Positions 1 to 64,000 of a stretch of DNA of 64,000 nt are shown one piece after another. The notes under the pieces were generated by a model, which made no database searches, was not told where the DNA came from, and worked only from the letters and a program-made list of their open reading frames with translations. The position numbers were made by a program, and so were the translations under genes. The stretch covers positions 1 through 64,000 of the forward strand of contig JALSSC010000011.1 in the NCBI GenBank assembly GCA_026984455.1, in the 5' to 3' direction. The DNA is from Chromatiaceae bacterium. GTDB lineage: Bacteria > Pseudomonadota > Gammaproteobacteria > Chromatiales > Chromatiaceae. How positions within the stretch are numbered: the stretch's first letter is position 1; each line of letters opens with the position of its first letter.

Positions 1-555
1 TACTTGTCCGACGACGAGCGCGAGGCCCTGTTGGCCGCCTGCCGTGAATCACTCAACCCCTGGTTGTACACCGCCGTCGTCGTGGCCCTGTCCACCGGGA
101 TGCGGCAATCGGAATTGATGTGGTTGAGATGGCGCGACGTGGATCTGGACGGGGGCCGGATCGTCCTGCACGAGACCAAAAACGGCGAACGGCGGGCGGT
201 GCCCCTGACCGGCCCCGCCCTGGCGTTGCTGCGCGAGCACTCGAAGGCACGACGGACGGATGCGGACCTGCTGTTCCCCGGCCGCCGCAAGGACCGGCCC
301 ATCGAACTGCGCGTCCCCTGGATGGCGGCACTGAAACGCGCCGGGATCGAGGATTTCCGCTGGCACGATTTGCGCCATTCAACAGCCTCATATCTGGCCA
401 TGAACGGCGCCACCCTGGCCGAGATAGCCGAGGTCCTGGGGCATAAGACCCTGGCCATGGTGAAGCGCTACGCCCACCTGAGCGAGGCCCATACGGCATC
501 CGTGGTGGAACGGATGAATCGGCGGATATTCGGGGGCGGCCATGGACAGGAGTGA
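1..555 (+). CDS. Tyrosine recombinase (phage integrase family), C-terminal catalytic part
   Basis: The reading frame is open from the first base, so the N-terminal arm-binding and core-binding parts lie to the left of the window. What is visible is the whole catalytic domain: Arg in STGMRQSEL, Lys in ETKNGERR, the His-x-x-Arg box in WHDLRHS, the second His in LGHKT, and the nucleophilic Tyr in VKRYAHL. All catalytic positions are intact, so the enzyme looks active. It should catalyse integration and excision of the island at the tRNA-Thr site whose 3' copy is at 5245-5292. The stop codon overlaps the next gene by 14 nt, suggesting co-transcription. Confidence 0.93.
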   Translation, partial: YLSDDEREALLAACRESLNPWLYTAVVVALSTGMRQSELMWLRWRDVDLDGGRIVLHETKNGERRAVPLTGPALALLREHSKARRTDADLLFPGRRKDRPIELRVPWMAALKRAGIEDFRWHDLRHSTASYLAMNGATLAEIAEVLGHKTLAMVKRYAHLSEAHTASVVERMNRRIFGGGHGQE

Positions 556-961
556 GGACCTGCGATTCATGGTATCGGCGGCCCAGCAAGGGGATGAGGC
601 CGCGGCCCGCACACTGGCGCGTATGGCGTCCGAGACGCTGTACCAAGGCGGAGAGATGCATCCGTCCCTGGTTACCTGGTTGGCCGGCGCCCTGGCCCGC
701 TATGGGCGTGGTGAAGCGAATTTGAACCATTCATTCGCCCCAATGAAGCGCCCACCCAAAGGTATTCCCAAAGCGCGACGGTCATTCAATGAAATGGCCA
801 TATCCTATTGGGTAGACCGGGCTATTGAGCAAGGTTTATCGACAGGAAGCGATACGGGCGAACCAGGCCCCGCGTTTGAATATGTGGCTGAAGCAGTTGG
901 ATTGGCCGCCAGTACGGTGCGCGATATTTATTACCGCTACCAGAGCAAGGGGAGGGAGTAG
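542..961 (+). CDS. Hypothetical island protein with C-terminal helix-turn-helix-like segment
   Basis: A 139-residue protein starting inside the 3' end of the integrase gene (ATG at 542). I do not recognise a named family. The N-terminal half is helical and Ala-rich. The C-terminal segment, roughly residues 110-139 (VAEAVGLAASTVRDIYYRYQ), has the spacing of a helix-turn-helix with a recognition helix starting at AASTVR. It may be a DNA-binding regulator of the island, but that rests on pattern only. It is translationally coupled to the recombinase by overlap. No frameshift or truncation is seen. Confidence 0.7.
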   Translation: MDRSEDLRFMVSAAQQGDEAAARTLARMASETLYQGGEMHPSLVTWLAGALARYGRGEANLNHSFAPMKRPPKGIPKARRSFNEMAISYWVDRAIEQGLSTGSDTGEPGPAFEYVAEAVGLAASTVRDIYYRYQSKGRE

Positions 962-1066
962 GCCGGATTCGTGGATTTCGCATTTTTTGCAAAAATCACG
1001 AATACACAGGACCCGCGTTTGCGTTCACGCTTGTTCTCGCAATCACCAACAACGAGGACAAGCACG

Positions 1067-1309
1067 ATGCATTACATCGACGACACCACCGCCACCGCAC
1101 CCACCACCCCGCCGCCGTCAAGGATCTTGCTTTCTGTAAAGCAACTTGTCGCCGAACAGCCCGCACTGACGACCGGGAGCATCAGGTGGCAACTCTTCAA
1201 CCGGAAGGCAAACGGTCTCGCAGAATCGGGAGCGATAATTAAACGCGGGTCCCGAATTCTCATTGACCGGGAGAAATACCTTGACTGGTTGGCCGAGGAG
1301 TCACGGTAA
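1067..1309 (+). CDS. Small excisionase/AlpA-like DNA-binding protein
   Basis: The frame stays open upstream to 971, but the ATG at 1067 is preferred because a GAGG ribosome-binding site sits 9 nt before it. The product is 80 residues: a Thr/Pro-rich N-terminus, then a compact winged-helix-like segment reading SVKQLVAEQPALTTGSIRW, a basic middle (FNRKANG), and IIKRGSRILIDREKYLDWL. The order of sensor helix, recognition helix, beta-wing with R-I-L-I, then terminal helix is the layout of MerR-superfamily Xis/AlpA proteins. In satellites such proteins direct excision or activate the replication genes. The stop overlaps the start of the primase gene (TAATG). Confidence 0.72.
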   Translation: MHYIDDTTATAPTTPPPSRILLSVKQLVAEQPALTTGSIRWQLFNRKANGLAESGAIIKRGSRILIDREKYLDWLAEESR

Positions 1310-1881
1310 TGGACTTCAACACTGCAAAAGCAGCTGCCGCCGGTCGCTGGCCATCGATCTGGAAGGCCCTTGGCGTCGGGGAAGTCCCACCTCTGGGCCG
1401 GCACGGGCCGTGTCCGGGATGCCGGGGCCGGGACCGTTTTCGTCTTCTGCCGCAAGAACTGGAAGATGGGGGTTGGGTCTGCGGACAAGGCGGTGCGCCA
1501 ACCGGTGGTGACGGATTCGGCTTGCTTGTCCATTGCGGCATTGCTCGCACCCCTGGCGAGGCCCTGCGCCTCGTTGCCGCCTATCTGGGACTCGACACCA
1601 AGGCCGACCCGGCAGCCCGCCAACGGGCACGAGAGGCCGCCCAGCGCCGTGATAGGGAACGCCTAGAAACCGCCCTGGCCCACGAGCTTGTTGTTTTATT
1701 AACCGTGTTGGACGCACGCCTCGCCGGCCGCGAGGTCGCGCGAGACCGACGTTTCCGCGAGGCCCGGCCCGAGTGGCTGCCGCTGCCCGGGGAACACTGG
1801 GAGCGCGAAACGCTGGCCGCCCGCCGGGTGGTGGCCCTGGCGGGCAGGCTCTACCCACCGAACAGGAGGGCCGCCGCATGA
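1309..1881 (+). CDS. Phage/satellite-type primase zinc-binding protein
   Basis: A 190-residue protein whose ATG overlaps the preceding stop codon. Residues about 30-75 form a CHC2-like zinc finger: CPGCRGRDRFRL, then GGWVC followed by a Gly-rich stretch and GGDGFGLL. This matches the zinc-ribbon plus downstream Leu pattern of P4-alpha-type primases, although the fourth ligand is less clear than usual (VCGQGG rather than CxxC). The C-terminal half is Arg/Ala-rich and helical. No Toprim catalytic domain is visible, so primer synthesis, if any, must depend on the next protein or a host enzyme. The stop overlaps the start of the DUF927 gene by 4 nt. Confidence 0.78.
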   Translation: MDFNTAKAAAAGRWPSIWKALGVGEVPPLGRHGPCPGCRGRDRFRLLPQELEDGGWVCGQGGAPTGGDGFGLLVHCGIARTPGEALRLVAAYLGLDTKADPAARQRAREAAQRRDRERLETALAHELVVLLTVLDARLAGREVARDRRFREARPEWLPLPGEHWERETLAARRVVALAGRLYPPNRRAAA

Positions 1882-3749
1882 GTGCCGCCGAAGACCTGGA
1901 AAAGACCCTCGCGGCCATCGACGCCGAGCTGGGCATCGACGCGCCCGACGACGACACCCCCGAGCCCTGGGCTTGGGTGGACGGCACTGAATGGCGGCAA
2001 CCGCCCGAGAGCGGCACCGAAATTCGGCACGCCCCGCCGGAAGACGACGATCGCCCGCGCTGGTGCTGCTATCTGAAGCCCAATCCGGAAGCCGGCATCC
2101 GCCGGGCTGGCGTCTGGTATCACGGCCTGAAACAGGGCAAGAAGGACGAGCCGCCCCAGCCCGTCGACGAGTGGCTTTGCTCCCCCCTGCTGGTTGAGGC
2201 CGTCACCCGCACCCCCGAGGGGAGCGACTTCGGCCGGCTGCTGCGTTTCCAGGTGGAGGGGCGATGGCGCATCTGGAACATGCCCATGCGCTTACTGGGA
2301 GGTGATCCGGCCGAGCTGCGCCGCGAGCTGCTAGCCGCTGGCGTGGAGATGGACCACCGCAACCCGCGCCGCGTGTTCGACTACCTCACCAGCCTGACGC
2401 CGCGCCGCCACATTCATGCCGCATTGGAGGTGGGGTGGCACGGCGCAGCCTTCGTCCTGCCCGATCGCGTCTTTGGTGAGGCGGAAATTCACTTCCAATC
2501 TGAAAGCGCCCTGGTGGCTGACTACGCCGCCGCAAGCACCCTGCAAACCTGGCAGGACCGTATCGCCCGCCCCGCGATCCGCAATAAGCCGCTGGTTTTT
2601 GCCATCAGCGCCGCCCTGGCTGGTCCCTTGCTGCATCCCGTGCACAAGCAAGGCGCGGGCTTTCACCTCATGGGCGGCAGTTCCTGCGGAAAGACCACTA
2701 CCCTCCAGGCCGCCGCCAGCGTCTGGGGGCCGCCACCGCTGGTGCGCAACTGGCGCGCAACCGCGAACGGGCTGGAAGCGGCCGCCGCCGAGGCCAATGA
2801 CCTGTGTCTGATCCTGGACGAAATCGGCGAGTGCACCCCCAAGGACGTGGGCAGGGTGGTGTACGCAATGGGCAACGGCACCGGCAAAATCCGTGCCACG
2901 CAAAAGGGCTACGCCCGCCGTGTCCGCCGCTGGCGGACTGTGCTGATCTCTAGTGGGGAAAAAACCCTCGACAGCATCCTGCGCGAGGCTGGGGAGCGCG
3001 TTACCGCCGGCCAGGACGTGCGGCTGCTGTCTCTTCCCGCCGACGGCTTCGCGCATGGGGTTTTCGATGAACTACACGGCCATGCCAACGGTGCCGACCT
3101 TGCCAACGCCATCAAGACCGCGGCCAGCGAGACCTACGGCACCGCCGGCCGCGCCTGGCTGACCTGGCTGGCCGACCACCTGGCCGCCCCCTGGGCCGAC
3201 ACCCTGCGCCGCATGGCTGACAGCCTGCAGCCCGAGAACGGACAGGAGGCCCGCGCCGCCGAGGCCTTCGCCCTGGTGGCGATGGCCGGAGAGAAGGCGA
3301 TCGAGGCTGGCATCCTGCCATGGGAGACAGGCGAGGCCGTCGCCGCTGTGCGCGAGATGTGGGAGCGCTGGCGCGAACAGCGCGGCCAAGGCCCCGCCGA
3401 GCTGCGCCAGGTGGTGGAGGCCCTGTCCGGCTTCATCGCCCGCTACGAGGCCCGCTTCGAGGACCGCGACTATCCCACCGACCGCCCCATCCACGACCGG
3501 GCCGGGTACATCAAGGACGGCGACTTCCATTTTATCCCCGCTGTGTTCAAGGAGGCCATCGGCGGCATGGACGCCAACCTTGCCAAACGTTTGCTATTTG
3601 AAGCCGGCTATCTGGCTGCAGGGGATGGCAAGCACCTGGGCCGGAATCTATGGGTAGGGAAGCGCACTCAGCGAGTCGTTAGCGTGCGCGCCGACATTCT
3701 TGACGGTGAAATGGGTGGGAAGAGTGGGAAGGGTGGGAATGTCGTTTGA
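1878..3749 (+). CDS. DUF927-domain helicase/primase-like ATPase
   Basis: Start ATG 1878 is chosen because a perfect AGGAGGG lies 7 nt upstream; the frame itself is open further left. The 623-residue product has an acidic N-terminus, then a DUF927 ATPase core: Walker A GGSSCGKTTTLQ near residue 270 and Walker B LCLILDEIGE near residue 310. The next conserved stretch includes GTGKIRATQKG. DUF927 proteins sit in phage and plasmid replication modules and are regarded as superfamily helicase/primase components. Here the gene directly follows the zinc-finger primase and its 3' end runs into the iteron array, so it is the likely replication initiator or helicase of the island. It is full length with no disrupted motif. 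Confidence 0.88.
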   Translation: MSAAEDLEKTLAAIDAELGIDAPDDDTPEPWAWVDGTEWRQPPESGTEIRHAPPEDDDRPRWCCYLKPNPEAGIRRAGVWYHGLKQGKKDEPPQPVDEWLCSPLLVEAVTRTPEGSDFGRLLRFQVEGRWRIWNMPMRLLGGDPAELRRELLAAGVEMDHRNPRRVFDYLTSLTPRRHIHAALEVGWHGAAFVLPDRVFGEAEIHFQSESALVADYAAASTLQTWQDRIARPAIRNKPLVFAISAALAGPLLHPVHKQGAGFHLMGGSSCGKTTTLQAAASVWGPPPLVRNWRATANGLEAAAAEANDLCLILDEIGECTPKDVGRVVYAMGNGTGKIRATQKGYARRVRRWRTVLISSGEKTLDSILREAGERVTAGQDVRLLSLPADGFAHGVFDELHGHANGADLANAIKTAASETYGTAGRAWLTWLADHLAAPWADTLRRMADSLQPENGQEARAAEAFALVAMAGEKAIEAGILPWETGEAVAAVREMWERWREQRGQGPAELRQVVEALSGFIARYEARFEDRDYPTDRPIHDRAGYIKDGDFHFIPAVFKEAIGGMDANLAKRLLFEAGYLAAGDGKHLGRNLWVGKRTQRVVSVRADILDGEMGGKSGKGGNVV

Positions 3750-3921
3750 TAATCAATGTGTTGCGGCATTCCCACCCCCTTGCAAGAGGTGGGAAGGGGT
3801 GGGAAGGGAATCCCCGCGCCATGAGCCGCCTTCCCACCCCTTCCCACCTTCCCAGCACAGGTGGGAAGGCTGTAAGCGATTGATATGCAAAGAGTCTTCC
3901 CACCCTTCCCACCATTCCCAC
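3715..3921. repeat. Mirror-symmetric array of 12 GTGGGAA iterons, candidate replication origin
   Basis: Six direct copies of GTGGGAA start at 3715, 3724, 3733, 3789, 3799 and 3861. Six inverted copies (TTCCCAC) start at 3769, 3831, 3841, 3897, 3906 and 3915. Every copy has an exactly placed mirror partner about base 3818, giving the order +++ - ++ -- + ---. Neighbouring copies are 9 or 10 bp apart, about one helical turn. Two less GC-rich gaps (about 3740-3768 and 3868-3896) are partly complementary to each other. The first three copies lie inside the end of the DUF927 gene. Position beside primase and helicase genes, iteron spacing and dyad symmetry suggest an origin bound by an island-encoded initiator. 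Function is inferred; the repeat positions are read directly. Confidence 0.85.
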
Positions 3922-3975
3922 CGTCTGAACCGGCTCCAAAGCAAAAACACAGAGAACACACGGAGAACGCACGCC

Positions 3976-4605
3976 ATGAGCGCACTTCAACCCCTTATCG
4001 AACAGGGTTTCCCCGCCCACCTGGCCGAACAGATAACGGCCGAGATCCTGGACCAGTACGGGGAGGAACCGTGCACTAGGGAGCAGGCCGCCGCCCACGA
4101 GGCCGGGCATTGGGTGGTCGGCGACACCCTAGGCCTGGCCCCCTACCGCTGGTTGCGGGTGTTTCGAGAGCGCGGCAAGTGGCTGGGCGAAAACATCGAG
4201 GTGAGCCCGGTCTCGGCCAACATCTTTGAAGACCCAGACAGGTACAGGGTTACCGCCCTTCAGGTGATCGCTGGCTTTATTGGTGAGGCGGCTGCTGGGC
4301 ACTTCCATCCGTCATCGAGCATCGACGAGCGCATCAGGCTGGAAGCGAGTTGTGCTGGCTTGTCTCAACTGTATGGCGGCCGGCCAGAGGCCCTGTTAGC
4401 GGGCGCCATGGTGACTGTCGCAGAGATCATCCAGGCCCGACAGGATGACTTCTACCTGGTGCGCCGCCACTTGGAGAGAGAACGCCGCATCCTGCGCCCA
4501 CGACTGGATGCCCTGAGCCGACCAAACCGAGACACCTGGTTGCTTCGGTGGGATCGGTTGAGCCATGGAATTGAACAGCGAGGCCGCCGGCTGGGACATG
4601 GATGA
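3976..4605 (+). CDS. HEAGH zinc-metalloprotease-like protein (peptidase M41-like)
   Basis: A 209-residue protein starting at ATG 3976 with GGAGA 9 nt upstream. The open frame extends back through the iteron array to 3700, but that part is low-complexity repeat translation and is excluded. Residues 37-48 read EQAAAHEAGHWV, an HExxH zinc-binding site of the HEAGH type typical of FtsH (M41) proteases. No AAA+ domain or membrane segment accompanies it. The rest is helical, ending Arg-rich. Stand-alone M41-like domains occur in phage-related islands, but their substrates are not known to me. The gene sits between the candidate origin and the terminase small subunit gene. It could act on a host or helper-phage protein; this is speculation. 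Confidence 0.7.
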   Translation: MSALQPLIEQGFPAHLAEQITAEILDQYGEEPCTREQAAAHEAGHWVVGDTLGLAPYRWLRVFRERGKWLGENIEVSPVSANIFEDPDRYRVTALQVIAGFIGEAAAGHFHPSSSIDERIRLEASCAGLSQLYGGRPEALLAGAMVTVAEIIQARQDDFYLVRRHLERERRILRPRLDALSRPNRDTWLLRWDRLSHGIEQRGRRLGHG

Positions 4606-4711
4606 GGCCCGGGATAGGGCGAGAGCGACGGAGCGCAGAGAGTTCGAGGCCGGGTTGGCCGCCGAACGTGTGGACACTTCACGGGACATATCGGAGCGCA
4701 CTAATGGGTAA
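4565..4711 (+). CDS. Possible 48-residue acidic/basic small protein
   Basis: A short frame begins at ATG 4565 inside the end of the metalloprotease-like gene (a second ATG lies at 4598) and ends at 4711, overlapping the start of the terminase small subunit by 8 nt. The product is highly charged (for example DMDEARDRARATERREFEAG) and would be one long helix. The chained overlaps fit the tight packing of this operon. No strong ribosome-binding site is seen and no family is recognised, so it may be a chance frame. Confidence 0.35.
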   Translation: MELNSEAAGWDMDEARDRARATERREFEAGLAAERVDTSRDISERTNG

Positions 4712-5108
4712 GTTGACACTAAAGCAGGAGGCTTTCGTTCAGGCCTACATGAATTGTGGGAATGCGAGTGAGGCGTACCGGCAGGCTTACGATGCGTCCC
4801 GGATGAAGCCGGAGACCGTCAGCAGAAAGGCGGCGGAACTGCTAAGGAACGGCAAAGTTACGGCAAGGCTGGACGCCCTACGCGCCGAACTCGCCGACCG
4901 GCACCTGTGGACCCGTGAACAGTCCGTGAAGGCTTTGACCAAGGTGATCGAGGACCCGGACCGACAGGCCGACGTGATCGCGGCGGTGCGGGCACTCAAT
5001 GAAATGCATGGATACAACGCGCCGGCCAAACGGGAGATCACGGGCCCGGGTGGCCAGCCGACCACCACCCGAATCGTGATCGACTGGGGGGACGATAACG
5101 ACGCATAA
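4704..5108 (+). CDS. Phage terminase small subunit (TerS, Terminase_2 family)
   Basis: Start ATG 4704 has GGAG 7 nt upstream and fits the family start. The 134-residue protein opens with LTLKQEAFVQAYMNCGNASE, continues AYRQAYD, then METVSRKAAELL-like spacing in MKPETVSRKAAELLRNGKV. This is the DNA-binding helix-turn-helix of Terminase_2 small subunits. The C-terminal part (ALNEMHGYNAPAKREITG) is the usual oligomerisation and tail region. TerS recognises the pac site and feeds DNA to the large subunit. No large subunit or structural gene follows, so a helper phage would have to supply them. This is the last gene of the island before the attachment site. Confidence 0.88.
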   Translation: MGKLTLKQEAFVQAYMNCGNASEAYRQAYDASRMKPETVSRKAAELLRNGKVTARLDALRAELADRHLWTREQSVKALTKVIEDPDRQADVIAAVRALNEMHGYNAPAKREITGPGGQPTTTRIVIDWGDDNDA

Positions 5109-5160
5109 CGTCGCGTTTCTGTGGGACACTCATGGGACACTTCGGGGCAAAAAAGGCCAG

Positions 5161-5169
5161 TTATCCACA
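5161..5169 (+). promoter_or_regulatory. DnaA-box-like site (TTATCCACA)
   Basis: The 9-mer TTATCCACA matches the DnaA box consensus TTATNCACA exactly. It lies in the non-coding tail of the island between terS and the attachment site. A single box can occur by chance, so a role in replication is only a possibility. Confidence 0.35.
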
Positions 5170-5244
5170 ACTAAACGCAACGAGCGTAACCCCGTATGTG
5201 TATGTTTTTCTTGTTGTTTCGTGTTGAGCGATAATGTATAAGTG

Positions 5245-5292
5245 GGATTTGTAATCCGCAGGTCCAGGGTTCGAATCCCTGCGCCAGCTCCA
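5245..5292 (+). other. attR-like site: 3' part of a tRNA-Thr(UGU) gene
   Basis: From the anticodon arm onward the sequence is a proper tRNA: loop TTTGTAA with anticodon TGT, variable loop AGGTC, a T arm with CAGGG and CCCTG around TTCGAAT, the 3' acceptor strand CGCCAGC, discriminator T and encoded CCA. Upstream there is no D arm and no 5' acceptor strand. The 5' half of the anticodon stem pairs only over its inner three bases. It is therefore a fragment, not a working gene. Such 3' tRNA copies are the usual mark of tyrosine-recombinase integration, with the intact tRNA at the other end of the element. Confidence 0.85.
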
Positions 5293-5322
5293 TCTTCCGC
5301 TTCCCATTTCAGGTATGTCTTG

Positions 5323-6060
5323 ATGAGCCCCGTCACCTTCGCCGGCTGGAGTGCCGAATACTTCAATGACGCCCTCTCCTTCGCCATCAGCCTCGGTCTG
5401 CTGCTCGGCTATCGCATCTACCTGCGCATCAGGCTGCGCGAAGACCGCCATTACACCTTTCAGGCCATCAACCGCACGGCCCGGCGCCAATGGGTGGCGA
5501 ACATCATGTCGGACCCAGCGCGCACCATCGTGGGGATACAGACCCTGCGCAATTCCACCATGGCCGCCACGTTCTTCGCCTCCACCGCCGTGCTCCTCAC
5601 CATGGGGACCCTCACCCTGAGCGGGAACTACGAAAAGCTGCACCAGTCATGGCACCAACTCAATGTCCTCGGTTCCCTCCATCCGGGGCTCTGGACCCTC
5701 AAGGTGTTGTTCCTGCTGTCGGACTTCCTCGTGGCCTTCTTCAGCTTCGCGATGGCGGTGCGGATGTTCCATCATGTGGGCTACCTGCTCGGCCTGTGTG
5801 CGGACTGTCGTCCCAAAGAGGTGACGCCCCCCATCGTGGCCGTACACCTCAACCGTGCGGGAAAGTTCTACACGACGGGGATGCGCGCCTATTTCTACTC
5901 CGTGCCTCTGGTCTTTTGGCTGTTCGGCCCCCTCTTCATGGCGGTCTCCAGTGGGGTGTTGGTGATAGTCCTGTACTACTTCGACCGCGCCCCTCGAACG
6001 ATCCAGGAACATCTCGCAATGGTGCCCGCCCCGGACCCGGAGAACCACGAGATGGAATGA
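5323..6060 (+). CDS. DUF599 family membrane protein
   Basis: A 245-residue integral membrane protein. ATG 5323 is chosen because the longer frame would run back through the tRNA fragment. Four membrane segments are visible: near residues 10-30 (ALSFAISLGLLLGY), 80-105, 125-155 and 205-235. The middle part WVANIMSDPARTIVGIQTLRNSTMAATFFASTAVLL is the conserved DUF599 signature, where R/N-rich helices precede a Ser/Thr-rich membrane helix. The function of DUF599 is unknown. It is the first chromosomal gene after the island. No strong ribosome-binding site precedes the start. Confidence 0.82.
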   Translation: MSPVTFAGWSAEYFNDALSFAISLGLLLGYRIYLRIRLREDRHYTFQAINRTARRQWVANIMSDPARTIVGIQTLRNSTMAATFFASTAVLLTMGTLTLSGNYEKLHQSWHQLNVLGSLHPGLWTLKVLFLLSDFLVAFFSFAMAVRMFHHVGYLLGLCADCRPKEVTPPIVAVHLNRAGKFYTTGMRAYFYSVPLVFWLFGPLFMAVSSGVLVIVLYYFDRAPRTIQEHLAMVPAPDPENHEME

Positions 6061-6094
6061 CGGCAGACACCCCGCTTGCGCTACGCTATTGCCC

Positions 6095-6403
6095 ATGAGT
6101 CTCCAGGCCGAGGATATCGATTTTATCAAGACCCATGTCGCCGAATGGCTGGCCGACCGGAGCCTGGCCAAGCCCCCGGCGGTCTACGAGGTGGAACTGC
6201 GCGAACGCCTGGTCCGGGTAGAGGAGACGCTCAAGCATCAATTGATATTGATGGAGCGGGGATTCCACCTCATGGACAAGCGCTTGGAACACCTGACCAG
6301 GCGCACCGATCGATTCATGCTCTGGTCCCTGGGCCTCACCTTCACCGATCTCCTCGGCGTGATCGCGGTGGTCCGCTATCTGATCCAGGCCCAGGCAGGA
6401 TAG
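6095..6403 (+). CDS. Small coiled-coil protein with one C-terminal membrane anchor
   Basis: A 102-residue protein, start ATG 6095 (a TTG lies two codons earlier). Residues about 25-72 are charged heptad-like helix (EVELRERLVRVEETLKHQLI), followed by a hydrophobic helix near residues 75-97 (MLWSLGLTFTDLLGVIAVV). The layout resembles the small DUF1640-like protein at 17312-17557. The role is unknown. It follows the DUF599 gene by 34 nt and may share its transcript. Confidence 0.7.
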   Translation: MSLQAEDIDFIKTHVAEWLADRSLAKPPAVYEVELRERLVRVEETLKHQLILMERGFHLMDKRLEHLTRRTDRFMLWSLGLTFTDLLGVIAVVRYLIQAQAG

Positions 6404-6417
6404 CCCGACCCGGAAAA

Positions 6418-6623
6418 GATACCCGCCTCACGTGAGCATTTCGCTACTGCGGCCGCCCCTCGCATCCTTGGGCGGTGTGCGATGACTCGCTTCCGCCTTG
6501 TCTGCTGTGGCTCAGGCAGGGCCTTGCCCAGCGTCACGAGGAACACCCTCGCAAAACGAGGCAGGGCGCCGAAGACCGCCGTCTACGGACCGACGGACGG
6601 AAAACGCAGGTGCGAGCGGCATA
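6418..6623. mobile_element. MITE-like element, copy A (206 bp, diverged)
   Basis: Non-coding element bounded by diverged terminal inverted repeats: left end GATACCCGCCTCACGTGAGC and right end GCAGGTGCGAGCGGCATA. The core begins TCGCTACTGCGGCCGCCCCT and ends near AACACCCTCGCAAAACGAGG. It is followed by the accessory module, which here lies on the right (GCCGTCTACGGACCGACGGA). Read on the minus strand, its layout equals copy D at 54026. It has picked up an internal insertion and a deletion relative to copies C and D. No transposase gene lies inside, so it would be a non-autonomous element. Confidence 0.75.
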
Positions 6624-6651
6624 AACCCTCGGACCTCGACACCCCTTCAGG

Positions 6652-6996
6652 CTATATATCCCTTCCACAATGACTGCATACCGCCGCCTCGGATTTGACC
6701 CACTCAGCACAGTGAGGGCATTTCTTCGCGACATCCAGGTCGATTCCGCAATGCCCGCAGACCTCGGCCTCAGTTTTGATCAACTCGGCACAGTGAGGAC
6801 ATTTCTTGGCGAGCCCTTTGTCGATCAGACTCTTGTCGGAGGGAGGGATCAATACCGTGGCGACCAATGCGATCAGGGGGGAAAACACCAACCCGAGCAA
6901 CAGGAACCCGAATACATTGATGGTGCTGTGTCCGCGCGCAAAGGCATACAAGGCGACCAGAATCGAGAGCACGATCCAGAGAGTGATGTAGAGCAT
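6652..6996 (-). CDS. Membrane protein with two zinc ribbons
   Basis: A 114-residue protein; GGAG lies 7 nt before the start codon. The N-terminus has two membrane helices (about residues 2-20 and 26-50). The C-terminal half holds two near-identical zinc ribbons: CPHCAELIKTEAEVCGHCG and then CPHCAEWVKSEAAVCSHCG, each with two CxxC knuckles. The pair looks like an internal tandem duplication. Such double-zinc-ribbon membrane proteins are common in Proteobacteria without an assigned role. The rest of this small cluster (7277-8770) is on the same strand. Confidence 0.82.
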   Translation of the reverse strand: MLYITLWIVLSILVALYAFARGHSTINVFGFLLLGLVFSPLIALVATVLIPPSDKSLIDKGLAKKCPHCAELIKTEAEVCGHCGIDLDVAKKCPHCAEWVKSEAAVCSHCGRDI

Positions 6997-7276
6997 TTAT
7001 AGACTCCGTCACGTAAGATTGAAATGGATGGGGGTGAGATATGCCCGTCACGTATGGGGCGATGCGTCGCTTCGTAAGCGTCCACCCGTCGCGCATGGGT
7101 TTTCACCTCGCGCACGGAACCCTCGTGCCCCGAATCCAAGCGGACATAAGGTGAAGCGACAGCAAATCAGGATGCGGGGCGAGCGCTGCGCACAACGCCA
7201 AGGATCCACGTGTGACAGGTCTGTCTTTCACAAATGGGGCGTGCATCGACGCACGGCCTCTTACGAGGAGGCGCCG

Positions 7277-7822
7277 TCAGGGGGCGTCGTTATCGTTTTT
7301 TTCCTTTCGCCATTCCGCGGCCACCCGCCCCCCCTCCTGCAATTGGGCATGGAAGTAATCGCGAACAGCTTCGGGATCGAAGCTCAAAAAGGTGCCGCCG
7401 GCGGCGAAGTGCTGGATGAACACCTTGCCGACGGCATAGGTGGTGGCCCCATTCAGAAGCGAAGCGGAACCGGATGCCAGGGTCTGACCCACCCCCGGGA
7501 TGAATTTGGCCAGGCTCGCCGCCAGACTGGGCGACAGACTGGTGGATACGGTGCCACCGATCAGGCTGGCGATAGCGGAACGCCCGAGATCGGTTCTGAA
7601 TTCGATGTCGTAGGTCCCCGCCAAGCTATGCAGCATCTTGAGCTGTAAGGCGACCAAGGCGGCCAGGTCGACTACCGGGATGGGAACCAAACCGACTGCC
7701 ATGGCGCCAACTGTGTATTGTCGCAAGATGTGCTCGGCCGCCGCATGGCGATGCTCACGCATCAATTCGTCCCTCTCCACTGTTTGACCCTGATGCTCTC
7801 TGGGGTCGGTGTCGGTTGTCAT
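7277..7822 (-). CDS. DUF697-like membrane protein
   Basis: A 181-residue protein. A polar N-terminus is followed by HAAAEHILRQYTVGAMAVGL, a hydrophobic segment with PIPVVDLAALVALQLKML, then LAGTYDIEF and a second Gly/Ser-rich hydrophobic region near residues 85-135. Proline-containing membrane loops followed by the Q-K-M-L helix are characteristic of DUF697 (YcjF-type) proteins. These often occur near GTPases, but no GTPase gene is close here. The C-terminus is charged. It is probably an inner membrane protein. The 280 bp between this gene and 6996 contain no supportable gene. Confidence 0.75.
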   Translation of the reverse strand: MTTDTDPREHQGQTVERDELMREHRHAAAEHILRQYTVGAMAVGLVPIPVVDLAALVALQLKMLHSLAGTYDIEFRTDLGRSAIASLIGGTVSTSLSPSLAASLAKFIPGVGQTLASGSASLLNGATTYAVGKVFIQHFAAGGTFLSFDPEAVRDYFHAQLQEGGRVAAEWRKEKNDNDAP

Positions 7823-7866
7823 CTGTGGTTGACTCCTTCGGATCAGAGATGGGGTGTGTTACCGCG

Positions 7867-8352
7867 TCAGCCGGTGGCCTGAGGCCCGCCTGCGTAACCT
7901 GCCTTCGAGTCCTTGAGCTTACGTTTCCAAACCCGGCGGTGGCGGAACTTTTGCAATTCGAGATCGGAATCCACCGCGGCCTTGCATGCAAGGCAGTAAT
8001 GCAGTGTCATCTTCTCCAGGCTCGCTTCGAGTTCGGGCCATTGGGCCAGCTCGCCGTCAACGAGCCAGGCCAGCTTGATCTCGAAGGCCTCGCAGAAATC
8101 ACACAGTTGTTCAGTCAATGCCTCCCGCCCTTGTTGATCGAGTTCTTCGATCCACTGGCGCAACTCGGCTTTGTCGGGCGAGGGGTCTTTGTCCTGTCCT
8201 ATCCAGGCGGTAAAGCGCTCGGCGAGCGCCCGTTGGTCCGCTCCAGTGATACGGTTCACACCGTTGCGGATCCAGCTGCGCAGATCGGCGATGAACGCGC
8301 CACCCTCGGCGGAAAGGTGCGACAACTCGGCATCAAGAATCGTTTTATTCAT
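7867..8352 (-). CDS. Hypothetical soluble protein
   Basis: A 161-residue protein that I cannot assign to a family. It has no signal peptide or membrane helix. It is mostly helical, with acidic and Trp-containing segments (LRSWIRNGVNR, FTAWIGQDKD, LRQWIEELDQQ). A Cys-containing stretch (TLHYCLACKAAVDSD) near residues 115-130 precedes a strongly basic tail (RHRRVWKRKLKDSK). The CxxC could bind a metal, though only two further Cys are present (LCDFCEAF). It lies between the DUF697 gene and the His-rich gene on the same strand, so the three may form one unit. Confidence 0.65.
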   Translation of the reverse strand: MNKTILDAELSHLSAEGGAFIADLRSWIRNGVNRITGADQRALAERFTAWIGQDKDPSPDKAELRQWIEELDQQGREALTEQLCDFCEAFEIKLAWLVDGELAQWPELEASLEKMTLHYCLACKAAVDSDLELQKFRHRRVWKRKLKDSKAGYAGGPQATG

Positions 8353-8518
8353 CTTTCAAAAGCCATTTCCAACACGATAACGACCGATCTGAGGCAGTTA
8401 CGCGCACGCATCGGACACGAACGCGCTCCGGCGCGAATGGACGGCGGCGCGCAGGTAAGCGCTGTGCGACCACTCCCTTCTTGACACATCCCTGTGCTAC
8501 CCATGATCGACGGACCAA

Positions 8519-8770
8519 TCAGGAGGCAGCGGCCTCCGCGACCTCACCTTCGCCCTCATGTTCGTGATCATGTTCGTGATCATGGTCATGGCCACGATGG
8601 GCCAGGACACGATAACCGAGCGCCCCAACGATGATACCGGCGATACCGGCGAGGGCGGCCGGATTGGCCAACACGAAGGCCTTGATGGCGGCGCCAGTAG
8701 CGGTGATTGCACTGGCGCCCGCGGACGTCCCTTCTGCCGCAAGGTTAGCGGCGGTAGCTTCTGCTGCCAT
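8519..8770 (-). CDS. Small membrane protein with His/Asp/Glu-rich tail
   Basis: The start at 8770 is fixed by GAGGAG 7 nt upstream; the frame is open further but without a site. The 83-residue protein has an Ala/Thr-rich N-terminus, one Gly-rich membrane helix near residues 31-53 (AFVLANPAALAGIAGIIVGA), and a tail reading HRGHDHDHEHDHEHEGEGE. Alternating His with acids is typical of low-affinity divalent metal binding (Ni, Zn, Co or Cu), but here there is no enzyme or transporter domain. The function is unknown; metal buffering at the membrane is a guess. Confidence 0.75.
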   Translation of the reverse strand: MAAEATAANLAAEGTSAGASAITATGAAIKAFVLANPAALAGIAGIIVGALGYRVLAHRGHDHDHEHDHEHEGEGEVAEAAAS

Positions 8771-9454
8771 GATTGATCTCCTCATCGGATACGGTGGTTT
8801 TACGGAACTTCTTGTCGGACGGCTCCTGCGCCCCATGATACGGCATTCGAGGAAGGATTGCTCGGCATGGGCGCTGGATTGGAGCAACGCCAGGACAGTA
8901 TAGTACGCTTTCCACTTGCTTCGGTAACCTGTTTTCGGGGGGCGTGGCGGCCTCGCTCTGAGTTCATGCTGACCTGTCCCTGGCGACCAGGCGGGCGACG
9001 ATGGTCGTCCTGTGCGTATCGACGCATCACGATACACACACCCCCTGGAAGACTTGCCGGTAACAGATCAGGTGCTGCCCGGATACGTGAATGCGCTGAA
9101 CGACGGCCGTCTTCAAGGGCCCGCCTACTGGTGCGTTGCACACAGACAGACACGCCGTTAACCGGGAAAGACCTTGCCATCATCTCCATCGGGACCCGCC
9201 TCCACGCCGCGCTCGGGGGGCAGACCCACAAGCCACGGAAAACATGAATATTGCAGGGGTTTCCCCTCCCGGGCCAGGGACGGGAAAATGCAGGGGTGCC
9301 GGGGATATCCACCTGTGACAGGTATAAAATCTGGCCGCCAATGCACTCTGGGCCTGTCCGCTGCGGCTACGGGCCAACCGTGCAATGACCGGGATGCGCA
9401 CCGCCTCTGCCAGGCGCGTCCCAATCTCCGTGGTCTTCCTTGGCACTGCGTGCT
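8771..9454. other. 684-bp intergenic region without a supportable gene
   Basis: Several short frames exist on both strands but none shows family features or a good start. The right part, about 9238-9330, contains an imperfect dyad around TCCCGGGCCAGGGACGGGA, a direct repeat of TGCAGGGGT and the solo element end at 9310-9326. The rest shows nothing recognisable. Confidence 0.6.
9310..9328 (+). repeat. Solo right end of the MITE-like family, with TATAAA box
   Basis: CACCTGTGACAGGTATAAA matches the right end of the dispersed element (CACGTGCGACGGGTATAAT) at 15 of 19 positions. It ends in a TATAAA box about 127 nt before the SPFH gene start. No matching left end or core is recognisable, so it is a remnant or an independent promoter motif. 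Confidence 0.5.
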
Positions 9455-10591
9455 ATGTCGCGGAAGGTGCCGTTACGTCAGTCGATTTGGATTGAAGTCT
9501 CAGTGAACCAACACACGCCGCCAAGATCGGCCCCGTCCGCTCCGCCTTCCAACCGAGATTCGTCCCGGGTCGGCAAGGCCCCATGGCCGCGCCGATTGCG
9601 GACCCATCTGCATTTGTTCCTGGCCCTCGTGCTACTGACCGTAGGGATCGTTGTCCTCCTTGCGGATCGCATCTTCGTCATCATCCCCGCCGGCCATGTC
9701 GGTGCGCTGTGGAACCGGTTCACCGGTACCCGGGTGGATCGGGTATACGGAGAGGGTCTGCACATCATCAGTCCGCTGGACAGGATGACTGCCTACGAGG
9801 TACGTAAACAGATCGCCTATTACGACCTGGATGTCCTGTCGATAGAAGGGCTGACTCTGCGCATGAAGTTGGCGATTCGTTTCAGGCCTGAGTACAGCAT
9901 GGTGGGATTGCTCCATGAAACCATCGGGCCCGACTATCTGATTCGGGTCGTCATGCCCCAGACTGAATCAGTAGTCCGTAAGGAACTCGGCAATGCCACC
10001 GCTGTCCAGATCTACACCAATGAGGGAGGCGTGTTGACCCGGGCCATGCTCAAGGCGATGAACGAGGCGGGGCGTAATCTGGTCGAGATTGAGGATATTA
10101 TTATTCGCACGATTCGCTTGCCGCAAATCGTGAAGACCGCGATCGAAGATAAGATAAAACAGCAGCAATTGATGAAGTCATACGTCTACCGGCGCAAGAC
10201 GGCCATTGCAGAGGCACAACGCAAGCGTATCGCCGGCGCAGGTGTACGTGATTATCAGGCGATCGTCGGGGAGACCTTGAGCGATCGGTTGCTGGTTTTC
10301 CAGGGCATCCAGGCGACGCGTGATCTGGCGGTCTCGGAAAACCCGAAGACTCTGATCGTCGGCGCGGGATCGAGCAAGCTGGCGCTGCCTATCTTTCTAG
10401 GTGATATGACGAAAGGCGCAGGTACAGGACAGCCCGGTGGGAAATTCATCGAGTCGGATTTCGTATCGGACCTGACCACGCCCCATGCCCATGACGCCAA
10501 GACCATCAGGGCGCTTTCAAATCCCACGCATATGCTACCATATCCCTCGCAGACAGAGACGGGTACGGCCGCCACGAAGCAATCGCCATAG
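9455..10591 (+). CDS. SPFH/Band 7 (prohibitin-like) membrane protein
   Basis: About 378 residues from ATG 9455; GTG at 9503 is an equally possible start, as neither has a clear ribosome-binding site. A basic, Pro/Ser-rich N-terminus leads to one membrane helix (LFLALVLLTVGIVVLLADRI). The SPFH domain follows: FVIIPAGHVGALWNRFTGTR, GEGLHIISPLDRMTAYEVRK, then FRPEY and IRVVMPQTESVVRKELGN. A long charged helix (IKQQQLMKSYVYRRKTAIAE) ends the domain, as in prohibitins. Such proteins oligomerise in the membrane and scaffold proteases or microdomains. It is distinct from the QmcA-type protein at 43032. The gene is less GC-rich by eye than its core neighbours. Confidence 0.85.
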   Translation: MSRKVPLRQSIWIEVSVNQHTPPRSAPSAPPSNRDSSRVGKAPWPRRLRTHLHLFLALVLLTVGIVVLLADRIFVIIPAGHVGALWNRFTGTRVDRVYGEGLHIISPLDRMTAYEVRKQIAYYDLDVLSIEGLTLRMKLAIRFRPEYSMVGLLHETIGPDYLIRVVMPQTESVVRKELGNATAVQIYTNEGGVLTRAMLKAMNEAGRNLVEIEDIIIRTIRLPQIVKTAIEDKIKQQQLMKSYVYRRKTAIAEAQRKRIAGAGVRDYQAIVGETLSDRLLVFQGIQATRDLAVSENPKTLIVGAGSSKLALPIFLGDMTKGAGTGQPGGKFIESDFVSDLTTPHAHDAKTIRALSNPTHMLPYPSQTETGTAATKQSP

Positions 10592-10592
10592 C

Positions 10593-10627
10593 GCCCGTTT
10601 GCGGGGAGGCGCCCGCCGCAAACGGGC
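10593..10627. terminator. Hairpin between convergent genes
   Basis: GCCCGTTTGCGG and CCGCAAACGGGC form a perfect 12-bp stem with an 11-nt loop directly after the SPFH stop codon and before the end of glgA on the other strand. No T-run follows on either strand, so it may be a Rho-assisted or mRNA-stabilising structure rather than a classic intrinsic terminator. Confidence 0.5.
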
Positions 10628-10692
10628 AGAATAAGCCCGCAGACAGGGGCATTATTCGATCCTGATGCGATCGGACCGGCACGTATCGGCTA

Positions 10693-12198
10693 TCAGGACC
10701 CGTCACGCCGGAGATCGCCCACGGCAGTTCGGTAGAGTTCGAGATAGCGCCGTGCGCTGGCCTGCCAACTGAAATCCTGGCGCATCCCGGTGACCATCAG
10801 CCGTCGCCAGCCGTCCGGGTCGTTGGCGCGCAGGGCCAGGGCCTGACGGATGGCATACCAGAGCCCCTCGATATCCGTATGCTCGAACAGGAACCCGGTG
10901 GCCCGTGCCGTCTCCAGGTTGTCCGGGGTGGCGTCCACCACCGTATCGGCCAGGCCCCCGGTGCGATGGACGACGGGCACGCTGCCGTAGCGCAGGCTGT
11001 ACATCTGGTTGAGGCCGCAGGGCTCGAACCGCGACGGCATGAGAAAGGCATCGCTGCCGGCCTCGATGCGGTGCGCCCGGGGCTCGTCATAGCCCAAATA
11101 GAGGCCAATGCGCCCCGGGTGGGCGGCATGGGCCTCGGCCAAGGCCCTCTGCAGGGCGGGGTCGCCCGTCCCCTGTACCACCAGTTGCACCCCGGGTCGC
11201 TCCAGTAGGCGGGGCAGGATGCCGAGGATCAGGTCCACCCCCTTCTGCGGGACCAGGCGGCCGATGTGCGCGAACAGGAAGGCATCGGGGTCTTCCGGCA
11301 ATCCGAACTCCCGTTGCAGGTCCAACTTGGCCTCCACCTTGGGACCCGGCTCGTCGGCATCGTAGTGGTGGTGGAGGGCGGGGTCGGTGGCGGGATTCCA
11401 GTAGTCGTAGTCGATGCCGTTGAGGATGCCGCTGAAGCGCTCACCGAGGTGGCGCAGGAGGCCGTCCAGGCCGTAACCCAGGTGCGGGGTGAGGACCTCT
11501 TTCGCATAGGTGGGGCTCACCGTGTTCACCCGGTCCGAGAAACCGATGCCGCCCTTGATGAAGGAGAAGCCCCCGTGAAACTCCAGCCCGTCGGGCCGCC
11601 ACAGGTCACGAGGCAGGCCCAGGCGGTCGAAGGTGGCGCGGTCGTACAGGCCCTGGTAACTCAGATTGTGGATGGTGAACAGGGTCGCCGGTCGCCCGGG
11701 CGCGTCATGCAACAGCACCGGCGCGAGCCCGGTCTGCCAATCGTTGCCGTGGAACAGATCCGGCGCCCAGCCGAGTCCGGCCCGGTCCATGGCCATGAGG
11801 GCGAGGACGCGCCCGAACAGGGTGAAGCGGTCGGCGTTGTCCCCCCAGTCACGTCCGGTGAGATCGGTGTAGGGATTACCGCCGCGATCGAAATGTCCAT
11901 GGGCGGAAACCAAATAGAGGGGCACACCGTTGCCGGGCATCCGCCCCCCCAGGATATGCACCGGCTCGCCGGCGCCGGGCACCTCCAGGGTGGTCAGGGT
12001 CTCCAGTTCACCCGCCGCATGCAGGGCCCGGGGAAAGGCCGGCAGGACCAGACGCACGTCCTGGCCGAGGGCCGCCAGTGCCGCCGGCAGGGAACCGGCC
12101 ACATCCGCCAGCCCCCCGGTCTTGATCAGCGGCAGGGCCTCGCTGGCCGCGAACAGGATGCGCAGGGGGGATTCCGTGGAGGCGTCGTGGGCGTGCAT
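10693..12198 (-). CDS. glgA: Glycogen synthase (ADP-glucose type)
   Basis: A 501-residue GT5 glycosyltransferase of normal length. It transfers glucose from ADP-glucose to the non-reducing end of glycogen. The N-terminal ADP-glucose loop KTGGLADVAGSLP is at residues 26-38. HGNDWQTGLAPVLL marks the first Rossmann domain. The C-terminal domain has IGRLVPQKGVD, a Gly-rich nucleotide site, and the catalytic MPSRFEPCGLNQMYSLRYG motif with its Glu. TGGLADTV completes the GT5 signature. The other glg genes are not in the window. It lies back to back with pgi, so both genes of hexose-phosphate storage and interconversion share the 12199-12622 intergenic region. Confidence 0.96.
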   Translation of the reverse strand: MHAHDASTESPLRILFAASEALPLIKTGGLADVAGSLPAALAALGQDVRLVLPAFPRALHAAGELETLTTLEVPGAGEPVHILGGRMPGNGVPLYLVSAHGHFDRGGNPYTDLTGRDWGDNADRFTLFGRVLALMAMDRAGLGWAPDLFHGNDWQTGLAPVLLHDAPGRPATLFTIHNLSYQGLYDRATFDRLGLPRDLWRPDGLEFHGGFSFIKGGIGFSDRVNTVSPTYAKEVLTPHLGYGLDGLLRHLGERFSGILNGIDYDYWNPATDPALHHHYDADEPGPKVEAKLDLQREFGLPEDPDAFLFAHIGRLVPQKGVDLILGILPRLLERPGVQLVVQGTGDPALQRALAEAHAAHPGRIGLYLGYDEPRAHRIEAGSDAFLMPSRFEPCGLNQMYSLRYGSVPVVHRTGGLADTVVDATPDNLETARATGFLFEHTDIEGLWYAIRQALALRANDPDGWRRLMVTGMRQDFSWQASARRYLELYRTAVGDLRRDGS

Positions 12199-12230
12199 GG
12201 ACCTGACCCGAAGAAGAATGGAAATGCATT

Positions 12231-12236
12231 ATTATA
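12231..12236 (-). promoter_or_regulatory. Candidate -10 box for glgA (TATAAT)
   Basis: On the minus strand TATAAT lies about 32 nt upstream of the glgA start, in an AT-rich patch (ATATTTATATAATAATGC) that stands out from the GC-rich surroundings. No convincing -35 hexamer is seen at 17 nt. Confidence 0.4.
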
Positions 12237-12423
12237 TAAATATGCGCTGGAAAAGCCCCTGATTTCTTGTCCGGCCCCCTGGCGGCCCGCAATTCTCCGA
12301 CAAGGATGAATGCGGCGCAAAACCGATGTGCGTGCCTGTCACGGTCCCCACCGTACCCCACCTTTCGCCTCCCGCTCGGAGACACCAGCCGCCCTGAAAA
12401 CATGAACATCCATACGTGGTCGA

Positions 12424-12589
12424 TATACACCCGTCACACGGGGACATTTCGCTACTGCGGCGGCCCCCCGCAGGCCCGGGCGGTGTGGCGCGATTGCTCG
12501 CCATAGTCCCCGCTGTGGCGCGCTTTTGCGCCTTGCCCAGGGCCACCGGGCACCCTCGAAAAACGAAATATTCAGGTGCGACGGGTATA
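12424..12589. mobile_element. MITE-like element, copy B (core only, about 166 bp)
   Basis: The left end is TATACACCCGTCACACGGGG and the right end GAAATATTCAGGTGCGACGG followed by GTATA. The core runs from TCGCTACTGCGGCGGCCCCC to CACCCTCGAAAAACGA, in the same direction as in copy C. The 43-bp accessory module found in copies A, C and D is absent, so this is the minimal form. Its right end lies 33 nt upstream of the pgi start and finishes in TATAGAAT. No coding sequence is inside. Confidence 0.78.
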
Positions 12590-12622
12590 GAATCCCCCGC
12601 AGACCACAGCAAGGAGATCACC

Positions 12623-14266
12623 ATGCCCGCCATCCACGACACCCCCCAGTGGGCCGCCCTGAACCATCACCGTGAGGTCATGGAACCGCGTCACCTGCGC
12701 CATCTGTTCGCGGAGGATCCGCAGCGCTTCGAGCAGATGACCCTGCGCGCCGCCGGTTTGATGCTGGACTATTCCAAGAACCGGGTCACCCGCAACACCC
12801 TCGAACTCCTGTTCGAACTGGCCGAGGCGGCGGACCTGGACGGCTGGATCCGGCGCATGTTCTCGGGCGACCGCATCAACAACACCGAAGGCCGGGCGGT
12901 ACTGCACGTGGCCCTGCGCAACCGCAGTGGGCGTCCAGTGTGGGTGGACGGCGAGGATGTCATGCCCAAGGTCGAGCGGGTGCTGGAGCACATGGCGGAC
13001 TTCAGCCGGCGGGTACGTAGCGGGGAATGGGTCGGGTACACCGGCCGCGCCATCAGCGACGTCGTCAACATCGGTATCGGCGGCTCCAATCTCGGGCCGA
13101 AGATGGTCTGCCGGGCCCTGGGCCATTTTCACGACGGGCCGCGGGTGCATTTCGTCTCCAACGTGGACCCCACGCACGTGGGCGAGACACTCGCCCGCCT
13201 GGACCCCGAGACCACCCTGTTCGTGGTGGCCTCCAAGACCTTCACCACCCAGGAGACCCTGGCCAACGCCCGCGCGGCGCGCGCCTGGTGTCTGGACGGC
13301 CTGGGTGACGAGGCGGCCGTGGCCCGCCATTTCGTGGCGGTCTCCACCCATGCCGAACGGGTGGCCGAGTTCGGAATCGACACCGCCAACATGTTCGAGT
13401 TCTGGGACTGGGTGGGTGGCCGTTATTCCCTGTGGTCGGCCATCGGTCTGCCCATCTGCCTGGCCCTGGGCATGGAACGCTTCGTGGCCTTGCTGGAGGG
13501 CGCCCACGCCATGGACGAGCACTTCGTCACCGCCGCGCCCTCCGAAAACATGCCGGTGATCCTGGGCCTGCTGGGCATCTGGTATACGGATTTTCTCGGC
13601 ACCACGAGCCAGGCGATCCTCCCCTACGACCAATACCTGCGCCACTTGCCGGCCTATCTGCAACAGTTGGAGATGGAGAGCAACGGCAAGCGCGTCACCC
13701 GCGACGGCCAGCCGGTGGCCTATCCCACCGCGCCGGTGATCTGGGGCGAGCCCGGCACCGACGGGCAACACGCCTTCTACCAACTCATCCACCAGGGTAC
13801 GCAATCGATCCCCTGCGACTTCATCGCCGCGGTGAACAATCCGAATGACCGCCTGGGGATGCACGCCATGCTGCTCGCCAACTGTTTCGCCCAGAGCGAG
13901 GCCCTGATGCGCGGCCGCAGCCACGAAGAGGCCCTGCAGGAACTCCTGCAGCAGGGCATGGCGGCCGAAGCGGCCGAGGCCCTGGCCCCGCACCGGGTCT
14001 TCCCGGGCAACCGCCCCAGCAACACCCTGCTCATGGAGCGCCTCGAACCCCGCACCCTGGGCGCCCTCATCGCCCTCTACGAGCACAAGGTCTTCGTCCA
14101 GGGCGTGATCTGGGGCATCGACTCCTTCGATCAATGGGGGGTGGAGCTGGGCAAGCAACTGGCGGGGGTGATCCTGCCCGAACTGGAACAAGGGCTGGTG
14201 CGCGACAGCCATGACGCCTCCACCCGCGGCCTGCTCGACTACTGCCTGCGCCATCGCCGACCATGA
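12623..14266 (+). CDS. pgi: Glucose-6-phosphate isomerase
   Basis: A 547-residue enzyme starting at ATG 12623 with AAGGAGAT just upstream; the frame is open further left through the repeat element but that part is not protein-like. It interconverts glucose-6-phosphate and fructose-6-phosphate in glycolysis, gluconeogenesis and glycogen turnover. Visible motifs: [15 protein letters not shown] (phosphate loop), [13 protein letters not shown], the first PGI signature region around [20 protein letters not shown], and [16 protein letters not shown] near the C-terminus. The length is normal. Its stop overlaps the trkA start (ATGA), so the K+ uptake genes are probably co-transcribed with it. Confidence 0.97.
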
Positions 14267-15636
14267 AGATCATCATCCTGGGTGCCGGCCAGGTGGGGAC
14301 CTCGGTGGCCGAAAACCTGGCCCGGGAGGCCAACGACATCACCGTGGTGGACACCCGCGACGACCTCCTCCGGGAACTCCAGGACCGCCTCGACCTGGGC
14401 ACGGTGCAGGGCTACGGCGCCCGCCCGGAGGTCCTGCGCCGCGCCGGGGCCGAGGACGCCGACCTGATCCTCGCCGTCACCAACAGCGACGAGACCAACA
14501 TGGTGGCCTGCCAGGTGGCCTACACCCTGTTCCAGACCCCCAAGAAGATCGCCCGGGTGCGCGCCCAAGACTATTTGCACTATCCCCGCCTGTTCACCCC
14601 CGAGGCCCTGCCCATCGACGTCATCATCAGCCCCGAGCAGCTGGTGACCGATTACATTCTGCGCCTGATCGAGAATCCCGGCGCCCTCCAGGTGATGGAC
14701 TTCGCCGAAGGACGGGCGCGGCTGGTGGGTATCCGCGCCCATCATGGCGGCCCCCTCGTGGGTCACGCCCTGCGCACCCTGTACCAGCACATGCCGGGGG
14801 TCGAGGCGCGGGTCGCCGCCATCTACCGCCGGGACCGGGCCATCCAACCCGAGGGCGACACCGTGATCGAGGCCGACGACGAGGTCTTCTTCATCGCCGC
14901 CGCCGAACACATCCGCGCGGTGATGAGCGAGCTGCGGCGCCTCGACCGGCCCTATCGGCGCATCATGCTCGCCGGGGGAGGCAACATCGGCAAGCGCCTG
15001 GCCGAGTCCCTCGAAGACCGCTTCCGGGTCAAGATCGTCGAACGCGACCGGGTCCGTGCGCAATGGGTGGCCGAGCAGCTGGAACGCACCATCGTCCTCC
15101 ACGGAGACGCCGCCGATGAGGACCTGCTGCTGGAAGAGAACATAGACCACACCGACGTCTTCTGCGCCGTCACCGACGACGACGAGGCCAATATCCTCTC
15201 TGCCATGCTCGCCAAGCGCCTGGGGGCGCGCAAGGTCATGGCCCTCATCAACCGCCCCGCTTACGTTGACCTGGTCCAGTCGGGGGCGGTGGACGTGGCC
15301 ATCTCCCCCCAGCAGGCCACCATCGGCACCCTCCTCGCCCAGGTGCGCAAGGGTGACGTGGTCAAGGTCCACTCCCTGCGCCGCGGTGTGGCCGAGGCCA
15401 TCGAGGCGGTGGCCCATGGCGATCGTCACTCCTCTCGGGTGGTGGGCCGGCGCGTGGATGAGATAGGTCTGCCCCCGGGCACCAGTATCGGCGCCATCGT
15501 CCGCGGCGACGAGGTGCACATGGCCCATCACGACACCCGCATCGAAGCCGGCGACCACCTGATCCTGTTCCTCGCCGACAAACGCCGAATCCCAGAGGTG
15601 GAGAAGCTGTTCCAGGTGGGCGTGACCTTCCTCTAG
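14263..15636 (+). CDS. trkA: Trk system K+ uptake regulatory protein TrkA
   Basis: A 457-residue cytoplasmic protein with two RCK (TrkA-N plus TrkA-C) units. The first begins [20 protein letters not shown], a classic NAD-binding GxGxxG, with the acidic strand end VVDTRDD. The second starts near residue 230 with [17 protein letters not shown]. TrkA-C domains follow each Rossmann unit (around residues 140-215 and 375-450). It gates the TrkH channel in response to NAD(H) and ATP. It overlaps pgi by 4 nt and is followed 8 nt later by trkH, so the partner pair is complete. Confidence 0.96.
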
Positions 15637-15644
15637 CCCGAATA

Positions 15645-17096
15645 GTGAACCATCGCGCCGTACAGCACATCCTCGGAGTCCTGCTGATGCTCTTCAGCAG
15701 CACCCTGTTGCCGCCGATGGCCATCGCCTGGTGGTACGACGAGACCGAGGTGGATGCCTTTTTCACGGGCTTCCTCCTCCTGCTGGCGATCGGCGCCTTG
15801 GTGCGCCTGACCGCCGGCCGCGGGCGACGCGAGTTGCGCATGCGTGACGGCTTCCTGGTGGTGGTCCTGTTCTGGAGCGTGCTCGGCCTGTCCGGGGCCC
15901 TGCCCCTGCTGCTCGCCGACGGCCTCGACATCTCCCTGGCCGACGCCGTGTTCGAATCCGTCTCCGGTCTCACCACCACCGGCGCCACGGTGATCCTCGG
16001 CCTCGACGCCCTGCCCCGGGCGATCCTCTATTACCGCCAGCAGCTCCAGTGGCTCGGGGGCATGGGCATCGTCGTCCTGGCGGTGGCGGTGCTGCCCATG
16101 CTCGGCATCGGCGGGATGCAGCTCTACCGTGCCGAGACCCCTGGGCCCATCAAGGACTCCAAACTCACCCCGCGCATCACCGAGACCGCCAAGGCCCTGT
16201 GGCTGATCTATCTGGGCCTCACCCTGGCCTGCGGCCTGGCCTATTGGGCCGCCGGGATGAGCCCCTTCGACGCCCTTGCCCACGCCTACAGCACCATCGC
16301 CATCGGCGGCTTCTCCACCCACGACGCGAGCATGGGCTGGTTCGACAGCACCCTGATCGAGATGATCGCGGTGCTCTTCATGCTCCTGGCCGGGCTCAAT
16401 TTCGCCCTCCACTACACTGCCTGGCGCAGCCGCGATCCGCGTGCCTATCTGCGCGACACGGAGGCCCGCTTCTTCATCGGGCTGTCCCTGCTGGCCGCCC
16501 TCCTCACCACCTTCGTCCTCTACGACACCGGCACCTACGGCGACTGGAAAGAGGCCCTGTACAAGGGCCTCTTCCAGGCCGTCTCCATCGGCACCACCAC
16601 CGGTTTCACCACCGCGGAATTCTATTACTGGCCGGGATTTCTCGAGATCCTGCTCCTGTTCACCGCCTTCATCGGCGGCTGCGCCGGATCCACCGGCGGC
16701 GGCATCAAGGTGATACGGGTGCAATTGCTCATCAAACAAGGGGCGCGGGAGATCGGCCGGCTGATCCATCCCAGTGCCCAGATTCCCGTGCGCATCGGCG
16801 GCCGGGTCATCCCCGGGCGGGTGATCGAGGCCGTATGGGGTTTCTTCGCCCTCTACGTGGCCAGCTTCACCCTCATGTACCTGGCCCTGACCTTCACCGG
16901 CCTGGACCTGATGACCGCCTTCTCCGCGGTCGCCGCCTGCATCAACAACCTTGGCCCCGGCCTCGCCCGGGTGGGGGCCAACTATGCCGACCTGAGCGAT
17001 ACCGCCAAGTGGATCCTGTGCTTCGCCATGCTCCTCGGGCGCCTGGAGGTGTTCCCCCTGTTGGTGATCCTCGCGCCCGGTTACTGGCGGAATTGA
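15645..17096 (+). CDS. trkH: Trk K+ transporter membrane subunit
   Basis: A 483-residue membrane protein beginning with GTG 15645, which gives the expected N-terminus (VQHILGVLLMLFSSTLLPPM). Four selectivity-filter-like loops are visible: SGLTTTGATV, STIAIGGFSTHD, SIGTTTGFTTAEF and AACINNLGPGL, each with the Gly that lines the K+ path. FIGGCAGSTGGGIKVIR precedes the last membrane segments. The length is normal. Partner of TrkA encoded directly upstream; the pair brings in K+ driven by the proton motive force. Confidence 0.96.
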   Translation: MNHRAVQHILGVLLMLFSSTLLPPMAIAWWYDETEVDAFFTGFLLLLAIGALVRLTAGRGRRELRMRDGFLVVVLFWSVLGLSGALPLLLADGLDISLADAVFESVSGLTTTGATVILGLDALPRAILYYRQQLQWLGGMGIVVLAVAVLPMLGIGGMQLYRAETPGPIKDSKLTPRITETAKALWLIYLGLTLACGLAYWAAGMSPFDALAHAYSTIAIGGFSTHDASMGWFDSTLIEMIAVLFMLLAGLNFALHYTAWRSRDPRAYLRDTEARFFIGLSLLAALLTTFVLYDTGTYGDWKEALYKGLFQAVSIGTTTGFTTAEFYYWPGFLEILLLFTAFIGGCAGSTGGGIKVIRVQLLIKQGAREIGRLIHPSAQIPVRIGGRVIPGRVIEAVWGFFALYVASFTLMYLALTFTGLDLMTAFSAVAACINNLGPGLARVGANYADLSDTAKWILCFAMLLGRLEVFPLLVILAPGYWRN

Positions 17097-17311
17097 GGCG
17101 CTGTCACCTCCTGTTCGAGGAATGCTCCGCCGAGTTTCGCGGTCGCTTCACCTCCATCGCATGGATCCTCGCAAAGGGACAGGGCAACTACGAGAACCTG
17201 AGCCGAATGCAGGCATTCGCACCCTCTCCGCTCCTTTTTCCTGCTCGGCCCCAGGATCTGACTCCGGCCCTGATCCTGAAGATCCATGCGTGAGGGGTAT
17301 ATACTCTGGCC

Positions 17312-17557
17312 ATGTCTACCGTCAACTTTGACACCCACAAGTTCGTTCGAAGGCTCAAGGAGTCCGGCTTCGACGAGAAGCAGGCCGAGGCGTTGATCGA
17401 TGCCATGCAGGCCGCTATCACGGACTCTGAGCTGCTGACGCGAAAGGATCTGCAAATCGAACTTGCCCCCCTCAAGGCCGACATCAGCCTCGTGAAATGG
17501 ATGCTCGGCGTTCTGTTGGGCGGCGTTGCCGCCTTGGTGCTGAAGGCGTTTTTCTAG
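17312..17557 (+). CDS. DUF1640-like small membrane-anchored coiled-coil protein
   Basis: An 81-residue protein reading MSTVNFDTHKFVRRLKESGF at the start, then EKQAEALIDAMQ. The FDTHKFV...L...GF...QAEAL pattern is the DUF1640/CCDC90 family signature. A short charged helix (ELLTRKDLQIELAPLKADI) and one C-terminal membrane helix (WMLGVLLGGVAALVLKAF) follow. In bacteria these proteins often sit near toxin-antitoxin or mobile genes, but no partner is visible here. A TATACT box lies only 7 nt before the ATG, so the message may be nearly leaderless. The 269 bp after the gene contain nothing supportable. Confidence 0.8.
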   Translation: MSTVNFDTHKFVRRLKESGFDEKQAEALIDAMQAAITDSELLTRKDLQIELAPLKADISLVKWMLGVLLGGVAALVLKAFF

Positions 17558-17826
17558 GACGTGGAGGCCGTCGCGAGAATGTCCCGCGGCCGGCAGGACA
17601 CAGGCTGAGTACGGGGTGGTCTGACCGTATCTTTGTCAGCCGAGCGGTTTGCCACCAATGCCAACATTCTCGAACCGCCGGAAGAATCGGATGGAGAAGA
17701 TTCTCAAGGGCTTGACAGATACCTGGCCCACTGGGGAGTCATCCCCACAGATCGGAAGAGAACTTGCAAGATCTCACCTCCGGGCCTTGACCTTTGGTCC
17801 TGACCCCTGACCCTGACCCGCGCTGA

Positions 17827-18207
17827 TCACGCCCTTCGCAGCGCCGCCACGGCCAGCAACCCCCAACCCAGCAGAAAGGCCACCCCCCCGAAGGGCACCA
17901 CCAGCCCCCAACCCCGGGCGCCGCCCAAGGCGAGGATATAGAGACCACCGCAAAACCAGAGGACGCCCAGGGCGAAGGCCGCGCCGGCCCAGTGCAGCAG
18001 GCGCCGCCCTGGCTCCTGGCGCAGCCAGAGACCCGTGGCGAGCAGGGCCAGGGCGTGCAGTTCCTGGTAATAGGTGGCCTTGTGGAACCAGGCCGCCTGC
18101 TGTGCATCGAGAACGGTCGCGAGGCCATGGGCCCCGAGCGCGCCCAGGCCCACCCCCAGAAAACCGTTGAGCGCGCCGAGCGCCAGCCAGATAGTCGTTT
18201 CAGGCAT
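17827..18207 (-). CDS. DUF423 family small membrane protein (YgdD-like)
   Basis: A 126-residue protein with four membrane helices. The start at 18207 is chosen because MPETTIWLALGALNGFLGVG begins the family; the frame is open upstream without support. Signature: GALGAHGL near residue 22-29, then QAAWFHKATYYQELHALALL, the second helix, and a Gly-rich C-terminal pair ending GWGLLAVAALRR. DUF423 proteins are inner membrane proteins of unknown function, common in Gammaproteobacteria. It is divergent from aprBA. Confidence 0.87.
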   Translation of the reverse strand: MPETTIWLALGALNGFLGVGLGALGAHGLATVLDAQQAAWFHKATYYQELHALALLATGLWLRQEPGRRLLHWAGAAFALGVLWFCGGLYILALGGARGWGLVVPFGGVAFLLGWGLLAVAALRRA

Positions 18208-18342
18208 AGCAATAATCAAACCAATCGAAGCCAATGAGCCCCGATCATCCGGCGAACAACTGATATAAATCAATCGTTGGCCATGCCCGCTGCTCAAAGC
18301 CCGATCAATAAAGGGAGTTTATGTACAGGCATCTAAATTTGT

Positions 18343-18372
18343 TTGGCACATTTGCGTCCAACCTCTTATGTT
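18343..18372 (+). promoter_or_regulatory. Candidate sigma-70 promoter upstream of aprBA
   Basis: TTGGCA (18343-18348) and TATGTT (18367-18372) are 18 bp apart, about 240 nt before aprB, in the only AT-rich part of the 18208-18613 intergenic region. The long leader after it has no coding features. Highly expressed sulfur oxidation genes would be expected to have such a promoter, but this call is by pattern only. Confidence 0.4.
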
Positions 18373-18613
18373 GGGCGGCCTTCGCATCCTGGCCCAGGCC
18401 GGGACCGAATCGTCCAGTGGATCGGGCACCGCATCGACGGATAACCACGGAGGGCGCCAACCCGAGTGCTGGGGCCGCCGAGTGCGGGATGATCTCCGGA
18501 TCACCCGGTTCCGACGGTATCCCGGGTGGGCCGAGGCCCACCGAAGCCGGGCACCCGCCTCCGGCTGGGGGGCGGCCATTCACTGCAGTGAGAAACCATT
18601 AGGAGATTAGCTC

Positions 18614-19081
18614 ATGCCTACTTTTGTGCGTACTGACAAGTGCGACGGCTGCAAAGGCCAGGACAAGACCGCTTGCATGTATATCTGCCCCCATGACCTG
18701 ATGAAGCTGGACATGGACGGTTCCGACACCGGTCACGCCATGCGGGCCTACAACCAGGAGCCCGAGCAGTGCTGGGAGTGCTACTCCTGCGTCAAGATCT
18801 GCCCCCAGCAGGCCATCGAGGCCCGTCACTATGCCGACGTGGTCCCCATGGGCGCCTCCGTGCAACCCCTGCGCGGCACCGACTCCATCATGTGGACCAT
18901 CAAGTTCCGCAACGGCACCATGAAGCGCTTCAAGTTCCCCATCCGCACCACCCCCGAAGGCTCCATCGATCCCTACACCGGCAAGCCGACGGCCGATCTC
19001 GCCAACATCTCCGCAGCCGGTTACTTCAATACCGATGGCGCCCCGCATGGTGCCGACGAGAGCCAGCTGATCTGCAAGTAA
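18614..19081 (+). CDS. aprB: Adenylylsulfate (APS) reductase, beta subunit
   Basis: A 155-residue iron-sulfur subunit of normal length, preceded by AGGAG. The N-terminal half carries two [4Fe-4S] sites: CDGCKGQDKTAC...CP (with the long loop typical of AprB) and CWECYSCVKICP. The C-terminal part (SIMWTIKFRNGTMKRFKFPI) is the beta-sheet and tail that wraps around the alpha subunit. In sulfur oxidisers the enzyme runs in reverse, making APS from sulfite and AMP in the cytoplasm, with electrons passing through these clusters to a membrane partner. It is followed 46 nt later by aprA. Confidence 0.97.
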   Translation: MPTFVRTDKCDGCKGQDKTACMYICPHDLMKLDMDGSDTGHAMRAYNQEPEQCWECYSCVKICPQQAIEARHYADVVPMGASVQPLRGTDSIMWTIKFRNGTMKRFKFPIRTTPEGSIDPYTGKPTADLANISAAGYFNTDGAPHGADESQLICK

Positions 19082-19127
19082 GGCGCCCATCGACTACACA
19101 CTGGATTCACAGACTGAGGTAAGAGCA

Positions 19128-21113
19128 ATGGCAGGAGAATTCGGAAATCCCGAAATCATCGAAGAAGAGGTCGATATCCTCATCATCGGCGGCGGCATGG
19201 GCGCCTGTGGCGCGGCCTACGAGATCGGCCCCTGGCTGGACGCAGCCAAGAAAGAGGGCGTGGACATCAAGGTCAAGCTGGTGGACAAGGCCGCCATGGA
19301 CCGTTCCGGCGCCGTGGCCCAGGGCCTGTCGGCCATCAACACCTATCTCGGCGAGAACGATCCCGCCGACTACGCCCGCATGGTCTCCAACGACCTCATG
19401 GGTATCACCCGCGACGATCTGGCCTACGACCTGGGCCGTCACGTGGATGACTCCGTGCACCTGTTCGAGGAGTGGGGTCTGCCCATCTGGAAGCAGCCCG
19501 GCGACGAGGGCAAGGCCCTGACCGAAGGCGGCAAGCCCGTCCGCTCCGGCAAGTGGCAGATCATGATCAACGGCGAATCCTACAAGTGGATCGTCGCCGA
19601 GGCCGCCAAGAAGGCCCTGGGCACCGACCGTATCCAGGAGCGTGTCTTCATCGTCAAGCTGGTCAACGACAAGAACGACGCCAACCGCGTCGCCGGCGCC
19701 GTCGGCTTCTCGGTGCGCGAGCACAAGCTGTACGTGTACAAGTTCAAGGCCTGCCTGCTGGTGGCCGGCGGCTGCGTCAACATCTTCCGTCCCCGCTCCG
19801 TGGGTGAGGGCACCGGCCGTGCCTGGTACCCCGTGTGGAACGCCGGCTCCACCTATGCCATGGCCGCCGAGGCCGGGGCCGAGCTGACCATGATGGAGAA
19901 CCGCTTCGTGCCCTGTCGCTTCAAGGACGGTTACGGCCCGGTGGGTGCCTGGTTCCTGCTCTTCAAGTCCCGCGCCATCAACGGCTTCGGCGAGGAGTAC
20001 CTGTCCAAGCCCGAGGCCCAGTCCCTGTTGGAGCCCTACGGCCCCTACAACAAGGCCTACGTCACCCCGACCTGCCTGCGCAACCACGTCATGCTGGACG
20101 AGATGATCAACGGCCGTGGTCCCATCTACATGGACACCGTGACCGCCCTGGGCAAGCTGGCCGAGACCATGACCCCCAAGGAGATCAAGCACCTGGAGGC
20201 CGAGGCCTGGGAAGACTTCCTCGACATGTGCATCGGCCAGGCCGGCGTCTGGGCGGGTGAGAACATCGAGCCCGAGAAGCGCAACTCCGAGCTGATGCCC
20301 ACCGAGCCCTACCTGCTCGGCTCCCATTCCGGCTGCTGCGGTATCTGGGTGTCCGGCCCCGAGGATCTGGGTGCGCCCACCGACGAGGGACATGCCGAGG
20401 CGGACAAGATCCCGGGGCATCTGCCCAAGGGCTGGAACTGGGGTTACCGCTCCATGACCACCGTCAAGGGCCTGTTCACCGCCGCCGACGGCGTCGGCGC
20501 CTCCGGCCACAAGTTCTCCTCGGGCTCCCACGCCGAGGGACGCCTGGCGGCCAAGGCCATGGTCAAGTTCGTCATGGACAACAAGGACTGGACCCCCGAA
20601 CTGGACACCACCGTGGACGAGCTGGTCGAGGAGATCTACCGCCCGGTGCGCACCTTCCTGGAACACAAGGACTACACCACCGCGGTGGACGTGAACCCCA
20701 ACTACATCACCCCCAAGATGTTGCAGTTCCGTCTGCAGAAGATCATGGACGAATACGTGGCCGGTGTGGCGACCTACTACCGCACCAACGCCAACATGAT
20801 GGAGGTGGCCGAGGCCAAGTTGGCGATGCTCAAGGAGGACGCCCTCAAGATGCGCGCCAAGGACCTGCACGAGCTGCTGCGGGCCTGGGAGAACTACCAC
20901 CGCATCCTGGCCGCCGAGGCCCACATGAAGCACATCGAGTTCCGTAAGGAATCCCGTTATCCGGGCTTCTACTATCGCATGGACTATAACTTCATCGACG
21001 ACGAGAACTGGAAGTGCTTCGTCAACTCGGTCTACGACCGCAAGACCAAGAGCTGGACCGTGTTCAAGCGTAAGCACGTGGACCTGGTGGACAAGGCGTC
21101 CTCCTTCAAGTAA
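19128..21113 (+). CDS. aprA: Adenylylsulfate (APS) reductase, alpha subunit
   Basis: A 661-residue flavoprotein of normal length. The FAD-binding site is at the N-terminus: VDILIIGGGMGACGAAYEIG. Substrate and FAD contact regions include DRSGAVAQGLSAINTYLG and the SGSHAEGRLAAKAMVKF segment. Together with AprB it catalyses the AMP-dependent step between sulfite and APS. A strong intrinsic terminator follows directly, so aprBA forms its own unit. Neither aprM nor qmoABC, the usual electron-transfer partners, is next to it here, and no sulfate adenylyltransferase gene is in the window. Confidence 0.98.
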   Translation: MAGEFGNPEIIEEEVDILIIGGGMGACGAAYEIGPWLDAAKKEGVDIKVKLVDKAAMDRSGAVAQGLSAINTYLGENDPADYARMVSNDLMGITRDDLAYDLGRHVDDSVHLFEEWGLPIWKQPGDEGKALTEGGKPVRSGKWQIMINGESYKWIVAEAAKKALGTDRIQERVFIVKLVNDKNDANRVAGAVGFSVREHKLYVYKFKACLLVAGGCVNIFRPRSVGEGTGRAWYPVWNAGSTYAMAAEAGAELTMMENRFVPCRFKDGYGPVGAWFLLFKSRAINGFGEEYLSKPEAQSLLEPYGPYNKAYVTPTCLRNHVMLDEMINGRGPIYMDTVTALGKLAETMTPKEIKHLEAEAWEDFLDMCIGQAGVWAGENIEPEKRNSELMPTEPYLLGSHSGCCGIWVSGPEDLGAPTDEGHAEADKIPGHLPKGWNWGYRSMTTVKGLFTAADGVGASGHKFSSGSHAEGRLAAKAMVKFVMDNKDWTPELDTTVDELVEEIYRPVRTFLEHKDYTTAVDVNPNYITPKMLQFRLQKIMDEYVAGVATYYRTNANMMEVAEAKLAMLKEDALKMRAKDLHELLRAWENYHRILAAEAHMKHIEFRKESRYPGFYYRMDYNFIDDENWKCFVNSVYDRKTKSWTVFKRKHVDLVDKASSFK

Positions 21114-21142
21114 GCCGGATCCCGATCCGTTACCTTGACAAG

Positions 21143-21172
21143 TCCGGGCACCTCGCGGTGCCCGGGCTTTTT
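21143..21172 (+). terminator. Intrinsic terminator after aprBA
   Basis: CCGGGCACC and GGTGCCCGG form a 9-bp stem with loop TCGC, followed by GCTTTTT. It begins about 30 nt after the aprA stop codon. Stem strength and T-run make this the clearest terminator in the window. Confidence 0.9.
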
Positions 21173-21254
21173 CCGTTTCAGGGACCAGGACGCAAGACCC
21201 CGGGGCGCCGCGCCCTTCCTCATCCTGTGCCCTACCCCATCAGAGTGGTTGCTC

Positions 21255-22163
21255 ATGACCGATACCAAACCCGACATTCCCTTCAAGAGTCCCGCCGTGC
21301 CGGCGGCCTTGCGCGGCGACCACCGCTTCCGCTTCGACTGCCGGCCGGGGATCTCCTGCTTCAACGCCTGCTGCCGTCAGGCCGACGTCACCCTGGCGCC
21401 CTACGACATCCTGCGCCTCGCACGCCGCTTCGGGCTCACCTCTGCGGAATTCATCCGCAAATATGCGGTGCCTTTCCAACTAGACCAGGATGGCCTCCCC
21501 GGCCTCAAACTCAAGACCGACGATGCCGGCACCTGTCTGCACATGGATGAGGAAAAGGGCTGCACGGTCTATTCGGACCGCCCCAGCGTCTGCCGCTATT
21601 ATCCCCTCGGCCTGCTCAGTCTGCGGGAAAAGGACACGCCCCGAGCCGAGCAGCACTACTCCCTGATCAAGGAAGACATCTGCAAAGGCCATGAAGAGGC
21701 GCGTGAACAGACCATCGACGCCTATCGGAGCGCACAGGGCCTGCCCGAATACGATGCCCACAACCAGGGCTGGTACGAGCTGATCCTGAAGAAGAAATCC
21801 GCAGGCCCCACGGTCGGCAAGCCCCCCATGACCAGCCTCCAGCTCTTCTTCCTGGCCTGCTACGACCTCGACAACTTCCGCCGCTTCGTCCTCAGCCCCC
21901 AGTTCCAGGAGAACTACGTGCTCGACCCCGAGCTGAAGGAGCACCTCGAACGCGACGACGAGGCCCTGCTGGAATTCGCCTATCGCTTCTTGCGCCAAGT
22001 GCTATTCGGCGAGAAGACCCTCCGTGAACGCGAGGGGGCCTGGGAGCGACGGGTGGAGCAACGCAAGGAGTTGTGGCAGGCCCAGGTGGAGATGGAACGG
22101 GCGCGGCGGGCGAAGGCGGAAGACGAGAAATACCAGGAACGATCCTGCTCCTGCGACGAGTGA
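21255..22163 (+). CDS. YkgJ-type cysteine-cluster protein (putative metal-binding)
   Basis: About 302 residues from ATG 21255; an upstream open frame passes through the terminator and is not credible. The N-terminal half has the zinc/iron-chelating pattern of the YkgJ family: RFRFDCRPGISCFNACC, then CLHMDEEKGCTVYSDRPSVC and RYYPLG. The C-terminal half is charged and helical, ending in a Cys-containing tail (RSCSCDE). Members are thought to bind Zn or Fe; no enzymatic role is established. It lies between aprBA and the sulfur globule gene and converges with the latter. Confidence 0.82.
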   Translation: MTDTKPDIPFKSPAVPAALRGDHRFRFDCRPGISCFNACCRQADVTLAPYDILRLARRFGLTSAEFIRKYAVPFQLDQDGLPGLKLKTDDAGTCLHMDEEKGCTVYSDRPSVCRYYPLGLLSLREKDTPRAEQHYSLIKEDICKGHEEAREQTIDAYRSAQGLPEYDAHNQGWYELILKKKSAGPTVGKPPMTSLQLFFLACYDLDNFRRFVLSPQFQENYVLDPELKEHLERDDEALLEFAYRFLRQVLFGEKTLREREGAWERRVEQRKELWQAQVEMERARRAKAEDEKYQERSCSCDE

Positions 22164-22188
22164 TCCCATAGACGGGCAATCGCATCAC

Positions 22189-22212
22189 ACGGCCCCCGTC
22201 CCTGGGGGCCGT
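22189..22212. terminator. GC-rich hairpin between convergent genes
   Basis: ACGGCCCCC and GGGGGCCGT pair across a 6-nt loop, between the end of the YkgJ-type gene and the end of the sulfur globule gene. No T-run follows on either strand. It is well placed to end both transcripts, but the lack of Ts lowers confidence. Confidence 0.5.
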
Positions 22213-22217
22213 ACCCA

Positions 22218-22544
22218 CTACTTGGCCGCCTCGCTCTTCGCAGGGGTGGCCGCCGGGGCGGTAGCGACCGGGGCGACTACAGGGACGCCCCAATAGGGAT
22301 AACCCCAGGGACCGTAATAAGGATAGCCCCATCCATAGTACGGATAGCCCCAATAGGGATAGCCATAGGGCCCATACCAGTAATCATAGGGCCCCCAGCC
22401 GCCCCAATCCCAGGGGCCCCAATCCCAGGGCATCCAGCCGCCACCGAAGAAGGGGAAGCCAAAGAAGGCATTGGCACTGCCGCTGGCCAGCATCAGGGAA
22501 CCGGCGAGCAGGGCACTGGCAAGCCCGCTCAAGGTCTTTTTCAT
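22218..22544 (-). CDS. Sulfur globule protein precursor
   Basis: A 108-residue protein starting at 22544 (MKKTLSGLASALL). A signal peptide ends near ASGSANA, followed by FFGFPFFGGGW. The mature part is a low-complexity run of Gly, Tyr, Trp and Pro with units such as GYPYWGYPYYGW and PYYGPWGYPYWG, and ends in an Ala/Pro/Thr tail. This composition matches the sulfur globule envelope proteins (Sgp) of purple sulfur bacteria and relatives, which coat periplasmic sulfur deposits formed during sulfide and thiosulfate oxidation. Its presence near aprBA supports a sulfur-storing lifestyle. A GGAGGA ribosome-binding site precedes the start. Confidence 0.85.
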   Translation of the reverse strand: MKKTLSGLASALLAGSLMLASGSANAFFGFPFFGGGWMPWDWGPWDWGGWGPYDYWYGPYGYPYWGYPYYGWGYPYYGPWGYPYWGVPVVAPVATAPAATPAKSEAAK

Positions 22545-22912
22545 GGCAGATCCTCCTCTCATAGAAATGATGATCGGTATCAAAGCCTTGCGACCCCATT
22601 CAAACAGCGGTGGGCGGGATCTCCGCGAGCGCGGATCCCGGCCGGGAGCGCACCCGCGGATTCATCCCTCGGCCGATCCGGGGGACGCCGGCACCCGCCT
22701 TTGCGGGCGGCCCCCACCGCAGACAAGGGCGCGATTCCGCTTATCACCAACTGCTAATTTGGCGATTCCAACGAAAAGGTCAAGGCCACTGAATTGACCG
22801 AAATCAGTTTCCCAAAAACCGATCCCCGGTTACCCACGCCCCCCTGCGGCGCCTTTGGGCCTTGATCATCGTTCGGCTCAAGCCGATGAAACAACAGACA
22901 TCGCCCTTCCGC
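22545..22912. other. 368-bp intergenic region, no gene seen
   Basis: Holds the presumed promoter of the sulfur globule gene (minus strand). The middle is GC-rich with small palindromes (GGATCCCGGCCGGGAGC near 22636; CCCGC-CTTT-GCGGG at 22694-22707). An AT-richer part lies near 22740-22820. I see no credible coding sequence. Confidence 0.6.
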
Positions 22913-24949
22913 CTATTCGAGCACGGTACCGGAGAAATCGAAATCGAGCACGGGCTGTGGCACTTGGATGAAATTCCCCTGAATGTACTCGATCCCCCGC
23001 GCCCAAAGCTGCCCCAGCATGTCGGGATGTTCGACCCGAGACACGATCACGGCGATATGCCGGTCGTGCGCGACATCGATGCACGATTCCCATAGGGACT
23101 GTTCCTTGCGCAAGAGCGCTTCACCAAACTTGATGTAATCCATTTCGAGCATCGCGAGTGATTGCCGCAGGGCCTGGAGTTCACGGATCGCGTTGAGCGA
23201 AACGCCGAGCCCCGCCTGCTTGATTTCCGCGAAGTAGGCCCTGGCTTCGTCCAGGTCGAAGACGATCTCGGGAAAACGGTATTCGAGGACGACCTGTTCC
23301 GGGGAGAGACCGAGCTTTCTCAGGTTATCCAGGATCCAGGGGATGCGTTTGCGGTCCTGCCTGGACGCCGGCGACTGGCTGACGAGCAGGCGCAGCCGAC
23401 GATCAGAATCCCGCTGTGCCCGCTTCAGCGTGAGCAGGGCCTTCAGGAGCACCCAGCGGTCGAGCTTCAGGATCTTCGTGCTCTGTTCCACAGCGGTAAG
23501 AAAGGAGGCCGCGGGGAGCAATCCCCCCTGTTCATCCCGAAGCCGTAACAGGCTTTGGTAGAGGGGCGGGAGTTCGCGCTTGAGGGGCATGACGGGTTGG
23601 TAGACGAGTTGCAGATTTTCTGGATCCATGACCCGTTCGAGCAGGGCCGAATCCGCATCCGTGATCTCCGCCGTCTCGGGTTGTCTGCGATGGGCGACAC
23701 GGATACCCGTGGCGTGTTCGTCGCGCGCCTCATGCGCGGCCTGGACCGCGTCGTTGATCAGGGCAGTGGCATCGTCGTCCCCCTGGATCAGGGAGCGCAC
23801 CCCGATACTCACCGACAGCCGCACCTCCCGTCCCGCGGCATGGAAGGTCCATTCGTCCAGGCGATCCTTGAGAAGGCCGGCGATGCCCACCAAGGCCTCT
23901 TGGTCGTCCCGGCGCAGCACCAACAGCAGACAGAAATCCCCGTAACGGAAACATTGATCCCCGTGTTCCAGGACATCACTCACCCTGCCGAGCATCTCCT
24001 GGACCACTTCGTCGATGCCATCGAGCTTGATCCGCTCCAACAACAGGATGGGGCTGTCGATCTCGATATACAGAACGGCATTGACGTGGCCGGTGTCGGG
24101 GCTCAACCGAAGCTGGTCGAGACGCTGGCGGATGTGTCTGCGGGCTTGGGCGGGATCGCCCGACGCCTCTTTTTCCTCGTGCAGACGTCGGCGCAGCGCG
24201 TGCGCCCGACGGATCCGGTTACGGACGATGCTGACCAAGTGCTTGGGGCGTATGGGTTTCGTCAGAAAGTCCTCGCCGCCAGCGTCCAGGGCCGCGAGCT
24301 GCTTGTCCGGATCCTGCTCACCGGAGAGGTAGATGATCGGGATGTCCATCAGGTCCTTCTGCTCCCTCAGAATGGTGGTCAGTTCGATGCCCGATGCCCC
24401 GGGCATGTAGATATCCATGAGGATCAGGTCGGGCCGACATGTCCTGATCTCATCGATGATGCGCAGGGCATCGGTGGTGACGCAGGCCTCAACGCCGGAT
24501 TTCTCGAGGATCGACGCAGCGAAGTGCGCCTGGGCGGGATCGTCGTCCACCACCAACACCCGATATTCCCGATTCCCGTCGTCTCCCACGAGGAGTCGCG
24601 CCAGTCTTTCCACCATCGCGGCAGGCTGCCAGTGGGGTGGGAAAAAGGCCGCCGCCCCTGCCCGCAGGGCGGCCAGATGATCGGTCAGGCCTTCGGAATC
24701 CGCCAATACCACCAGGGCCGGATGGCGCCCCCGGGCAGATCGGTCTTGCGTCAGGTGGGGAGGCAGTCGAGCCAGGCCAGCCGCCGTGAGGACGATGACC
24801 CGGGCACGATCCAGGATGTCCGGGTCGTGCAGACCATCCGCATCCCGCCGATGCTCCACCCGGTATCCACGACTGGTCAAGGAAGACAGAACCAAGTTCG
24901 ATGCCTCACTCGAAGGCCCTATCCAAATCAACTGTGGTTGTTCGCTCAC
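22913..24949 (-). CDS. Response regulator with degenerate GGDEF and EAL domains (FimX-like architecture)
   Basis: About 678 residues from GTG 24949, which has TGGAG 7 nt upstream. Residues 1-120 look like a REC fold without the phospho-acceptor. Residues 129-250 are a full REC domain: VLVVDDDPAQ, LILMDIYMPG with Asp179, and LTKP. A GGDEF-like region follows (SLSIGVRSLIQGDDDA) but has no GGDEF motif. The EAL-like region lacks EAL and its metal ligands (LVYQPVMPL, VLEYRFPEIV, VSLNAIREL, DYIKFGEALL). It is therefore probably a c-di-GMP receptor or scaffold, not an enzyme. The gene is divergent from pssA. Confidence 0.82.
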   Translation of the reverse strand: MSEQPQLIWIGPSSEASNLVLSSLTSRGYRVEHRRDADGLHDPDILDRARVIVLTAAGLARLPPHLTQDRSARGRHPALVVLADSEGLTDHLAALRAGAAAFFPPHWQPAAMVERLARLLVGDDGNREYRVLVVDDDPAQAHFAASILEKSGVEACVTTDALRIIDEIRTCRPDLILMDIYMPGASGIELTTILREQKDLMDIPIIYLSGEQDPDKQLAALDAGGEDFLTKPIRPKHLVSIVRNRIRRAHALRRRLHEEKEASGDPAQARRHIRQRLDQLRLSPDTGHVNAVLYIEIDSPILLLERIKLDGIDEVVQEMLGRVSDVLEHGDQCFRYGDFCLLLVLRRDDQEALVGIAGLLKDRLDEWTFHAAGREVRLSVSIGVRSLIQGDDDATALINDAVQAAHEARDEHATGIRVAHRRQPETAEITDADSALLERVMDPENLQLVYQPVMPLKRELPPLYQSLLRLRDEQGGLLPAASFLTAVEQSTKILKLDRWVLLKALLTLKRAQRDSDRRLRLLVSQSPASRQDRKRIPWILDNLRKLGLSPEQVVLEYRFPEIVFDLDEARAYFAEIKQAGLGVSLNAIRELQALRQSLAMLEMDYIKFGEALLRKEQSLWESCIDVAHDRHIAVIVSRVEHPDMLGQLWARGIEYIQGNFIQVPQPVLDFDFSGTVLE

Positions 24950-25112
24950 TCGACGGCTCCATCCCCTGACCGGTTCGTTGAAACAATAAACTCGCGGCGG
25001 CGAGTATACCCCGTACCGATGAAATTTCGGCGATGACCTCTCATTCCGGGGATCCGGCCGCCGCCACGCGCTATACTCTTGTCCCGACCCAACATCGCCA
25101 TCCATCCACCAC

Positions 25113-25856
25113 ATGCCCACGGAACCCCCCCGCAGAGGTATCTACCTGTTACCCAACCTGTTCACCACGGCCTGCCTGTTCTCGGGTTTCTACGCCATCC
25201 TTGCGGCGATGGCGGGGCGCTACGAGGCCGCGGCGATGGCCATCTTCATCGCCATGATCATGGATGGCCTGGACGGACGGGTGGCACGCCTGACCCATAC
25301 CCAGACCGCTTTCGGAGCCGAGTACGACAGCCTCTCCGACATGGTCTCCTTCGGCCTGGCCCCGGCCCTGGTGACCTATGTCTGGGCGCTCTCGGGTACC
25401 GGCAAGGCGGGTTGGCTGGCGGCCTTCGTCTATACCGCGGGCGCCGCTCTCAGGCTGGCCCGCTTCAACACCCAGATCGGCGTCGCCGACAAACGCTGGT
25501 TCCAGGGGCTGCCCAGCCCCTCCGCCGCGGCGGTGCTCGCGGCCGGGGTCTGGCTCGGGGTCGTTCATGGTTTGAGTGGCCCGACCCTGGCCTGGCCGGC
25601 GGTGGTGGTCACCCTCTTGGTGGGGCTGCTCATGGTGAGCAATTTCCGCTATCACTCCTTCAAGGAGATCGACCTTCGCGGACGGGTGTCCTTCGTCGCC
25701 ACCATTCTGACGATGCTGATCTTCAGTCTGATCTTCCTGGAGCCGCCGCTGATGTTGTTCGCTGGCTTCGGCGTCTATGCCCTCTCGGGCCCCGTATTCA
25801 CCCTCGTCCGGCTGCGCCAACGACGCCTGGAACGGCGCAAGCGCAAGCGTGCCTGA
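25113..25856 (+). CDS. pssA: CDP-diacylglycerol--serine O-phosphatidyltransferase
   Basis: A 247-residue membrane enzyme making phosphatidylserine from CDP-diacylglycerol and serine. The CDP-alcohol phosphatidyltransferase motif is complete: MDGLDGRVARLTHTQTAFG, then AEYDSLSDMV, with all the conserved Asp, Gly and Arg. N-terminus IYLLPNLFTTACLFSGF is typical of the PssA type. About seven membrane helices are visible, and a basic tail (RRLERRKRKRA) ends the protein. rimI follows 5 nt after its stop. Confidence 0.95.
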   Translation: MPTEPPRRGIYLLPNLFTTACLFSGFYAILAAMAGRYEAAAMAIFIAMIMDGLDGRVARLTHTQTAFGAEYDSLSDMVSFGLAPALVTYVWALSGTGKAGWLAAFVYTAGAALRLARFNTQIGVADKRWFQGLPSPSAAAVLAAGVWLGVVHGLSGPTLAWPAVVVTLLVGLLMVSNFRYHSFKEIDLRGRVSFVATILTMLIFSLIFLEPPLMLFAGFGVYALSGPVFTLVRLRQRRLERRKRKRA

Positions 25857-25861
25857 GCCCT

Positions 25862-26338
25862 GTGGCGGCGCAATCCGAGTTGCGGGTCATGCAAGAACAG
25901 GATCTGGATGGGGTGATGGCAGTGGAGCGCGCTGCCTACCCCTTCCCCTGGACCCCGCAGATCTTCCGCGACTGCCTGTACTGCGGATACCCGTGCTGGG
26001 TGGCCGAGAGCGAAACGGAGATCATCGGCCATGGGGTGATGTCCATCGGCGGCGGGGAGTGCCAGATCCTGAATCTGTGCGTGCACCCCGACCACCGGCG
26101 CCAGGGTCTGGGCCGACGTATGTTACGCCACCTCCTCGACCTCGGCCGCAACGCCGGGGCCGCTTCGGCCTTCCTCGAGGTACGGGTGTCCAACCGCAGT
26201 GCCCTGGCCCTGTATCGGGGCGAGGGGTTCAACGAGGTGGGCCGGCGGCCGCGCTACTATCCTGCCGCCCAGGGACGCGAAGACGGCCTGGTACTGGCCC
26301 GCGAACTCCTCCCGACGCCGCCGTACCCTGCGAGATGA
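25862..26338 (+). CDS. rimI: Ribosomal-protein-alanine N-acetyltransferase
   Basis: A GNAT acetyltransferase of 158 residues from GTG 25862; this start keeps the first beta strand (SELRVMQEQDLDGVMAVE), which the ATG at 25889 would lose. Motifs: AYPFPWTPQIFRDC (the RimI-typical PW motif), GECQILNLCVHPDHRRQGLG (acetyl-CoA site), and LEVRVSNRSALALYRGEGF. It acetylates the N-terminus of ribosomal protein bS18. The stop codon (26336-26338) is directly followed by the first base of repeat element copy C. Confidence 0.93.
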   Translation: MAAQSELRVMQEQDLDGVMAVERAAYPFPWTPQIFRDCLYCGYPCWVAESETEIIGHGVMSIGGGECQILNLCVHPDHRRQGLGRRMLRHLLDLGRNAGAASAFLEVRVSNRSALALYRGEGFNEVGRRPRYYPAAQGREDGLVLARELLPTPPYPAR

Positions 26339-26544
26339 TATACCCGTCGCAGGTGAATATTTCCGTCCTTCGGTCCGCAGACGGCACTTCCCTGCGCCAC
26401 TCCTCGCTACGGCGGCCGCCCCTCGCACCCCTGGGCGGTGTGGCGATTGCTCGCCATAGTCCCTGCGATGACTCGCTTCCGCGCCTTGCCCAGCGGCACG
26501 AGGAACACCCTCGAAAAACGAAATATTCACGTGCGACGGGCATG
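26339..26544. mobile_element. MITE-like element, copy C (206 bp)
   Basis: Left end TATACCCGTCGCAGGTGAAT continuing ATTTC; right end GAAATATTCACGTGCGACGG continuing GCATG. After the left end comes the 43-bp accessory module (CGTCCTTCGGTCCGCAGACG ...), then TCG, then a 112-bp core at 26407-26518 starting CTACGGCGGCCGCCCCTCGC and ending CACCCTCGAAAAA, then CGA and the right end. The length is identical to copy D. Compared with copy D, the core is inverted exactly. No transposase is inside. Confidence 0.85.
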
Positions 26545-26589
26545 CCGCCAGGACCACGTCATCCAACCACTCAAGTCATTGAAAACCGC

Positions 26590-26683
26590 GCCAGTGGCCT
26601 TCCCTGAAAATGTCTGCGGCAGGGATGCCGCAGTCAAGCCTACAGGGAGGTATTCACGGCGTTTTTCAGGGAAGGCCACTGGC
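26590..26683. repeat. Palindromic element with 21-bp perfect inverted repeat
   Basis: GCCAGTGGCCTTCCCTGAAA plus A (26590-26610) is perfectly repeated in inverse at 26663-26683. Outside it, AACCGC at the left and GCGGTT at the right extend the pairing across a small bulge. Inside lies a second hairpin, CTGCGGCAGGGATGCCGCAG. It is a separate element from the TIR family immediately to its left. It contains no gene and lies before yebC. It could act as an RNA hairpin or be a small palindromic repeat element. Confidence 0.8.
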
Positions 26684-26790
26684 AGAGGGGCGGTTAGATG
26701 ACGGAGTCCTGGGCATGCCGCCGCGACGCTTTTCCAGGCCCTGCGCCACAGTGTAGAATCTTCCGGTTTTTCTTTGACTTGGGGGTAGAC

Positions 26791-27537
26791 ATGGCGGGTC
26801 ACAGCAAATGGGCCAATATCAAGCACCGCAAGGCCGCGCAGGACAAGAAACGCGGTAAGATCTGGACCAAACTGATCCGGGAGGTCACGGTGGCCGCGCG
26901 CCAGGGCGGCGGCGACATCGATGCCAATCCGCGTCTGCGTCTGGCGGTGGACAAGGCCTTCGGCGCCAACATGCCCAAGGATACCGTGGACCGCGCCATC
27001 AAGCGTGGCGCCGGTGGTGGTGAGGGCGAAAACTACGAGGAGATCCGCTACGAGGGCTACGGCCCCGGCGGGGTGGCGGTGATGGTGGAGTGCATGACCG
27101 ACAACCGCAACCGCACCGCCTCCGAGGTGCGCCACGCCTTCACCAAGCACGGCGGCAACCTGGGCACCGACGGTTCCGTGTCCTATCTGTTCACCCAGCA
27201 GGGTACGCTGAGCTTTGCCCCGGGGGCGGACGAAGAGGCCATCATGGAGGCCGCCCTGGAGGCCGGTGCCGACGACGTGGTGAGCAACGACGACGGCTCG
27301 ATAGACGTGATCACCACCCCCGAGGCCTTCAATGCGGTGAAACAGGCCCTGGAGGCCGCCGGCCTCGCCCCGGACAATGCCGAGATCGCCTTCGAGGCCA
27401 GCACCCAGGCCGAACTGGACGCGGACACGGCCGAGAAATTCCTGCGCCTGGTGGACCGCCTGGAGGATCTGGACGATGTCCAGGAGGTCTATCACAATGC
27501 CGACATCCCCGACGAGGTCCTGGAAGCCTCCACGTGA
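26791..27537 (+). CDS. yebC: YebC/PmpR family protein
   Basis: A 248-residue protein of normal length, start ATG 26791 ([20 protein letters not shown], the family hallmark). [16 protein letters not shown] and GGxxxANxxLR-type spacing in [15 protein letters not shown] follow. The family acts as a translation or transcription factor; recent work on YebC-type proteins points to relief of ribosome stalling. It starts the block leading to ruvCAB, as in many Gammaproteobacteria, with 148 nt to ruvC. The frame is open upstream but without support. Confidence 0.95.
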
Positions 27538-27685
27538 ACGCACCCCGCCCGGCCCCGATGGTCTCGCATGGACCGGACCCTGACGCCCCCCGCCCCCATG
27601 GGGCATTCGCCGGACGGCGGGAGGTACCGGCCGTCTCCGGGGCGTTGCGGGGAAGCCGCCTCCGGTGGGCGGGGCGCGGGCGATC

Positions 27686-28201
27686 ATGAGCGAGCGCCGC
27701 ATCCTCGGCATCGACCCCGGCTCCCGCTACACCGGTTACGGGGTGATCGCCAGTGACGGCCGCCACAGCCGCCACGCCGGCTCCGGACGCATCTGCACCG
27801 CCGACCGGCCCTGGCCCGAGCGCCTGGGGCCCATCTTCGAGGGGGTCCGGCAGGTGATGCGCCAGTATCGCCCCCAGGAGGTGGCGGTGGAGCAGGTCTT
27901 CCTCGCCCGCAACCCCGCCTCCGCCCTCAAGCTGGGCCAGGCCCGCGGGGCGGCCATCTGCGCCGTGCTGGCATCGGGGGTGCGGGTGTTCGAATACGCC
28001 CCCCGGGCCGTGAAGCAGGCCCTGGTGGGCGGTGGCGGCGCCGACAAGGCCCAGGTCCAACACATGGTCCGGGTGATCCTGGCCCTCGACGGGGAACTGG
28101 CGGAGGACCAGTCCGACGCCCTGGCAGTGGCCATCTGCCATGCCCACACCCAGGCCCTGCCGCGGGGCAGGGCCGCGACCTGGAGGGACTACCGGCCATG
28201 A
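27686..28201 (+). CDS. ruvC: Crossover junction endodeoxyribonuclease RuvC
   Basis: A 171-residue Holliday junction resolvase. Catalytic acids are all present: Asp10 ([13 protein letters not shown]), Glu69 (VAVEQVF), Asp141 and Asp144 ([11 protein letters not shown]). It works as a dimer with the RuvAB branch migration motor. The 4-nt overlap with ruvA shows one operon. Start chosen at ATG 27686 because [12 protein letters not shown] is the family N-terminus. Confidence 0.97.
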
Positions 28202-28788
28202 TCGGACGCCTGCGCGGCGAGATCGTCTACAAACGCCCTCCCTGGCTGATGCTGGAGGTGCACGGGGTGGGCTACGAGTTGGAGGCGCCCCTGTCCACCT
28301 TTTTCGATCTGCCCACCGAGGGGGGCGAGGTGACCCTCCTCACCCATCTGGGGGTGCGGGACGACGCCCAGGTCCTGTACGGTTTCCTGCGCGAGGCCGA
28401 GCGCAGCCTGTTCCGCACCCTGCTGCGGGTCAACGGTGTGGGCGCGCGCATGGCCCTGGCGATCCTCTCCGGCATGGATGCGGGGGAATTCGCGCAATGC
28501 ATCCATGCCGGCGACAGCGCCCGCCTCACCCGCCTGCCGGGGATCGGCAAGAAGACCGCCGAGCGCCTGATCGTGGAGCTGCGCGACCGCGTCGAGGCGC
28601 CGGCGCTCACGGACGCGGCCCCGGGCGGCGCCCTGCCGGCAGCGGCCGACACCGAGGCCGTCTCCGCCCTCGTCGCCCTCGGCTACAGGCCCGCCGAGGC
28701 CGAGCGCATGGTCCGGGCCGTGGCCACCCCCGGTCTCTCCAGCGAGTCCCTGATCCGCGCCGCCCTCAAGGCCTCGGCCCCGCCATGA
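28198..28788 (+). CDS. ruvA: Holliday junction branch migration protein RuvA
   Basis: A 196-residue protein of normal length. Domain I starts [20 protein letters not shown]. Two helix-hairpin-helix segments are visible ([16 protein letters not shown] and [20 protein letters not shown]), and a C-terminal domain ([20 protein letters not shown]) contacts RuvB. The Ala/Pro-rich linker before domain III is usual. It holds the four-way junction as a tetramer. It overlaps both ruvC and ruvB by 4 nt. Confidence 0.97.
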
Positions 28789-29816
28789 ACGAGCCAGAAC
28801 GCCTGATCGACGCCGATTCCCGGCCCGACGACGGCCTCGACCGGGCGGTGCGCCCGCGCCGTCTGAGCGAATACCAGGGCCAGCCCGCGGTCCGTGAACA
28901 GATGGAGATATTCATCCCCGCCGCCCGCGCCCGCGGCGAGGCCCTGGACCACTGTCTCCTGTTCGGTCCCCCGGGCCTGGGCAAGACCACCCTGGCCCAC
29001 ATCGTCGCCGCGGAGATGGGCGTCCACCTGCGCCAGACCTCGGGCCCGGTGCTGGAGCGGCCGGGCGATCTGGCCGCCCTGCTCACCAATCTGGAGCCGC
29101 GCGACGTCCTGTTCGTGGACGAGATCCACCGTCTGGGGCCGCTGGTGGAGGAGGTCCTCTATCCGGCGATGGAGGACTATCAGCTCGACATCATGATCGG
29201 CGAGGGCCCGGCGGCGCGTTCCATCAAGCTGGACCTGCCCCCCTTCACCCTGGTGGGGGCCACCACCCGCGCCGGCCTGCTCACCTCCCCCCTGCGCGAC
29301 CGTTTCGGCATCGTCCAGCGCCTGGAGTTCTATGGGGTGGCGGACCTCGCCGCCATCGTCCGCCGCTCGGCGTGCATCCTCGGGATCGTCCTGGAGGACT
29401 CGGGGGCCGAAGAGATCGCGCGCCGTTCCCGCGGCACCCCGCGTATCGCCAACCGCCTGCTGCGGCGGGTACGCGACTACGCCGAGGTGCGCGCCGACGG
29501 GGTGATCTCGGCGACGGTGGCCGATCAGGCCCTGTCCATGCTCAAGGTGGACGGCCGCGGCCTGGACCACATGGACCACCGTCTGCTGGGCGCCATCCTG
29601 CACAAGTTCGACGGCGGCCCGGTGGGCCTGGACACCCTGTCCGCGGCCATCGGCGAGGAACGCGGCACCATCGAGGACGTCATCGAGCCCTACCTGATCC
29701 AGCAGGGCTTCCTCATGCGCACCCCCCGGGGACGGGTCGCCACCGCCCTGGCCTATCGCCACTTCGGCCTGTCCCCCCGGGCCGACCTCTTTGCCGAGGA
29801 CCCCTCCCATGCCTGA
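28785..29816 (+). CDS. ruvB: Holliday junction branch migration ATPase RuvB
   Basis: A 343-residue AAA+ motor. [18 protein letters not shown] begins the core. Walker A is [15 protein letters not shown], Walker [10 protein letters not shown], sensor [18 protein letters not shown] with the arginine finger region. The C-terminal winged helix ends [20 protein letters not shown]. It drives branch migration with RuvA. The start codon overlaps ruvA by 4 nt and the end overlaps ybgC by 8 nt. Confidence 0.98.
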
Positions 29817-30220
29817 AGGAACTCCGGAATTCACGTGGCCAGTGCGGGTCTATTACGAGGACACCGATGCCGGCGGGGTCGTCTACCACGCCAACTACCT
29901 GAGATTCATGGAGCGTGCGCGTACCGAGTGGCTGCGCGCCCTGGGCTTCGAGCAGGACGACCTGCGCCGGGACCACGGCCTCCTCTTCGCCGTCGTCCGC
30001 ATGGACATCGCCTTCAAACGGCCGGCGCGTTTCAACGACCGCCTGCGCGTTCATTGCATCCTCGAGCGGGTGCGTCGGGTAGGCCTCGAGTTCCATCAGG
30101 AGGTGCGGCGCGAAAGGGAAGACACCGTACTCTGCAGCGCCACCGTGGCCCTGGCCTGTGTGCACGCCGAACGCCTGCGCCCCGCACCCGTGCCCCAGGC
30201 CATCCTCGCACGGCTCGATC

Positions 30221-30231
<11 letters not shown>
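29809..30231 (+). CDS. ybgC: Tol-Pal system acyl-CoA thioesterase YbgC
   Basis: A 140-residue hotdog-fold thioesterase. [20 protein letters not shown] carries the catalytic Asp and the 4HBT signature; [15 protein letters not shown] and RFNDRLRV complete the fold. It acts on acyl-CoA or acyl-ACP and may link lipid metabolism to the Tol-Pal complex. Start ATG 29809 lies inside the end of ruvB; the end overlaps tolQ by 11 nt, so the whole ruvC to tolA block looks like one transcription unit. Confidence 0.95.
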
Positions 30232-30892
<661 letters not shown>

Positions 30893-30906
30893 CCCGGGAT
30901 CCATCC

Positions 30907-31362
30907 ATGGCCCGTCGTCACAAGCGCCTGCGCCCCATGGCCGAGATCAACGTGGTCCCCTACATCGACGTGATGCTGGTCCTCCTGGTGATCTTCATGG
31001 TCACCGCCCCCCTGCTCACCGAGGGGGTGCGGGTGGACCTGCCCCAGGCCCCCGCCGAGGCCCTGTCGCCCGACCAGCGCGAACCCCTGGTGCTCAGCGT
31101 GGACGCCGCCGGCCGCCTGTTCCTGAACCAGGGGGGCGACCCCGCCCGGCCCCTGGACGACCGCGCCCTGATGGTGCGTCTCGCCGCGATCCTGCGCCTG
31201 CGCCCCGGGACGCCGGTGCTGGTGCGCGGCGACGCCCGGGTGGACTACGGACGGGTGGTGCATGCCCTGGTGCTCGCCCAGGCCGCCGGTGCCCCACGGG
31301 TGGGGCTGGTCACCGAGCGTCCCGGGCGGCCTTCCCCACCACCGTACCCCTCCGGAAAATGA
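30907..31362 (+). CDS. tolR: Tol-Pal system protein TolR
   Basis: A 151-residue ExbD/TolR protein: basic cytoplasmic start (ARRHKRLRPMAEINVVPYID), one membrane helix with the essential Asp in VVPYIDVMLVLLVIFMVTAP, then a periplasmic domain (VRVDLPQAPAEALSPDQREP and LVRGDARVDYGRVVHALVLA). It forms the proton-driven stator with TolQ. It follows tolQ by 14 nt. Confidence 0.96.
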   Translation: MARRHKRLRPMAEINVVPYIDVMLVLLVIFMVTAPLLTEGVRVDLPQAPAEALSPDQREPLVLSVDAAGRLFLNQGGDPARPLDDRALMVRLAAILRLRPGTPVLVRGDARVDYGRVVHALVLAQAAGAPRVGLVTERPGRPSPPPYPSGK

Positions 31363-31455
31363 AGGACGGGAAGATCCCGAACCTCTCCACCTCGCCGCCG
31401 GGCCGCGGGGCACGGCGGGGACGGCCCAGGACACGACGCGGGCGGCCAAGCTGAG

Positions 31456-32364
31456 ATGTGGCAACAGTTGCGCCGCGATCCCCTGGCCCTGATCCTCTCG
31501 CTGGCCCTCCACGGGGCGCTCGCCTGGGCCCTGTGGGGGCTCGACTGGGCGCGTCCCAGACCACGGCCGCCCGCCCCCGTGATCCAGGCCCGGGCCATCG
31601 ACGCCGCGGCCGTGGAGCGGGCCGCCGAGCGCCTCCGCCAGGCCGAGGCGCGGCGCCGGGAACGCCTGACGGCCGAGCGGCGCCGCTTGCAGGAGGAGCG
31701 GCAGGCCGCCGAGTCCCACCGCCGGGCCGAGGAGCGGCGCCGTCAGGCCGTGGAACGGCAACGCCGGGCCGAAGAGGCCCGCCTCCAGGCCCTGAAGAAG
31801 GAACGCCAGCGGGCCGAGATCGCCCGTCGTGAGGCGGAGGCGAGGCGCAAGGCCGAGGAAAAGCGCCTCGCGGCCCTGGAACGTAAGCGCAAGGCCGAGG
31901 AGCGCAGGCGCAAGGCGGCGGAGAGACGCAAGGCCGAGGAACGCAGGCAAGAGGCGGCGGAGAGACGCAAGGCCGAGGAACGCAGGCAAGAGGCGGCGGA
32001 GAGACGCAAGGCCGAGGAACGCAGGCAAGAGGCGGCCGAAGCCGCCCGGCGCGAGGCGGCGGAACGGGCCGCTCGTGCGCAGGCGCAGGAAGTGGAGCGT
32101 TACCGGGTGGCCATCAAACAACGCATCGAGCGCAATTGGCTGCGGCCGGCCTTGTCCAAAGGCCGCCGGTGCGTGCTCAAGATCCGTCTCCAGAGGGGTG
32201 GCGAGGTGCTCTCGGTACGCATCGCCCGCTCCTCGGGAGACCCCGCCTTCGACCGTTCCGCGGTCCGCGCAGTGGAGCGGGCGTCGCCCCTGCCCGTGCC
32301 CCGGGGCCAGGCCTTCGAGCCCTTCCGTGAACTCCGCTTCAGCTTCGAACCCGACGCCGACTGA
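31456..32364 (+). CDS. tolA: Cell envelope integrity protein TolA
   Basis: A 302-residue protein in three parts: a short cytoplasmic start and single membrane helix (LALILSLALHGALAWALWGL), a long Ala/Glu/Arg helix from about residue 48 to 215 that spans the periplasm, and a C-terminal TolA-III domain (VERYRVAIKQRIERNWLRPA ... CVLKIRLQRGGEVLSVRIAR). The helix contains a perfect 39-bp tandem repeat (31915-32031). tolB, pal and cpoB, which usually follow, are absent here; 352 bp without a gene and then convergent genes come next. Confidence 0.94.
   Translation: MWQQLRRDPLALILSLALHGALAWALWGLDWARPRPRPPAPVIQARAIDAAAVERAAERLRQAEARRRERLTAERRRLQEERQAAESHRRAEERRRQAVERQRRAEEARLQALKKERQRAEIARREAEARRKAEEKRLAALERKRKAEERRRKAAERRKAEERRQEAAERRKAEERRQEAAERRKAEERRQEAAEAARREAAERAARAQAQEVERYRVAIKQRIERNWLRPALSKGRRCVLKIRLQRGGEVLSVRIARSSGDPAFDRSAVRAVERASPLPVPRGQAFEPFRELRFSFEPDAD
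31915..32031 (+). repeat. Three perfect 39-bp tandem repeats inside tolA
   Basis: Units 31915-31953, 31954-31992 and 31993-32031 are identical. Each encodes the 13 residues AAERRKAEERRQE, keeping frame. Copy number could change by slippage or recombination and would lengthen or shorten the periplasmic helix of TolA. Confidence 0.95.
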
Positions 32365-32716
32365 TCCCCCAACCACCACCCACGCACCGTCCGCGACGAC
32401 GGCAGACAGACCCCGTGGGATGGCTGGAGAAACGAAACCCGTCGCCCGCCCTGGGGCCGGTCCGATCGGGGAGGTATCGGGGCTGAGGGCGTTCCCGACG
32501 GGGCCTTCGGCGGTCGCGGTTACGAGGGCAGCGGACGCGTGAAGAGCGGGGTGATTGCAGTCCGCGGGGCGATGGTCACGGCCACCCCTTGCTTCCGGGT
32601 CAGATCGAGCGGGAGCGGGGACGATGGATGACGGGTTGTGTGCCTCAAGCTACCCTGCACGGCTCTCGCATGACAGGCCTTGGCCAGGGGATCTTTGGCT
32701 GAACCTTCACCCGGCC
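32365..32716. other. 352-bp region between convergent tolA and smg, no gene seen
   Basis: Neither strand carries a frame with protein-like features or a usable start. I see no strong terminator hairpin with a T-run, although transcripts converge here. Confidence 0.6.
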
Positions 32717-33181
32717 TCAGTGCACCCGTACCGGCTGCGGATCATAGATGAGTTCCTCCATCACCGAGAAGGCCGCCTCCTTCCCGGGGCGGTTCATGAG
32801 TACCAGGAGCACGATCCACTTGAGGTCTTCCACCCCCAGGGTCTCCTTGTCCATGGCCAGTGCCCGGTCGATGACCAGCTCACGGCTGGCGGGGTCGAGG
32901 ATGCCGCCCTGTTCGAGGAACAGCAGCAGGCCGCGCAGGCGCGTGTCCAGACGCACCAACTCACGGGGGTGGAAACAGCGCAGGTTGCGGTGGGCGCGTT
33001 CGGTGCTCTCCGGACCACTGCTGCGCTCGGCCAGTTCGTCCAGCCAGTCCAGGGCCTTGCGCACTTGGTCTCCATCGAAACCGGCCCCGGCGAGTTCCTC
33101 CTCGAGGGTACCGGCGTCGTTCGGCGGGAGGTTCTCGCCGTCCATGTAGTTTTCGTAGAGGAAGATCAGGATATCGACCAT
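32717..33181 (-). CDS. smg: Smg family protein (DUF494)
   Basis: A 154-residue acidic, helical protein matching the family: VDILIFLYENYMDGE at the start, LEEELAGAGFDGDQVRKALD, FHPRELVRLDTRLRGLLLFL, and VEDLKWIVLLVLMNRPGKE towards the end. I take the start at 33181, which aligns with the E. coli N-terminus; a start at 33193 would add four residues. The function is unclear; it is almost always next to dprA, as here. Confidence 0.93.
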   Translation of the reverse strand: MVDILIFLYENYMDGENLPPNDAGTLEEELAGAGFDGDQVRKALDWLDELAERSSGPESTERAHRNLRCFHPRELVRLDTRLRGLLLFLEQGGILDPASRELVIDRALAMDKETLGVEDLKWIVLLVLMNRPGKEAAFSVMEELIYDPQPVRVH

Positions 33182-33213
33182 GTCTGCATACATCGGGGCA
33201 CCGGCGGCTTGGG

Positions 33214-34320
33214 TCAGGAGGGGAATGGAGGGCCAGTAAGACAGTAGCGTCCGCCCGCCAGGGGGACGACGCGGCCTTCCAACTCCAGCATGAGGAGCAT
33301 GGAGGATACCACACCGGCCCCGAGGCCGGTGCAGCGGGTGAGGAGGTCCAGGTCCTGGGGATCGTGCCCGAGACATTCCAACAGGCGCCGGTACTCTGGA
33401 TCGTCGGACTGCGGCTCGGCCGCCGGCGGTCCTGCGGCGGCCTCGTCCGGGGGCCGCGAGAGCAGGGCCGGCAGTTCCTCGAGGATATCGCCGGCGGTCT
33501 CCACCAGTTTGGCGCCCTCGCGGATGAGGCGATGACAACCCCGCGCCAGGGGATTGTGGATGGAGCCGGGGATGGCGAACACCTCGCGCCCTTGCTCAGC
33601 GCCGAGGCGGGCGGTGATGAGGGAGCCGGAACGCTCGGCGGCCTCCACTACCAGCACCCCCAGGCTCAGGCCACTGATGATACGGTTGCGACGGGGGAAA
33701 TGGCCGCGCCGCACCGGGGTCCCGGGCGGAAACTCGGTGAGGATCGCACCGCGCCGCAGGATCGCCTGGGCCAACTCACGGTTGTGCGCCGGGTAGACGC
33801 GATCCGGGCCGGTCCCGGCGACCGCCAGGGTGACGCCCGTCTCCAGGGCCCCCTCGTGGGCCGCGGCGTCCACCCCCAGGGCCAGCCCGGAGACGATCCC
33901 AAGGCCTGCCGCGGCGAGGTGGCGGGCAAAGGCCCGCGCGGTGCGCCGCCCCGGCTCGGTGGGATTGCGGCTGCCCACCACCGCGAACAGGGGCAGATCC
34001 AGGGTCGTGGGTTCACCACGCAGGAACAGAACGGGCGGCGGATCGGGGATCCGGGCCAGGAGATCGGGATACCCGGGACCGCCGAGGTACAGGAGGTGGT
34101 TCCCGGGGAGTGCGGTCCAGGCCAGGTCGGACTCGATCAGGGACGGGTCCGGGGCGTGCAGCCAGGCGACGGCCTCGGGCTTGAGACCGGCCGCCGCCAG
34201 GGCATCGGCGGGGGCGGCGAGGATCTCCGCGGGACCGCCAAAGATCTCCAGGAGGCGCGCGGCGCGTACCGGACCCACCCCCGGGATGCGCGCCAGGACC
34301 AGCCAGGGGCGCGGATCCAA
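33214..34320 (-). CDS. dprA: DNA-processing protein DprA
   Basis: A 368-residue protein of normal length. N-terminal SAM-like segment (LARIPGVGPVRAARLLEIFG), then the Rossmann core: LFAVVGSRNPTEPGRRTARA, IVSGLALGVDAAAHEGAL, VAGTGPDRVYPAHNRELA, the FPRRNRIISGLSLGVLVVEA motif, and a C-terminal winged-helix segment (EYRRLLECLGHDPQDLDLLT). It binds single-stranded DNA and loads RecA during transformation. It lies 3 nt after the LysM gene and 32 nt before smg. Confidence 0.96.
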   Translation of the reverse strand: MDPRPWLVLARIPGVGPVRAARLLEIFGGPAEILAAPADALAAAGLKPEAVAWLHAPDPSLIESDLAWTALPGNHLLYLGGPGYPDLLARIPDPPPVLFLRGEPTTLDLPLFAVVGSRNPTEPGRRTARAFARHLAAAGLGIVSGLALGVDAAAHEGALETGVTLAVAGTGPDRVYPAHNRELAQAILRRGAILTEFPPGTPVRRGHFPRRNRIISGLSLGVLVVEAAERSGSLITARLGAEQGREVFAIPGSIHNPLARGCHRLIREGAKLVETAGDILEELPALLSRPPDEAAAGPPAAEPQSDDPEYRRLLECLGHDPQDLDLLTRCTGLGAGVVSSMLLMLELEGRVVPLAGGRYCLTGPPFPS

Positions 34321-34323
34321 CGG

Positions 34324-35355
34324 CTACCCGGCGCTCGGTGAGCGTACCCGGTCCTTTACATGGATGCTGCGGGTGGCGTCCAACACCAGGGCGAAGCTCA
34401 CCCGCGGGTAGATACGGAACACCAGGGCCCGGCCGATGAATTCGTCGGGCAGGCGCACCCGGCCGCCGAACAGCCCCCCGCCGCCGATATCGCGGATCAC
34501 CTCACCCCCGCCATAGATGTCCAACACGTCGCCCACGCCCAGACCGGCGTCCTCGCCACGGCTGAGCACCACCACGTTGTACTGGCCGATCTGGCTGACC
34601 CCATTGAGCACCGCGACGATGGCCCCCTCCACGTCCTCGGGGGCGGGACGGGGATGGAAATTGTCGAGCACGTCGCCCTCCAGATCGGGCAGCAGGCGGT
34701 CGCCGATCTCGGCCTCCATGTCGGTGCGAACCAGGACCAGCTTGGCCGGATCCCCCGGCCGTACCAACTGGGCATTGGCCACGAACAGGGCCTCGTAGCC
34801 GAGTACCTCACCGGTATCGGGATCGCGGTAGGCCGGACCCGGGCGCACCAGATCGAAGCCGTAGTCCACCTCGTCGGGGATCGCCCGCACATAGATGGGA
34901 TCGCCCGCGCCACCCACGATGTGCTCCTCCACGAAGGCCACCAGGTAGGGGGCGCGCTCCAGCTCCGACTTGGGCAGCACCCGCGGACGGCTCAGGAACT
35001 GACGGATGGCGTCGAGGGGGATCTCGGGGATCGCCCGAGTCAGCGTCTCGCGGCGCACCCGGGGGGTCAGCTTCACCTCGCGCGGTCCGGCCCGGCGGGT
35101 CAGGACCGGGCGGCCATTCGCCATACGCAGTTCGATCACATCACCCGGATAGATGAGGTTGGGATCCTCCACCCCCGGGTTGGCCCGCCACACCTCCTTC
35201 CAGCGCCAGGGATCGCGCAGAAACCGGGCGGAGATGTCCCAGAGGGTATCGCCCGGACGGACCACGTAACGGTCGGGGTGGTCGGGATTGAGGGTGATGC
35301 CCCCGGCCACCGCAAGGCTGCACGAGAAGGCCAGGGTGAAAAGGAACGCGCGCAT
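34324..35355 (-). CDS. LysM peptidoglycan-binding domain protein
   Basis: A 343-residue secreted protein. Start at 35355 gives a signal peptide (MRAFLFTLAFSCSLAVAGG). Residues about 28-80 are a LysM domain: YVVRPGDTLWDISARFLRDP, then W and NPGVEDPNLIYPGDVIELR. The remainder (about 250 residues) is beta-rich with repeated flag-like segments (GAGDPIYVRAIPDE, YNVVVLSRGEDAGLGVGDVL) and is the part typical of the LysM proteins between dprA and def in Gammaproteobacteria, related to the TsaP type. It is divergent from def. Confidence 0.9.
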   Translation of the reverse strand: MRAFLFTLAFSCSLAVAGGITLNPDHPDRYVVRPGDTLWDISARFLRDPWRWKEVWRANPGVEDPNLIYPGDVIELRMANGRPVLTRRAGPREVKLTPRVRRETLTRAIPEIPLDAIRQFLSRPRVLPKSELERAPYLVAFVEEHIVGGAGDPIYVRAIPDEVDYGFDLVRPGPAYRDPDTGEVLGYEALFVANAQLVRPGDPAKLVLVRTDMEAEIGDRLLPDLEGDVLDNFHPRPAPEDVEGAIVAVLNGVSQIGQYNVVVLSRGEDAGLGVGDVLDIYGGGEVIRDIGGGGLFGGRVRLPDEFIGRALVFRIYPRVSFALVLDATRSIHVKDRVRSPSAG

Positions 35356-35509
35356 GATGATGTCCCGGCTGTGAGGATTTGCTTCGGCCTCGGGGTTGCC
35401 CGATGATTGGGGGTTGGCATATCCGCGACCCGCCAAGGTGATGCACCTTGATTCGCCCGATATTAGCCCACAACCTATAGACACCACCATATATCCGACC
35501 CGATCCACC

Positions 35510-36046
35510 ATGGCAATTCTGGACATACTTCACTTTCCCGATCCTCGTCTGCGCAATCGCGCCCATCCCGTGGAGCGGATGGATGACCGGATCCGCCACC
35601 TTCTCGACGACATGCTCGAGACCATGTACGAGGCCCCCGGCATCGGCCTCGCCGCCACCCAGGTGAACGTCCCCTTGCGCCTGGTGGTGATGGACATCTC
35701 CGAGGACAAGGACCAGCCCCTGCGCCTGATCAACCCCGAGATCCTCGATCGTTGGGGGGAGGAGACCTCGGACGAGGGCTGTCTCTCGGTGCCGGGGATC
35801 TACGAACCGGTCACCCGCGCCCAGGGGATCCGGATGCGGGCCCTGGATACCGAGGGTCAGCCTTTCGAACTCGAGGCCGAGGGGTTGCTCGCGGTCTGTA
35901 TCCAACACGAGATCGATCACCTCGACGGACGGCTGTTCGTGGACTATCTCTCCAACCTCAAGCGCCAACGCATCCGCAAACGCCTGGAGAAGGAGGCCCG
36001 CCAACACCGCGCCAAGGCCCCCGCGGCAGCCGCCCAGGCCATCTGA
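35510..36046 (+). CDS. def: Peptide deformylase
   Basis: A 178-residue metalloenzyme that removes the formyl group from new proteins. All three motifs are intact: GIGLAATQ (44-51), EGCLS (89-93, Cys metal ligand) and HEIDH (133-137). The start ATG 35510 is chosen for [15 protein letters not shown]. The C-terminus is extended by a basic, Ala-rich tail. fmt begins 2 nt after the stop, so the two enzymes of the formylation cycle are coupled. Confidence 0.97.
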
Positions 36047-36048
36047 CC

Positions 36049-36984
36049 ATGGTCCCGGCCCTGCGCGTGATCTATGCCGGCACCCCGGAGTTCGCGGTGC
36101 CCCCCTTGCAGGCGCTGCTCGACCAGGGACAGGAGGTGGTGGCGGTCTATACCCAACCCGACCGCCCGGCCGGGCGCGGGCGCCGGCTCAAGGCCGGCCC
36201 GGTCAAGGCCCTGGCCCTCGAGCACGGCCTGGAGATACGCCAGCCCGCGACCCTGAGGGACCCCGCGGCCCAGGCCGGACTGGCCGCCTTGCACGCCGAT
36301 CTCATGGTGGTGGCGGCCTACGGCCTGCTCCTGCCCGCGGCGGTCCTGGCGGCGCCGCGCCTGGGCTGCGTCAACGTCCATGCCTCCCTGCTGCCGCGCT
36401 GGCGCGGGGCGGCGCCCATCCAACGGGCCATCCTCGCCGGAGACGCCGAGACCGGCATCACCCTCATGCAGATGGACGCCGGCCTCGACACCGGTCCCAT
36501 GATCCTGCGCCGCGCCTGCGCCATCGCCGCGGACGAGACCGGCGCCAGCCTGCACGCCAAACTGGCCGCGCTCGGCGCCGAGGCCCTGGCCGAGGCCCTG
36601 CCCCTGATCGCCGGCGGCCATCCCCCCCTGGAGCCCCAGGACGAGGCCCGGGCCACCTACGCCCCGAAGCTCACCAAGGCCGAGGCGCGTATCGATTGGT
36701 CCCGACCGGCCCTGGAGCTGGAGCGCCAGGTGCGCGCCTTCGATCCCTGGCCGGTGGCCCATTGCCGGCTCGACGGCCGGCCCCTGCGCGTATGGGCGGC
36801 GCACGCCGGTCCCGGCGCCGGCGGCGTCCCGGGCGAGGTGGTGGCCACCGGCCCTGAAGGCATCGTCGTGGCCACCGGCGCGGGCCGCCTGACCATCACC
36901 CGCCTGCAACCGCCGGGCAAACGCCCCATGGACGCGGCCGCCTTCCTCAACGCCCACCCGTTGGCCGGCGTGAGGCTGGGGTGA
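36049..36984 (+). CDS. fmt: Methionyl-tRNA formyltransferase
   Basis: A 311-residue enzyme that formylates initiator Met-tRNA using 10-formyl-tetrahydrofolate. VIYAGTPEFAVPPLQALL starts the Rossmann core; the catalytic region VNVHASLLPRWRGAAPIQRA and DTGPMI follow; the C-terminal OB-like domain has YAPKLTKAEARIDWSRPALE. The length is normal. Its end overlaps rsmB by 4 nt (GTGA). Confidence 0.97.
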   Translation: MVPALRVIYAGTPEFAVPPLQALLDQGQEVVAVYTQPDRPAGRGRRLKAGPVKALALEHGLEIRQPATLRDPAAQAGLAALHADLMVVAAYGLLLPAAVLAAPRLGCVNVHASLLPRWRGAAPIQRAILAGDAETGITLMQMDAGLDTGPMILRRACAIAADETGASLHAKLAALGAEALAEALPLIAGGHPPLEPQDEARATYAPKLTKAEARIDWSRPALELERQVRAFDPWPVAHCRLDGRPLRVWAAHAGPGAGGVPGEVVATGPEGIVVATGAGRLTITRLQPPGKRPMDAAAFLNAHPLAGVRLG

Positions 36985-38285
36985 AGGCCGGCGCGGCGCC
37001 CCGTCTGGCGGCCGCCCGGGCGGTCCTGGAGGTGTTCGCCCGCGGCCGCAACCTCGACCAGGCCCTGGCCCCGTATCTGGAAGGGATGGACGACCCGCGC
37101 GACCGCGCCCTGACCCGGGAGCTGGCATACGGGGTGAACCGCCGCCGCCGGCGCCTGGAGGCCCTGCGCGACGCCCTCCTGCAACGCCCCCTCAAGCCCC
37201 GCGACCGCGACCTGGGCGTGCTCCTGCTGGTGGGGCTGTACCAGCTCCTGGAGCTGCGTATCCCCCCTCACGCCGCCGTGGCCGCCACCGTGGAGGCCGC
37301 CCGGGGGATGGGCAAGGCCTGGGCCGCCGGGCTGGTGAACGCGCTCCTGCGCAACTTCCAGCGCCGCCGCGAGTCCCTGCCCACCCGGCCGGAACCGGCC
37401 CGGGACCTGCCGCCCTGGCTGGCGGCCCGCCTCGCCCGGGCCTGGCCCGGACGTTGGCCGGAGCTGGCCGCGGAGTGCGACCGCCACCCCCCCATGAGCC
37501 TGCGGGTGAACCGCCGCTGCGGCGGCCGCGACGCCTACCTGAGACGCCTGGAGGAGGCCGCCATCGAGGCCCGGGCCGTGGCCGGGGCGCCCGCCGCCCT
37601 GATCCTCGCCCAGCCCCGCGAAGCGACGGCCCTGCCCGGCTTCGCCGAGGGCCTGGTCTCGGTGCAGGACCTCTCCGCCCAATACGCCGCCCCGCTGCTC
37701 GCCCCGCGCCCGGGCGAACGGGTCCTGGACGCCTGCGCCGCCCCCGGCGGCAAGACCGCCCACCTCCTGGAACTCGCCCCCGGCCTGAGGCTGCTGGCGG
37801 TGGACCGCGACCCCCGGCGCCTGGCCGCGCTCCAGGCCCATCTGCACCGCCTGGGCCTGGCAGCGGAATGCCTGAGCGCCGACCTGGCCGACCCCGCCGC
37901 CCTGGCGGAGCGTCCCCCCTTCGACCGCATCCTCCTCGACGCCCCCTGCACCGCCACCGGGGTGATCCGCCGCCATCCGGACATCAAGTGGCTGCGCCGG
38001 GAGGCGGACGTGGCCGCCCTGACCCGCCTCCAGGGGCGGATCCTGGACGCCCTCTGGCCGCGCCTGCGGCCCGGCGGGACCCTGCTCTACGCCACCTGCT
38101 CCCTGCTCCCCGAGGAGAACGAGGAACAGATCGCCGCCTTCCTCGCCCGCACCCGCGACGCCCGGGAGTCGCCCATCGCGGCCGCCTGGGGCGAGGCCCG
38201 TCCGCACGGCCGCCAGCTCTTCCCGGAGAGAGACGGCGGCGACGGCTTCTACTACGCCCTGCTGCGGCGCGAGGCCACGCCATGA
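36981..38285 (+). CDS. rsmB: 16S rRNA (cytosine-967-C5)-methyltransferase
   Basis: A 434-residue protein starting with GTG 36981. The N-terminal NusB-like domain ([20 protein letters not shown] ... [20 protein letters not shown]) is followed by a Rossmann methyltransferase. SAM site: [16 protein letters not shown]. Catalytic pair: Cys in [20 protein letters not shown] and Cys in [14 protein letters not shown]. It modifies C967 of 16S rRNA. It overlaps fmt and the DUF4390 gene by 4 nt each. Confidence 0.97.
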
Positions 38286-38830
38286 GGGCCTGGCTCCTGC
38301 TCGCCCTCGCCCTGTTCGGCGCCGCCCTGCGCGCCGATCCCACGGGTTTCCGGATCGTCTCGATGCACCCCTACCTGCAAGACGGCACCTGGTACCTGGA
38401 CGCGGACATCCACTACGGCTTCAGCGAGGCCGCCCTGGAGGCCCTGGACAACGGCGTCCCCCTGACCCTGACCCTGCGGGTCAGGCTGCACCGCAAAGGG
38501 GCCTGGATCTGGGAGGCCGATCCGGTCGATCTCACCCGCGAATACCTGATCCGCTTCCTGCCGCTGTCCTCCCAATACCTGGTCCGCGCCCTGCCCGAAG
38601 GCGAGGTCCACCAATTCGTCACGCGGGAGGCCGCCATCGACGCCCTGGGCGAGGTGCGCCGCCTGCGCCTGACCCCCGCCGCCCGGCTCGATCCGGCCGC
38701 CAGCTACGTGGTGCGGATCAAGGCCTTCCTGGACATCGAGGCCCTGCCCCTGCCGTTGCGGCCCCTGGCCTATCTGAAACCTTCCTGGAAACTCTCCACC
38801 GGGTGGCGGGAATGGCCCTTGCGCCCCTGA
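38282..38830 (+). CDS. DUF4390 family exported protein
   Basis: A 182-residue protein with a signal peptide ([20 protein letters not shown]). The mature part is beta-rich: [60 protein letters not shown], and the ending [18 protein letters not shown], which is the conserved DUF4390 C-terminus. The family is almost always placed between rsmB and ntrY, as here, but no function is known. It is probably periplasmic. Confidence 0.92.
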
Positions 38831-41007
38831 TGCAGGGATTCAGGCGGCGCCTGCGCAACCCCGGACTCTGGCCGGTGGCCCTGTTCCTGGGCCTGGTCCT
38901 GACCGCCCTGCACCTGATGACCCACGCGGTGCAGAACTCCGAAGAACTCAGCCGCATCTACGTCCCCCTGCTGGCGCTGGTGATCCTCGGCCTGCTCGTC
39001 CTCGCCGCCATGCTGGTGGTGAGCCTGTTCAAGCTGGTGCGGCGCTACCGCCGCCAGGCCGCCGGCTCGCGCCTCACCGGACGCCTGGTGGCGGCCTTCG
39101 CCCTGGTGGCGGTGATCCCGGTGGGCATCGTCTACTACTACTCCCTGGGCTTCCTCACCCGTGGCATCGACAGTTGGTTCGACGTGCGCATCGACCAGGC
39201 CATGGAGGACGCCCTGGAACTCAACAAGGCCTCCCTGGCCATGAACCAGCGGGTCCTGGTGAAATACACCGCGGCCCTGCTGGGCGGGCTGGCGGACGAA
39301 TCGCGCCCGGCCCTGGCCCTGGCCCTGGACGACCTGCGCGCCCAGGCCGGGGCCCTGGAACTCAATCTGCTGGACGAGAACGGCCGGGTGTTGGTGGCGA
39401 GCACCCGCGACCCCACCCAACTGGTCCCCGAACACCCCCCCTCCGAGGTGGTGAAGCAGGTCCGTGGAGGCCACGACTACGTGGATCTCTACCTGCGCGG
39501 CACCGACGAGCTCCTGGTGCGGGTGGTGGTGGGCGACCACAAGGGGCGCGGCTGGATGCTGGTGGCCCTGTATCCCACCTCGGAGCGCCTCAGCGCCCTC
39601 TCCCGGCACCTCGAAGCCGCCTACAACCACTACAGGGAACTGGCCTATCTGCGCCAGTCCCTGAAGTTCAGTTTCATCCTCACCCTCTCCCTGGTGGTGG
39701 CCTTCAGCCTCATGGCCGCCCTCATCGGCGCCTTCCACAGCGCCCGCCGCCTGGTGGCGCCGGTGGCCGACATCGCCCAGGGCACCCGGGCGGTGGCCGA
39801 CGGCGACTACCAGGTGCGCCTGCCGGTGCCGGCCCACGACGACGAACTGGCCACCCTGGTGCGCTCCTTCAACCTCATGACCCGCCGCCTGGCCGAGGCG
39901 CGCGCCCTGGAGCGGCGCAGCCAACAGGCCGTGGAGGCCCAGCGGGCCTATCTGGAAACGGTGCTCGGGCACCTCTCCACCGGGGTCCTGGTGCTCGACG
40001 GCGAGGGCCGTCTGCGCACCGCCAATCCCGCCGCTCACCGTATCCTCGGGGTCGATCTCAGTGCGCTTCTCGGCCGCCCTCTGGGCGATCTGAGCGACGC
40101 AGAGCCCCAACTCGCGCCCTTCGTGGAGGCCCTCGCCGAGCCCCTCGGAAAGGCCATGGAATGGCACCGCGAACTGGCCTTGTTCCGCCCCGAGGGACGT
40201 CTGGTCCTGCTCTGCCGCGGCACGCCCCTGACGGTCCCCGGCGGTGAATCCGGCTATGTGGTGGTGTTCGACGACATCACCGCCCTGATCCGCGCCCAGC
40301 GCAATGCCGCCTGGGCCGAGGTGGCGCGCCGCCTGGCCCACGAGATCAAGAACCCCCTCACCCCCATCCGCCTCTCCGCCGAACGCCTGCGCCGCAAGCT
40401 CCTGCCCGGCCTGCCCGGGAAGGAGGCCGGCCTGCTCGACCGCGCCACCCGCACCATCGTCCAACAGGTGGACGCCATGAAGGCGATGGTGGACGAATTC
40501 TCCGACTATTCGCGTCCGCCGAGGCTCCAGCCCGAGCCCCTGGCCTTCGCCGACCTGGTGCGCGACGTGCTCGAACTCTACCGCGCGGACCCGCGCATCC
40601 ACTTCACCGCGGAGACCGCCGGGCTGCGCATCAAGGCCGACCCCATCCGTATGCGCCAAGTGGTGCACAACCTCGTCAAGAATGCGCGGGAGGCCCTGGA
40701 AGACCGGCCCGACGGGCGCATCCTGATCCACCTGCGACCCTGCGGCAGGGCCGACCAACGCTGCCTGGAACTCAGCGTGTGCGACAATGGACCCGGCATC
40801 GCGGAAGACCTCCTCGACCGCCTGTTCGAGCCCTATGTCACCAACAAGGCCAAGGGCACCGGCCTGGGCCTGGCCATCGTCAAGAAGATCGTCGAGGAGC
40901 ATGGCGGTATCATTCGCGCCGAGAACCGCGACCCCGGCGCCTGCGTGATCCTGCGCCTGCCCGCCCGCCCCCCGGCGGCCGCACCCCCCGAGGAGACCGA
41001 TCCATGA
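38812..41007 (+). CDS. NtrY-type sensor histidine kinase
   Basis: About 731 residues; starts at GTG 38803, ATG 38812 and ATG 38830 are all possible, and the last overlaps the upstream stop (TGATG). Membrane segments: two near the N-terminus ([33 protein letters not shown]), a third at [18 protein letters not shown], and a fourth before HAMP ([20 protein letters not shown]). A periplasmic sensor, HAMP, PAS ([20 protein letters not shown]), H-box [19 protein letters not shown] and an ATPase with N, G1 (DNGPGI) and G2 ([12 protein letters not shown]) boxes follow. It pairs with the regulator downstream by a 4-nt overlap. Confidence 0.93.
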
Positions 41008-42371
41008 GCGCCCCCTACATCCTGGTGGTAGACGACGAACCCGATATCCGCGAACTGGTGCGCGAGATCCTCGAAGACGAGGACTACAGGGTGGCCACCG
41101 CCGAGAACGGCGCCGGCGCGCGCGAGGCCCTACGCCAGCACCGCCCCGACCTGATCCTGCTCGACATCTGGATGCCCGACCTCGACGGCATCAGCCTGCT
41201 CAAGGAGTGGGCCGAGGCCGACGGCCTGCCCTGCCCGGTCATCATGATGTCCGGGCACGGCACCGTGGAGACCGCGGTGGAGGCCACCCGCCTGGGGGCC
41301 TACGACTTCCTGGAGAAACCCCTGTCCCTGGCCAAGCTGCTGCTCACCGTGGAACGCGCCCTGGAGGCCGACAAGTTGGCGCGTGAGAACGTCGGCCTGC
41401 GCCGGCGCGGGCCGGCGGTGGTGGAACCGGTGGGCCGCAGCCCGCTGATCCAGCGCCTGCGCGAACAGGTCAAACGCATCGCCCAACACGACACCTGGGT
41501 GCTCATCACCGGCGAACCCGGCAGTGGACGTGAGACCTTCGCCCGTTACCTGCACGCCCAGAGTCCCCGGCGCGAGCGCCCCTTCGTGGACCTGGCGGTA
41601 TCCGCCATCGCCCGCGGCAACGCCGCGCGTGAACTGTTCGGCGCCGAAGAGGAGGGCCGCATCCACTATGGCAGCCTGGAACAGGCCGCCGGCGGCACCC
41701 TGTTCCTCGACGAAGTGGCGGACATGGACATGGAGGCCCAGGCGCAACTGCTCGGCGCCCTCGACACCGGCACCTTCCTGCGGGTCGGCGGCAGCGATCC
41801 GGTGCGCATCGACGTGCGCATCGTCGCCGCCACCCAGAAGGACCTGGAGGCAGAGGTGGGCAGCGGGCGTTTCCGCGAGGACCTCTTCTACCACCTCAAC
41901 GTCGTGCCTCTGCACGTGCCCCCGCTGCGCGAGCACAGCGAAGACGTCCCCGATCTGTTGAGCTTCTACGTGGACTACTTCGTCACCCACGAAAAGCTGC
42001 CCTACCGCCACTTCGGCGTCGGCGCCCAGAACCTCCTGCGCAACCACCCCTGGCGGGGCAACGTGCGGGAGCTGAAGAACCTGGTCCAACGCCTGCTTAT
42101 CCTGGGCGCCGGCGAGCAGATCACCGCCGACGAGATAGAAGCCGCCCTCGGCACCGCCCCCGAGGCCGAGGCCACCGGCCTGGAGGGCCTGGTCTCCTTC
42201 GACCAGCCCCTGCGCCCGGCGCGCGAGCAGTTCGAGCGCGCCTACCTCGAATACCAGCTGCGCAAACACGGCGGCAACGTCAGCAAGATGGCCCGCGAGG
42301 TGGGCATGGAACGCACCCACCTGTACCGCAAGCTGAGGACCCTGGGGGTGGAGATCAAGGAGAGGAGATAG
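41004..42371 (+). CDS. NtrX-like response regulator with degenerate AAA+ domain
   Basis: A 455-residue regulator. REC domain residues 5-120 with phospho-acceptor Asp54 ([12 protein letters not shown]) and Lys105. The AAA+ domain has Arg176 where the Walker A Lys should be ([14 protein letters not shown]). In place of the sigma-54-contacting GAFTGA loop it reads [20 protein letters not shown]. Walker B ([13 protein letters not shown]) and the Arg finger region are present. A Fis-type HTH ends the protein ([20 protein letters not shown]). It probably regulates without activating sigma-54, as reported for NtrX proteins lacking GAFTGA. It overlaps the kinase gene by 4 nt. Confidence 0.9.
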
Positions 42372-42421
42372 GCCGGGCGGGCACGTCCTATACTTCAAAC
42401 CACTCGTCCGAGGAAAATCCC

Positions 42422-42853
42422 ATGAAAAGATTCGCCGTCAGCCTGTGCCTCCTCTTCCCGTTCCTGGCCGCGGCGGAATGGTCCATTCAGGTTCAGGGCT
42501 TTCCGCGCCACGCCGATGCCTCGGCCCTGGTGCGATGCCTGAGCGCCGAGCTGGGCCAGATACGCGGCCTGCGGGTGGTGCGGCGCCACCCCGACCTGCT
42601 GGTGAAGTTGACCCTGAGCCCGGCCCCGGTGAATGGGATCGACTACATGATCTCGGCGATCCTGTTGCACCGCCAGGGCCTGGACGTGGGCGCCGCGGCC
42701 TATGCCGCGCAACCCCCGACCCGCGTCGACGGCTATCTGATCGACGACATCGTCCTCACCCTGGGGCGCAAGGCGGACACCGGCCCCCTGTGCCGCGACC
42801 TCGCCCTTTCGGTGGCGCGGAGATACGGCCTGGCCCCCACCCTGTCCCACTGA
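42422..42853 (+). CDS. Hypothetical secreted protein
   Basis: A 143-residue protein with a signal peptide (MKRFAVSLCLLFPFLAAAEW) and a small alpha/beta mature domain: SIQVQGFPRHADASALVRCL, VVRRHPDLLVKLTLSPAPVN, YMISAILLHRQGLDVGAAAY. Two Cys (residues about 39 and 123) could form a disulfide. I do not recognise the family. A possible TATACT box lies at 42388-42394 region before it, so it may have its own promoter after ntrX. Confidence 0.75.
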   Translation: MKRFAVSLCLLFPFLAAAEWSIQVQGFPRHADASALVRCLSAELGQIRGLRVVRRHPDLLVKLTLSPAPVNGIDYMISAILLHRQGLDVGAAAYAAQPPTRVDGYLIDDIVLTLGRKADTGPLCRDLALSVARRYGLAPTLSH

Positions 42854-43031
42854 AGGCCGGCCATTCTCCCTGGCGAAAGCCCTGCGGGGGAGGCCTCGAG
42901 CGCAATCCGGCCGGGCCACGCCGGGCGAAGATCAGCGCAGCCAGGACCGCTCCCAACAAGGGGACGGATCTCTCCCCGACGCGGGTCGGGTGTGAGAAAA
43001 TGGATCTCCCACCCCTTCCGGAGCAATTCCC

Positions 43032-43946
43032 ATGGAAATCTTCGTCGTCGCCGTCTTCGTCCTGGCCATGGTCCTGGTGGTCCTCGGGGTCAAGCGGGTC
43101 CCCCAGGGCTATGAATATACGGTGGAGCGTTTCGGGCGCTATACCCGCACCCTGAGACCGGGCCTCAATCTCATCGTCCCGGTGTTCGACACCGTCGGGG
43201 CCAAGCTCAACATGATGGAACAGGTCCTGGACGTGCCCTCCCAGGAGGTCATCACCCGTGACAACGCCATGGTCAAGGTGGATGGGGTGATCTTCTTCCA
43301 GATCCTGGAGGCGGCCAGGGCGGCCTACGAGGTGAACAACCTCCAGTATGCCATTCTCAACCTCACCATCACCAACATCCGCACGGTGATGGGCTCCATG
43401 GACCTGGACGAGGTGCTCTCGGCGCGCGACAAGATCAACGCCCGCCTGCTCAGCGTGGTGGACGAGGCCACCACCCCCTGGGGGGTCAAGGTGACCCGGG
43501 TGGAGATCAAGGACATCACCCCGCCGCGCGACCTGGTGGACGCCATGGCCCGGCAGATGAAGGCGGAACGCGAAAAGCGCGCCGCCATCCTGGAGGCCGA
43601 GGGCCAGCGTCAGGCCGAGATCCTCCAGGCCGAGGGCGAAAAGCAGGCGGCCATCCTCCAGGCCGAGGGCCAGAAGGAGGCCGCCTTCCGCGAGGCCGAG
43701 GCGCGGGAACGCCTGGCCGAGGCCGAGGGCCGGGCGACCCAGGTGGTCTCCCAGGCCATCGCCGGGGGGGACATCGCCGCCATCAACTACTTCATCGCCC
43801 AGCGCTACACCGAGGCCTTGCGCGACATCGCCTCGGCCGAGAACGAAAAGCTGGTGCTGATGCCCTTGGAGGCGGGCAGCCTGATCGGCTCCCTGGCCGG
43901 CATCGGCGAGGTGGCGCGCCAGGTCATGGCCAAAGAGGGCGGATGA
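43032..43946 (+). CDS. qmcA: SPFH/Band 7 protease-modulator-like protein (paraslipin, QmcA type)
   Basis: A 304-residue protein. One N-terminal membrane helix (FVVAVFVLAMVLVVLGVKRV), then the SPFH domain: VPQGYEYTVERFGRYTRTLR, PGLNLIVPVFDTVG, DVPSQEVITRDNAMVKVDGV. A repeated helix follows, with EAEGQRQAEILQAEGEKQ-type heptads, then GGDIAAINYFIAQRYTEAL. It is a membrane scaffold; with NfeD it forms a conserved pair. It overlaps nfeD by 4 nt. Confidence 0.94.
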   Translation: MEIFVVAVFVLAMVLVVLGVKRVPQGYEYTVERFGRYTRTLRPGLNLIVPVFDTVGAKLNMMEQVLDVPSQEVITRDNAMVKVDGVIFFQILEAARAAYEVNNLQYAILNLTITNIRTVMGSMDLDEVLSARDKINARLLSVVDEATTPWGVKVTRVEIKDITPPRDLVDAMARQMKAEREKRAAILEAEGQRQAEILQAEGEKQAAILQAEGQKEAAFREAEARERLAEAEGRATQVVSQAIAGGDIAAINYFIAQRYTEALRDIASAENEKLVLMPLEAGSLIGSLAGIGEVARQVMAKEGG

Positions 43947-44407
43947 TGCCCGCCTGGCTCGATCTCCCGGCGTACTGGTATTGGTGGGCGTTGGGGGCGG
44001 TCCTGGTCCTGTTGGAGATCTTCTCCCCCGGGGTGTTCTTCCTCTGGATGGGGCTCGCCGCGGGCCTCATGGGCCTGATCCTGTGGTTCGCCCCGGGCCT
44101 GGAATGGACCGGACAACTGCTCGGCTTCGCCCTGTTCAGCCTGATCTCGGTGGCGGCCGGCCGCTGGTGGCTGGGGCGCCACCCGATACCCAGCGACACC
44201 CCCACCCTCAACCGCCGCGCCGAACAATACCTGGGACGGACCTTCACCCTGGAGGAGCCCATAGTGAACGGCTTCGGCCGCATCCACGTGGACGATACCC
44301 TCTGGCGGGTGGAAGGCGAGGACTGCCCCGCCGGCACACGGGTACGGGTGGTGGAGGCCCGGGGGGTGATCCTGGCGGTGGAGTGTCTGAAGGAGGAAAA
44401 CCAGTGA
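43943..44407 (+). CDS. NfeD family membrane protein (short form)
   Basis: A 154-residue protein with N-terminal membrane helices (YWWALGAVLVLLEIFSPGVF, LWMGLAAGLMGLILWFAPGL, LLGFALFSLISVAAGRWWLG) and a C-terminal OB-fold (GRTFTLEEPIVNGFGRIHVD, DTLWRVEGEDCPAGTRVRVV). It lacks the ClpP-like protease part of long NfeD proteins. It works with the SPFH partner directly upstream. It overlaps the next gene by 4 nt. Confidence 0.93.
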   Translation: MMPAWLDLPAYWYWWALGAVLVLLEIFSPGVFFLWMGLAAGLMGLILWFAPGLEWTGQLLGFALFSLISVAAGRWWLGRHPIPSDTPTLNRRAEQYLGRTFTLEEPIVNGFGRIHVDDTLWRVEGEDCPAGTRVRVVEARGVILAVECLKEENQ

Positions 44408-44937
44408 CGTCCTGGTTGGAACGGGTGTTCGAGGGCGTCCTCTGGAACAGCCGCCTGGTGGTGTTGCTGGCGGTGGTGGCCAGCCTGCTCACCGCCTTCG
44501 CCCTCTTCTACATGGCCACCGTGGACGCCACCATCCTGGTCCACCACCTGCTGTTCTACGCCTCCCCCGAGTTGACGCCCGAACTGCGCGCCGAGCTGCG
44601 TTCCGGCAGCATCACCCACGTGGTGGAGGTGGTGGACGGCTACCTGCTGGCCACGGTGCTGCTGATCTTCGCCCTCGGCCTGTACGAACTCTTCATCAGC
44701 AAGATCGATCCGGCGGAACAATCCGAGAACGCCTCCAAGATCCTGCTCATCCACAGCCTGGACGACCTGAAGGTCCGCCTGGCGAAGGTGATCCTGATGA
44801 TCCTGATCGTGCGCTTCTTCGAATACGCCCTGGATCTCAGCTTCACCACCAGTCTGGATCTGCTCGAATTCGCCGGTGGCATCGCCCTCCTGGGGCTGGC
44901 CCTGTTCCTGTCCCACAAGGCCGAGGCGCATCACTGA
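44404..44937 (+). CDS. YqhA family (UPF0114) membrane protein
   Basis: A 177-residue protein starting with GTG 44404 (overlap GTGA with nfeD). ERVFEGVLWNSRLVVLLAVVAS is the family start. About four membrane helices: 15-40, 75-95 (DGYLLATVLLIFALGLYELF), 120-140 (LAKVILMILIVRFFEYALDL) and 150-172. The conserved SKIDPAE and LDDLKVRLAKV segments are present. Function is unknown. It ends the three-gene SPFH-NfeD unit. Confidence 0.88.
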   Translation: MTSWLERVFEGVLWNSRLVVLLAVVASLLTAFALFYMATVDATILVHHLLFYASPELTPELRAELRSGSITHVVEVVDGYLLATVLLIFALGLYELFISKIDPAEQSENASKILLIHSLDDLKVRLAKVILMILIVRFFEYALDLSFTTSLDLLEFAGGIALLGLALFLSHKAEAHH

Positions 44938-45004
44938 GACGGGGTCTCCGCCGCCGAAAACGGGGGACCGGCTTCGGCCGCGATCCGGCGTGGTCACTCC
45001 GTGC

Positions 45005-45271
45005 AATCCGTAAGGCGGGAAAGCGACAGCGCATCCCGCCGTATACATCAGGTCCGTAGGTCCGTAGGGCGGGAAAGCGACAGCGCATCCCGCCGTGAGG
45101 AGATCCGCCAGCGCTCCCAGGTCCGTAGGGCGGGAAAGCGACAGCGCATCCCGCCGTGAGGAGATCCGCCAGCGCTCCCAGGTCCGTAGGGCGGGAAAGC
45201 GACAGCGCATCCCGCCGTGAGGAGATCCGCCAGCGCTCCCACACATGCAGCGCATCCCGCCGTATACATCA
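45005..45271. repeat. Tandem 61-bp REP-like repeats (3 full, 2 partial)
   Basis: Full units at 45060-45120, 45121-45181 and 45182-45242 are nearly identical. Each begins GTCCGTAGGGCGGGAAAGCG and contains GGCGGGA ... TCCCGCC, a 7-bp stem. Partial copies flank them (45005-45051 and 45243-45271), both ending CGCCGTATACATCAG. The last overlaps the stop codon of the SPOR gene. The region is the only thing between two genes (44937 and 45269). It could be a transcript-end structure or a REP-type element amplified in tandem. It is not a CRISPR array: there are no unique spacers. Confidence 0.88.
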
Positions 45272-45874
45272 GTGCACCTGGATGGGGATGCTCTCGATAT
45301 GGTGCCCGCGAAGGCGCCGGCGGGCCTCGTCCGTCGCCGCCCGCCCCTGGAAGGGACCGATCCGCACCCGGTAGTAGTCGTCCTTGCCCCCTACCCGCAC
45401 CTTGCTGATGCGCGCCTGCACACCCAGGAAGGCCACCTCGGCCTTGAGTCTCTCGGCATCCGCGCGCCTCCGGAACGAGCCCAGTTGGAGCAGGAAGCGC
45501 TGCCTGGCCGCCGGGGGCTCCGGGGCGGCCACCTTCTTCGTGGTCTGGCCGCCTGCCCGTGCCGGGGCCTTGGGGCGGGCCGGCGGCGCCCGCTCGGGCG
45601 GCGGCACCTCCACCTCCACCCGAGAGAGATTGTCGAGGAAGTAGTAATCGGGTTTGGGCGCTGCCTCAGACGCCACCTGCGTCGGCGGGCGCGGCAGTCC
45701 GGCGCGCTCCAGGCCCCGGCCGCTGCGCAACAGGGCCGGATCGCTGTAAAGCCACCACAGCCCCACGGCAAAGGCCCCCAGCAACAGGCCGCCCACGAAG
45801 TGGAAGAGGCAGCGCCCGCAACCGCCGGGCCCCTTGTCGGCGCTCTGGGCGCGATGTTTGTAGTCCCTGGGCAA
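45269..45874 (-). CDS. SPOR domain protein (FtsN-like)
   Basis: A 201-residue protein beginning with TTG 45874 (PRDYKHRAQSADKGPGGCGR), one residue pattern shared by FtsN-like proteins. One membrane helix (FVGGLLLGAFAVGLWWLY) at about 26-44, a Pro/Ala-rich periplasmic linker, and a C-terminal SPOR domain: RFLLQLGSFRRRADAERLKA, VRVGGKDDYYRVRIGPFQGR. SPOR binds denuded glycan at the division septum. It directly follows argS, the usual order in Gammaproteobacteria. Its stop lies in a repeat unit. Confidence 0.9.
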   Translation of the reverse strand: MPRDYKHRAQSADKGPGGCGRCLFHFVGGLLLGAFAVGLWWLYSDPALLRSGRGLERAGLPRPPTQVASEAAPKPDYYFLDNLSRVEVEVPPPERAPPARPKAPARAGGQTTKKVAAPEPPAARQRFLLQLGSFRRRADAERLKAEVAFLGVQARISKVRVGGKDDYYRVRIGPFQGRAATDEARRRLRGHHIESIPIQVH

Positions 45875-47614
45875 CTACATGTGCTCCGGGGCGCTCACGC
45901 CCAGCAGGCCCAGGCCGTTGCGCAAGACCTGGGCGACGGCCAGGATCAGCTTGATGCGGGCGTCGCGCAGGGCCGCGTCCTCCACCAGGAAGGTATGAGC
46001 GTTGTAATAGGTGTGGAAGGCGTTGGCCAACTCGCGCAGATAATGGCACAGCAGATGGGGTTCGTGGTCGAGGGCAGCCGCCTCCACCACCTCGGGGTAG
46101 CGTGCCAGATCCTTGAGCAGGGCCTGTTCGTGCCCTTCCACCAGGCGCTCCAGGTGGGTGGTGCCGGGGCTCGGCTCCAGGGACAGGCCCTTCTCCGCCC
46201 CCTGGGCCAGGACGCTGTGGATCCGGGCGTGGGCGTATTGGACATAATAGACCGGGTTGTCCGCCGACTGGGAACGCGCCAGGTCGAGATCGAAGTCCAG
46301 ATGCTGTTCGCACTTGCGCATCACATAGAAGAACCGCGCCGCGTCGCGTCCCACCTCCTTGCGCAACTGGCGCAGAGTCACGAACTCGCCGGAGCGGGTG
46401 GACATCTGCACCTTCTCGCCACCGCGGTAGAGGACCGCGAACTGCACCAGGAGCACGTCCAGGCGGTCGGGCGATTCCCCCAGGGCCTCCAGGGCGGCCT
46501 TCACCCGGGGTACGTAGCCGTGATGATCGGCGCCCCAGACGTCGATCACCCGCTCGAAGCCCCGCTCCAGCTTGTCCAGGTGATAGGCGATGTCGGAGGC
46601 GAAATAGGTGGTCTGGCCGTTCTCGCGCACCAGGACCCGATCCTTCTCGTCGCCGAAGGCCGTGGAGCGGAACCAGAGCGCCCCGGCCCGCAGGTAGGTA
46701 TGGCCCGCCTCACGCAGGCATTCGATGGCGCGGTTCACGGCCCCGCTCTCCACCAGGGCGCGTTCCGAGTACCACTGGTCGTAGACCACGCCAAAGCGCT
46801 CCAGGTCGTCGCGGATGTCGTCCACCAGGGTGTTGAGGGCCAGTTCGAACACGAAGTGGTAACGCGGTTCCCCCAGGACGGTCTTGGTATGGGCGATGAG
46901 GGCATCGATGTGCGCCTCCTTGTCGCCCTCGGGGCCGTCCGCCGGGACCCCCCGGAAGACCTCGGCGGCCGGGTGACGGTAGGCGTCGCCATGGTCGCGG
47001 TGGAGACCGGCGGCGATGTCCCAGACGTAGTCGCCGCGGTAGGCGTTGCTGGGAAACGCCAGTTCCTCACCGCACAGTTCCAGGTAGCGCAGCCACACCG
47101 AGGTGGCGAGGATGTCCATCTGCCGCCCGGCGTCGTTGACGTAATACTCGCGGTGCACGTCGAAGCCCACCGCGGCGAGCAGGTCGGCCACCGTGGCGCC
47201 GTAGGCCGCGCCGCGGCCGTGGCCCACATGCAGGGGCCCGGTGGGGTTGGCGGAGACGAACTCCACCTGCACCCGGCGCCCCTGCCCCAGCCTGCTGGTG
47301 CCGAAGGCAGGGCCCGCCTCCAGGATCCGCGGCACCAGGGAGAGGTAGGCATCGGCCGCGAGGCGGAAATTGACGAACCCCGGCCCGGCGATCTCCACCC
47401 CTGCGAGCAGCGGCGAATCGGGCAAGGCCTCCACCAGCCGCCGGGCGAGATCCCGCGCCGGCATACCCGCGGCCTTGGCCCCCACCAAGGCGATATTGGT
47501 GGCGTAATCGCCATGGCGCGGGTCGCGCGCGCGCTCGATCTGGACCGCAGGCAGGCCCTCCAGGCCCATGTCTTCCAGCGCCCGGGTGACGAGGTTGCGT
47601 AGTTCGGCCTTCAT
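45875..47614 (-). CDS. argS: Arginyl-tRNA synthetase
   Basis: A 579-residue class I synthetase of normal length; start 47614 ([20 protein letters not shown]) is chosen over longer frames. The N-terminal Add-1 domain is followed by the HIGH motif region [20 protein letters not shown]. The KMSKS-equivalent is [16 protein letters not shown]. The C-terminal DALR anticodon domain ends [20 protein letters not shown]. It charges tRNA-Arg. It is followed directly by the SPOR gene. Confidence 0.97.
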
Positions 47615-47781
47615 GCTGCTCTGGTCCGTATCGGCGGAAAGGGCCGAATAGGATAGCAGACAATGAGGCGCAGGCACTTCTCCCGCGCGGCCGAGTGGCT
47701 TAGGATCGCACCTCGGAATGCTGAGCGAACAACACAGGCGGACGGCGTGGCCCCGAGGTCGTCCATCACGGGAGAAATGAA

Positions 47782-48370
47782 ATGCTGGACCCACGGGTGC
47801 GGTAGTGCAGGCGGACACGAATCGGGATCGGCTGGCTGACCAGCCTGCTGTCGCTGACCTTGGCCACCCCGCCCCGCGCCGGCATCGTGGACCTGCCCGA
47901 CGCCATCGACAAGGCGGGGCGGCGACGTGTGCTCAGGACCTGGTGCCTGGCGGATATGGGCGTCCAGGCGCCCAAGTCTCGTCGTCAGTCGGGGGGCGAG
48001 GCCTCCCTGTTCGAAAAACAGTCGGGTGAACGTGTCCGGACGTCAGCGTATGTTGTCCCGGCGCATGGTGAAACCCTATCTCAACCGGGCCCGGGGCCTC
48101 GACTGGCTGGCAGTCGTCAAGGGCCTGAAACAAACACAGCGGGAATTCGCCACTGGCCTGAATGAACTCCGCACCGCAGACGCCGGAAGGGTCGAGATCC
48201 GACACGAGCCGAACCGGGCGAACAGGCGGTGGGACCTGTTCCGGTGTGCTCTCAGCATGGTCGAGCACGGCGGACGTTTCATGCCCTTGATCGTAGCCAC
48301 CACGGCCGGCCCGCAGCTGAGATCGATGCATGACCTGACCACCCTGCACGCATGGGTGGCCCGTGCCTGA
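47782..48370 (+). pseudogene. Decayed PilJ-type sensor (two-domain) gene
   Basis: From ATG 47782 (GGGAGAA upstream) the frame hits TAG at 47803, then continues as a signal-like helix ([20 protein letters not shown]) and [20 protein letters not shown], a degenerate PilJ N-terminal motif (normally DAINKAGRQRMLSQRMAK). Near 48020 the frame shifts, and the second motif appears intact: VNVSGRQRMLSRRMVKPYL, then FATGLNELRTADAG. Tandem PilJ-type helical sensor modules of this kind occur in exported two-domain proteins. One nonsense codon plus one frameshift within about 590 bp argue that the gene is dead. The rest of the 47615-48628 region has no other gene. Confidence 0.72.
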
Positions 48371-48549
48371 ATCCTGACAGTCTCCCGATGGAGCGGACAC
48401 AGGCCGGGATTCAAGGAGTGCCCGCAGGGGACGATAAGGTCATAGGGAGACCCGTCCCACATGGATCTTCGTGAGCGCCCTCCGGGCCAGGCATCCTGAC
48501 GAGTCCCAGCCGGGCCCATGACGGGGGCATCCCACGGGAGCGGAATCGT

Positions 48550-48568
48550 CACGTGCGACGGATATACT
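48550..48568 (+). repeat. Solo right end of the MITE-like family, with TATACT box
   Basis: CACGTGCGACGGATATACT matches the family right end except for one base in the GGGTATA part. No left end or core is visible. It lies about 60 nt upstream of the GGDEF gene start. Confidence 0.6.
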
Positions 48569-48628
48569 CCGATCCACCGAGGCGACCGCCAGATGCAGGC
48601 GGCCCTCCAACACTCCGGAACCCGAGCC

Positions 48629-51163
48629 ATGTCCGACCCCGACCCCGGTTCAGCGCAAAGTCCAGCGAGCGGCTGGCGTGGCAGTTATCGCGCCCGCTAT
48701 GCGCTGCTCGCCCTGGGCATCGGTCTGGTCTTGCTCGTGGCCGGCCTGTCGGGACGCATCTACCTGGCCCGGGCCACCGAACAACAACTGGCCGCGCTCA
48801 GAAGCTGGACCCAGCGCAGCAACGCCCTGGTGGGCGCCTCCATGGCGCTGAGCGCCTTGCAGGCGCGCCTGCAGGACTTCCTACTCGACCCACGACGGGG
48901 CACGCGTGCGCAACACCTCATTCAGGGGGGACACGACCTCGACCAGGCGATGAGAACACTGACCGCCGATGCCGCCCCCAACGAAGCGACCGCGGCCTTG
49001 TTACGACGTCTGAACGCTGCCTGCCGCACGCTTACCGATCTGATCCCCGAATTGATCCGTATCCGCTCGGACGTGCGCCATTGGCTGCCTGCCTCCGGGC
49101 TGATGCAGGCCCGTATGATCCCCGCAAACGAAGCGATGAGCGCGCTCTTCGACGGGCTCCGCGCGCAGTTGCCCGACACCGCCCCCAAGAGCCGCGAATA
49201 TCTCGCACGGCTGCGTTACACCTGGCTGCGCCTGATCTCGGAATTCCGTCTCTATGTGGCCAACCGCTTCGGTATCTTCTCGGATCCGCAGGCAGCGATG
49301 AAGGCACGCAGCCATGATATCGAGATCTTCGCCGAGGCCTTCGGCAAAGATCTCCGACGGCTGCAGGAGGCGCTGACGGAAGAGGCCCCGGGGATCCTCG
49401 AGTTCTCCGGCCTGGAGGCGATGGATCGCCATTTCCACGCCTGGTCCGCCGCCTACCGTGACGTACGCCTCGACCTCGACTCCCCGCGCTGGCGCCGCGA
49501 CGTCTACCTGATCCGCTCGGACATCGCACCCACCCTGCAGGAGCTGCGTGGCACCCTGGAGACCCTGCGCCAGGTATTGGATGGCGAGGCCCTCGCCAAT
49601 CACCGAATGATGGAGGACACCGCGCACGATCTGAGCCTCTTCTTCCTCGCCCTGGTGGGGTTCATGATGGCGGTGATGGCCGGTGGCTATTTCCTGTTCC
49701 GGCACTGGCTGCTGACCCCCATCGCCCATACCACCCGGGCCCTGCGCCGGGTCGCCCAGGGCCTGCCCGTGGATCTCGAACATCAAGGCCGCATCGAGGA
49801 GACCCGCGACCTGTTGGACGCCTTCCAGGAGTTGCGCCGTCAGGTCACCGAAAGGGAGCGCCGCCTCGAACACCTGGCGCACCACGACCATCTCACCCGC
49901 CTGCCCAACCGGGCCCTGTTCGAGGACCGTCTGCTACATGCCCTGAGCCGTTCACAGAGAGGCACGCACGAGTTGCTCGGACTGATATTCCTGGACCTCG
50001 ACGGCTTCAAGGAGATCAACGACCGCCTCGGCCACCAGGCCGGGGACGCCCTGCTCTACCAGGTGGCCGAGCGTCTGCGCGGATTCTGCCGCGCCTCCGA
50101 CACGGTGGCGCGCCTGTCCGGCGACGAATTCGCCCTGCTCCTCGAAGACCTGCCCAGCCGCGACCGGGCAGCCCGGGTGGCCGGCAAGGTCGTGGGCCTG
50201 TTCCAGGCCCCCTTCGACCTGCCCTCCTGCGGTCCCCAGAGGGTCAGGGCCTCCATCGGCATCGCCCTGGCCCCGGTGGATGGCGTCACTCCCAGGCAAC
50301 TGATCCGCCATGCCGACACCGCGATGTATCAGGCCAAGCGCTCGGGACGCAATGGCTATTGCTTCTTCTCGCCTGAACTCAATCGAGAGGCCGAGGCCCG
50401 CCAGGCCCTGGCCCGCTCCCTGCGAGAAACCCTGGATCGGGGCGGCCTGGAGGTCCGCTTTCAGGCGGTGGAATCCTTGTCGAGTGGGTCCTGGGCAGGT
50501 AGCCGCGCGCGCCTGTTCAGACCTTCCGCCGATGGCGGTGCCGAGATCTCCGAGCGTTGGCTACCGCAGGTGGGGGCCCCGGATCTACTCGCCACGCTCA
50601 TGGACTTCCTGCTCGAACAACTCGCGCGGACGCTGCAAGCCGACGGGAACGGGGAAGGATCGCCCTGGGTCTGTTTCAAGTTGCCTCCGGTGTTGCTGCG
50701 CGACGATACCTTCATGCAGGGATTGCGCGATCGCCTGGACGAAGGAAGGATCCCGGCGGATCGGCTGTTCCTGGAGATCGACGAGGCCTCGCTCCAGGTC
50801 GATGAGGGCCGGTTCCTGCACCGTCTCCTGGAATGCAAGGCCCGGGGCCTCCGTATCGCCCTGGACGGCTTCGGCAACAGGGGTTCGTCGCTGCCTCTCC
50901 TGCGCAAGCTCGAAATCGACCTGTTCATCCTCGCACCGGCACTGATTGCAGACTCGGTGACCGATCCGGAGGCGGCGCGTATCACCGCCACCATGATCCG
51001 CCTCGCCCATGCCCTGGGCGGCCGTGCCGCGGCCTTGGAGGTGAATACCGAGGGACAGTTGGGATGCTTCCGCCAACGCGGTGGCGACTTGGCGGCGGGT
51101 GAGGCAATCGCCCCCTATACCCAGGTCTTCCCATTCCCGCAGGGCCTCGCCCTTCGCGCTTGA
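48629..51163 (+). CDS. Membrane diguanylate cyclase with degenerate EAL domain
   Basis: About 844 residues from ATG 48629; an ATG at 48593 is also in frame. One membrane helix near residue 30 (ALLALGIGLVLLVAGLSGRI), a helical periplasmic sensor of about 310 residues, a second membrane helix (LSLFFLALVGFMMAVMAGGY), HAMP-like linker, then GGDEF: HHDHLTRLPNRALFEDRLLH, LIFLDLDGFKEINDRLGHQA, and SGDEF as the active motif. The EAL part has lost its key residues (RFQAVESL, LFLEIDEAS, ALDGFGNRG, IDLFILAPAL). It should make c-di-GMP but not degrade it. It follows the decayed PilJ gene. Confidence 0.9.
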   Translation: MSDPDPGSAQSPASGWRGSYRARYALLALGIGLVLLVAGLSGRIYLARATEQQLAALRSWTQRSNALVGASMALSALQARLQDFLLDPRRGTRAQHLIQGGHDLDQAMRTLTADAAPNEATAALLRRLNAACRTLTDLIPELIRIRSDVRHWLPASGLMQARMIPANEAMSALFDGLRAQLPDTAPKSREYLARLRYTWLRLISEFRLYVANRFGIFSDPQAAMKARSHDIEIFAEAFGKDLRRLQEALTEEAPGILEFSGLEAMDRHFHAWSAAYRDVRLDLDSPRWRRDVYLIRSDIAPTLQELRGTLETLRQVLDGEALANHRMMEDTAHDLSLFFLALVGFMMAVMAGGYFLFRHWLLTPIAHTTRALRRVAQGLPVDLEHQGRIEETRDLLDAFQELRRQVTERERRLEHLAHHDHLTRLPNRALFEDRLLHALSRSQRGTHELLGLIFLDLDGFKEINDRLGHQAGDALLYQVAERLRGFCRASDTVARLSGDEFALLLEDLPSRDRAARVAGKVVGLFQAPFDLPSCGPQRVRASIGIALAPVDGVTPRQLIRHADTAMYQAKRSGRNGYCFFSPELNREAEARQALARSLRETLDRGGLEVRFQAVESLSSGSWAGSRARLFRPSADGGAEISERWLPQVGAPDLLATLMDFLLEQLARTLQADGNGEGSPWVCFKLPPVLLRDDTFMQGLRDRLDEGRIPADRLFLEIDEASLQVDEGRFLHRLLECKARGLRIALDGFGNRGSSLPLLRKLEIDLFILAPALIADSVTDPEAARITATMIRLAHALGGRAAALEVNTEGQLGCFRQRGGDLAAGEAIAPYTQVFPFPQGLALRA

Positions 51164-51481
51164 TCCCCCTTTTCGGGAATCGTCCACGACCCAGCGCTGG
51201 ATCCCCGGCCCGACGCTCGGTTGGAGCCCGCGCATCCTGGCCTCCGCGACTGGGCGGCGGCGTCAAGCACAGCGGACGCTCCTGACTCAGGCCCGGAACG
51301 GGCTGCACTCGCCCACCCTGACAGGATGTTGAACCAATCCTTCCCTGGACCTTTTCAACCGTGGAACCGGCGAATGAGGCGTCCCGGTTCATGCATTTCA
51401 ACGGGGTTACAGCCCTCTACAACGACAGCCTAGCCATGGACCGCACGCAGGCCCTGGACAAACCCGTCTCTCAGCGGCCTG
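51164..51481. other. 318-bp intergenic region, no gene seen
   Basis: Between the GGDEF gene and rpiA (convergent). No frame with protein-like features and no clear intrinsic terminator were found. Confidence 0.6.
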
Positions 51482-52138
51482 CTAAGGCTCCACCACCCGC
51501 GTCCCCTCGGGGGTGCCCAAGATCAACAGGTCCGCCGGACGCAAGGCGAAGATACCCACGGTGACCACCCCGGCGATGTTGTTGATCTGCTGCTCCAGTT
51601 CCGTGGGCCGGAGGATCTCCAGGCCATGCACGTCGAGGATGTGGTTGCCATTGTCGGTGACGAAGGACTCGCGCCACCGGGGGGTGCCGCCCAGGGCCAC
51701 CATCTGCCGGGCCACGTAGCTGCGTGCCATGGGAATCACCTCCACCGGCAGGGGGAAGGCGCCCAACACCTCCACCAGCTTGGACTCGTCGGCGATGCAC
51801 ACGAACCGGCGGCTGGCCGCGGCGACGATCTTTTCGCGGGTGAGGGCACCGCCGCCGCCCTTGATGAGATGCAGCTGGCGGTTGGATTCGTCGGCGCCGT
51901 CCACGTAGAGATCCAGATCGCCCACGTCGTTGAGTTCGAAGACCTCGATGCCGTGCGCACGCAGACGTGCACTGGAGGCCTCGGAACTGGACACCGCCCC
52001 GTCGATGCGGTGTTTGACGCCGGCCAGGAGGTCGATGAAGTGATTGACGGTGGAGCCGGTGCCGACCCCGATGATACCGCCCTGCACGTGTTCCAGGGCG
52101 GCCTCGGCGGCCAAGCGTTTCATTTCGTCTGGGGTCAT
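51482..52138 (-). CDS. rpiA: Ribose-5-phosphate isomerase A
   Basis: A 218-residue enzyme of normal length, interconverting ribose-5-P and ribulose-5-[21 protein letters not shown] holds the phosphate loop, [17 protein letters not shown] the next strand, [20 protein letters not shown] the active-site Asp, and [20 protein letters not shown] the catalytic Glu. It is divergent from ilvA with 195 bp between them; that spacer holds the promoters but no recognisable site. Confidence 0.97.
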
Positions 52139-52333
52139 GGAGGTTCTCCCTCTGGGTGGTCAGGAAATTGTCGATTATCGCAGACCCGGGGCTACAATGG
52201 GCGATCCGTCCGCGGAACGTTCGCGGCGACCCGAAGACTTCAGGGGCGCCCAGGACCTTCCCGAACCCCATCCCTCGGCCGCAGGCCGAGGGGGACTTGG
52301 AGCGCGCCCAGCGCAGATTTATTCAGGAAGCCC

Positions 52334-53869
52334 ATGCCCCAAACCTACATCGAGCGCATCCTCCGCGCCCGGGTCTACGACGTCGCCCGCGAGACCCCCC
52401 TGGATCTGGCCCGTGGCCTGAGCCGGCGCCTCGGCAACCGCATCTGGCTCAAACGCGAAGACCTCCAGCCGGTGTTCTCCTTCAAACTCCGTGGGGCCTA
52501 CAACCGCATCTTCCACCTCGGCCCCAAGGCGCGCGAAGGCGGCATCGTGGCCGCCTCCGCTGGAAACCACGCCCAGGGCGTGGCCCTGGCCGCCGGCCGC
52601 CTCGGCATTCCGGCGGCCATCGTCATGCCCAAGACCACCCCGCCCATCAAGGTCCAGGCGGTCAAGGCCCTGGGGGCGCGCACCCTCCTCCACGGCGATT
52701 CCTACGACGACGCCTACGAACGCGCCCTGGCCCTCACCGAGGAGAAGGGCGCCACCTTCATCCATCCCTTCGACGACCCCGAGGTGATCGCCGGCCAGGG
52801 CACCATCGGCATGGAGATCCTGCGCCAGCACCCCGAGCCGCCCCACGCCATCTTCGTCCCCGTGGGGGGCGGCGGGCTCATCGCCGGGATCGCGGCCTAC
52901 GTCAAATACGTCTACCCCCAAGTGCGCATCGTCGGGGTGGAGCCGGACGACGCTCCCACCCTGGAGCGCGCCCTGGCCGCGGGCCGGCGGGTGTCGCTCA
53001 GACAGGTGGGCCTGTTCGCCGACGGGGTCGCGGTGCGCCAGATCGGCAGGGAGACCTTCCGCCTGGCCCGCGAACTGGTGGACGAGGTGGTCCTGGTCTC
53101 CACCGATGAACTCTGTGCCGCCATCAAGGACATCTTCGACGACACCCGGACCATCGCCGAGCCCGCCGGCGCCCTGGGGGTGGCCGGGATCAAGCGCTGG
53201 CTCGCCGGCCACCCCATGGAGGACGCCGACCTGGTGGCCATCGAGAGCGGTGCCAACATGAACTTCGACCGTCTCCGCCACGTGGCCGAACGCGCCGAGC
53301 TGGGCGAGGGCCGCGAGGCCCTGCTCGCGGTGCGCATCCCCGAGCGCCCCGGCAGCTTTCTCGCCTTCTGCCGGGTCCTGGGCCGGCGACAGATCACCGA
53401 GTTCAACTACCGCTTCGCCGATGCCGCCGAGGCCCAGGTCTTCGCCGGGGTGCAATTGGACGGCGGCGAGCAGGAGAAGGTGGAAATCGTCCGCCGCCTG
53501 GAGAGCAAGGGCCTTGCCGTGGTGGATCTGAGCGAGGACGAGACGGCCAAGCTGCATGTGCGCTACATGGTGGGAGGGCACGCCCGGGGCGTTCGCTACG
53601 AGATCCTCTACCGGGTTGAGTTCCCCGAACGCCCCGGGGCCCTGCTGGACTTCCTCAGCGGGCTCGGAAGGCGCTGGAACATCAGTCTGTTCCACTACCG
53701 GAACCACGGCGCCGCCTATGGACGGGTGCTCATGGGCATCCAGGTCCCCCCGGATGAGCGGAACGACCTGCGCCGGACCCTCGACGACCTGGGCTATCCC
53801 CACTGGGAGGAGACCACGAACCCGGCCTATCGGCTGTTCGCCGGGGTGCTGGACGCCCGAGGCCCGTAG
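52334..53869 (+). CDS. ilvA: Threonine ammonia-lyase, biosynthetic (two ACT-like domains)
   Basis: A 511-residue PLP enzyme making 2-oxobutanoate for isoleucine synthesis. Start ATG 52334 follows AGGAAG; the longer frame crosses rpiA. PLP Lys51 is in PVFSFKLRGAYN. SAGNHAQGVALAAGRLGIPA and the Gly-rich phosphate cup PVGGGGLIAGIAAYVKY follow. The C-terminus carries two ACT-like domains (RPGSFLAFCRVLGRRQITEF and RPGALLDFLSGLGRRWNISL), the form that isoleucine inhibits. The length is normal. Confidence 0.97.
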   Translation: MPQTYIERILRARVYDVARETPLDLARGLSRRLGNRIWLKREDLQPVFSFKLRGAYNRIFHLGPKAREGGIVAASAGNHAQGVALAAGRLGIPAAIVMPKTTPPIKVQAVKALGARTLLHGDSYDDAYERALALTEEKGATFIHPFDDPEVIAGQGTIGMEILRQHPEPPHAIFVPVGGGGLIAGIAAYVKYVYPQVRIVGVEPDDAPTLERALAAGRRVSLRQVGLFADGVAVRQIGRETFRLARELVDEVVLVSTDELCAAIKDIFDDTRTIAEPAGALGVAGIKRWLAGHPMEDADLVAIESGANMNFDRLRHVAERAELGEGREALLAVRIPERPGSFLAFCRVLGRRQITEFNYRFADAAEAQVFAGVQLDGGEQEKVEIVRRLESKGLAVVDLSEDETAKLHVRYMVGGHARGVRYEILYRVEFPERPGALLDFLSGLGRRWNISLFHYRNHGAAYGRVLMGIQVPPDERNDLRRTLDDLGYPHWEETTNPAYRLFAGVLDARGP

Positions 53870-54025
53870 GCCGGGGTACCCCCTCCCCCGTGGAGACGGC
53901 GACGCCGGGCCCCTCAGCCGCCACCCGCCGCCCACACGGCCGAACACACGAAGCCCGATCCCAGGCCGCCGGCTCGCACGGGGACGCACCGGCTCATCGT
54001 GCGGGGAAGAGGCCCTGCTATGGCA

Positions 54026-54231
54026 TATACCCGTCGCACGTGAATATTTCCGTCCTTCGGTCCGTAAACGGCACTTCCCTGTGCCACTCCTCGTTTTTCG
54101 AGGGTGTTCCTCGTGCCCCTGGGCAAGGCGCGGAAGCGAGTCATCGCGGGGACTATGGCGAGCAATCGCCACACCGCCCAGGGGTACGAGGGGCAGCCGC
54201 AGTAGCGAAACATTCACGTGCGACGGGTATA
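54026..54231. mobile_element. MITE-like element, copy D (206 bp, core inverted)
   Basis: Left end TATACCCGTCGCACGTGAAT continuing ATTTC; right end GAAACATTCACGTGCGACGG continuing GTATA. Module CGTCCTTCGGTCCGTAAACG ... ACTCCTCG is as in copy C. The 112-bp core at 54094-54205 starts TTTTTCGAGGGTGTTCCTCG and ends CGCAGTAG: it is the reverse complement of the copy C core with 5 differences in 112 bases. The right end finishes in TATAAT (54228-54233), 35 nt before the HtpX-fusion start. Confidence 0.87.
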
Positions 54232-54233
54232 AT
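54228..54233 (+). promoter_or_regulatory. Candidate -10 box (TATAAT) supplied by the repeat end
   Basis: TATAAT directly follows GCGACGGG at the right end of copy D and lies 35 nt before the TTG start of the HtpX-fusion gene. No clear -35 at 17 nt is seen; the invariant CACGTGCGACGGG could serve as an activator site. Pattern-based call. Confidence 0.4.
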
Positions 54234-54267
54234 GTCGGCGCCAGCGTGTCTTCAGGGGGAGCATCCA

Positions 54268-55704
54268 TTGATCCACGTCATCGTTACCCTGCCTCTGGTG
54301 GCGGCTGGAGGGCTGCTGGGGCTGTTGCACGAAGGTATGCGTCGGAAACGGCTGGCTGCGCGGCTGTCCTCCAAGAGGATCCGCAGCGCGGCGGATGCCG
54401 AGGCGACGGCGGTGGACGAGCAGGGCCCGGACCGGGACCCTCTCCTCCCACTACAGTACTCGGAGCGCGCCGCGCACCTCGCCCTGGGGGTGTCGGCAGC
54501 CGGGGCGCTCCTCTATCCCCCGTTGGGAATCGCCGCGCTCCCATTCATAGGTTATAGCGCTTTCAATTGGCTGCGTGCCCGGTATCCGGGAGAGCCCACA
54601 CAATGGAAGTCCCCATCGGGAATCCTGGCGCTCCTGGCGTTGGCGGGGGCCCTGGCCACGGGTCACTGGGTGCTTGCCTCCCTGGTCTTGACAGTCGATC
54701 TGGCTGCCCGGAAACGGGCCGCGCAGAGAACGGCGACGGGTTCGCCCCGGATACGACGCTCAGCCCTGTCACGCCGTGGCAACGCACTGCGCATCGCCTT
54801 GTTTGTGCTGACGAACGTCGCAGTACTCTTGTTGATGACCGTCGTACTGGCCATGTTCGGCATCGCCCCCCGCGGTTTGCTCGAGTTGGCTGTGTTCGCT
54901 CTCGGCTTCGGCATGTCTGGATCCCTCATCTCGCTTGCACTGTCGAAATGGCTCGCCAAGCTGAGCACGGGCGCCCGTGTGATCGACGAGCCGCTGACCG
55001 CGGCTGAACAGTGGTTGATCGATACCGTTGCGCACCATGCACGCTGTGCGGGTATCGGCATGCCCGAGGTGGCGATCTACGACTCAGAGGACGTGAACGC
55101 CTTCGCCACGGGCATGAAGCGTGACAAGGCCCTGGTCGCGGTGAGTACGGGCCTGCTCGCCCGTATGACGCCGACAGAGGTGGAGGCGGTCCTCGGTCAC
55201 GAACTGACCCACGTCGCCAATGGCGACATGGTTACGCTGGCGTTGATACAGGGTGTGCTCGATACCTTTGTGATCTTCATCTCCCGCGTGGTGGCCGGGC
55301 TGATCGACGGCTTTACGCGCGGCGGGCGCGACGGGGGCGGCCTGGGCACCCTCGGCTATTGGATCGTGGTCATCGTCTTGCAGCTGACGTTGGGATTGCT
55401 GGCCACCTTGATCGTGATGTGGTTCTCGCGCCAACGGGAGTTTCGGGCGGACGCAGGCGGGGCGGAGCTGGCGGGACGGGAGGAGATGATCAGTGCCCTG
55501 GAACGTTTGCGGAGCGAAAGCGAGCGCTCGCGGTTGCCGGATCGACTTGCCGCCTTCGGGATTCACGCGGGTCCCAGCAGACTGACCCGACTCCTTGCGA
55601 GCCATCCGCCACTCGAGGAGCGTATCGCCGCGCTGAGGACGACAGACACCCCCCAATCGACCGCTGATCTGTGCCCTGGCAACGATGAAGAGATGGCTCA
55701 ATGA
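54268..55704 (+). CDS. HtpX-type M48 protease fused to an N-terminal membrane module
   Basis: About 478 residues from TTG 54268, which has GGGGGAG upstream; ATG 54232 is also in frame. Residues about 172-478 are HtpX: RIALFVLTNVAVLLLMTVVL, the zinc site GHELTHVANGD (His311, Glu312, His315), and REFRADAGGAELAG with the third ligand. HtpX normally starts at that first helix, so 171 residues are extra. The extension has one helix, a basic linker, then YPPLGIAALPFIGYSAFN and LALAGALATGHWVLASLVLT. It resembles the N-terminus of the P-type ATPase at 57711-59750 (see findings). HtpX is a membrane quality-control protease. Confidence 0.88.
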   Translation: MIHVIVTLPLVAAGGLLGLLHEGMRRKRLAARLSSKRIRSAADAEATAVDEQGPDRDPLLPLQYSERAAHLALGVSAAGALLYPPLGIAALPFIGYSAFNWLRARYPGEPTQWKSPSGILALLALAGALATGHWVLASLVLTVDLAARKRAAQRTATGSPRIRRSALSRRGNALRIALFVLTNVAVLLLMTVVLAMFGIAPRGLLELAVFALGFGMSGSLISLALSKWLAKLSTGARVIDEPLTAAEQWLIDTVAHHARCAGIGMPEVAIYDSEDVNAFATGMKRDKALVAVSTGLLARMTPTEVEAVLGHELTHVANGDMVTLALIQGVLDTFVIFISRVVAGLIDGFTRGGRDGGGLGTLGYWIVVIVLQLTLGLLATLIVMWFSRQREFRADAGGAELAGREEMISALERLRSESERSRLPDRLAAFGIHAGPSRLTRLLASHPPLEERIAALRTTDTPQSTADLCPGNDEEMAQ

Positions 55705-55772
55705 CGGTCGGACCCCGTATCGCTTGGTTGCGCCGCTCGGGCGCACGAGGCGGCTTCTCCTGCCGTCGTGAG

Positions 55773-56981
55773 TCAAGTGACGATGTCGCGTATGGCTTCT
55801 GCAAGCTGGTCCAACTCCTCTTCCGTGTTGTAGAAACCGGTCGATATCCTGGCTGGTGCCGGTAACTGGTGCTCTGGCTCGGGCCGCAGCATGAACTTCC
55901 TTTCATTGAGGCGCATACACAGATCTGATGGATGCCAGCCGTCCACATGGAATCCCACCAGGCCGGCCTCCCTGCCGAGCGGCGTAACGACTCTGGCGCC
56001 GGGGATCTCCCTGAGCAGCCCCTGCATATGCCGGGCCAACCTCTGTATGCGGGAATAGATCCAGTCCATTCCCACGTGTTCAAGCAGATACTCCAACGAT
56101 TTCTGAAACCCTAGGAGAGTGGGCCTGTACATGGACGTGGCGAGCTGATAACGGGCAGCAGAGGGCGCCGGAACAACGAAAGGGGAGACCATATCCAGAT
56201 CCGAACGGTTCCTTACCGATGTCGGGCTGATAAAGGTCGGATCCACTTCGGCTATGCGCTCTTTGGCGACATACAGTGCGCCCACCCCTTCCGGTCCCAA
56301 TAACCATTTCCGACCCGTCATGGCGCAGAAATCGACTGCCCACTCATGCATATCCACCGGTACCGCACCTACCGCCTGAGCCCCATCAACGAGAACACAG
56401 ACCTTGTGGGCGTGGCAGATCTCGACCAGCGCCCGGATCGGAAAGGTGATACCCGTAGATGTCGAGACATGGGATATCACCAACAGCCGGGTCCTTGGCG
56501 TGATCATCCGCTCCACGCAGGAGACGAATTCCTCCTCGTCGTACTCGTCACCATATTTCACCTCGACATATTTGACGACGATACCGTGACGGGATTTGAT
56601 CAATGACAGAGGTGCCAGGCTCGCCACGTGCTCCAGACTTGTGGTAAGCACCTCGTCCCCAGGCAGCCAGCGAAGTCCCCACAAAATAATATTCAGGCCT
56701 TCGGTGGCGCTCTGAGTCAAGGCGATCTCTTCCGGAGAGGCGCCGACGATGCGGGCAAGATGTCTGCGAGTGGCATCCATCTCGCTGTAGAGTTCTTCGA
56801 TGAATGGCAGATACCTGCCCTGCAGATACTCCTTTTCCGCCGCCTCCCTCATGATGTCCGCCCCCATCTTCGGCAAGGGGCCATTGGTTCCGGTGTTCAA
56901 ATAGTGAACGGCGGTTGTCGCTGGCATTTGCGCACGGATGGCGGCAACTTTCTCTCTTTCTTCATCTGGCTGGGTCAGCAT
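55773..56981 (-). CDS. Class V aminotransferase (PLP enzyme)
   Basis: A 402-residue fold-type I PLP enzyme. YLNTGTNGPLPKMGADIMRE starts the core; ALTQSATEGLNIILWGL contacts the cofactor; TTSLEHVASLAPLSLIKSR gives the stacking His118; VLVDGAQAVGAVPVDMHEW the Asp199; and FCAMTGRKWLLGPEGVGALY the PLP Lys225. The group includes cysteine desulfurases, isopenicillin N epimerase-like enzymes and EgtE; substrate cannot be told from sequence. There is no Cys-loop of an IscS-type desulfurase visible. The gene is less GC-rich than the core genes. Confidence 0.9.
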   Translation of the reverse strand: MLTQPDEEREKVAAIRAQMPATTAVHYLNTGTNGPLPKMGADIMREAAEKEYLQGRYLPFIEELYSEMDATRRHLARIVGASPEEIALTQSATEGLNIILWGLRWLPGDEVLTTSLEHVASLAPLSLIKSRHGIVVKYVEVKYGDEYDEEEFVSCVERMITPRTRLLVISHVSTSTGITFPIRALVEICHAHKVCVLVDGAQAVGAVPVDMHEWAVDFCAMTGRKWLLGPEGVGALYVAKERIAEVDPTFISPTSVRNRSDLDMVSPFVVPAPSAARYQLATSMYRPTLLGFQKSLEYLLEHVGMDWIYSRIQRLARHMQGLLREIPGARVVTPLGREAGLVGFHVDGWHPSDLCMRLNERKFMLRPEPEHQLPAPARISTGFYNTEEELDQLAEAIRDIVT

Positions 56982-57210
56982 TGCGACGCCCTTGGGTGAG
57001 TGGCAAGACCGAGATCCCTCCTTCTCTGGCTGAACCGCGCCATCTACATGGGGGCCAACCGCTCCCTATCCTTCGATGCAATTGCCCGCGCAAAATCCGC
57101 GGGCGGTGGCGTGGGGCTCCAAGGAACGAGTGACCGCACGCCGGCCAAAGGATCTCCTCTTCCTCTCGGAGATCCGTCCACGGTGACGGCACCCACCCGC
57201 TGCCAGGAGA

Positions 57211-57390
57211 TCAGAAAGGCTTCTTTCCAGGTCCCAAGAGATACCAGATAATCAGGCCGGCCAGGGGCAACAGTAAGATCAGTAGTGCCCACAGCAGTTT
57301 CTCGACCCCCTTCACAGAACTCTGAAGGACCATGACGACCGCGTAGATGTCTGCGGCCAGAAGAATCAAACCGACGATGCCGCTGCCCAT
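57211..57390 (-). CDS. PLDc_N-type small membrane protein
   Basis: A 59-residue protein (start 57390, GAGG 9 nt upstream). It begins MGSGIVGLILLAADIYAVVM and continues VLQSSVKGVEKLLWALLILL, then LPLAGLIIWYLLGPGKKPF. Two membrane helices joined by a charged loop, W-A-L-L-I-L-L-L-P and the final YLLGPGK, match the phospholipase D-nuclease N-terminal (PLDc_N) small-protein family. Function unknown. It sits between the PLP enzyme and the P-type ATPase on the same strand. Confidence 0.82.
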   Translation of the reverse strand: MGSGIVGLILLAADIYAVVMVLQSSVKGVEKLLWALLILLLPLAGLIIWYLLGPGKKPF

Positions 57391-57710
57391 GATCTCAATC
57401 CTCGCTGTCGTTCGTTACCCAGGAATCCAGACGCGCGTTCGATATTAGGATATAACTGCTGCCCAGGCAGATCGCTCACCTGCATTTTCGCGGTTCCCCC
57501 GGCCTCGACGGCCAGGTGAACATGCCACCGCCCATCCCTACAGATCCGCAGATCTCTCTACGGAGAGATTATAGCTCATGTTTTTCGGCCTACCAGGAAG
57601 CCGGACTTGATGCGTGCCGAGCCAAGAGCCCGTTCTCGTCAAAAACGGAGCCTATGGATACAACATCTCATCCTTGGGAAGCAACGGGGCGGGCTGGCAA
57701 GAACCCTTCC
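57391..57710. other. 320-bp intergenic region, no gene seen
   Basis: Between the PLDc_N gene and the end of the ATPase gene. AT-richer than the core. No coding feature; TCTCTACGGAGAGA near 57554 is a short palindrome. Confidence 0.6.
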
Positions 57711-59750
57711 CTATTCCACCCCGTCAGACCGCATCGAGGATCTCTTGCGAGGGATCTCCCGCCCCTTTCCTTCCCTATATTGAAGCTTTGGCAGCATGGC
57801 GTTGGCCAACGCCAAGGCAAAGCTCGAGTAGATAATGAGATAGGAACAACCCAGGGTCATGCCCCAGAATACAGCCCCTCCAATGCTGATGACACTGGGT
57901 ATGGTGACGAGCGTCAGGCTCCGCCACAGACTGTTCCGGAGATCGTGTGCGATGTCGAACAGATCACACAGATGGGTGAGGGTACCATCCATCAGGACCA
58001 CCTGAGCGGTATCCGTGGCGATCGTCGTGGCCCCCCTCAGGGATACCGAGACATTGGCCGTGTTCATGGCGATCGTATCATTTATGCCGTCGCCCACATA
58101 GCAGACTTTCCTGCCCTGTTGCTGCAATCGTTCCACGATCATTGCCTTTTCCTGGGGAAGCACTTCGTAATGGTAACTGTCCAGACCGAGCGACTCCGCG
58201 AGTCGTCGCGTGGGGTTCTTGTGATCTCCGGATACGATAGAGATATGCTTGACACCCCGCCGGCGTAGCCCTTTCAATATCGTCTCCACCTCAGGCCGAA
58301 GCACGGAGACGATTTCAATCGCCCCTGCGACTTCCCTCCCTATGGCGACCAGTACCAGGGACGTTCCCTCCACACGGGATTGCTCGATCCTGTTTGCGAT
58401 GATCGGGGGAATCTCCATTCCCTCCCTCTCCATGAAACGCGCACTGCCGACGCGAACCACTTTGTCCGCAATGGTGGCAGTTATTCCGTAACCCATGGTA
58501 ATGCTCGAATCGTCGATGGATGGCAGGTCGAGACGGGATTCCCGCGCTCTATTTATTATTGCTCTGGCAATGGGATGCGTGAGCCTGTGTTCGGCGGTGG
58601 CAGCGTATGTCAGAATTTCATCGGCACCGTAGCGGTCGCCTGCACAGACGATCCGACCGGCCTTGGGTTCCTCGTGCGTCAGTGTTCCGGTCTTGTCGAA
58701 CAGTACGGTATCCACCTCGTTCATTTCCTCGATGACACGCCCGTCCTTGATCAAGATACCGCGGCGGAAGGCCGCGTGGAGATAATTCAGGGTCGTGATG
58801 GGTGCGGCGATCCGTAGACGGTTCCCAAATGTACTGTGAATGACGGTGGTGGCGGCCAACAACCCCTTGACAGGAAGGGTCACCACGGTGAGTCCGGCAA
58901 TGGGGATGGCGATGTAATCGGCCCACTTCTCGCCTTTCAGTTGGATCGAGGTTGCATAGGCGGATGTATTTCGTAGTATTTTCTCGATCTCTGAGATGAC
59001 GGTTTGGTTGCCGGATTTTGTGACCTTGACCTGGATTCGCCCCCCGACAACGAGGGTCGATGCAAACACCGGCTGCCCTTTCTCCTTTTCGATGAATTCT
59101 GACTCGCCGGTCAGGGTATGCTGGTCGATTACCGCCATACCTTCCACGATGACGCCATCCACAGGGATGATTTCGCCGGCCCGGACAACGACAACATCTC
59201 CGACGGAGACGCCAGCGAACGCCACCTCGATTTCAACACCCTTTCGCACAACCCATATCTTATCTGCTTGTTGCTCGACCAGATGGGTGACAATGGGCTT
59301 GGAGTGGGCCTGATTCATGGCCAGTATCTTTGCCCCGGTGTGATAGAAAAAGACGCCTAACGCGATATAGGTCTGCTGGCGGGTCAGGAAGGCCATTATG
59401 ATATAGGCACTGTATAGCAAGTCGTGACCTATTGTCCTTCTTTCCAGCAACTGTCTCTGGCCGCGCTTCAGGATAGGTAGACACGTATAGACAATGAACG
59501 CAAGGCTTAGCGGATTGAGTACAGGCAGAAATTTCGTCAAAGTGGCCAGGCCCAAGGATATGAGGCTGATCGTGAAGTGACGATTGATCGACTCTTTCGA
59601 TTCAATGATATTGGTGCGCCGCGTCAGTGATCCCCGTGACCGTTCTGTCGGCTGGGCCCGGCTTGCAGGCCTTGTCTTCCGCCGCCGGTAGTAATCGAAG
59701 ATATTGACTCCGATGACAGAGCCCAAGAGAATGCCAATTCCTGCGACCAT
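57711..59750 (-). CDS. P-type ATPase, heavy-metal-like, lacking the CPC motif
   Basis: A 679-residue protein. One N-terminal helix, a basic linker, then helix pairs (FLPVLNPLSLAFIVYTCLPI; YSAYIIMAFLTRQQTYIALG). A-domain TGES at 214-217, P-domain DKTGTLTHEE at 352-361, the P1B-type HP motif in EHRLTHPIARAI, and GDGINDTIAMNTANVSVSLR are intact. At the place of the P1B metal-binding CPC it reads RIAAPITTLNYL (313-324), so the usual Cys ligands are missing. No N-terminal metal-binding domain. The exported ion is unknown. The gene is less GC-rich than the core genes. Confidence 0.9.
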   Translation of the reverse strand: MVAGIGILLGSVIGVNIFDYYRRRKTRPASRAQPTERSRGSLTRRTNIIESKESINRHFTISLISLGLATLTKFLPVLNPLSLAFIVYTCLPILKRGQRQLLERRTIGHDLLYSAYIIMAFLTRQQTYIALGVFFYHTGAKILAMNQAHSKPIVTHLVEQQADKIWVVRKGVEIEVAFAGVSVGDVVVVRAGEIIPVDGVIVEGMAVIDQHTLTGESEFIEKEKGQPVFASTLVVGGRIQVKVTKSGNQTVISEIEKILRNTSAYATSIQLKGEKWADYIAIPIAGLTVVTLPVKGLLAATTVIHSTFGNRLRIAAPITTLNYLHAAFRRGILIKDGRVIEEMNEVDTVLFDKTGTLTHEEPKAGRIVCAGDRYGADEILTYAATAEHRLTHPIARAIINRARESRLDLPSIDDSSITMGYGITATIADKVVRVGSARFMEREGMEIPPIIANRIEQSRVEGTSLVLVAIGREVAGAIEIVSVLRPEVETILKGLRRRGVKHISIVSGDHKNPTRRLAESLGLDSYHYEVLPQEKAMIVERLQQQGRKVCYVGDGINDTIAMNTANVSVSLRGATTIATDTAQVVLMDGTLTHLCDLFDIAHDLRNSLWRSLTLVTIPSVISIGGAVFWGMTLGCSYLIIYSSFALALANAMLPKLQYREGKGREIPRKRSSMRSDGVE

Positions 59751-60249
59751 TTGTCAGCGCCTCTTGCGGATCAATGAAGATTCAATCGTCCAGAGATATC
59801 GGGCAACGGCCGGGCAGTGATGGTTACACATTGCAAAAGGCCGGGGCAACGGGGCCGCGGTCGGGGAAGAGGAGTTCTGGTTAATGATAGACGGAAAAAT
59901 CAGGAAGGTGGTGTTCGGATGGTGTTGATTTTCACGCGAGATCGGTGGCCACAGAGGACAGCCGGGACGCGTCGATCGGGGGAAGCCTGTCAACGGTTCC
60001 GCAGACCCGGCGGAGCCGAAAGGAACGGCCTGCGTGTGGTCCTACGTGTCCCGCGCACCCGCGCGAGAGGGCGCTGCATCGGGCGAGGCCTGCGTCGTGG
60101 AAACGCAAAGATGGGGCTCCACAGAGGTGACCTCGGTCGGCACGGGCAGTGGCCAGGCAGATCCGGCGTGAATCCAAGGGCGCCTGTATGGAGGATGTGA
60201 CCGATGGGCCCTCAGCCAACTGGGCTGTGCGTGGCGTAATCGCCCGTCT
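59751..60249. other. 499-bp intergenic region, no gene seen
   Basis: Upstream of the ATPase (minus strand) and downstream of the HPP gene (minus strand). The left half is AT-richer, the right half GC-rich. Frames present are Arg/Gly-rich and lack any family signature. The ATPase promoter is expected near 59760-59900. Confidence 0.6.
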
Positions 60250-61176
60250 TCAGTCGCCCACCCGCTCCCAACGGCCGTCCACCGCACGCACCTCGAAACG
60301 CGCCCAATGGGCGAAGGCTCCCCTTTCCGCGGTGCCACGACCTGGAGCGCCATCACCCGCCTCCATGCGGTAATGCACATGGCCGTCGACGATACGCTCC
60401 ACGCAGCGTATCCCCCAGCTCGCGCCCAGGGCACCATTCGAGTAGCAACATCCGGGACGAATGGCCTCGGGGGAGAGGTGATGGGTCTCGGCATGTTCCT
60501 CCGCCAGGCGGAACAGGGTCTCCAGGTCGCGCTCGCTCACGTCCAGATAGGCGCCCACACGGTTCAGGGCGTAGTCCAGATCGTCCCCGGCCAGGGCCGC
60601 GGGCGCGGCCGTGGGCGGCAGGGTCGGCTCGGGCGCCGCCGCGGCCGGGTAACGGCGCCAGGGGAACAGCCAGTTGAAGGCCAGGGCCACGGCGAAGATC
60701 ACCAGGGCGTTCACCATCACCGGGAAGAACACGTAGCCGAACCCCAGGGCGTGGATCCTGGCCCCGCCGATCACCGCCATCAGGGCGCTGGCACCGCCGG
60801 GGGGATGCAGGCAGCGCAGGAAATACATCAGGCTGATGGCCCCGCCCACGGCCACCGAGGCGGCGACGAAGGGATCCGCTATCCAGCGCGCGGCCATCAC
60901 CCCCACCACGGCCGAGAGACCGTGCCCGGCGAGGAGGTTCCAGGGTTGGGAGAAAGGTACGTGCGGCGCGGCGAACAGGAGCACCGCGGAGGCCCCCATG
61001 GAGGCCACGATCAGGGGAACGTCGGCGGGCCCCACGGCCGCGCGCGCCACCCAGAGGATGGCGTAGATGCCGAGGAAGGCGCCGAGGCCGGAGATGACCT
61101 TCTCGCTCCAACGGCTGTTGTCCACGACGATGCCGAGCCATTGGCGCCAGTAGGGAAGCGGGCTGCGGTGGGGCAT
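60250..61176 (-). CDS. HPP family membrane protein
   Basis: A 308-residue protein; start 61176 (MPHRSPLPYWRQWLGIVVDN). The HPP domain has about four helices with VASMGASAVLLFAAPHVPFS, PWNLLAGHGLSAVVGVMAAR and the name-giving RCLHPPGGASALMAVIGG. Residues about 200-308 form a soluble domain with YALNRVGAYLDVSERDLETL and a Cys-containing stretch RPGCCYSNGALGASWGIRCV. HPP proteins are linked to nitrite transport in cyanobacteria and chloroplasts; whether that applies here is unknown. Confidence 0.88.
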   Translation of the reverse strand: MPHRSPLPYWRQWLGIVVDNSRWSEKVISGLGAFLGIYAILWVARAAVGPADVPLIVASMGASAVLLFAAPHVPFSQPWNLLAGHGLSAVVGVMAARWIADPFVAASVAVGGAISLMYFLRCLHPPGGASALMAVIGGARIHALGFGYVFFPVMVNALVIFAVALAFNWLFPWRRYPAAAAPEPTLPPTAAPAALAGDDLDYALNRVGAYLDVSERDLETLFRLAEEHAETHHLSPEAIRPGCCYSNGALGASWGIRCVERIVDGHVHYRMEAGDGAPGRGTAERGAFAHWARFEVRAVDGRWERVGD

Positions 61177-61302
61177 GACGAGGAGATTCCCGGCCGGCCA
61201 AAAGAGTGGAGGATAATGAGATGAGTGGCCGGAGATGACTTTGACCCCGGTCAAGCCGGATTCACTCGTCCTCACCCGCCCCATCCCCTATGATGGAGCG
61301 CC

Positions 61303-64000
61303 ATGACGGACCTGGACTCGATACTGCGGCAACAGACCCGGCGGCGGCTCGACGGATTCATCGAGGCCGCCGAGGACGCGGGCATGGCGCCGGCGCGCCC
61401 TCCAGGGTTCTGGGCCGCCATGGAGCGGGTCTTCGAGGCCAGCGGGTTCATGGCCGGCGCCCTCACCCGCCGGCCGGGGATCCTCGACGGGCTCCTCCGC
61501 CAGGGCCTGCTCCTGGGCGACTATGGCCCGGGTGAACTGGACCGGCTCCTCGCCCTGAGACTCGCCCACTGCGCCGGCGAGGCCGACCTCGGCCGACGCC
61601 TGCGCCGCTTCCGCGAGGAACAGATGGTGCGCATCGTCTGGCGCGATCTGGCCGGCTGGGCGTCCCTGGCAGAGACCCTGGAGGACCTCTCCGCCCTGGC
61701 CGATGCCTGCATCCTGCGCGCCCTGGAGCGTCTCTACCCCGAATACGCCCGCGAGCACGGCCTGCCGCTGGACGCCCGGGGACGGCCCCAGTCCCTCCTG
61801 ATCCTGGCCATGGGCAAGCTGGGGGCGCGGGAACTCAATCTCTCTTCCGATATCGACCTGATCTTCCTGTATCCGGGCGGGAGCCGGGTGAGCGGCGGCC
61901 CCCTGGATGCCCAGCGCTGGTTCGAGGGCCTGGCCCGCCGCCTGGTGCGGCTCCTGGAGCGGCGGGACGAGGACGGCTTCGTGTTCCGCGTGGACACCCG
62001 TCTGCGCCCCTTCGGCCGCGCGGGCCCCCTGGCGATGTCGCTGGACGCCTACGAGGACTACCTCCAGACCCAGGCCCGGGAGTGGGAACGCTATGCCCTG
62101 GTGAAGGCGCGGATCCTCAGCCCCGGAGGCGAGGCCGCCTCACGCCTGGGGCAACTCGTGCGCGCCTTCGTCTACCGCCGCTATCTGGACTTCGGGGCCA
62201 TCCGTTCCCTGCGCGGCCTCAAGGCGATGATCGACCGGGAGCTGCACGAGGCCGGCCTGGAGCGGGACATCAAGCGCGGCCGCGGCGGTATCCGCGAGGT
62301 GGAATTCATCGGCCAGGTGTTCCAGATCGCGCGCGGCGGGCGCGATCCCGAATTGCAGGTGCGTCCGATCCTGGAGGTCTTGCGCCGCCTTGGGGCCAAG
62401 GGCCTGCTGCCCGAGTTCGCGGTACGCGAGCTGAGCGACGGCTACCGCTTCCTGCGCCGCGTGGAGAACCGCCTTCAGGCCTGGCGCGACGAGCAGACCC
62501 ACCGCCTCCCGGAGGACGACCTGGAACGCCTGCGCCTCGCCCGCGCCATGGGTTTTGCCCGCACGGCGTCCTTCGAACGGGCATTGAATCTGCACCGCCG
62601 GCGCATCCAGGCCCATTTCGACCAGGTCTTCGCCTCGCCCCAGGGAGAGCCCCGGGACAGCCCCATCGAACGCCTCTGGCACCAGGACCTGGATTCCCCG
62701 GAGGCGATCCGCGCCCTGAAGGCGGCGGGGTTCGCCGATCCCCTGGCGGCGGAGAAACGCCTGCGGACCTTCCGCGAGGGCATCCTCCCGCGGGTGGGCG
62801 AACGCGGCCGCGAACGCCTGGACCGCCTCCTGCCCCTGTTTCTGCAGGCCCTCGGCGCCACCCCCGGCGCCGACCTGGGGCTCGCCCGCGGGCTCTCCCT
62901 GATCGAGGCCGTGGCGCGCCGCACCGCCTACCTCGATCTGCTGGTGGAGCACCCCCTGGCCCTGTCGCAACTGGCGCGTCTGCTGTGCCTGAGCCCCTGG
63001 GTGGCGGAACGCCTCAGCCAACACCCCCTGTTGCTGGACGAACTCCTGGATCCGCGGCGCCTCTACGCCCCCCTGGAGCGGGCCGCCCTGGACGCCGAGC
63101 TGGAGGCCCTGCTCGGCGGGGTCCCCGCGGACGATCTGGAGCAACAGATGGAGCGCCTGCGCCAGTTCGCCCAGGGCAACCAGTTGCGGGTGGCGGCCGC
63201 CGACCTCACCGGCGCCATCCCGGTGACCCGGGTCAGCGACTACCTCACCTGGATCGCCGAGGCCGTGCTCGAACAGGCCCTGCGCCTGGCCTGGAATCAC
63301 CTGGTCCGGACCCATGGCCCGCCGCAGGGCCTCGACCCCGGCGGGCGCGGCTTCCTGATCCTCGGCTACGGCAAGCTCGGCGGGATGGAACTGGGCTACG
63401 GCTCGGACCTCGACCTGGTCTTCCTGCACAAGGGGGCCGGGCAGACCCGGGGGCCCCGGCCCGTCTCCCACGAGGTCTTCTTCGCCCGCCTGGGGCAACG
63501 CATCATCCATCTCCTCACCACCCGGACCCCCTCGGGGATCCTCTACGAGGTGGACATGCGCCTGCGCCCGGACGGCCAGGCCGGGTTGCTGGCGACCTCC
63601 CTGGAGGCCTACGCCCGCTATCAGCAGGCCTCGGCCTGGACCTGGGAACACCAGGCCCTGGTGCGCGCCCGGGCGCTGAGCGGCGATCCACGCCTGGCCG
63701 AGGGCTTCGCCCGGGTGCGCCGGGCCGTCCTCACCCGGAGACGCGATCCCGACACCCTGCGCCGCGAGGTGCGGGAGATGCGGGAACGTATGCGCGCCCA
63801 CCTCGACCGCTCGGACGACCGGCGCTTCGACCTCAAACAGGGCCGCGGCGGTATCGCCGACCTGGAATTTATGGTCCAATTCTGGGTCTTGCGCCTGGCT
63901 CACGCCCATCCGGAACTGATCCGTTGGAGCGACAACCTGCGCCAACTCGAGGCGCTCGGCCGGCTCGGCCTGATCCCCCGGGAGCGGGCCACGGCCCTGG
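61303..64000 (+). CDS. glnE: Glutamine synthetase adenylyltransferase/deadenylylase, 3' end outside window
   Basis: The frame is open from ATG 61303 to the window end (about 899 codons) and must continue to the right. The first nucleotidyltransferase unit (adenylyl-removing) has LAMGKLGARELNLSSDIDLI, FRVDTRLRPFGRAGPLAMSL and KRGRGGIREVEFIGQVFQIA. The second (adenylyl-transferring) starts near residue 685: LGYGKLGGMELGYGSDLDLV and YEVDMRLRPDGQAGLLATSL, then LKQGRGGIADLEFMVQFW. A PII-regulated bifunctional enzyme controlling glutamine synthetase. A long frame on the opposite strand is only its shadow. Confidence 0.96.
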   Translation, partial: MTDLDSILRQQTRRRLDGFIEAAEDAGMAPARPPGFWAAMERVFEASGFMAGALTRRPGILDGLLRQGLLLGDYGPGELDRLLALRLAHCAGEADLGRRLRRFREEQMVRIVWRDLAGWASLAETLEDLSALADACILRALERLYPEYAREHGLPLDARGRPQSLLILAMGKLGARELNLSSDIDLIFLYPGGSRVSGGPLDAQRWFEGLARRLVRLLERRDEDGFVFRVDTRLRPFGRAGPLAMSLDAYEDYLQTQAREWERYALVKARILSPGGEAASRLGQLVRAFVYRRYLDFGAIRSLRGLKAMIDRELHEAGLERDIKRGRGGIREVEFIGQVFQIARGGRDPELQVRPILEVLRRLGAKGLLPEFAVRELSDGYRFLRRVENRLQAWRDEQTHRLPEDDLERLRLARAMGFARTASFERALNLHRRRIQAHFDQVFASPQGEPRDSPIERLWHQDLDSPEAIRALKAAGFADPLAAEKRLRTFREGILPRVGERGRERLDRLLPLFLQALGATPGADLGLARGLSLIEAVARRTAYLDLLVEHPLALSQLARLLCLSPWVAERLSQHPLLLDELLDPRRLYAPLERAALDAELEALLGGVPADDLEQQMERLRQFAQGNQLRVAAADLTGAIPVTRVSDYLTWIAEAVLEQALRLAWNHLVRTHGPPQGLDPGGRGFLILGYGKLGGMELGYGSDLDLVFLHKGAGQTRGPRPVSHEVFFARLGQRIIHLLTTRTPSGILYEVDMRLRPDGQAGLLATSLEAYARYQQASAWTWEHQALVRARALSGDPRLAEGFARVRRAVLTRRRDPDTLRREVREMRERMRAHLDRSDDRRFDLKQGRGGIADLEFMVQFWVLRLAHAHPELIRWSDNLRQLEALGRLGLIPRERATAL

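Follow-up and report, generated by a model that had tools for sequence, protein, structure and literature searches.

We analyzed the first 5,292 bp (1-5292) of a 64,000-nucleotide stretch of Chromatiaceae DNA (the window), which forms the beginning of contig JALSSC010000011.1 in an assembly of 79 contigs that is 94% complete. The first base of the window is also the first base of the contig, and both the start of the integrase gene and the left border of the element lie beyond the assembled sequence. A preliminary description had listed at this locus a tyrosine recombinase, an Xis/AlpA-like protein, a Zn-finger primase, a DUF927 ATPase, an iteron array, a HEAGH protein and a terminase small subunit (TerS), all on one strand and ending in a tRNA fragment, and open reading frame, Pfam and PHROG searches together with repeat counts recovered every one of these parts in a single orientation. 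Its further statement that structural and large terminase genes are lacking also holds, in that neither Pfam nor PHROG matches any in the readable part.

The readable sequence opens with the C-terminal 184 amino acids of the tyrosine recombinase (1..555, + strand; Pfam Phage_integrase, E 2e-34), with approximately 185 N-terminal residues lying beyond the contig end. The fragment contains the catalytic motifs TGMR, HDLRH, GH and RYAH, and corresponds to residues 186-368 of the 368-residue integrases of a Thiodictyon island (L146; 70% identical over 181 residues) and a Thiocystis island (L142; 67%). A 139-codon open reading frame (542..961, +) overlaps int by 14 nt and has a weak C-terminal helix-turn-helix (HTH_23, E 0.12, below the cut-off); two further DUF927 islands, L041 and L148, have homologues with 43-44% identity behind their integrase genes. 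The 80-residue product of the next gene (1067..1309, +) is a candidate excisionase or regulator of the Xis/AlpA type, with a weak match to the PHROG excisionases (E 0.029) and 58% identity to the products of open reading frames at the equivalent place behind the related integrases of L142 and L146. No master repressor is recognizable in the element.

The replication module begins with a 190-residue protein (1309..1881, +) matching Zn_Ribbon_Prim (E 1.8e-7). The zinc-binding part of its earlier naming as a Zn-finger primase is borne out but the primase part is not, as the protein contains neither a TOPRIM nor an AEP catalytic domain. Its counterpart in a homologous element of a Sedimenticola genome (L039, see below) is of similar length (192 residues), and a 293-residue TOPRIM protein occupies the same place in genome G202. 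The following gene (1878..3749, +) codes for a DUF927 protein (Pfam, E 7e-78), a predicted MCM-like replicative helicase of the SaPIbov1 Rep/Cch type; a profile built from it and its relatives matches the PDB entries 8tch ('Pathogenicity island protein', E 8e-28) and 5dgk ('Active helicase', E 7e-23), which indicates that it is related to the replicative helicases of SaPIs and SCCmec. Cch itself contains DUF927 and is kin to the SaPIbov1 Rep helicase, and SaPI origins consist of iterons immediately downstream of rep (PMC7581432).

An array of this kind is found at 3715..3921, where there are 12 GTGGGAA/TTCCCAC heptamers, six on each strand, compared with 0.1 expected from dinucleotide shuffles, none of 1,000 of which reaches 12. 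The array is a probable replication origin, and the locus has the arrangement of a SaPI-type replicon, in which the gene for a Rep-type helicase is followed directly by a predicted iteron origin. L039 has eight GTGGGAA heptamers with the same core at the same position after its DUF927 gene, and several other DUF927 islands, including that of the Pseudomonas satellite phiAH14b, also carry repeated words after the helicase gene, often with a GGGAAC core (simple counts, with no shuffle comparison). Among the islands L040-L058 these words vary between GGTAGC (L040 and L041), GGGAAC and GGGACC types, suggesting that origin specificity may diverge along with the helicase.

Downstream of the array lie two further genes. 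The 209-residue HEAGH protein (3976..4605, +) has no significant Pfam match of its own, although its distant relatives in G131, G139 and G121 give matches to Peptidase_M41 that fall short of the Pfam cut-off (E-values 3.5e-5 to 3e-3); the G131 relative adjoins a DUF927 gene. The family profile matches FtsH chains (E 1e-7), the best Foldseek matches of the predicted structure (mean pLDDT 80) are also FtsH (probability 1.0, E 3e-3), and residues H41, E42, H45 and D117-E118 are invariant across six aligned sequences. The protein is best read as a putative free M41-like zinc-peptidase domain lacking the AAA+ part of FtsH.

The last gene encodes a 134-residue small terminase subunit of the Terminase_2 family (4704..5108, +; Pfam E 5e-11, PHROG TerS E 4.5e-21), and profile comparison matches it to the TerS proteins of Pam5 (E 4e-12) and of an SPP1-like phage (3zqp, E 2e-5). 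Foldseek searches with its predicted structure (mean pLDDT 82.6) identify the small terminases of SF6, PaP3 and NV1 with high probabilities and modest E-values (0.01 upwards), and the fold comparison shows the DNA-binding region and the central region of small terminases both retained.

The right border is a 47-nt 3' fragment of tRNA-Thr(UGU), CCA included (5246..5292, +), which represents attR and matches in extent the tRNA-Thr(CGU) core that is duplicated in L146. That island has an intact tRNA-Thr(CGU) gene on the left side of its integrase, and a 47-nt stretch from the 3' part of this gene recurs without change 14 kb rightward; the L146 and window cores start at the same tRNA position. From the L146 spacing between the tRNA end (5304) and the integrase start (5757), we estimate that the element is approximately 6.3 kb long, of which approximately 1.0 kb is missing at the left. 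Neither ARAGORN nor Rfam finds a complete tRNA within the window, and searches of the assembly found no left copy or intact tRNA-Thr(UGU), with hits to the 3'-end and tRNA-Thr(UGU) pattern at the right border only. Because a tRNA-Thr(UGU) is expected in the genome, the lack of an intact copy fits its location at the missing left border. An empty integration site in related genomes was unreadable through the neighboring DUF599 gene, whose detected relatives are all distant (24-34% identity). The L142 island was considered as a second user of tRNA-Thr and rejected, as a 20-bp repeat assigns it to tRNA-Lys.

A complete homologous element, L039, is present in a Sedimenticola metagenome-assembled genome (G166, contig JALSRN010000010.1), where it occupies 8.5 kb in ssrA, its limits being the 3' end of ssrA (5552) and a 16-bp copy at 14036. 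It codes for an integrase with an arm-binding domain, AlpA (clearly recognizable here and only weakly so in the window copy), several small open reading frames, the Zn-ribbon protein, DUF927 helicase, iterons, HEAGH protein, TerS and a Mor-like activator, and Pfam identifies no structural or capsid genes within it. Amino acid identities between the window and L039 are 77% for the Zn-ribbon protein, 89% for DUF927, 64% for HEAGH and 61% for TerS, with NG86 dN/dS ratios of 0.15, 0.14, 0.31 and 0.17, respectively, and all four shared genes are under purifying selection. The block running from the Zn-ribbon gene through the helicase, iterons and peptidase to TerS is thus kept while the integrase and the site differ (tRNA-Thr versus ssrA), as in mobile modules, and the fact that the helicases are far closer than TerS and HEAGH, synonymous sites included, points to module exchange. 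The Mor-family activator of L039 (13641-13874), which is encoded right behind TerS and has no counterpart in the window element, might target the late genes of a helper.

These data bear on whether the locus is simply the remnant of an ordinary prophage, in which a tRNA-Thr phage lost its head, tail and large terminase genes and left behind int, the replication genes and terS. TerS is a phage gene and the left-cut assembly hides any lost neighbors, but the same compact block is complete and bounded in L039 with another integrase and site, and its genes are under purifying selection. Moreover, the order Rep, iterons, cargo and TerS is that of SaPIs, whereas terS genes of related phages usually lie near terL: in 35 of 43 related TerS genes on viral contigs a Terminase_3-type large subunit gene (TerL) is found within 4 kb, and there is none on the window or on L039. 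A prophage remnant is accordingly an improbable origin for this locus.

The combination of replicative helicase and TerS also recurs elsewhere. In G202, a member of another gammaproteobacterial family, AlpA, the TOPRIM protein, DUF927 (42%), SSB, a nuclease and TerS (59%) are encoded on one 9-kb contig, and in the single-contig genome G396 ssrA, int, AlpA, TOPRIM, DUF3987 and TerS lie within approximately 6 kb. This last island (L196, 3118-9433), a very compact ssrA island containing int, an open reading frame of no assigned function, and genes for AlpA, a TOPRIM protein, a DUF3987 helicase and a Terminase_2 TerS, has the appearance of a separate miniature satellite carrying TerS.

No resident helper phage was detected. 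The search suggested by the preliminary description, for a helper prophage with a matching large terminase elsewhere in the genome, gave a negative result, with neither Terminase_3 nor an HK97 capsid in the window's assembly or in G166, although these searches would not detect a phage whose head or terminase belongs to other families, and a helper need not reside in the host genome. A PHROG-2 large terminase match in the window's assembly was rejected, since the sequence reads as RecD, and the weaker PHROG-2 match in G166 (20 bits) is doubtful as a large terminase. There are no close DUF927 relatives in IMG/VR and thus no sign of packaging from this source; an alignment-based search of the same collection returned five DUF927 relatives with 37-41% identity, none of which is accompanied by a BLAST match to the window TerS.

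That no helper was found would also fit an SCC- or island-type replicative integrative element independent of phages, in which TerS has been re-used as a DNA-binding protein. SCCmec too has a DUF927 helicase, Cch, and DUF927 occurs both in SCC elements and in other islands that are unproven as satellites; within the window's own family Terminase_2 is absent from most DUF927 islands, being found in three of 22 DUF927-bearing genomes and, in one of these (G028), far from the DUF927 genes. Set against this are the retention in TerS of both the DNA-binding and central regions under purifying selection, its reappearance in other families next to helicases of the DUF927 or DUF3987 kind, and the precedent of phiAH14b, a DUF927 element reported to be packaged in the capsids of its helper phiAH14a (PMC4936722). 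We regard an element independent of phages as very improbable.

We conclude that window 1-5292 likely represents most of a compact phage satellite of the SaPI type (PICI-like) that has inserted into tRNA-Thr(UGU). This reading rests on the complete and bounded L039 element lacking structural genes, the SaPI-type replicon, the relationship of the integrase to that of the tRNA-Thr-using L146 with the same 47-nt core, and the purifying selection, and a satellite with its own TerS, as first proposed for this DNA, remains the best explanation. Weighing against it are the unbounded left end, the failure to detect a helper in the window's assembly or G166, the lack of a recognized repressor and of close DUF927 relatives in IMG/VR, the small size, and the occurrence of DUF927 noted above. 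Such an element would probably be able to replicate and to tag its own DNA for packaging, while borrowing the capsid and packaging motor from a phage.

The anatomy and the homologues together suggest each step of a plausible life cycle. A helper phage would trigger expression of the xis/AlpA-type gene, and integrase and Xis would release the element at the tRNA gene and the 47-nt copy that flank it. Next, the DUF927 helicase would bind the GTGGGAA iterons that follow its gene and open the origin; the polymerase for replication would come from the host or the helper, and the primase would probably be borrowed as well. The SPP1/SF6-type TerS would mark the element DNA for the helper's Terminase_3-type large subunit and thereby for entry into helper capsids, and the resulting particle would inject the element into a new cell, where it would integrate again.

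The FtsH-like peptidase appears to be the element's only candidate for a role in interference or derepression. A tentative and rather unlikely extension is that these elements form a lineage of their own, made up of miniature TerS-carrying satellites in sulfur-metabolizing gammaproteobacteria, in which a SaPIbov1-type replicon is combined with a soluble FtsH-like peptidase cutting a helper or host protein, either a repressor or a capsid-assembly protein. To our knowledge, hijacking by such a peptidase is not known from described satellites, and the M41-like domain offers a candidate, open to testing, for a function new to satellites. The recurrent series of DUF927 helicase, iterons and TerS offers a simple signature for finding more such satellites.

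The genes for adenylylsulfate reductase, aprB and aprA, are present in the window at 18614-21113 with scores well above the NCBIfam cut-offs and support a dissimilatory sulfur metabolism of the host. The earlier proposal of a sulfur-oxidizing host fits both these genes and the relatedness to genomes of Sedimenticola and of the Chromatiaceae type, and the element extends TerS-bearing SaPI-type satellites to a sulfur-metabolizing bacterial group; we found no paper that combines 'phage satellites' with 'sulfur-oxidizing' in the literature searched, the coverage of which is incomplete. Elsewhere in the window, a small membrane-type protein with a duplicated zinc-ribbon motif at its C-terminus is encoded on the minus strand at 6652-6996, its DNA containing an 81-bp tandem repeat (6663-6824), and a 61-bp unit is repeated in tandem at 45007-45241 in three to four copies, three of which are identical.

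Of the two affiliations in the original label 'PICI/P4-like', the PICI/SaPI-like part stands and the P4-like part does not, as Pfam finds no match in the element to Psu, Sid, Delta/Ogr or P4 alpha. The element also differs from capsid-forming PICIs, with no capsid genes of its own in the readable part or in the complete L039. PICIs have a conserved organization of integrase, replication module and master transcriptional regulator, use a unique attachment site never used by prophages, are induced by and packaged in a helper phage, and are typically 12-15 kb in size (PMC6092414). The integrase and replication module are present in the window, the Xis-like regulator is weak by profile (with a clear AlpA in L039), and structural genes and TerL are lacking from the readable part, with approximately 1 kb at the left unread. 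At approximately 6.3 kb by estimate, and 8.5 kb in L039, the elements fall below the usual size; because the published range is given as typical, this lowers confidence in a PICI assignment but remains compatible with it.

Gram-negative PICIs (Fillol-Salom et al. 2018, PMC6092414) share with the window element int, an AlpA/Xis-type regulator, a replication module, in some cases terS, and the lack of structural and lytic genes, but the window element is much smaller and its AlpA identity is weak. The satellite phiAH14b similarly has int, AlpA, a primase and, ahead of GGGAAC-type repeats, a DUF927 helicase that is 34% identical, but it is 16.8 kb long with many more genes, and its record names no TerS. 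The PICMI satellites of Vibrionaceae are of similar size, at approximately 6 kb, and have int with an overlapping small gene, alpA, a replication gene and no capsid genes (PMC10803314); however, PICMI115 (6.1 kb) lacks terS and adjoins fis, whereas the window element carries TerS and is located at tRNA-Thr. SaPIs with a SaPIbov1-type replicon share int, xis, a Rep of the DUF927 kind, iterons directly downstream of rep, a TerS gene downstream in the same direction and the lack of structural genes. In contrast to SaPIs, which are approximately 15 kb, the window element has no recognized Stl-type divergent repressor or capsid-remodelling genes, is less than half the length, and combines a gammaproteobacterial host with an FtsH-like peptidase. 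It is very small for an element still carrying its own packaging specificity, and its anatomy, as read from the sequence, matches a SaPI-type or PICI-like satellite shrunk to about the size of a PICMI.

Follow-up and report, generated by a model that had tools for sequence, protein, structure and literature searches.

In a Chromatiaceae bacterium, twelve copies of a seven-nucleotide repeat are mirrored about a single base at the end of a DUF927 gene, which raises the question of what such an arrangement is for. By the window we mean the whole 64,000-nucleotide stretch that was analysed (contig JALSSC010000011.1). The original prediction, made from this stretch, had proposed an initiator-bound origin beside the replication genes of an island.

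The island and its mirrored array

The genes around the array run in the order integrase, two small genes, zinc-ribbon primase, DUF927, array, a gene of unknown function, terminase small subunit (TerS) and a tRNA end; the annotated features are as follows.

4..555, + strand: tyrosine integrase, truncated by the contig end
971..1309, + strand: small protein, possibly an excisionase-like DNA-binding protein (weak match, E=0.059)
1309..1881, + strand: Zn_Ribbon_Prim, zinc-binding primase part
1878..3749, + strand: DUF927 initiator-helicase gene, SaPI Rep / Cch family
3976..4605, + strand: protein of unknown function, found in the Sedimenticola relative too
4602..5108, + strand: terminase small subunit (Terminase_2)
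5255..5293, + strand: tRNA 3′ end without a remaining gene, the putative right attachment site

PICIs carry int at one end, followed by a replication module and then ori, sometimes with terS (PMC6092414). The element in the window has an integrase with a putative attachment site, a primase with a rep gene, an array in the place of the origin after rep, and the terS that PICIs often hold; by gene order it looks like a PICI-type phage satellite. Its left end is missing because the contig begins inside int. A search of the assembly for an intact tRNA or a left attachment site found neither, and the tRNA-end sequence occurs once, so that the left end of the island would lie in unassembled sequence.

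The array occupies 207 bp (3715-3921) and comprises 12 exact GTGGGAA sites, six per strand. Sites on the + strand start at 3715, 3724, 3733, 3789, 3799 and 3861, and those on the - strand at 3769, 3831, 3841, 3897, 3906 and 3915; the order is +++ - ++ -- + ---, with spacings of 9, 9, 36, 20, 10, 32, 10, 20, 36, 9 and 9. Start and end add up to 7636 in all six mirror pairs, which places the dyad axis at 3818. The original prediction had described 12 sites mirrored about this base, phased by 9 or 10 bp, interrupted by two less GC-rich gaps and overlapping the 3′ end of the DUF927 gene, and the measurements bear out each of these points: the phasing is as measured above, the two long gaps have 41% and 45% GC against 76% at the centre (3806-3830), and the first three sites, the only ones translated, fall within the last codons of the DUF927 frame before its stop at 3747-3749. 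A 13th near-copy, TTCCCAG at 3849-3855, has no mirror partner. The parts of the array, with A and B denoting the inner and outer tandems, are listed below.

3715..3739, + strand: left outer tandem (B), three GTGGGAA with 9-bp phase, in the last DUF927 codons
3769..3775, - strand: left single inverted iteron
3789..3805, + strand: left inner tandem (A), two GTGGGAA with 10-bp phase
3806..3830, no strand: compact dyad centre, 76% GC, sequence not symmetric
3831..3847, - strand: right inner tandem (A), two sites
3861..3867, + strand: right single inverted iteron
3897..3921, - strand: right outer tandem (B), three sites
3922..3975, no strand: flank past the right B, with TCTGAACCGGCTCCAAAGCAAA, a candidate unwinding or priming region

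Six exact mirror pairs arose in 4 of 100,000 shuffles that kept gaps and strand counts, and in none of 100,000 random placements. Counting GTGGGAA across the window gave 17 copies against 8.1 expected. Tandem GGTGGGAA pairs matched five times in the 2.83-Mb assembly, always at the array (control 0), and the 241-bp array stretch had no match other than itself and its reverse complement; the occurrence of the repeat at many unrelated loci, which the original prediction had named as counting against it, was not seen, the tandem repeat being single-locus in this assembly. Identity between the arms is high at the sites only (24/27 and 29/41) and drops to 15/29 for the gaps and to 2/10 for the centre. 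Since the arms have diverged outside the sites, it is the site positions that are kept, and not a palindrome as such.

An iteron module in DUF927 relatives

The DUF927 Pfam family matches the open reading frame at 262 bits (E=8e-78, residues 111-385). Its AAA+ core with Walker motifs is present, and the GK and DE columns are invariant in the alignment of relatives. A profile built from 15 relatives aligns with 8TCH, the SaPI 'Pathogenicity island protein' (E=5e-41), and with 5DGK, which is Cch (E=2e-35). Both alignments cover the AAA+ core as well as the greater part of the C-terminal domain, ending at chain position 563 of 580 and position 540 of 603, respectively. Judged by this homology, the DUF927 protein is a member of the SaPI Rep/Cch family of self-loading helicases; an AlphaFold model made from two sequences reached a pLDDT of 35 and was set aside. 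Cch, which carries DUF927, is kin to SaPIbov1 Rep, and SaPI Rep uses its C-terminal domain to bind the iterons that directly follow its own gene, apparently as two hexamers (PMC7581432). In PICIs, ori comes straight after the 3′ end of rep and invariably has two iteron sets, and pri-rep-ori of EcCICFT073 supports autonomous replication (PMC6092414).

We sampled DUF927 relatives from the host family, order and class, as well as from plasmids and phages, and searched the 3′ end of each DUF927 gene with a blind 7-mer caller, taking the gene body as comparison. Arrays at the 3′ end were often stronger than those in the gene body, so the relatives do have arrays, a point on which the original prediction had staked itself. 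Their iterons differ in sequence (GTGGACA, GGTAACA, GGTGACA, TGGGACA, GGGAACC, GTGGGAC and others) and share a geometry. Followed in the direction of the iteron arrow, whose core is about TGTNNCC, this module consists of a tandem A, 20-25 bp, an inverted single site, 29-56 bp and a tandem B; each tandem has 2-3 sites, and the phase of tandem A is 9 bp. Of 73 loci, 34 have the module, where 3.4 would be expected from versions of these arrays with gaps and strands shuffled. Because it had been defined from these 73 loci, the definition was applied unchanged to 26 new ones, where it was found in 10 (1.15 expected); in both counts the loci come from related genomes and are not all independent. At many DUF927 loci no module could be recognized, and at many there is a single one. 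In three relatives (L064, L050 and L051) the DUF927 frame stays open across the iteron array, giving a repeat-encoded protein tail.

Mirror forms with six pairs recur with other iterons at L051 (GTGGACA), L021 (GGTGACA) and L094 (GTGGGAC), and further mirror forms are present in a Salmonella locus (L012) and in the SaPI-like PT1028 (L086). Two topologies can be told apart. In the convergent one B lies inside, with 97-105 bp between the two Bs (PT1028; Thermoanaerobacterium phage THSA-485A, L088; Skermanella pSR-7, L080), an arrangement in keeping with the published 'two sets flanking AT-rich region'. In the divergent one A lies inside and B outside a compact centre; this is the form of the window, where the centre is compact and GC-rich, and of L012, L021, L051, L064, L094, L096 and L097. 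Single modules occur at L017, L024, L033 and L037, and at L029 and L060 two modules follow one DUF927 gene in direct tandem, not mirrored. When IMG/VR was scanned with nothing but the motif, three tandem GTGGGAA, 50 contigs were returned. DUF927 was matched in the fetched flank of 14, and several of these 14 carry the same array just downstream of DUF927. Both topologies occur there with the GTGGGAA core, divergent at L127, L134 and L146 and convergent at L119 and L133. A scan of viral contigs for DUF927 by protein patterns found none.

Three IMG/VR contigs with no DUF927 match (L120, L155 and L158) hold GTGGGAA-core arrays beside VapE-type helicase genes, with a single-to-triple spacing of 35-36 bp. 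Given these neighbours, initiators of several families may use the module. That the layout recurs with other iterons across many related mobile elements makes it look like a common design rule, not an oddity, and the module rule together with the two topologies is what is new here; the text of the open-access papers searched contains no description of either.

The closest relative, from Sedimenticola (L010, 90% protein identity), has the right module with identical spacing and only the two inner sites of the left; its IHF site is degenerate, with 2 mismatches, and its DUF927 gene ends before the array. Full symmetry and IHF are thus not essential even in a near neighbour. Since distant relatives have the complete mirror, the comparison suggests that L010 lost its left arm, a direction read from this distribution and not from a tree. 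Recent inverted duplication of one arm is an unlikely origin of the symmetry in the window: the left and right gaps are identical at 15/29 positions, and the right gap matches that of L010 at about 17/29 (counted by eye), so that the left-right difference is equally large. The segment TCTGAACCGGCTCCAAAGCAAA beside the right tandem (3922-3945) is unchanged in L010, although the array interior has diverged.

IHF consensus sites and candidate unwinding elements

The original prediction overlooked a feature of the array that we add here: both long gaps contain a perfect IHF consensus, WATCAANNNNTTR, and the two are exact mirror partners.

3751..3763, + strand: perfect IHF consensus site AATCAATGTGTTG, left long gap (3740-3768)
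3873..3885, - strand: perfect IHF consensus site TATCAATCGCTTA, right long gap (3868-3896)

The window holds three perfect matches against 0.15 expected, and the host genome has a gene for IHF-alpha, above the family cut-off. Among the first set of relatives, nine long gaps carried a perfect consensus (0.1 expected), so that 9 of 18 matches fell within 1.7% of the sequence (p=6e-12). None was found in the 12 unique long gaps held out or in the 16 viral arrays examined, and we rejected IHF as a universal part of the module; with consensus sites in first-set gaps and none held out, the feature belongs to a subset, in which the window clearly falls.

An A/T run of at least 4 lies within 14 bp past tandem B in 22 of 38 modules (controls 8-9), and in 8 of 12 held-out modules (control 2). 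The window shows this weakly, with A5 some 20 bp past the right B and T3 past the left B, and no strong unwinding element is visible in its array. The distribution hints that unwinding begins past tandem B rather than in the gaps, the A/T run being a candidate unwinding element. Melting of the two gaps, as the original prediction had it, is unproved; the gaps of the window hold IHF consensus sites, and the A/T-richer stretch of relatives lies just past the outer tandem.

The long gaps have further motifs. A[AG]CC occurs near the single inverted iteron in 26 of 51 long gaps (6.2 expected) and CCTTG in 9 of 51 (0.4 expected), and at L033, L035, L044, L051 and L097, for example, the single iteron has a motif resembling AAACCC(TTG/GC) nearby. 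A hairpin in the long gap was rejected, predicted folds being no stronger than those of shuffles (mean z -0.23).

A probable two-module origin and its alternatives

Taken together, the array is very probably the replication origin of the satellite, bound by DUF927. This reading rests on the origins of SaPI Rep and Cch, which lie directly 3′ of the gene, and on the comparable arrays found there in relatives; the protein family and these arrays lend support to the initiator-bound origin of the original prediction. The helicase encoded just upstream would bind each iteron through its C-terminal domain, and the origin would be a head-to-head pair of identical modules. Along the TTCCCAC arrow, each module of the window comprises A (2 sites), about two helical turns, the inverted site, the long gap with its IHF consensus and B (3 sites). 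We infer that IHF, if bound, would bend the long gap such that B folds back on the single site and on A, and that one helicase ring would be loaded per module. As the modules face away from each other, the helicases would depart in opposite directions, giving bidirectional replication. These finer steps (bending of each long gap by IHF, one ring per module, bidirectional departure) are about as likely to hold as not.

Other functions can be imagined for a dense array in this place. Initiators often autoregulate, and the array sits between two genes that are seemingly co-transcribed, so it might be an operator through which a regulator or DUF927 itself controls the operon; its position 3′ of the initiator gene, away from the operon promoter, makes this very unlikely, and an operator would not need as much as twelve phased sites, arranged in a fixed module together with bend sites. 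TerS proteins bind repeated sites near their own gene and one is encoded 0.7 kb downstream, yet a packaging signal bound by this TerS is less likely still: in relatives the geometry tracks DUF927 genes, and the elements of Legionella plasmid III (L014), Salmonella (L012) and Skermanella pSR-7 (L080) have the array after DUF927 with no annotated TerS in the stretch examined.

The original prediction also offered a large cruciform. If the 207-nt dyad were extruded as a cruciform or hairpin, whether from supercoiled DNA or from single strands, this would agree with a strand fold of -71 kcal/mol (z=-11.6) that is far better than shuffles. Complementarity is confined to the binding sites, however, the gaps (15/29) and centre (2/10) having diverged; gap hairpins are no stronger than those of shuffles (mean z -0.23), relatives conserve the positions and strands of sites rather than spacer pairing, and the many relatives with one half only could not form the dyad at all. 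We rejected the cruciform as a conserved feature, and a structural role for the dyad is even more improbable than packaging. Least probable of all is an attachment or excision complex of arm-type integrase sites and IHF bends, which the IHF consensus sites in the gaps bring to mind because repeated sites plus IHF sites resemble the arms of phage lambda attP; the tRNA end at 5255-5293, the apparent attachment site, lies 1.3 kb from the array, and the small circular plasmid L014 has its array 3′ of DUF927 with no annotated integrase in the stretch examined.

The origin reading gains detail when the array is set beside known systems. With the PICI/SaPI origins of SaPIbov1 and EcCICFT073 it shares a position immediately 3′ of the Rep gene, two opposed sets of short iterons and an initiator helicase of the SaPI Rep (8TCH) / Cch (5DGK) family. 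The original prediction called a full dyad unusual, iteron origins being usually direct repeats; that a symmetric inverted layout would be foreign to origins of this kind is not borne out, two iteron sets being the rule in PICIs (PMC6092414). What is unusual is that the window has an inside-out, compact version of the two-set origin: PICI origins are described with an AT-rich centre, whereas that of the window is 25 bp long with 76% GC, A lies inside and B outside, and each long gap has an IHF consensus. For want of an AT-rich centre we call the array a variant of the PICI-type origin. The array of PT1028, a SaPI-like element of S. aureus with DUF927, has the same site order (3-1-2 / 2-1-3) in two mirror halves, 9-11 bp phasing, one inverted site per half and the same order of short and long spacings along the arrow; it differs in that its modules converge on a 97-bp AT-rich centre, A has three sites and B two, and the called gap has no IHF site. 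The SCCmec Cch2 origin likewise has iterons directly downstream of a self-loading initiator helicase, but only a few direct repeats and another helicase family (PMC7581432).

Iteron plasmids such as R6K, RK2 and pSC101 combine iterons with IHF sites at the origin; there the iterons repeat directly, and the winged-helix Rep proteins that bind them load DnaB. The window has inverted, mirrored sites and its own helicase, a DUF927 initiator in place of a Rep of the RepA/Pi/TrfA type.

On balance we favour a general origin module for the self-loading helicases of satellites and plasmids (DUF927, and VapE-type from three IMG/VR contigs), composed of A, 20-25 bp, an inverted site, a 29-56 bp bend gap, B and a short A/T run, with the iteron sequence free and the geometry fixed. 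Pairs would be convergent, with a centre of about 100 bp as in SaPI, or divergent, with a compact centre as in the window; single and tandem modules exist as well, which suggests that origins are assembled from an oriented loading unit. The array bears on how self-loading ring helicases are placed in pairs at origins, a question for MCM-like and SaPI-type initiators. The DNA of the array gives the geometry (the number of sites, their direction and the location of the presumed bend), and this geometry shows that one module can be alone, tandem, divergent or convergent. L010, with one and a half modules, and the one-module relatives are natural comparisons for the question of whether a module yields one ring and one fork, and the geometry would allow origins to be located where the iteron sequence is unknown.

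Follow-up and report, generated by a model that had tools for sequence, protein, structure and literature searches.

The 64,000-nucleotide stretch of DNA analysed here (the window, belonging to genome G000) encodes an HtpX protease that is preceded, in one open frame, by a conserved 172-residue membrane module, in which an extra helix (TM0) and a basic linker are followed by four helices (MA-MB-M1-M2) homologous to the first core helices of a subfamily of P1B-like ATPases. The structure and descent of this module are well supported, and its function is a reasoned guess. The reading that we favour, tentatively and at somewhat less than an even chance, is that of a mobile membrane docking or addressing module, which would place the proteins that carry it (its passengers) in the membrane neighbourhood of these ATPases. 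The front helices of a P-type ATPase appear in this setting as a travelling part, borne by a protease, by DoxX proteins and by a dead actuator domain.

Organization of the fused gene

The fused gene (54268..55704, forward strand, as are all features of the fusion) encodes 478 amino acids, HtpX and the residues preceding it forming one open frame with Pfam and NCBIfam matches; a second copy is present in genome G081. Its start codon is the TTG at 54268. The Shine-Dalgarno-like stretch AGGGGGAG, read from the sequence at 54254..54261, together with the perfect Shine-Dalgarno sequence AAAGGAGGT that precedes the homologous TTG of G081, supports this start; an ATG twelve codons upstream may be an alternative. 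The preliminary description had set the beginning of HtpX at about residue 172, and these coordinates proved right, the HtpX portion starting at residue 173-174. The core (residues 173-478; 54784..55701) matches NCBIfam PRK05457 over residues 174-459 with 396 bits (cut-off 245) as well as Pfam PF01435 (Peptidase_M48). Inspection of the translation revealed the zinc-protease motif HELTH at residues 311-315 (55198..55212) and REFRAD at residues 390-395 (55435..55452), the region of the third ligand, a role that we take to be that of its Glu. The protein has the HExxH and third-ligand motifs of an M48B HtpX, and the score of its core exceeds the threshold of the family. The extension, by comparison, gave no significant Pfam match and is found in neither Pfam nor NCBIfam, and literature searches found no report of the module or of a module-HtpX fusion.

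A structure model of the module alone (pLDDT 68) predicted helices at residues 2-39, 60-82, 84-104, 116-131 and 134-153. TM0 (residues 1-22; 54268..54333) is helical in this model and its profile is common to DoxX, stand-alone and MerC proteins (see below). It is followed by the basic linker (residues 23-59; 54334..54444), in which nine Lys or Arg residues occur and the identity between G000 and G081 is low (30% over residues 28-57). The model and the profile alignment then delimit an MA-MB hairpin (residues 60-104; 54445..54579), containing YPP and PFIGY, and an M1-M2 hairpin (residues 116-153; 54613..54726). Ten further basic residues lie in the stretch that joins M2 to the first helix of HtpX. 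The basic residues ahead of MA and behind M2 would put the TM0 tail and the start of HtpX on the cytoplasmic side, so that the protease would have its usual orientation; the active site of HtpX is cytoplasmic. Lacking M3-M6, the module cannot act as a pump.

Homology of the module to ATPase N-termini

The ATPase encoded downstream in the window (57711..59750, reverse strand, as are its features; GC 0.553) was classified by NCBIfam, motif reading and modelling as a P1B-like enzyme of a related subfamily that is devoid of CPC, SPC and SCA. It scores 384.7 bits against TIGR01525 (cut-off 346), which places it in the P1B family, and it possesses the catalytic motifs TGE, DKTGT, HP and GDGIND at positions 214, 352, 387-393 and 553. 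At the M4 position where metal pumps have CPC, SPC or SCA, the alignment shows FGNRLRIAAP (58800..58829), and thus no Cys/Ser metal motif. Relatives with 63-65% identity occur in the order to which G426 belongs. The predicted helices of this ATPase (residues 2-26, 52-71, 76-102, 109-122 and 126-159; pLDDT 78) correspond to those of the module, which bears out the order of helix, basic linker and helix pairs noted in the preliminary description: its TM0 comprises residues 1-26 in the structure model (59673..59750), and residues 51-159 (59274..59600) constitute the MA-MB-M1-M2 portion that hhalign and the models identify as homologous to the HtpX module. The ATPase model aligned with ZntA (4umv) from residue 51 to 658 on 126 to 730 (Z 26.8, rmsd 6.5, 570 residues aligned).

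A BLASTP comparison between the fusion and the ATPase of the window gave no match in the module, and hhalign of the module against the clade that includes the window ATPase (five rows) yielded a probability of 3.4% and an E-value of 0.013, albeit in the register that had been proposed earlier. Profile-profile comparison, the check suggested in the preliminary description, gave significant matches with the wider subfamily: the HtpX and DoxX modules matched 15 subfamily ATPases at 97.7% (E 1.4e-12, 89 columns), and all modules matched the 15 N-termini at 98.8% (E 1.3e-16, 99 columns). The real scores of 78.0 and 103.2, respectively, were far above the best of 60 block-shuffled controls (27.6 and 37.1), the reversed-alignment controls (18.9 and 20.0) and the DoxX, HtpX and CPC-pump controls (≤23.8). 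The module profiles in these runs and controls contained a wrongly cut, nearly empty row, L218, which was omitted from the tree described below (36 of 37 rows used). By these comparisons, the resemblance between module and ATPase is one that exceeds chance only once relatives are included; the ATPase-like N-terminus claimed earlier is therefore upheld by the family profiles and not by the two window proteins alone.

Further searches used an HMM built from two HtpX and four DoxX modules against 4585 ORFs, a set that contains many ATPase loci fetched by module searches as well as duplicates (rows listed once by their first 60 residues). The fusions ranked at the top, ahead of the stand-alone proteins (E 9e-23 to 4e-16) and a MerC protein having TM0 only (L234, 3e-10). 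The 20 consecutive rows below it were all N-termini of subfamily ATPases in register (2e-7 to 0.06), the first other row being at 0.077. A joint alignment of 13 modules and 23 ATPases displayed a nearly gap-free core of about 95 columns around YPP...P..GY. The profile matches, the correspondence of the helices and the ZntA alignment beginning at residue 51 together identify the C-terminal two thirds of the module as the MA-MB-M1-M2 helices of a P1B-like pump; TM0 and the basic tail, which make up the first third, are extra relative to the pump core. What had been called an N-terminal module of the ATPase is hence truly homologous, being for the most part the pump's own first four core helices with one helix added.

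With the module, hhalign found nothing significant among ordinary CPC and SCA pumps; the subfamily itself matched CPC pumps at 95.2% and SCA pumps at 97.6%, and its profile also matched ZntA. As the module itself has no significant direct match to such pumps, its connection with P1B enzymes goes via the subfamily. A fold search with the low-confidence model of the module alone returned generic helical bundles, with no pump structure among the matches listed. When the module profile was compared with the PDB sequences, the sole match was a weak one to PsbY (0.00044), which was taken as chance.

In the tree, all non-ATPase modules formed one clade (95/93) adjoining two ATPases, G008:C21 and G241:C191 (98/91). 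The HtpX and DoxX modules were sisters (99/98), and the window ATPase was not adjacent to the module clade. On this phylogeny, the module is descended from an ATPase lineage other than that of the window ATPase; we infer a single departure from one pump lineage, followed by changes of passenger.

Distribution and history of the HtpX fusion

A search of 210 genomes from the same family gave 17 matches to the extension at E ≤ 0.05, two of which are HtpX fusions. The second fusion (G081:C14; E 5.7e-47) is 65% identical to that of the window across the whole protein. Between the two, the module is 52% identical (153 codons; 54-55% for the same pair over other lengths) with a dN/dS of 0.34, and 0.22 for TM0; the HtpX core is 69% identical with a dN/dS of 0.13 (301 codons). 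The dN/dS values argue that the extension is translated and constrained, and the fused gene is, as judged from sequence, intact and under purifying selection on both halves.

A 57-genome draw contained 40 close HtpX rows (E ≤ 5.5e-78), and only that of the window covered the whole extension; among the 80 named loci that were retained out of 578, none aligned before residue 137. The core is 52-62% identical to many plain HtpX proteins. A tree built from 109 HtpX cores showed the two fusions as sisters (100/100) on a stem of 0.57, outside the plain HtpX of the family, which include that of G015, a member of the same genus as G081. No additional close HtpX was found in G000 or G081. Beyond the window's fusion, a 398-genome draw from the phylum gave only three ATPases and one unassigned match in G755, and a plasmid search gave no match. 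We infer a single origin of the fusion, on a divergent HtpX that was transferred or sporadically kept.

The long stem of the fused pair, its position outside the family's plain HtpX and its presence in two genomes only are also what would be expected if the module merely anchors or stabilises the protein, the fusion being a harmless accident on a divergent HtpX spread by transfer. We regard this as improbable, given the constraint on the module and TM0, the conservation of the start and of its Shine-Dalgarno sequence, and the fact that DoxX and stand-alone proteins carry the same module.

Other passengers of the module

The proteins found with the module comprise two HtpX fusions, six DoxX fusions and nine stand-alone proteins, in addition to one MerC protein with TM0 only. 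The stand-alone proteins (open frames of 259-293 aa; genomes G008, G068, G387, G426, G579, G580, G581, G592 and G593) consist of the module and a degenerate actuator domain that lacks the TGE motif. Three of the nine were scanned and matched Pfam PF00122 (E1-E2_ATPase) with 27.8-47.5 bits (cut-off 28.1), one falling just below the cut-off. The six DoxX fusions occur in five genomes and are 373-383 aa long; the one that was scanned matched PF07681 (E 2.3e-13). In the MerC protein (G593:C261; L234, 1480-2193; PF03203, E 7e-20), only TM0 and an FQRKRL basic tail are present, suggesting that these can travel without the four-helix part.

The variety of passengers bears on the idea, raised in the preliminary description, that the module is a shared sensor. 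As a sensory or regulatory input, the pump-like bundle would bind the ligand of the ATPases or feel the membrane and switch the protease on or off. Such a role would account for a four-helix bundle and loops kept nearly gap-free and for the conserved residues of the M1-M2 turn (TGHW in the two HtpX fusions and TGN in the DoxX fusions), and it finds an analogy in the transporter-like domains of some sensors. We nevertheless consider it unlikely. Half of the transport path (M3-M6) is missing, DoxX and dead actuator passengers share no output to be regulated, and the module has no Cys and four His, none of them invariant across modules; a metal sensor in particular is not favoured.

Association with the ATPase subfamily

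In the window, the fusion and the ATPase are 2007 bp apart. Random placement in 2.83 Mb would give such a distance in about 0.14% of cases; since the earlier reader saw only pairs within one 64-kb window, a fair estimate would be of the order of some per cent. Between the two genes lies a class V aminotransferase/SufS-like gene (55773..56981, reverse strand; GC 0.573; Pfam and NCBIfam). The aminotransferase and ATPase stretch (55773-59750) has a GC content of 0.55-0.57 versus 0.63-0.70 in its surroundings and was probably acquired. As the GC content of the fusion is 0.63-0.68, the fusion and the ATPase were probably not acquired together, and joint acquisition is not favoured.

The linkage is close in the order of G426: of its 12 module proteins of the DoxX and stand-alone kinds, 11 have a subfamily ATPase at a distance of 335-11556 bp; the remaining one (G592:C331) is on an 8-kb contig with no ATPase match. 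All six module-bearing genomes of this order (G426, G579, G580, G581, G592 and G593) have 5-9 subfamily ATPases at E ≤ 1e-120 (6-14 when all matches at E ≤ 1e-40 are counted), and the four tested genomes of the order that have no module proteins have none. The expectation that an ATPase of this type would always be nearby fails, close as the link is in that order: subfamily ATPases are absent from G081 (HtpX fusion; 87% complete) and G387 (stand-alone protein; 95%), in which the best matches are 30% and 27% identical, and in G008 the stand-alone protein and the subfamily ATPases are on separate contigs. A strict dependence on the ATPase is not supported, because G081 and G387 have the module without it.

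These absences also weigh on the proposal that the module proteins are regulatory pseudo-subunits, which would associate with the ATPases via the shared helices, HtpX degrading or processing the ATPase itself. The actuator domain that the stand-alone proteins retain without TGE and the tight linkage in one order fit this scheme; with subfamily ATPases missing from two module-bearing genomes, we rate it as quite unlikely. To our knowledge, P1B pumps of known structure function without such a partner.

The genomes G426, G579, G580, G581, G592 and G593 contain islands (L209, L210 and L237-L247) in which subfamily ATPases stand beside a MamK-like actin, which scores 386.5 bits against NCBIfam MamK (cut-off 400). 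The G581 island also contains the selenoneine genes SenA and SenB, EgtD, YcjX, DUF697 proteins and a Band 7 protein. Genome G068 (1.6 Mb; L138, L142, L143 and L144) has at least eight subfamily ATPases, on contigs C3, C9, C34, C43, C98, C126, C148 and C184, and C3 also holds a MamK homologue. At L149, L150, L151 and L211, subfamily ATPases are found beside sulfotransferase-, TauD-, Rieske oxygenase-, methyltransferase- and enolase-superfamily-like genes (translations read by eye), possibly small-molecule gene clusters. Across 26 genomes, a MamK homologue (E ≤ 1e-30) was detected in 11, namely in 11 of the 20 with subfamily ATPases and in none of the six without; the same search found none in G000 or G081. 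Large sulfur bacteria have a MamK-like actin, Bbp, according to the available portion of one report (PMC10580974). A far-reaching extension of the docking idea, which we hold to be a long shot, is that the module may direct its carriers to a specialised membrane domain or organelle that has at its centre an enlarged complement of P1B-like ATPases devoid of the metal motif, together with a MamK/Bbp-type actin. The HtpX fusion would be its dedicated protease, and ATPase and M48 protease would form a bacterial quality-control pair for membrane proteins, like Spf1 and Ste24.

Proposed function

On the sequence evidence, the module became separated from its pump and is now borne by stand-alone, DoxX and HtpX proteins. 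Its reuse on proteins that share nothing but the membrane speaks for a role in location or docking and against one in catalysis or signalling, and the targeting to a shared membrane partner put forward in the preliminary description is plausible. According to the docking reading, the module is a docking or addressing part that would have no transport path of its own. TM0 and its basic tail, along with the bundle of pump-like helices, would bring the passenger into the membrane patch or complex of proteins that recognise the bundle; the simplest candidates are the subfamily ATPases, or else the proteins with which these usually associate. With HtpX, the passenger would be a zinc protease that degrades membrane proteins and has its active site on the cytoplasmic side, and it would act on these membrane proteins or be regulated by them. 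Against this reading stand the lack of the ATPase in G081 and G387, the separate contigs in G008, the GC mismatch in the window, the descent of the module from another ATPase lineage and the small number of HtpX fusions, two in all. If docking or addressing is correct, the module would provide a handle on an uncharacterised ATPase subfamily, of which a genome may contain 5-9 copies in the vicinity of a MamK-like actin, and on the way in which a housekeeping membrane protease can come to have a restricted set of substrates.

Comparison with known systems

Compared with plain HtpX (M48B, PRK05457), the core, HELTH and REFRAD of the fusion are alike. Plain HtpX is about 285-300 aa long and begins at the first core helix, whereas the fusion, at 478 aa, has the five-helix module of 172 residues in front, and its core forms a long-stemmed clade of its own with G081. 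With regard to ZntA (4umv) and CopA (3rfu), the subfamily ATPase aligns with both pumps, its N-terminal part being where the module matches; the module adds TM0 and the basic linker, and the subfamily is without CPC or SCA. The ferrosome ATPase FezB (P1B-6) has an SCA motif in M4, unlike the window ATPase. The DoxX and MerC proteins of the G426 order carry the same module (DoxX) or its TM0 and basic tail (MerC) on other passengers. In yeast, the P5A ATPase Spf1 and the M48 protease Ste24 are quality controllers of membrane-protein topology (PMC10456885). They are two separate eukaryotic proteins, for which the available portion of that source describes no shared module; in pairing a P-type ATPase with a relative of HtpX, they are the nearest functional parallel to the system described here.
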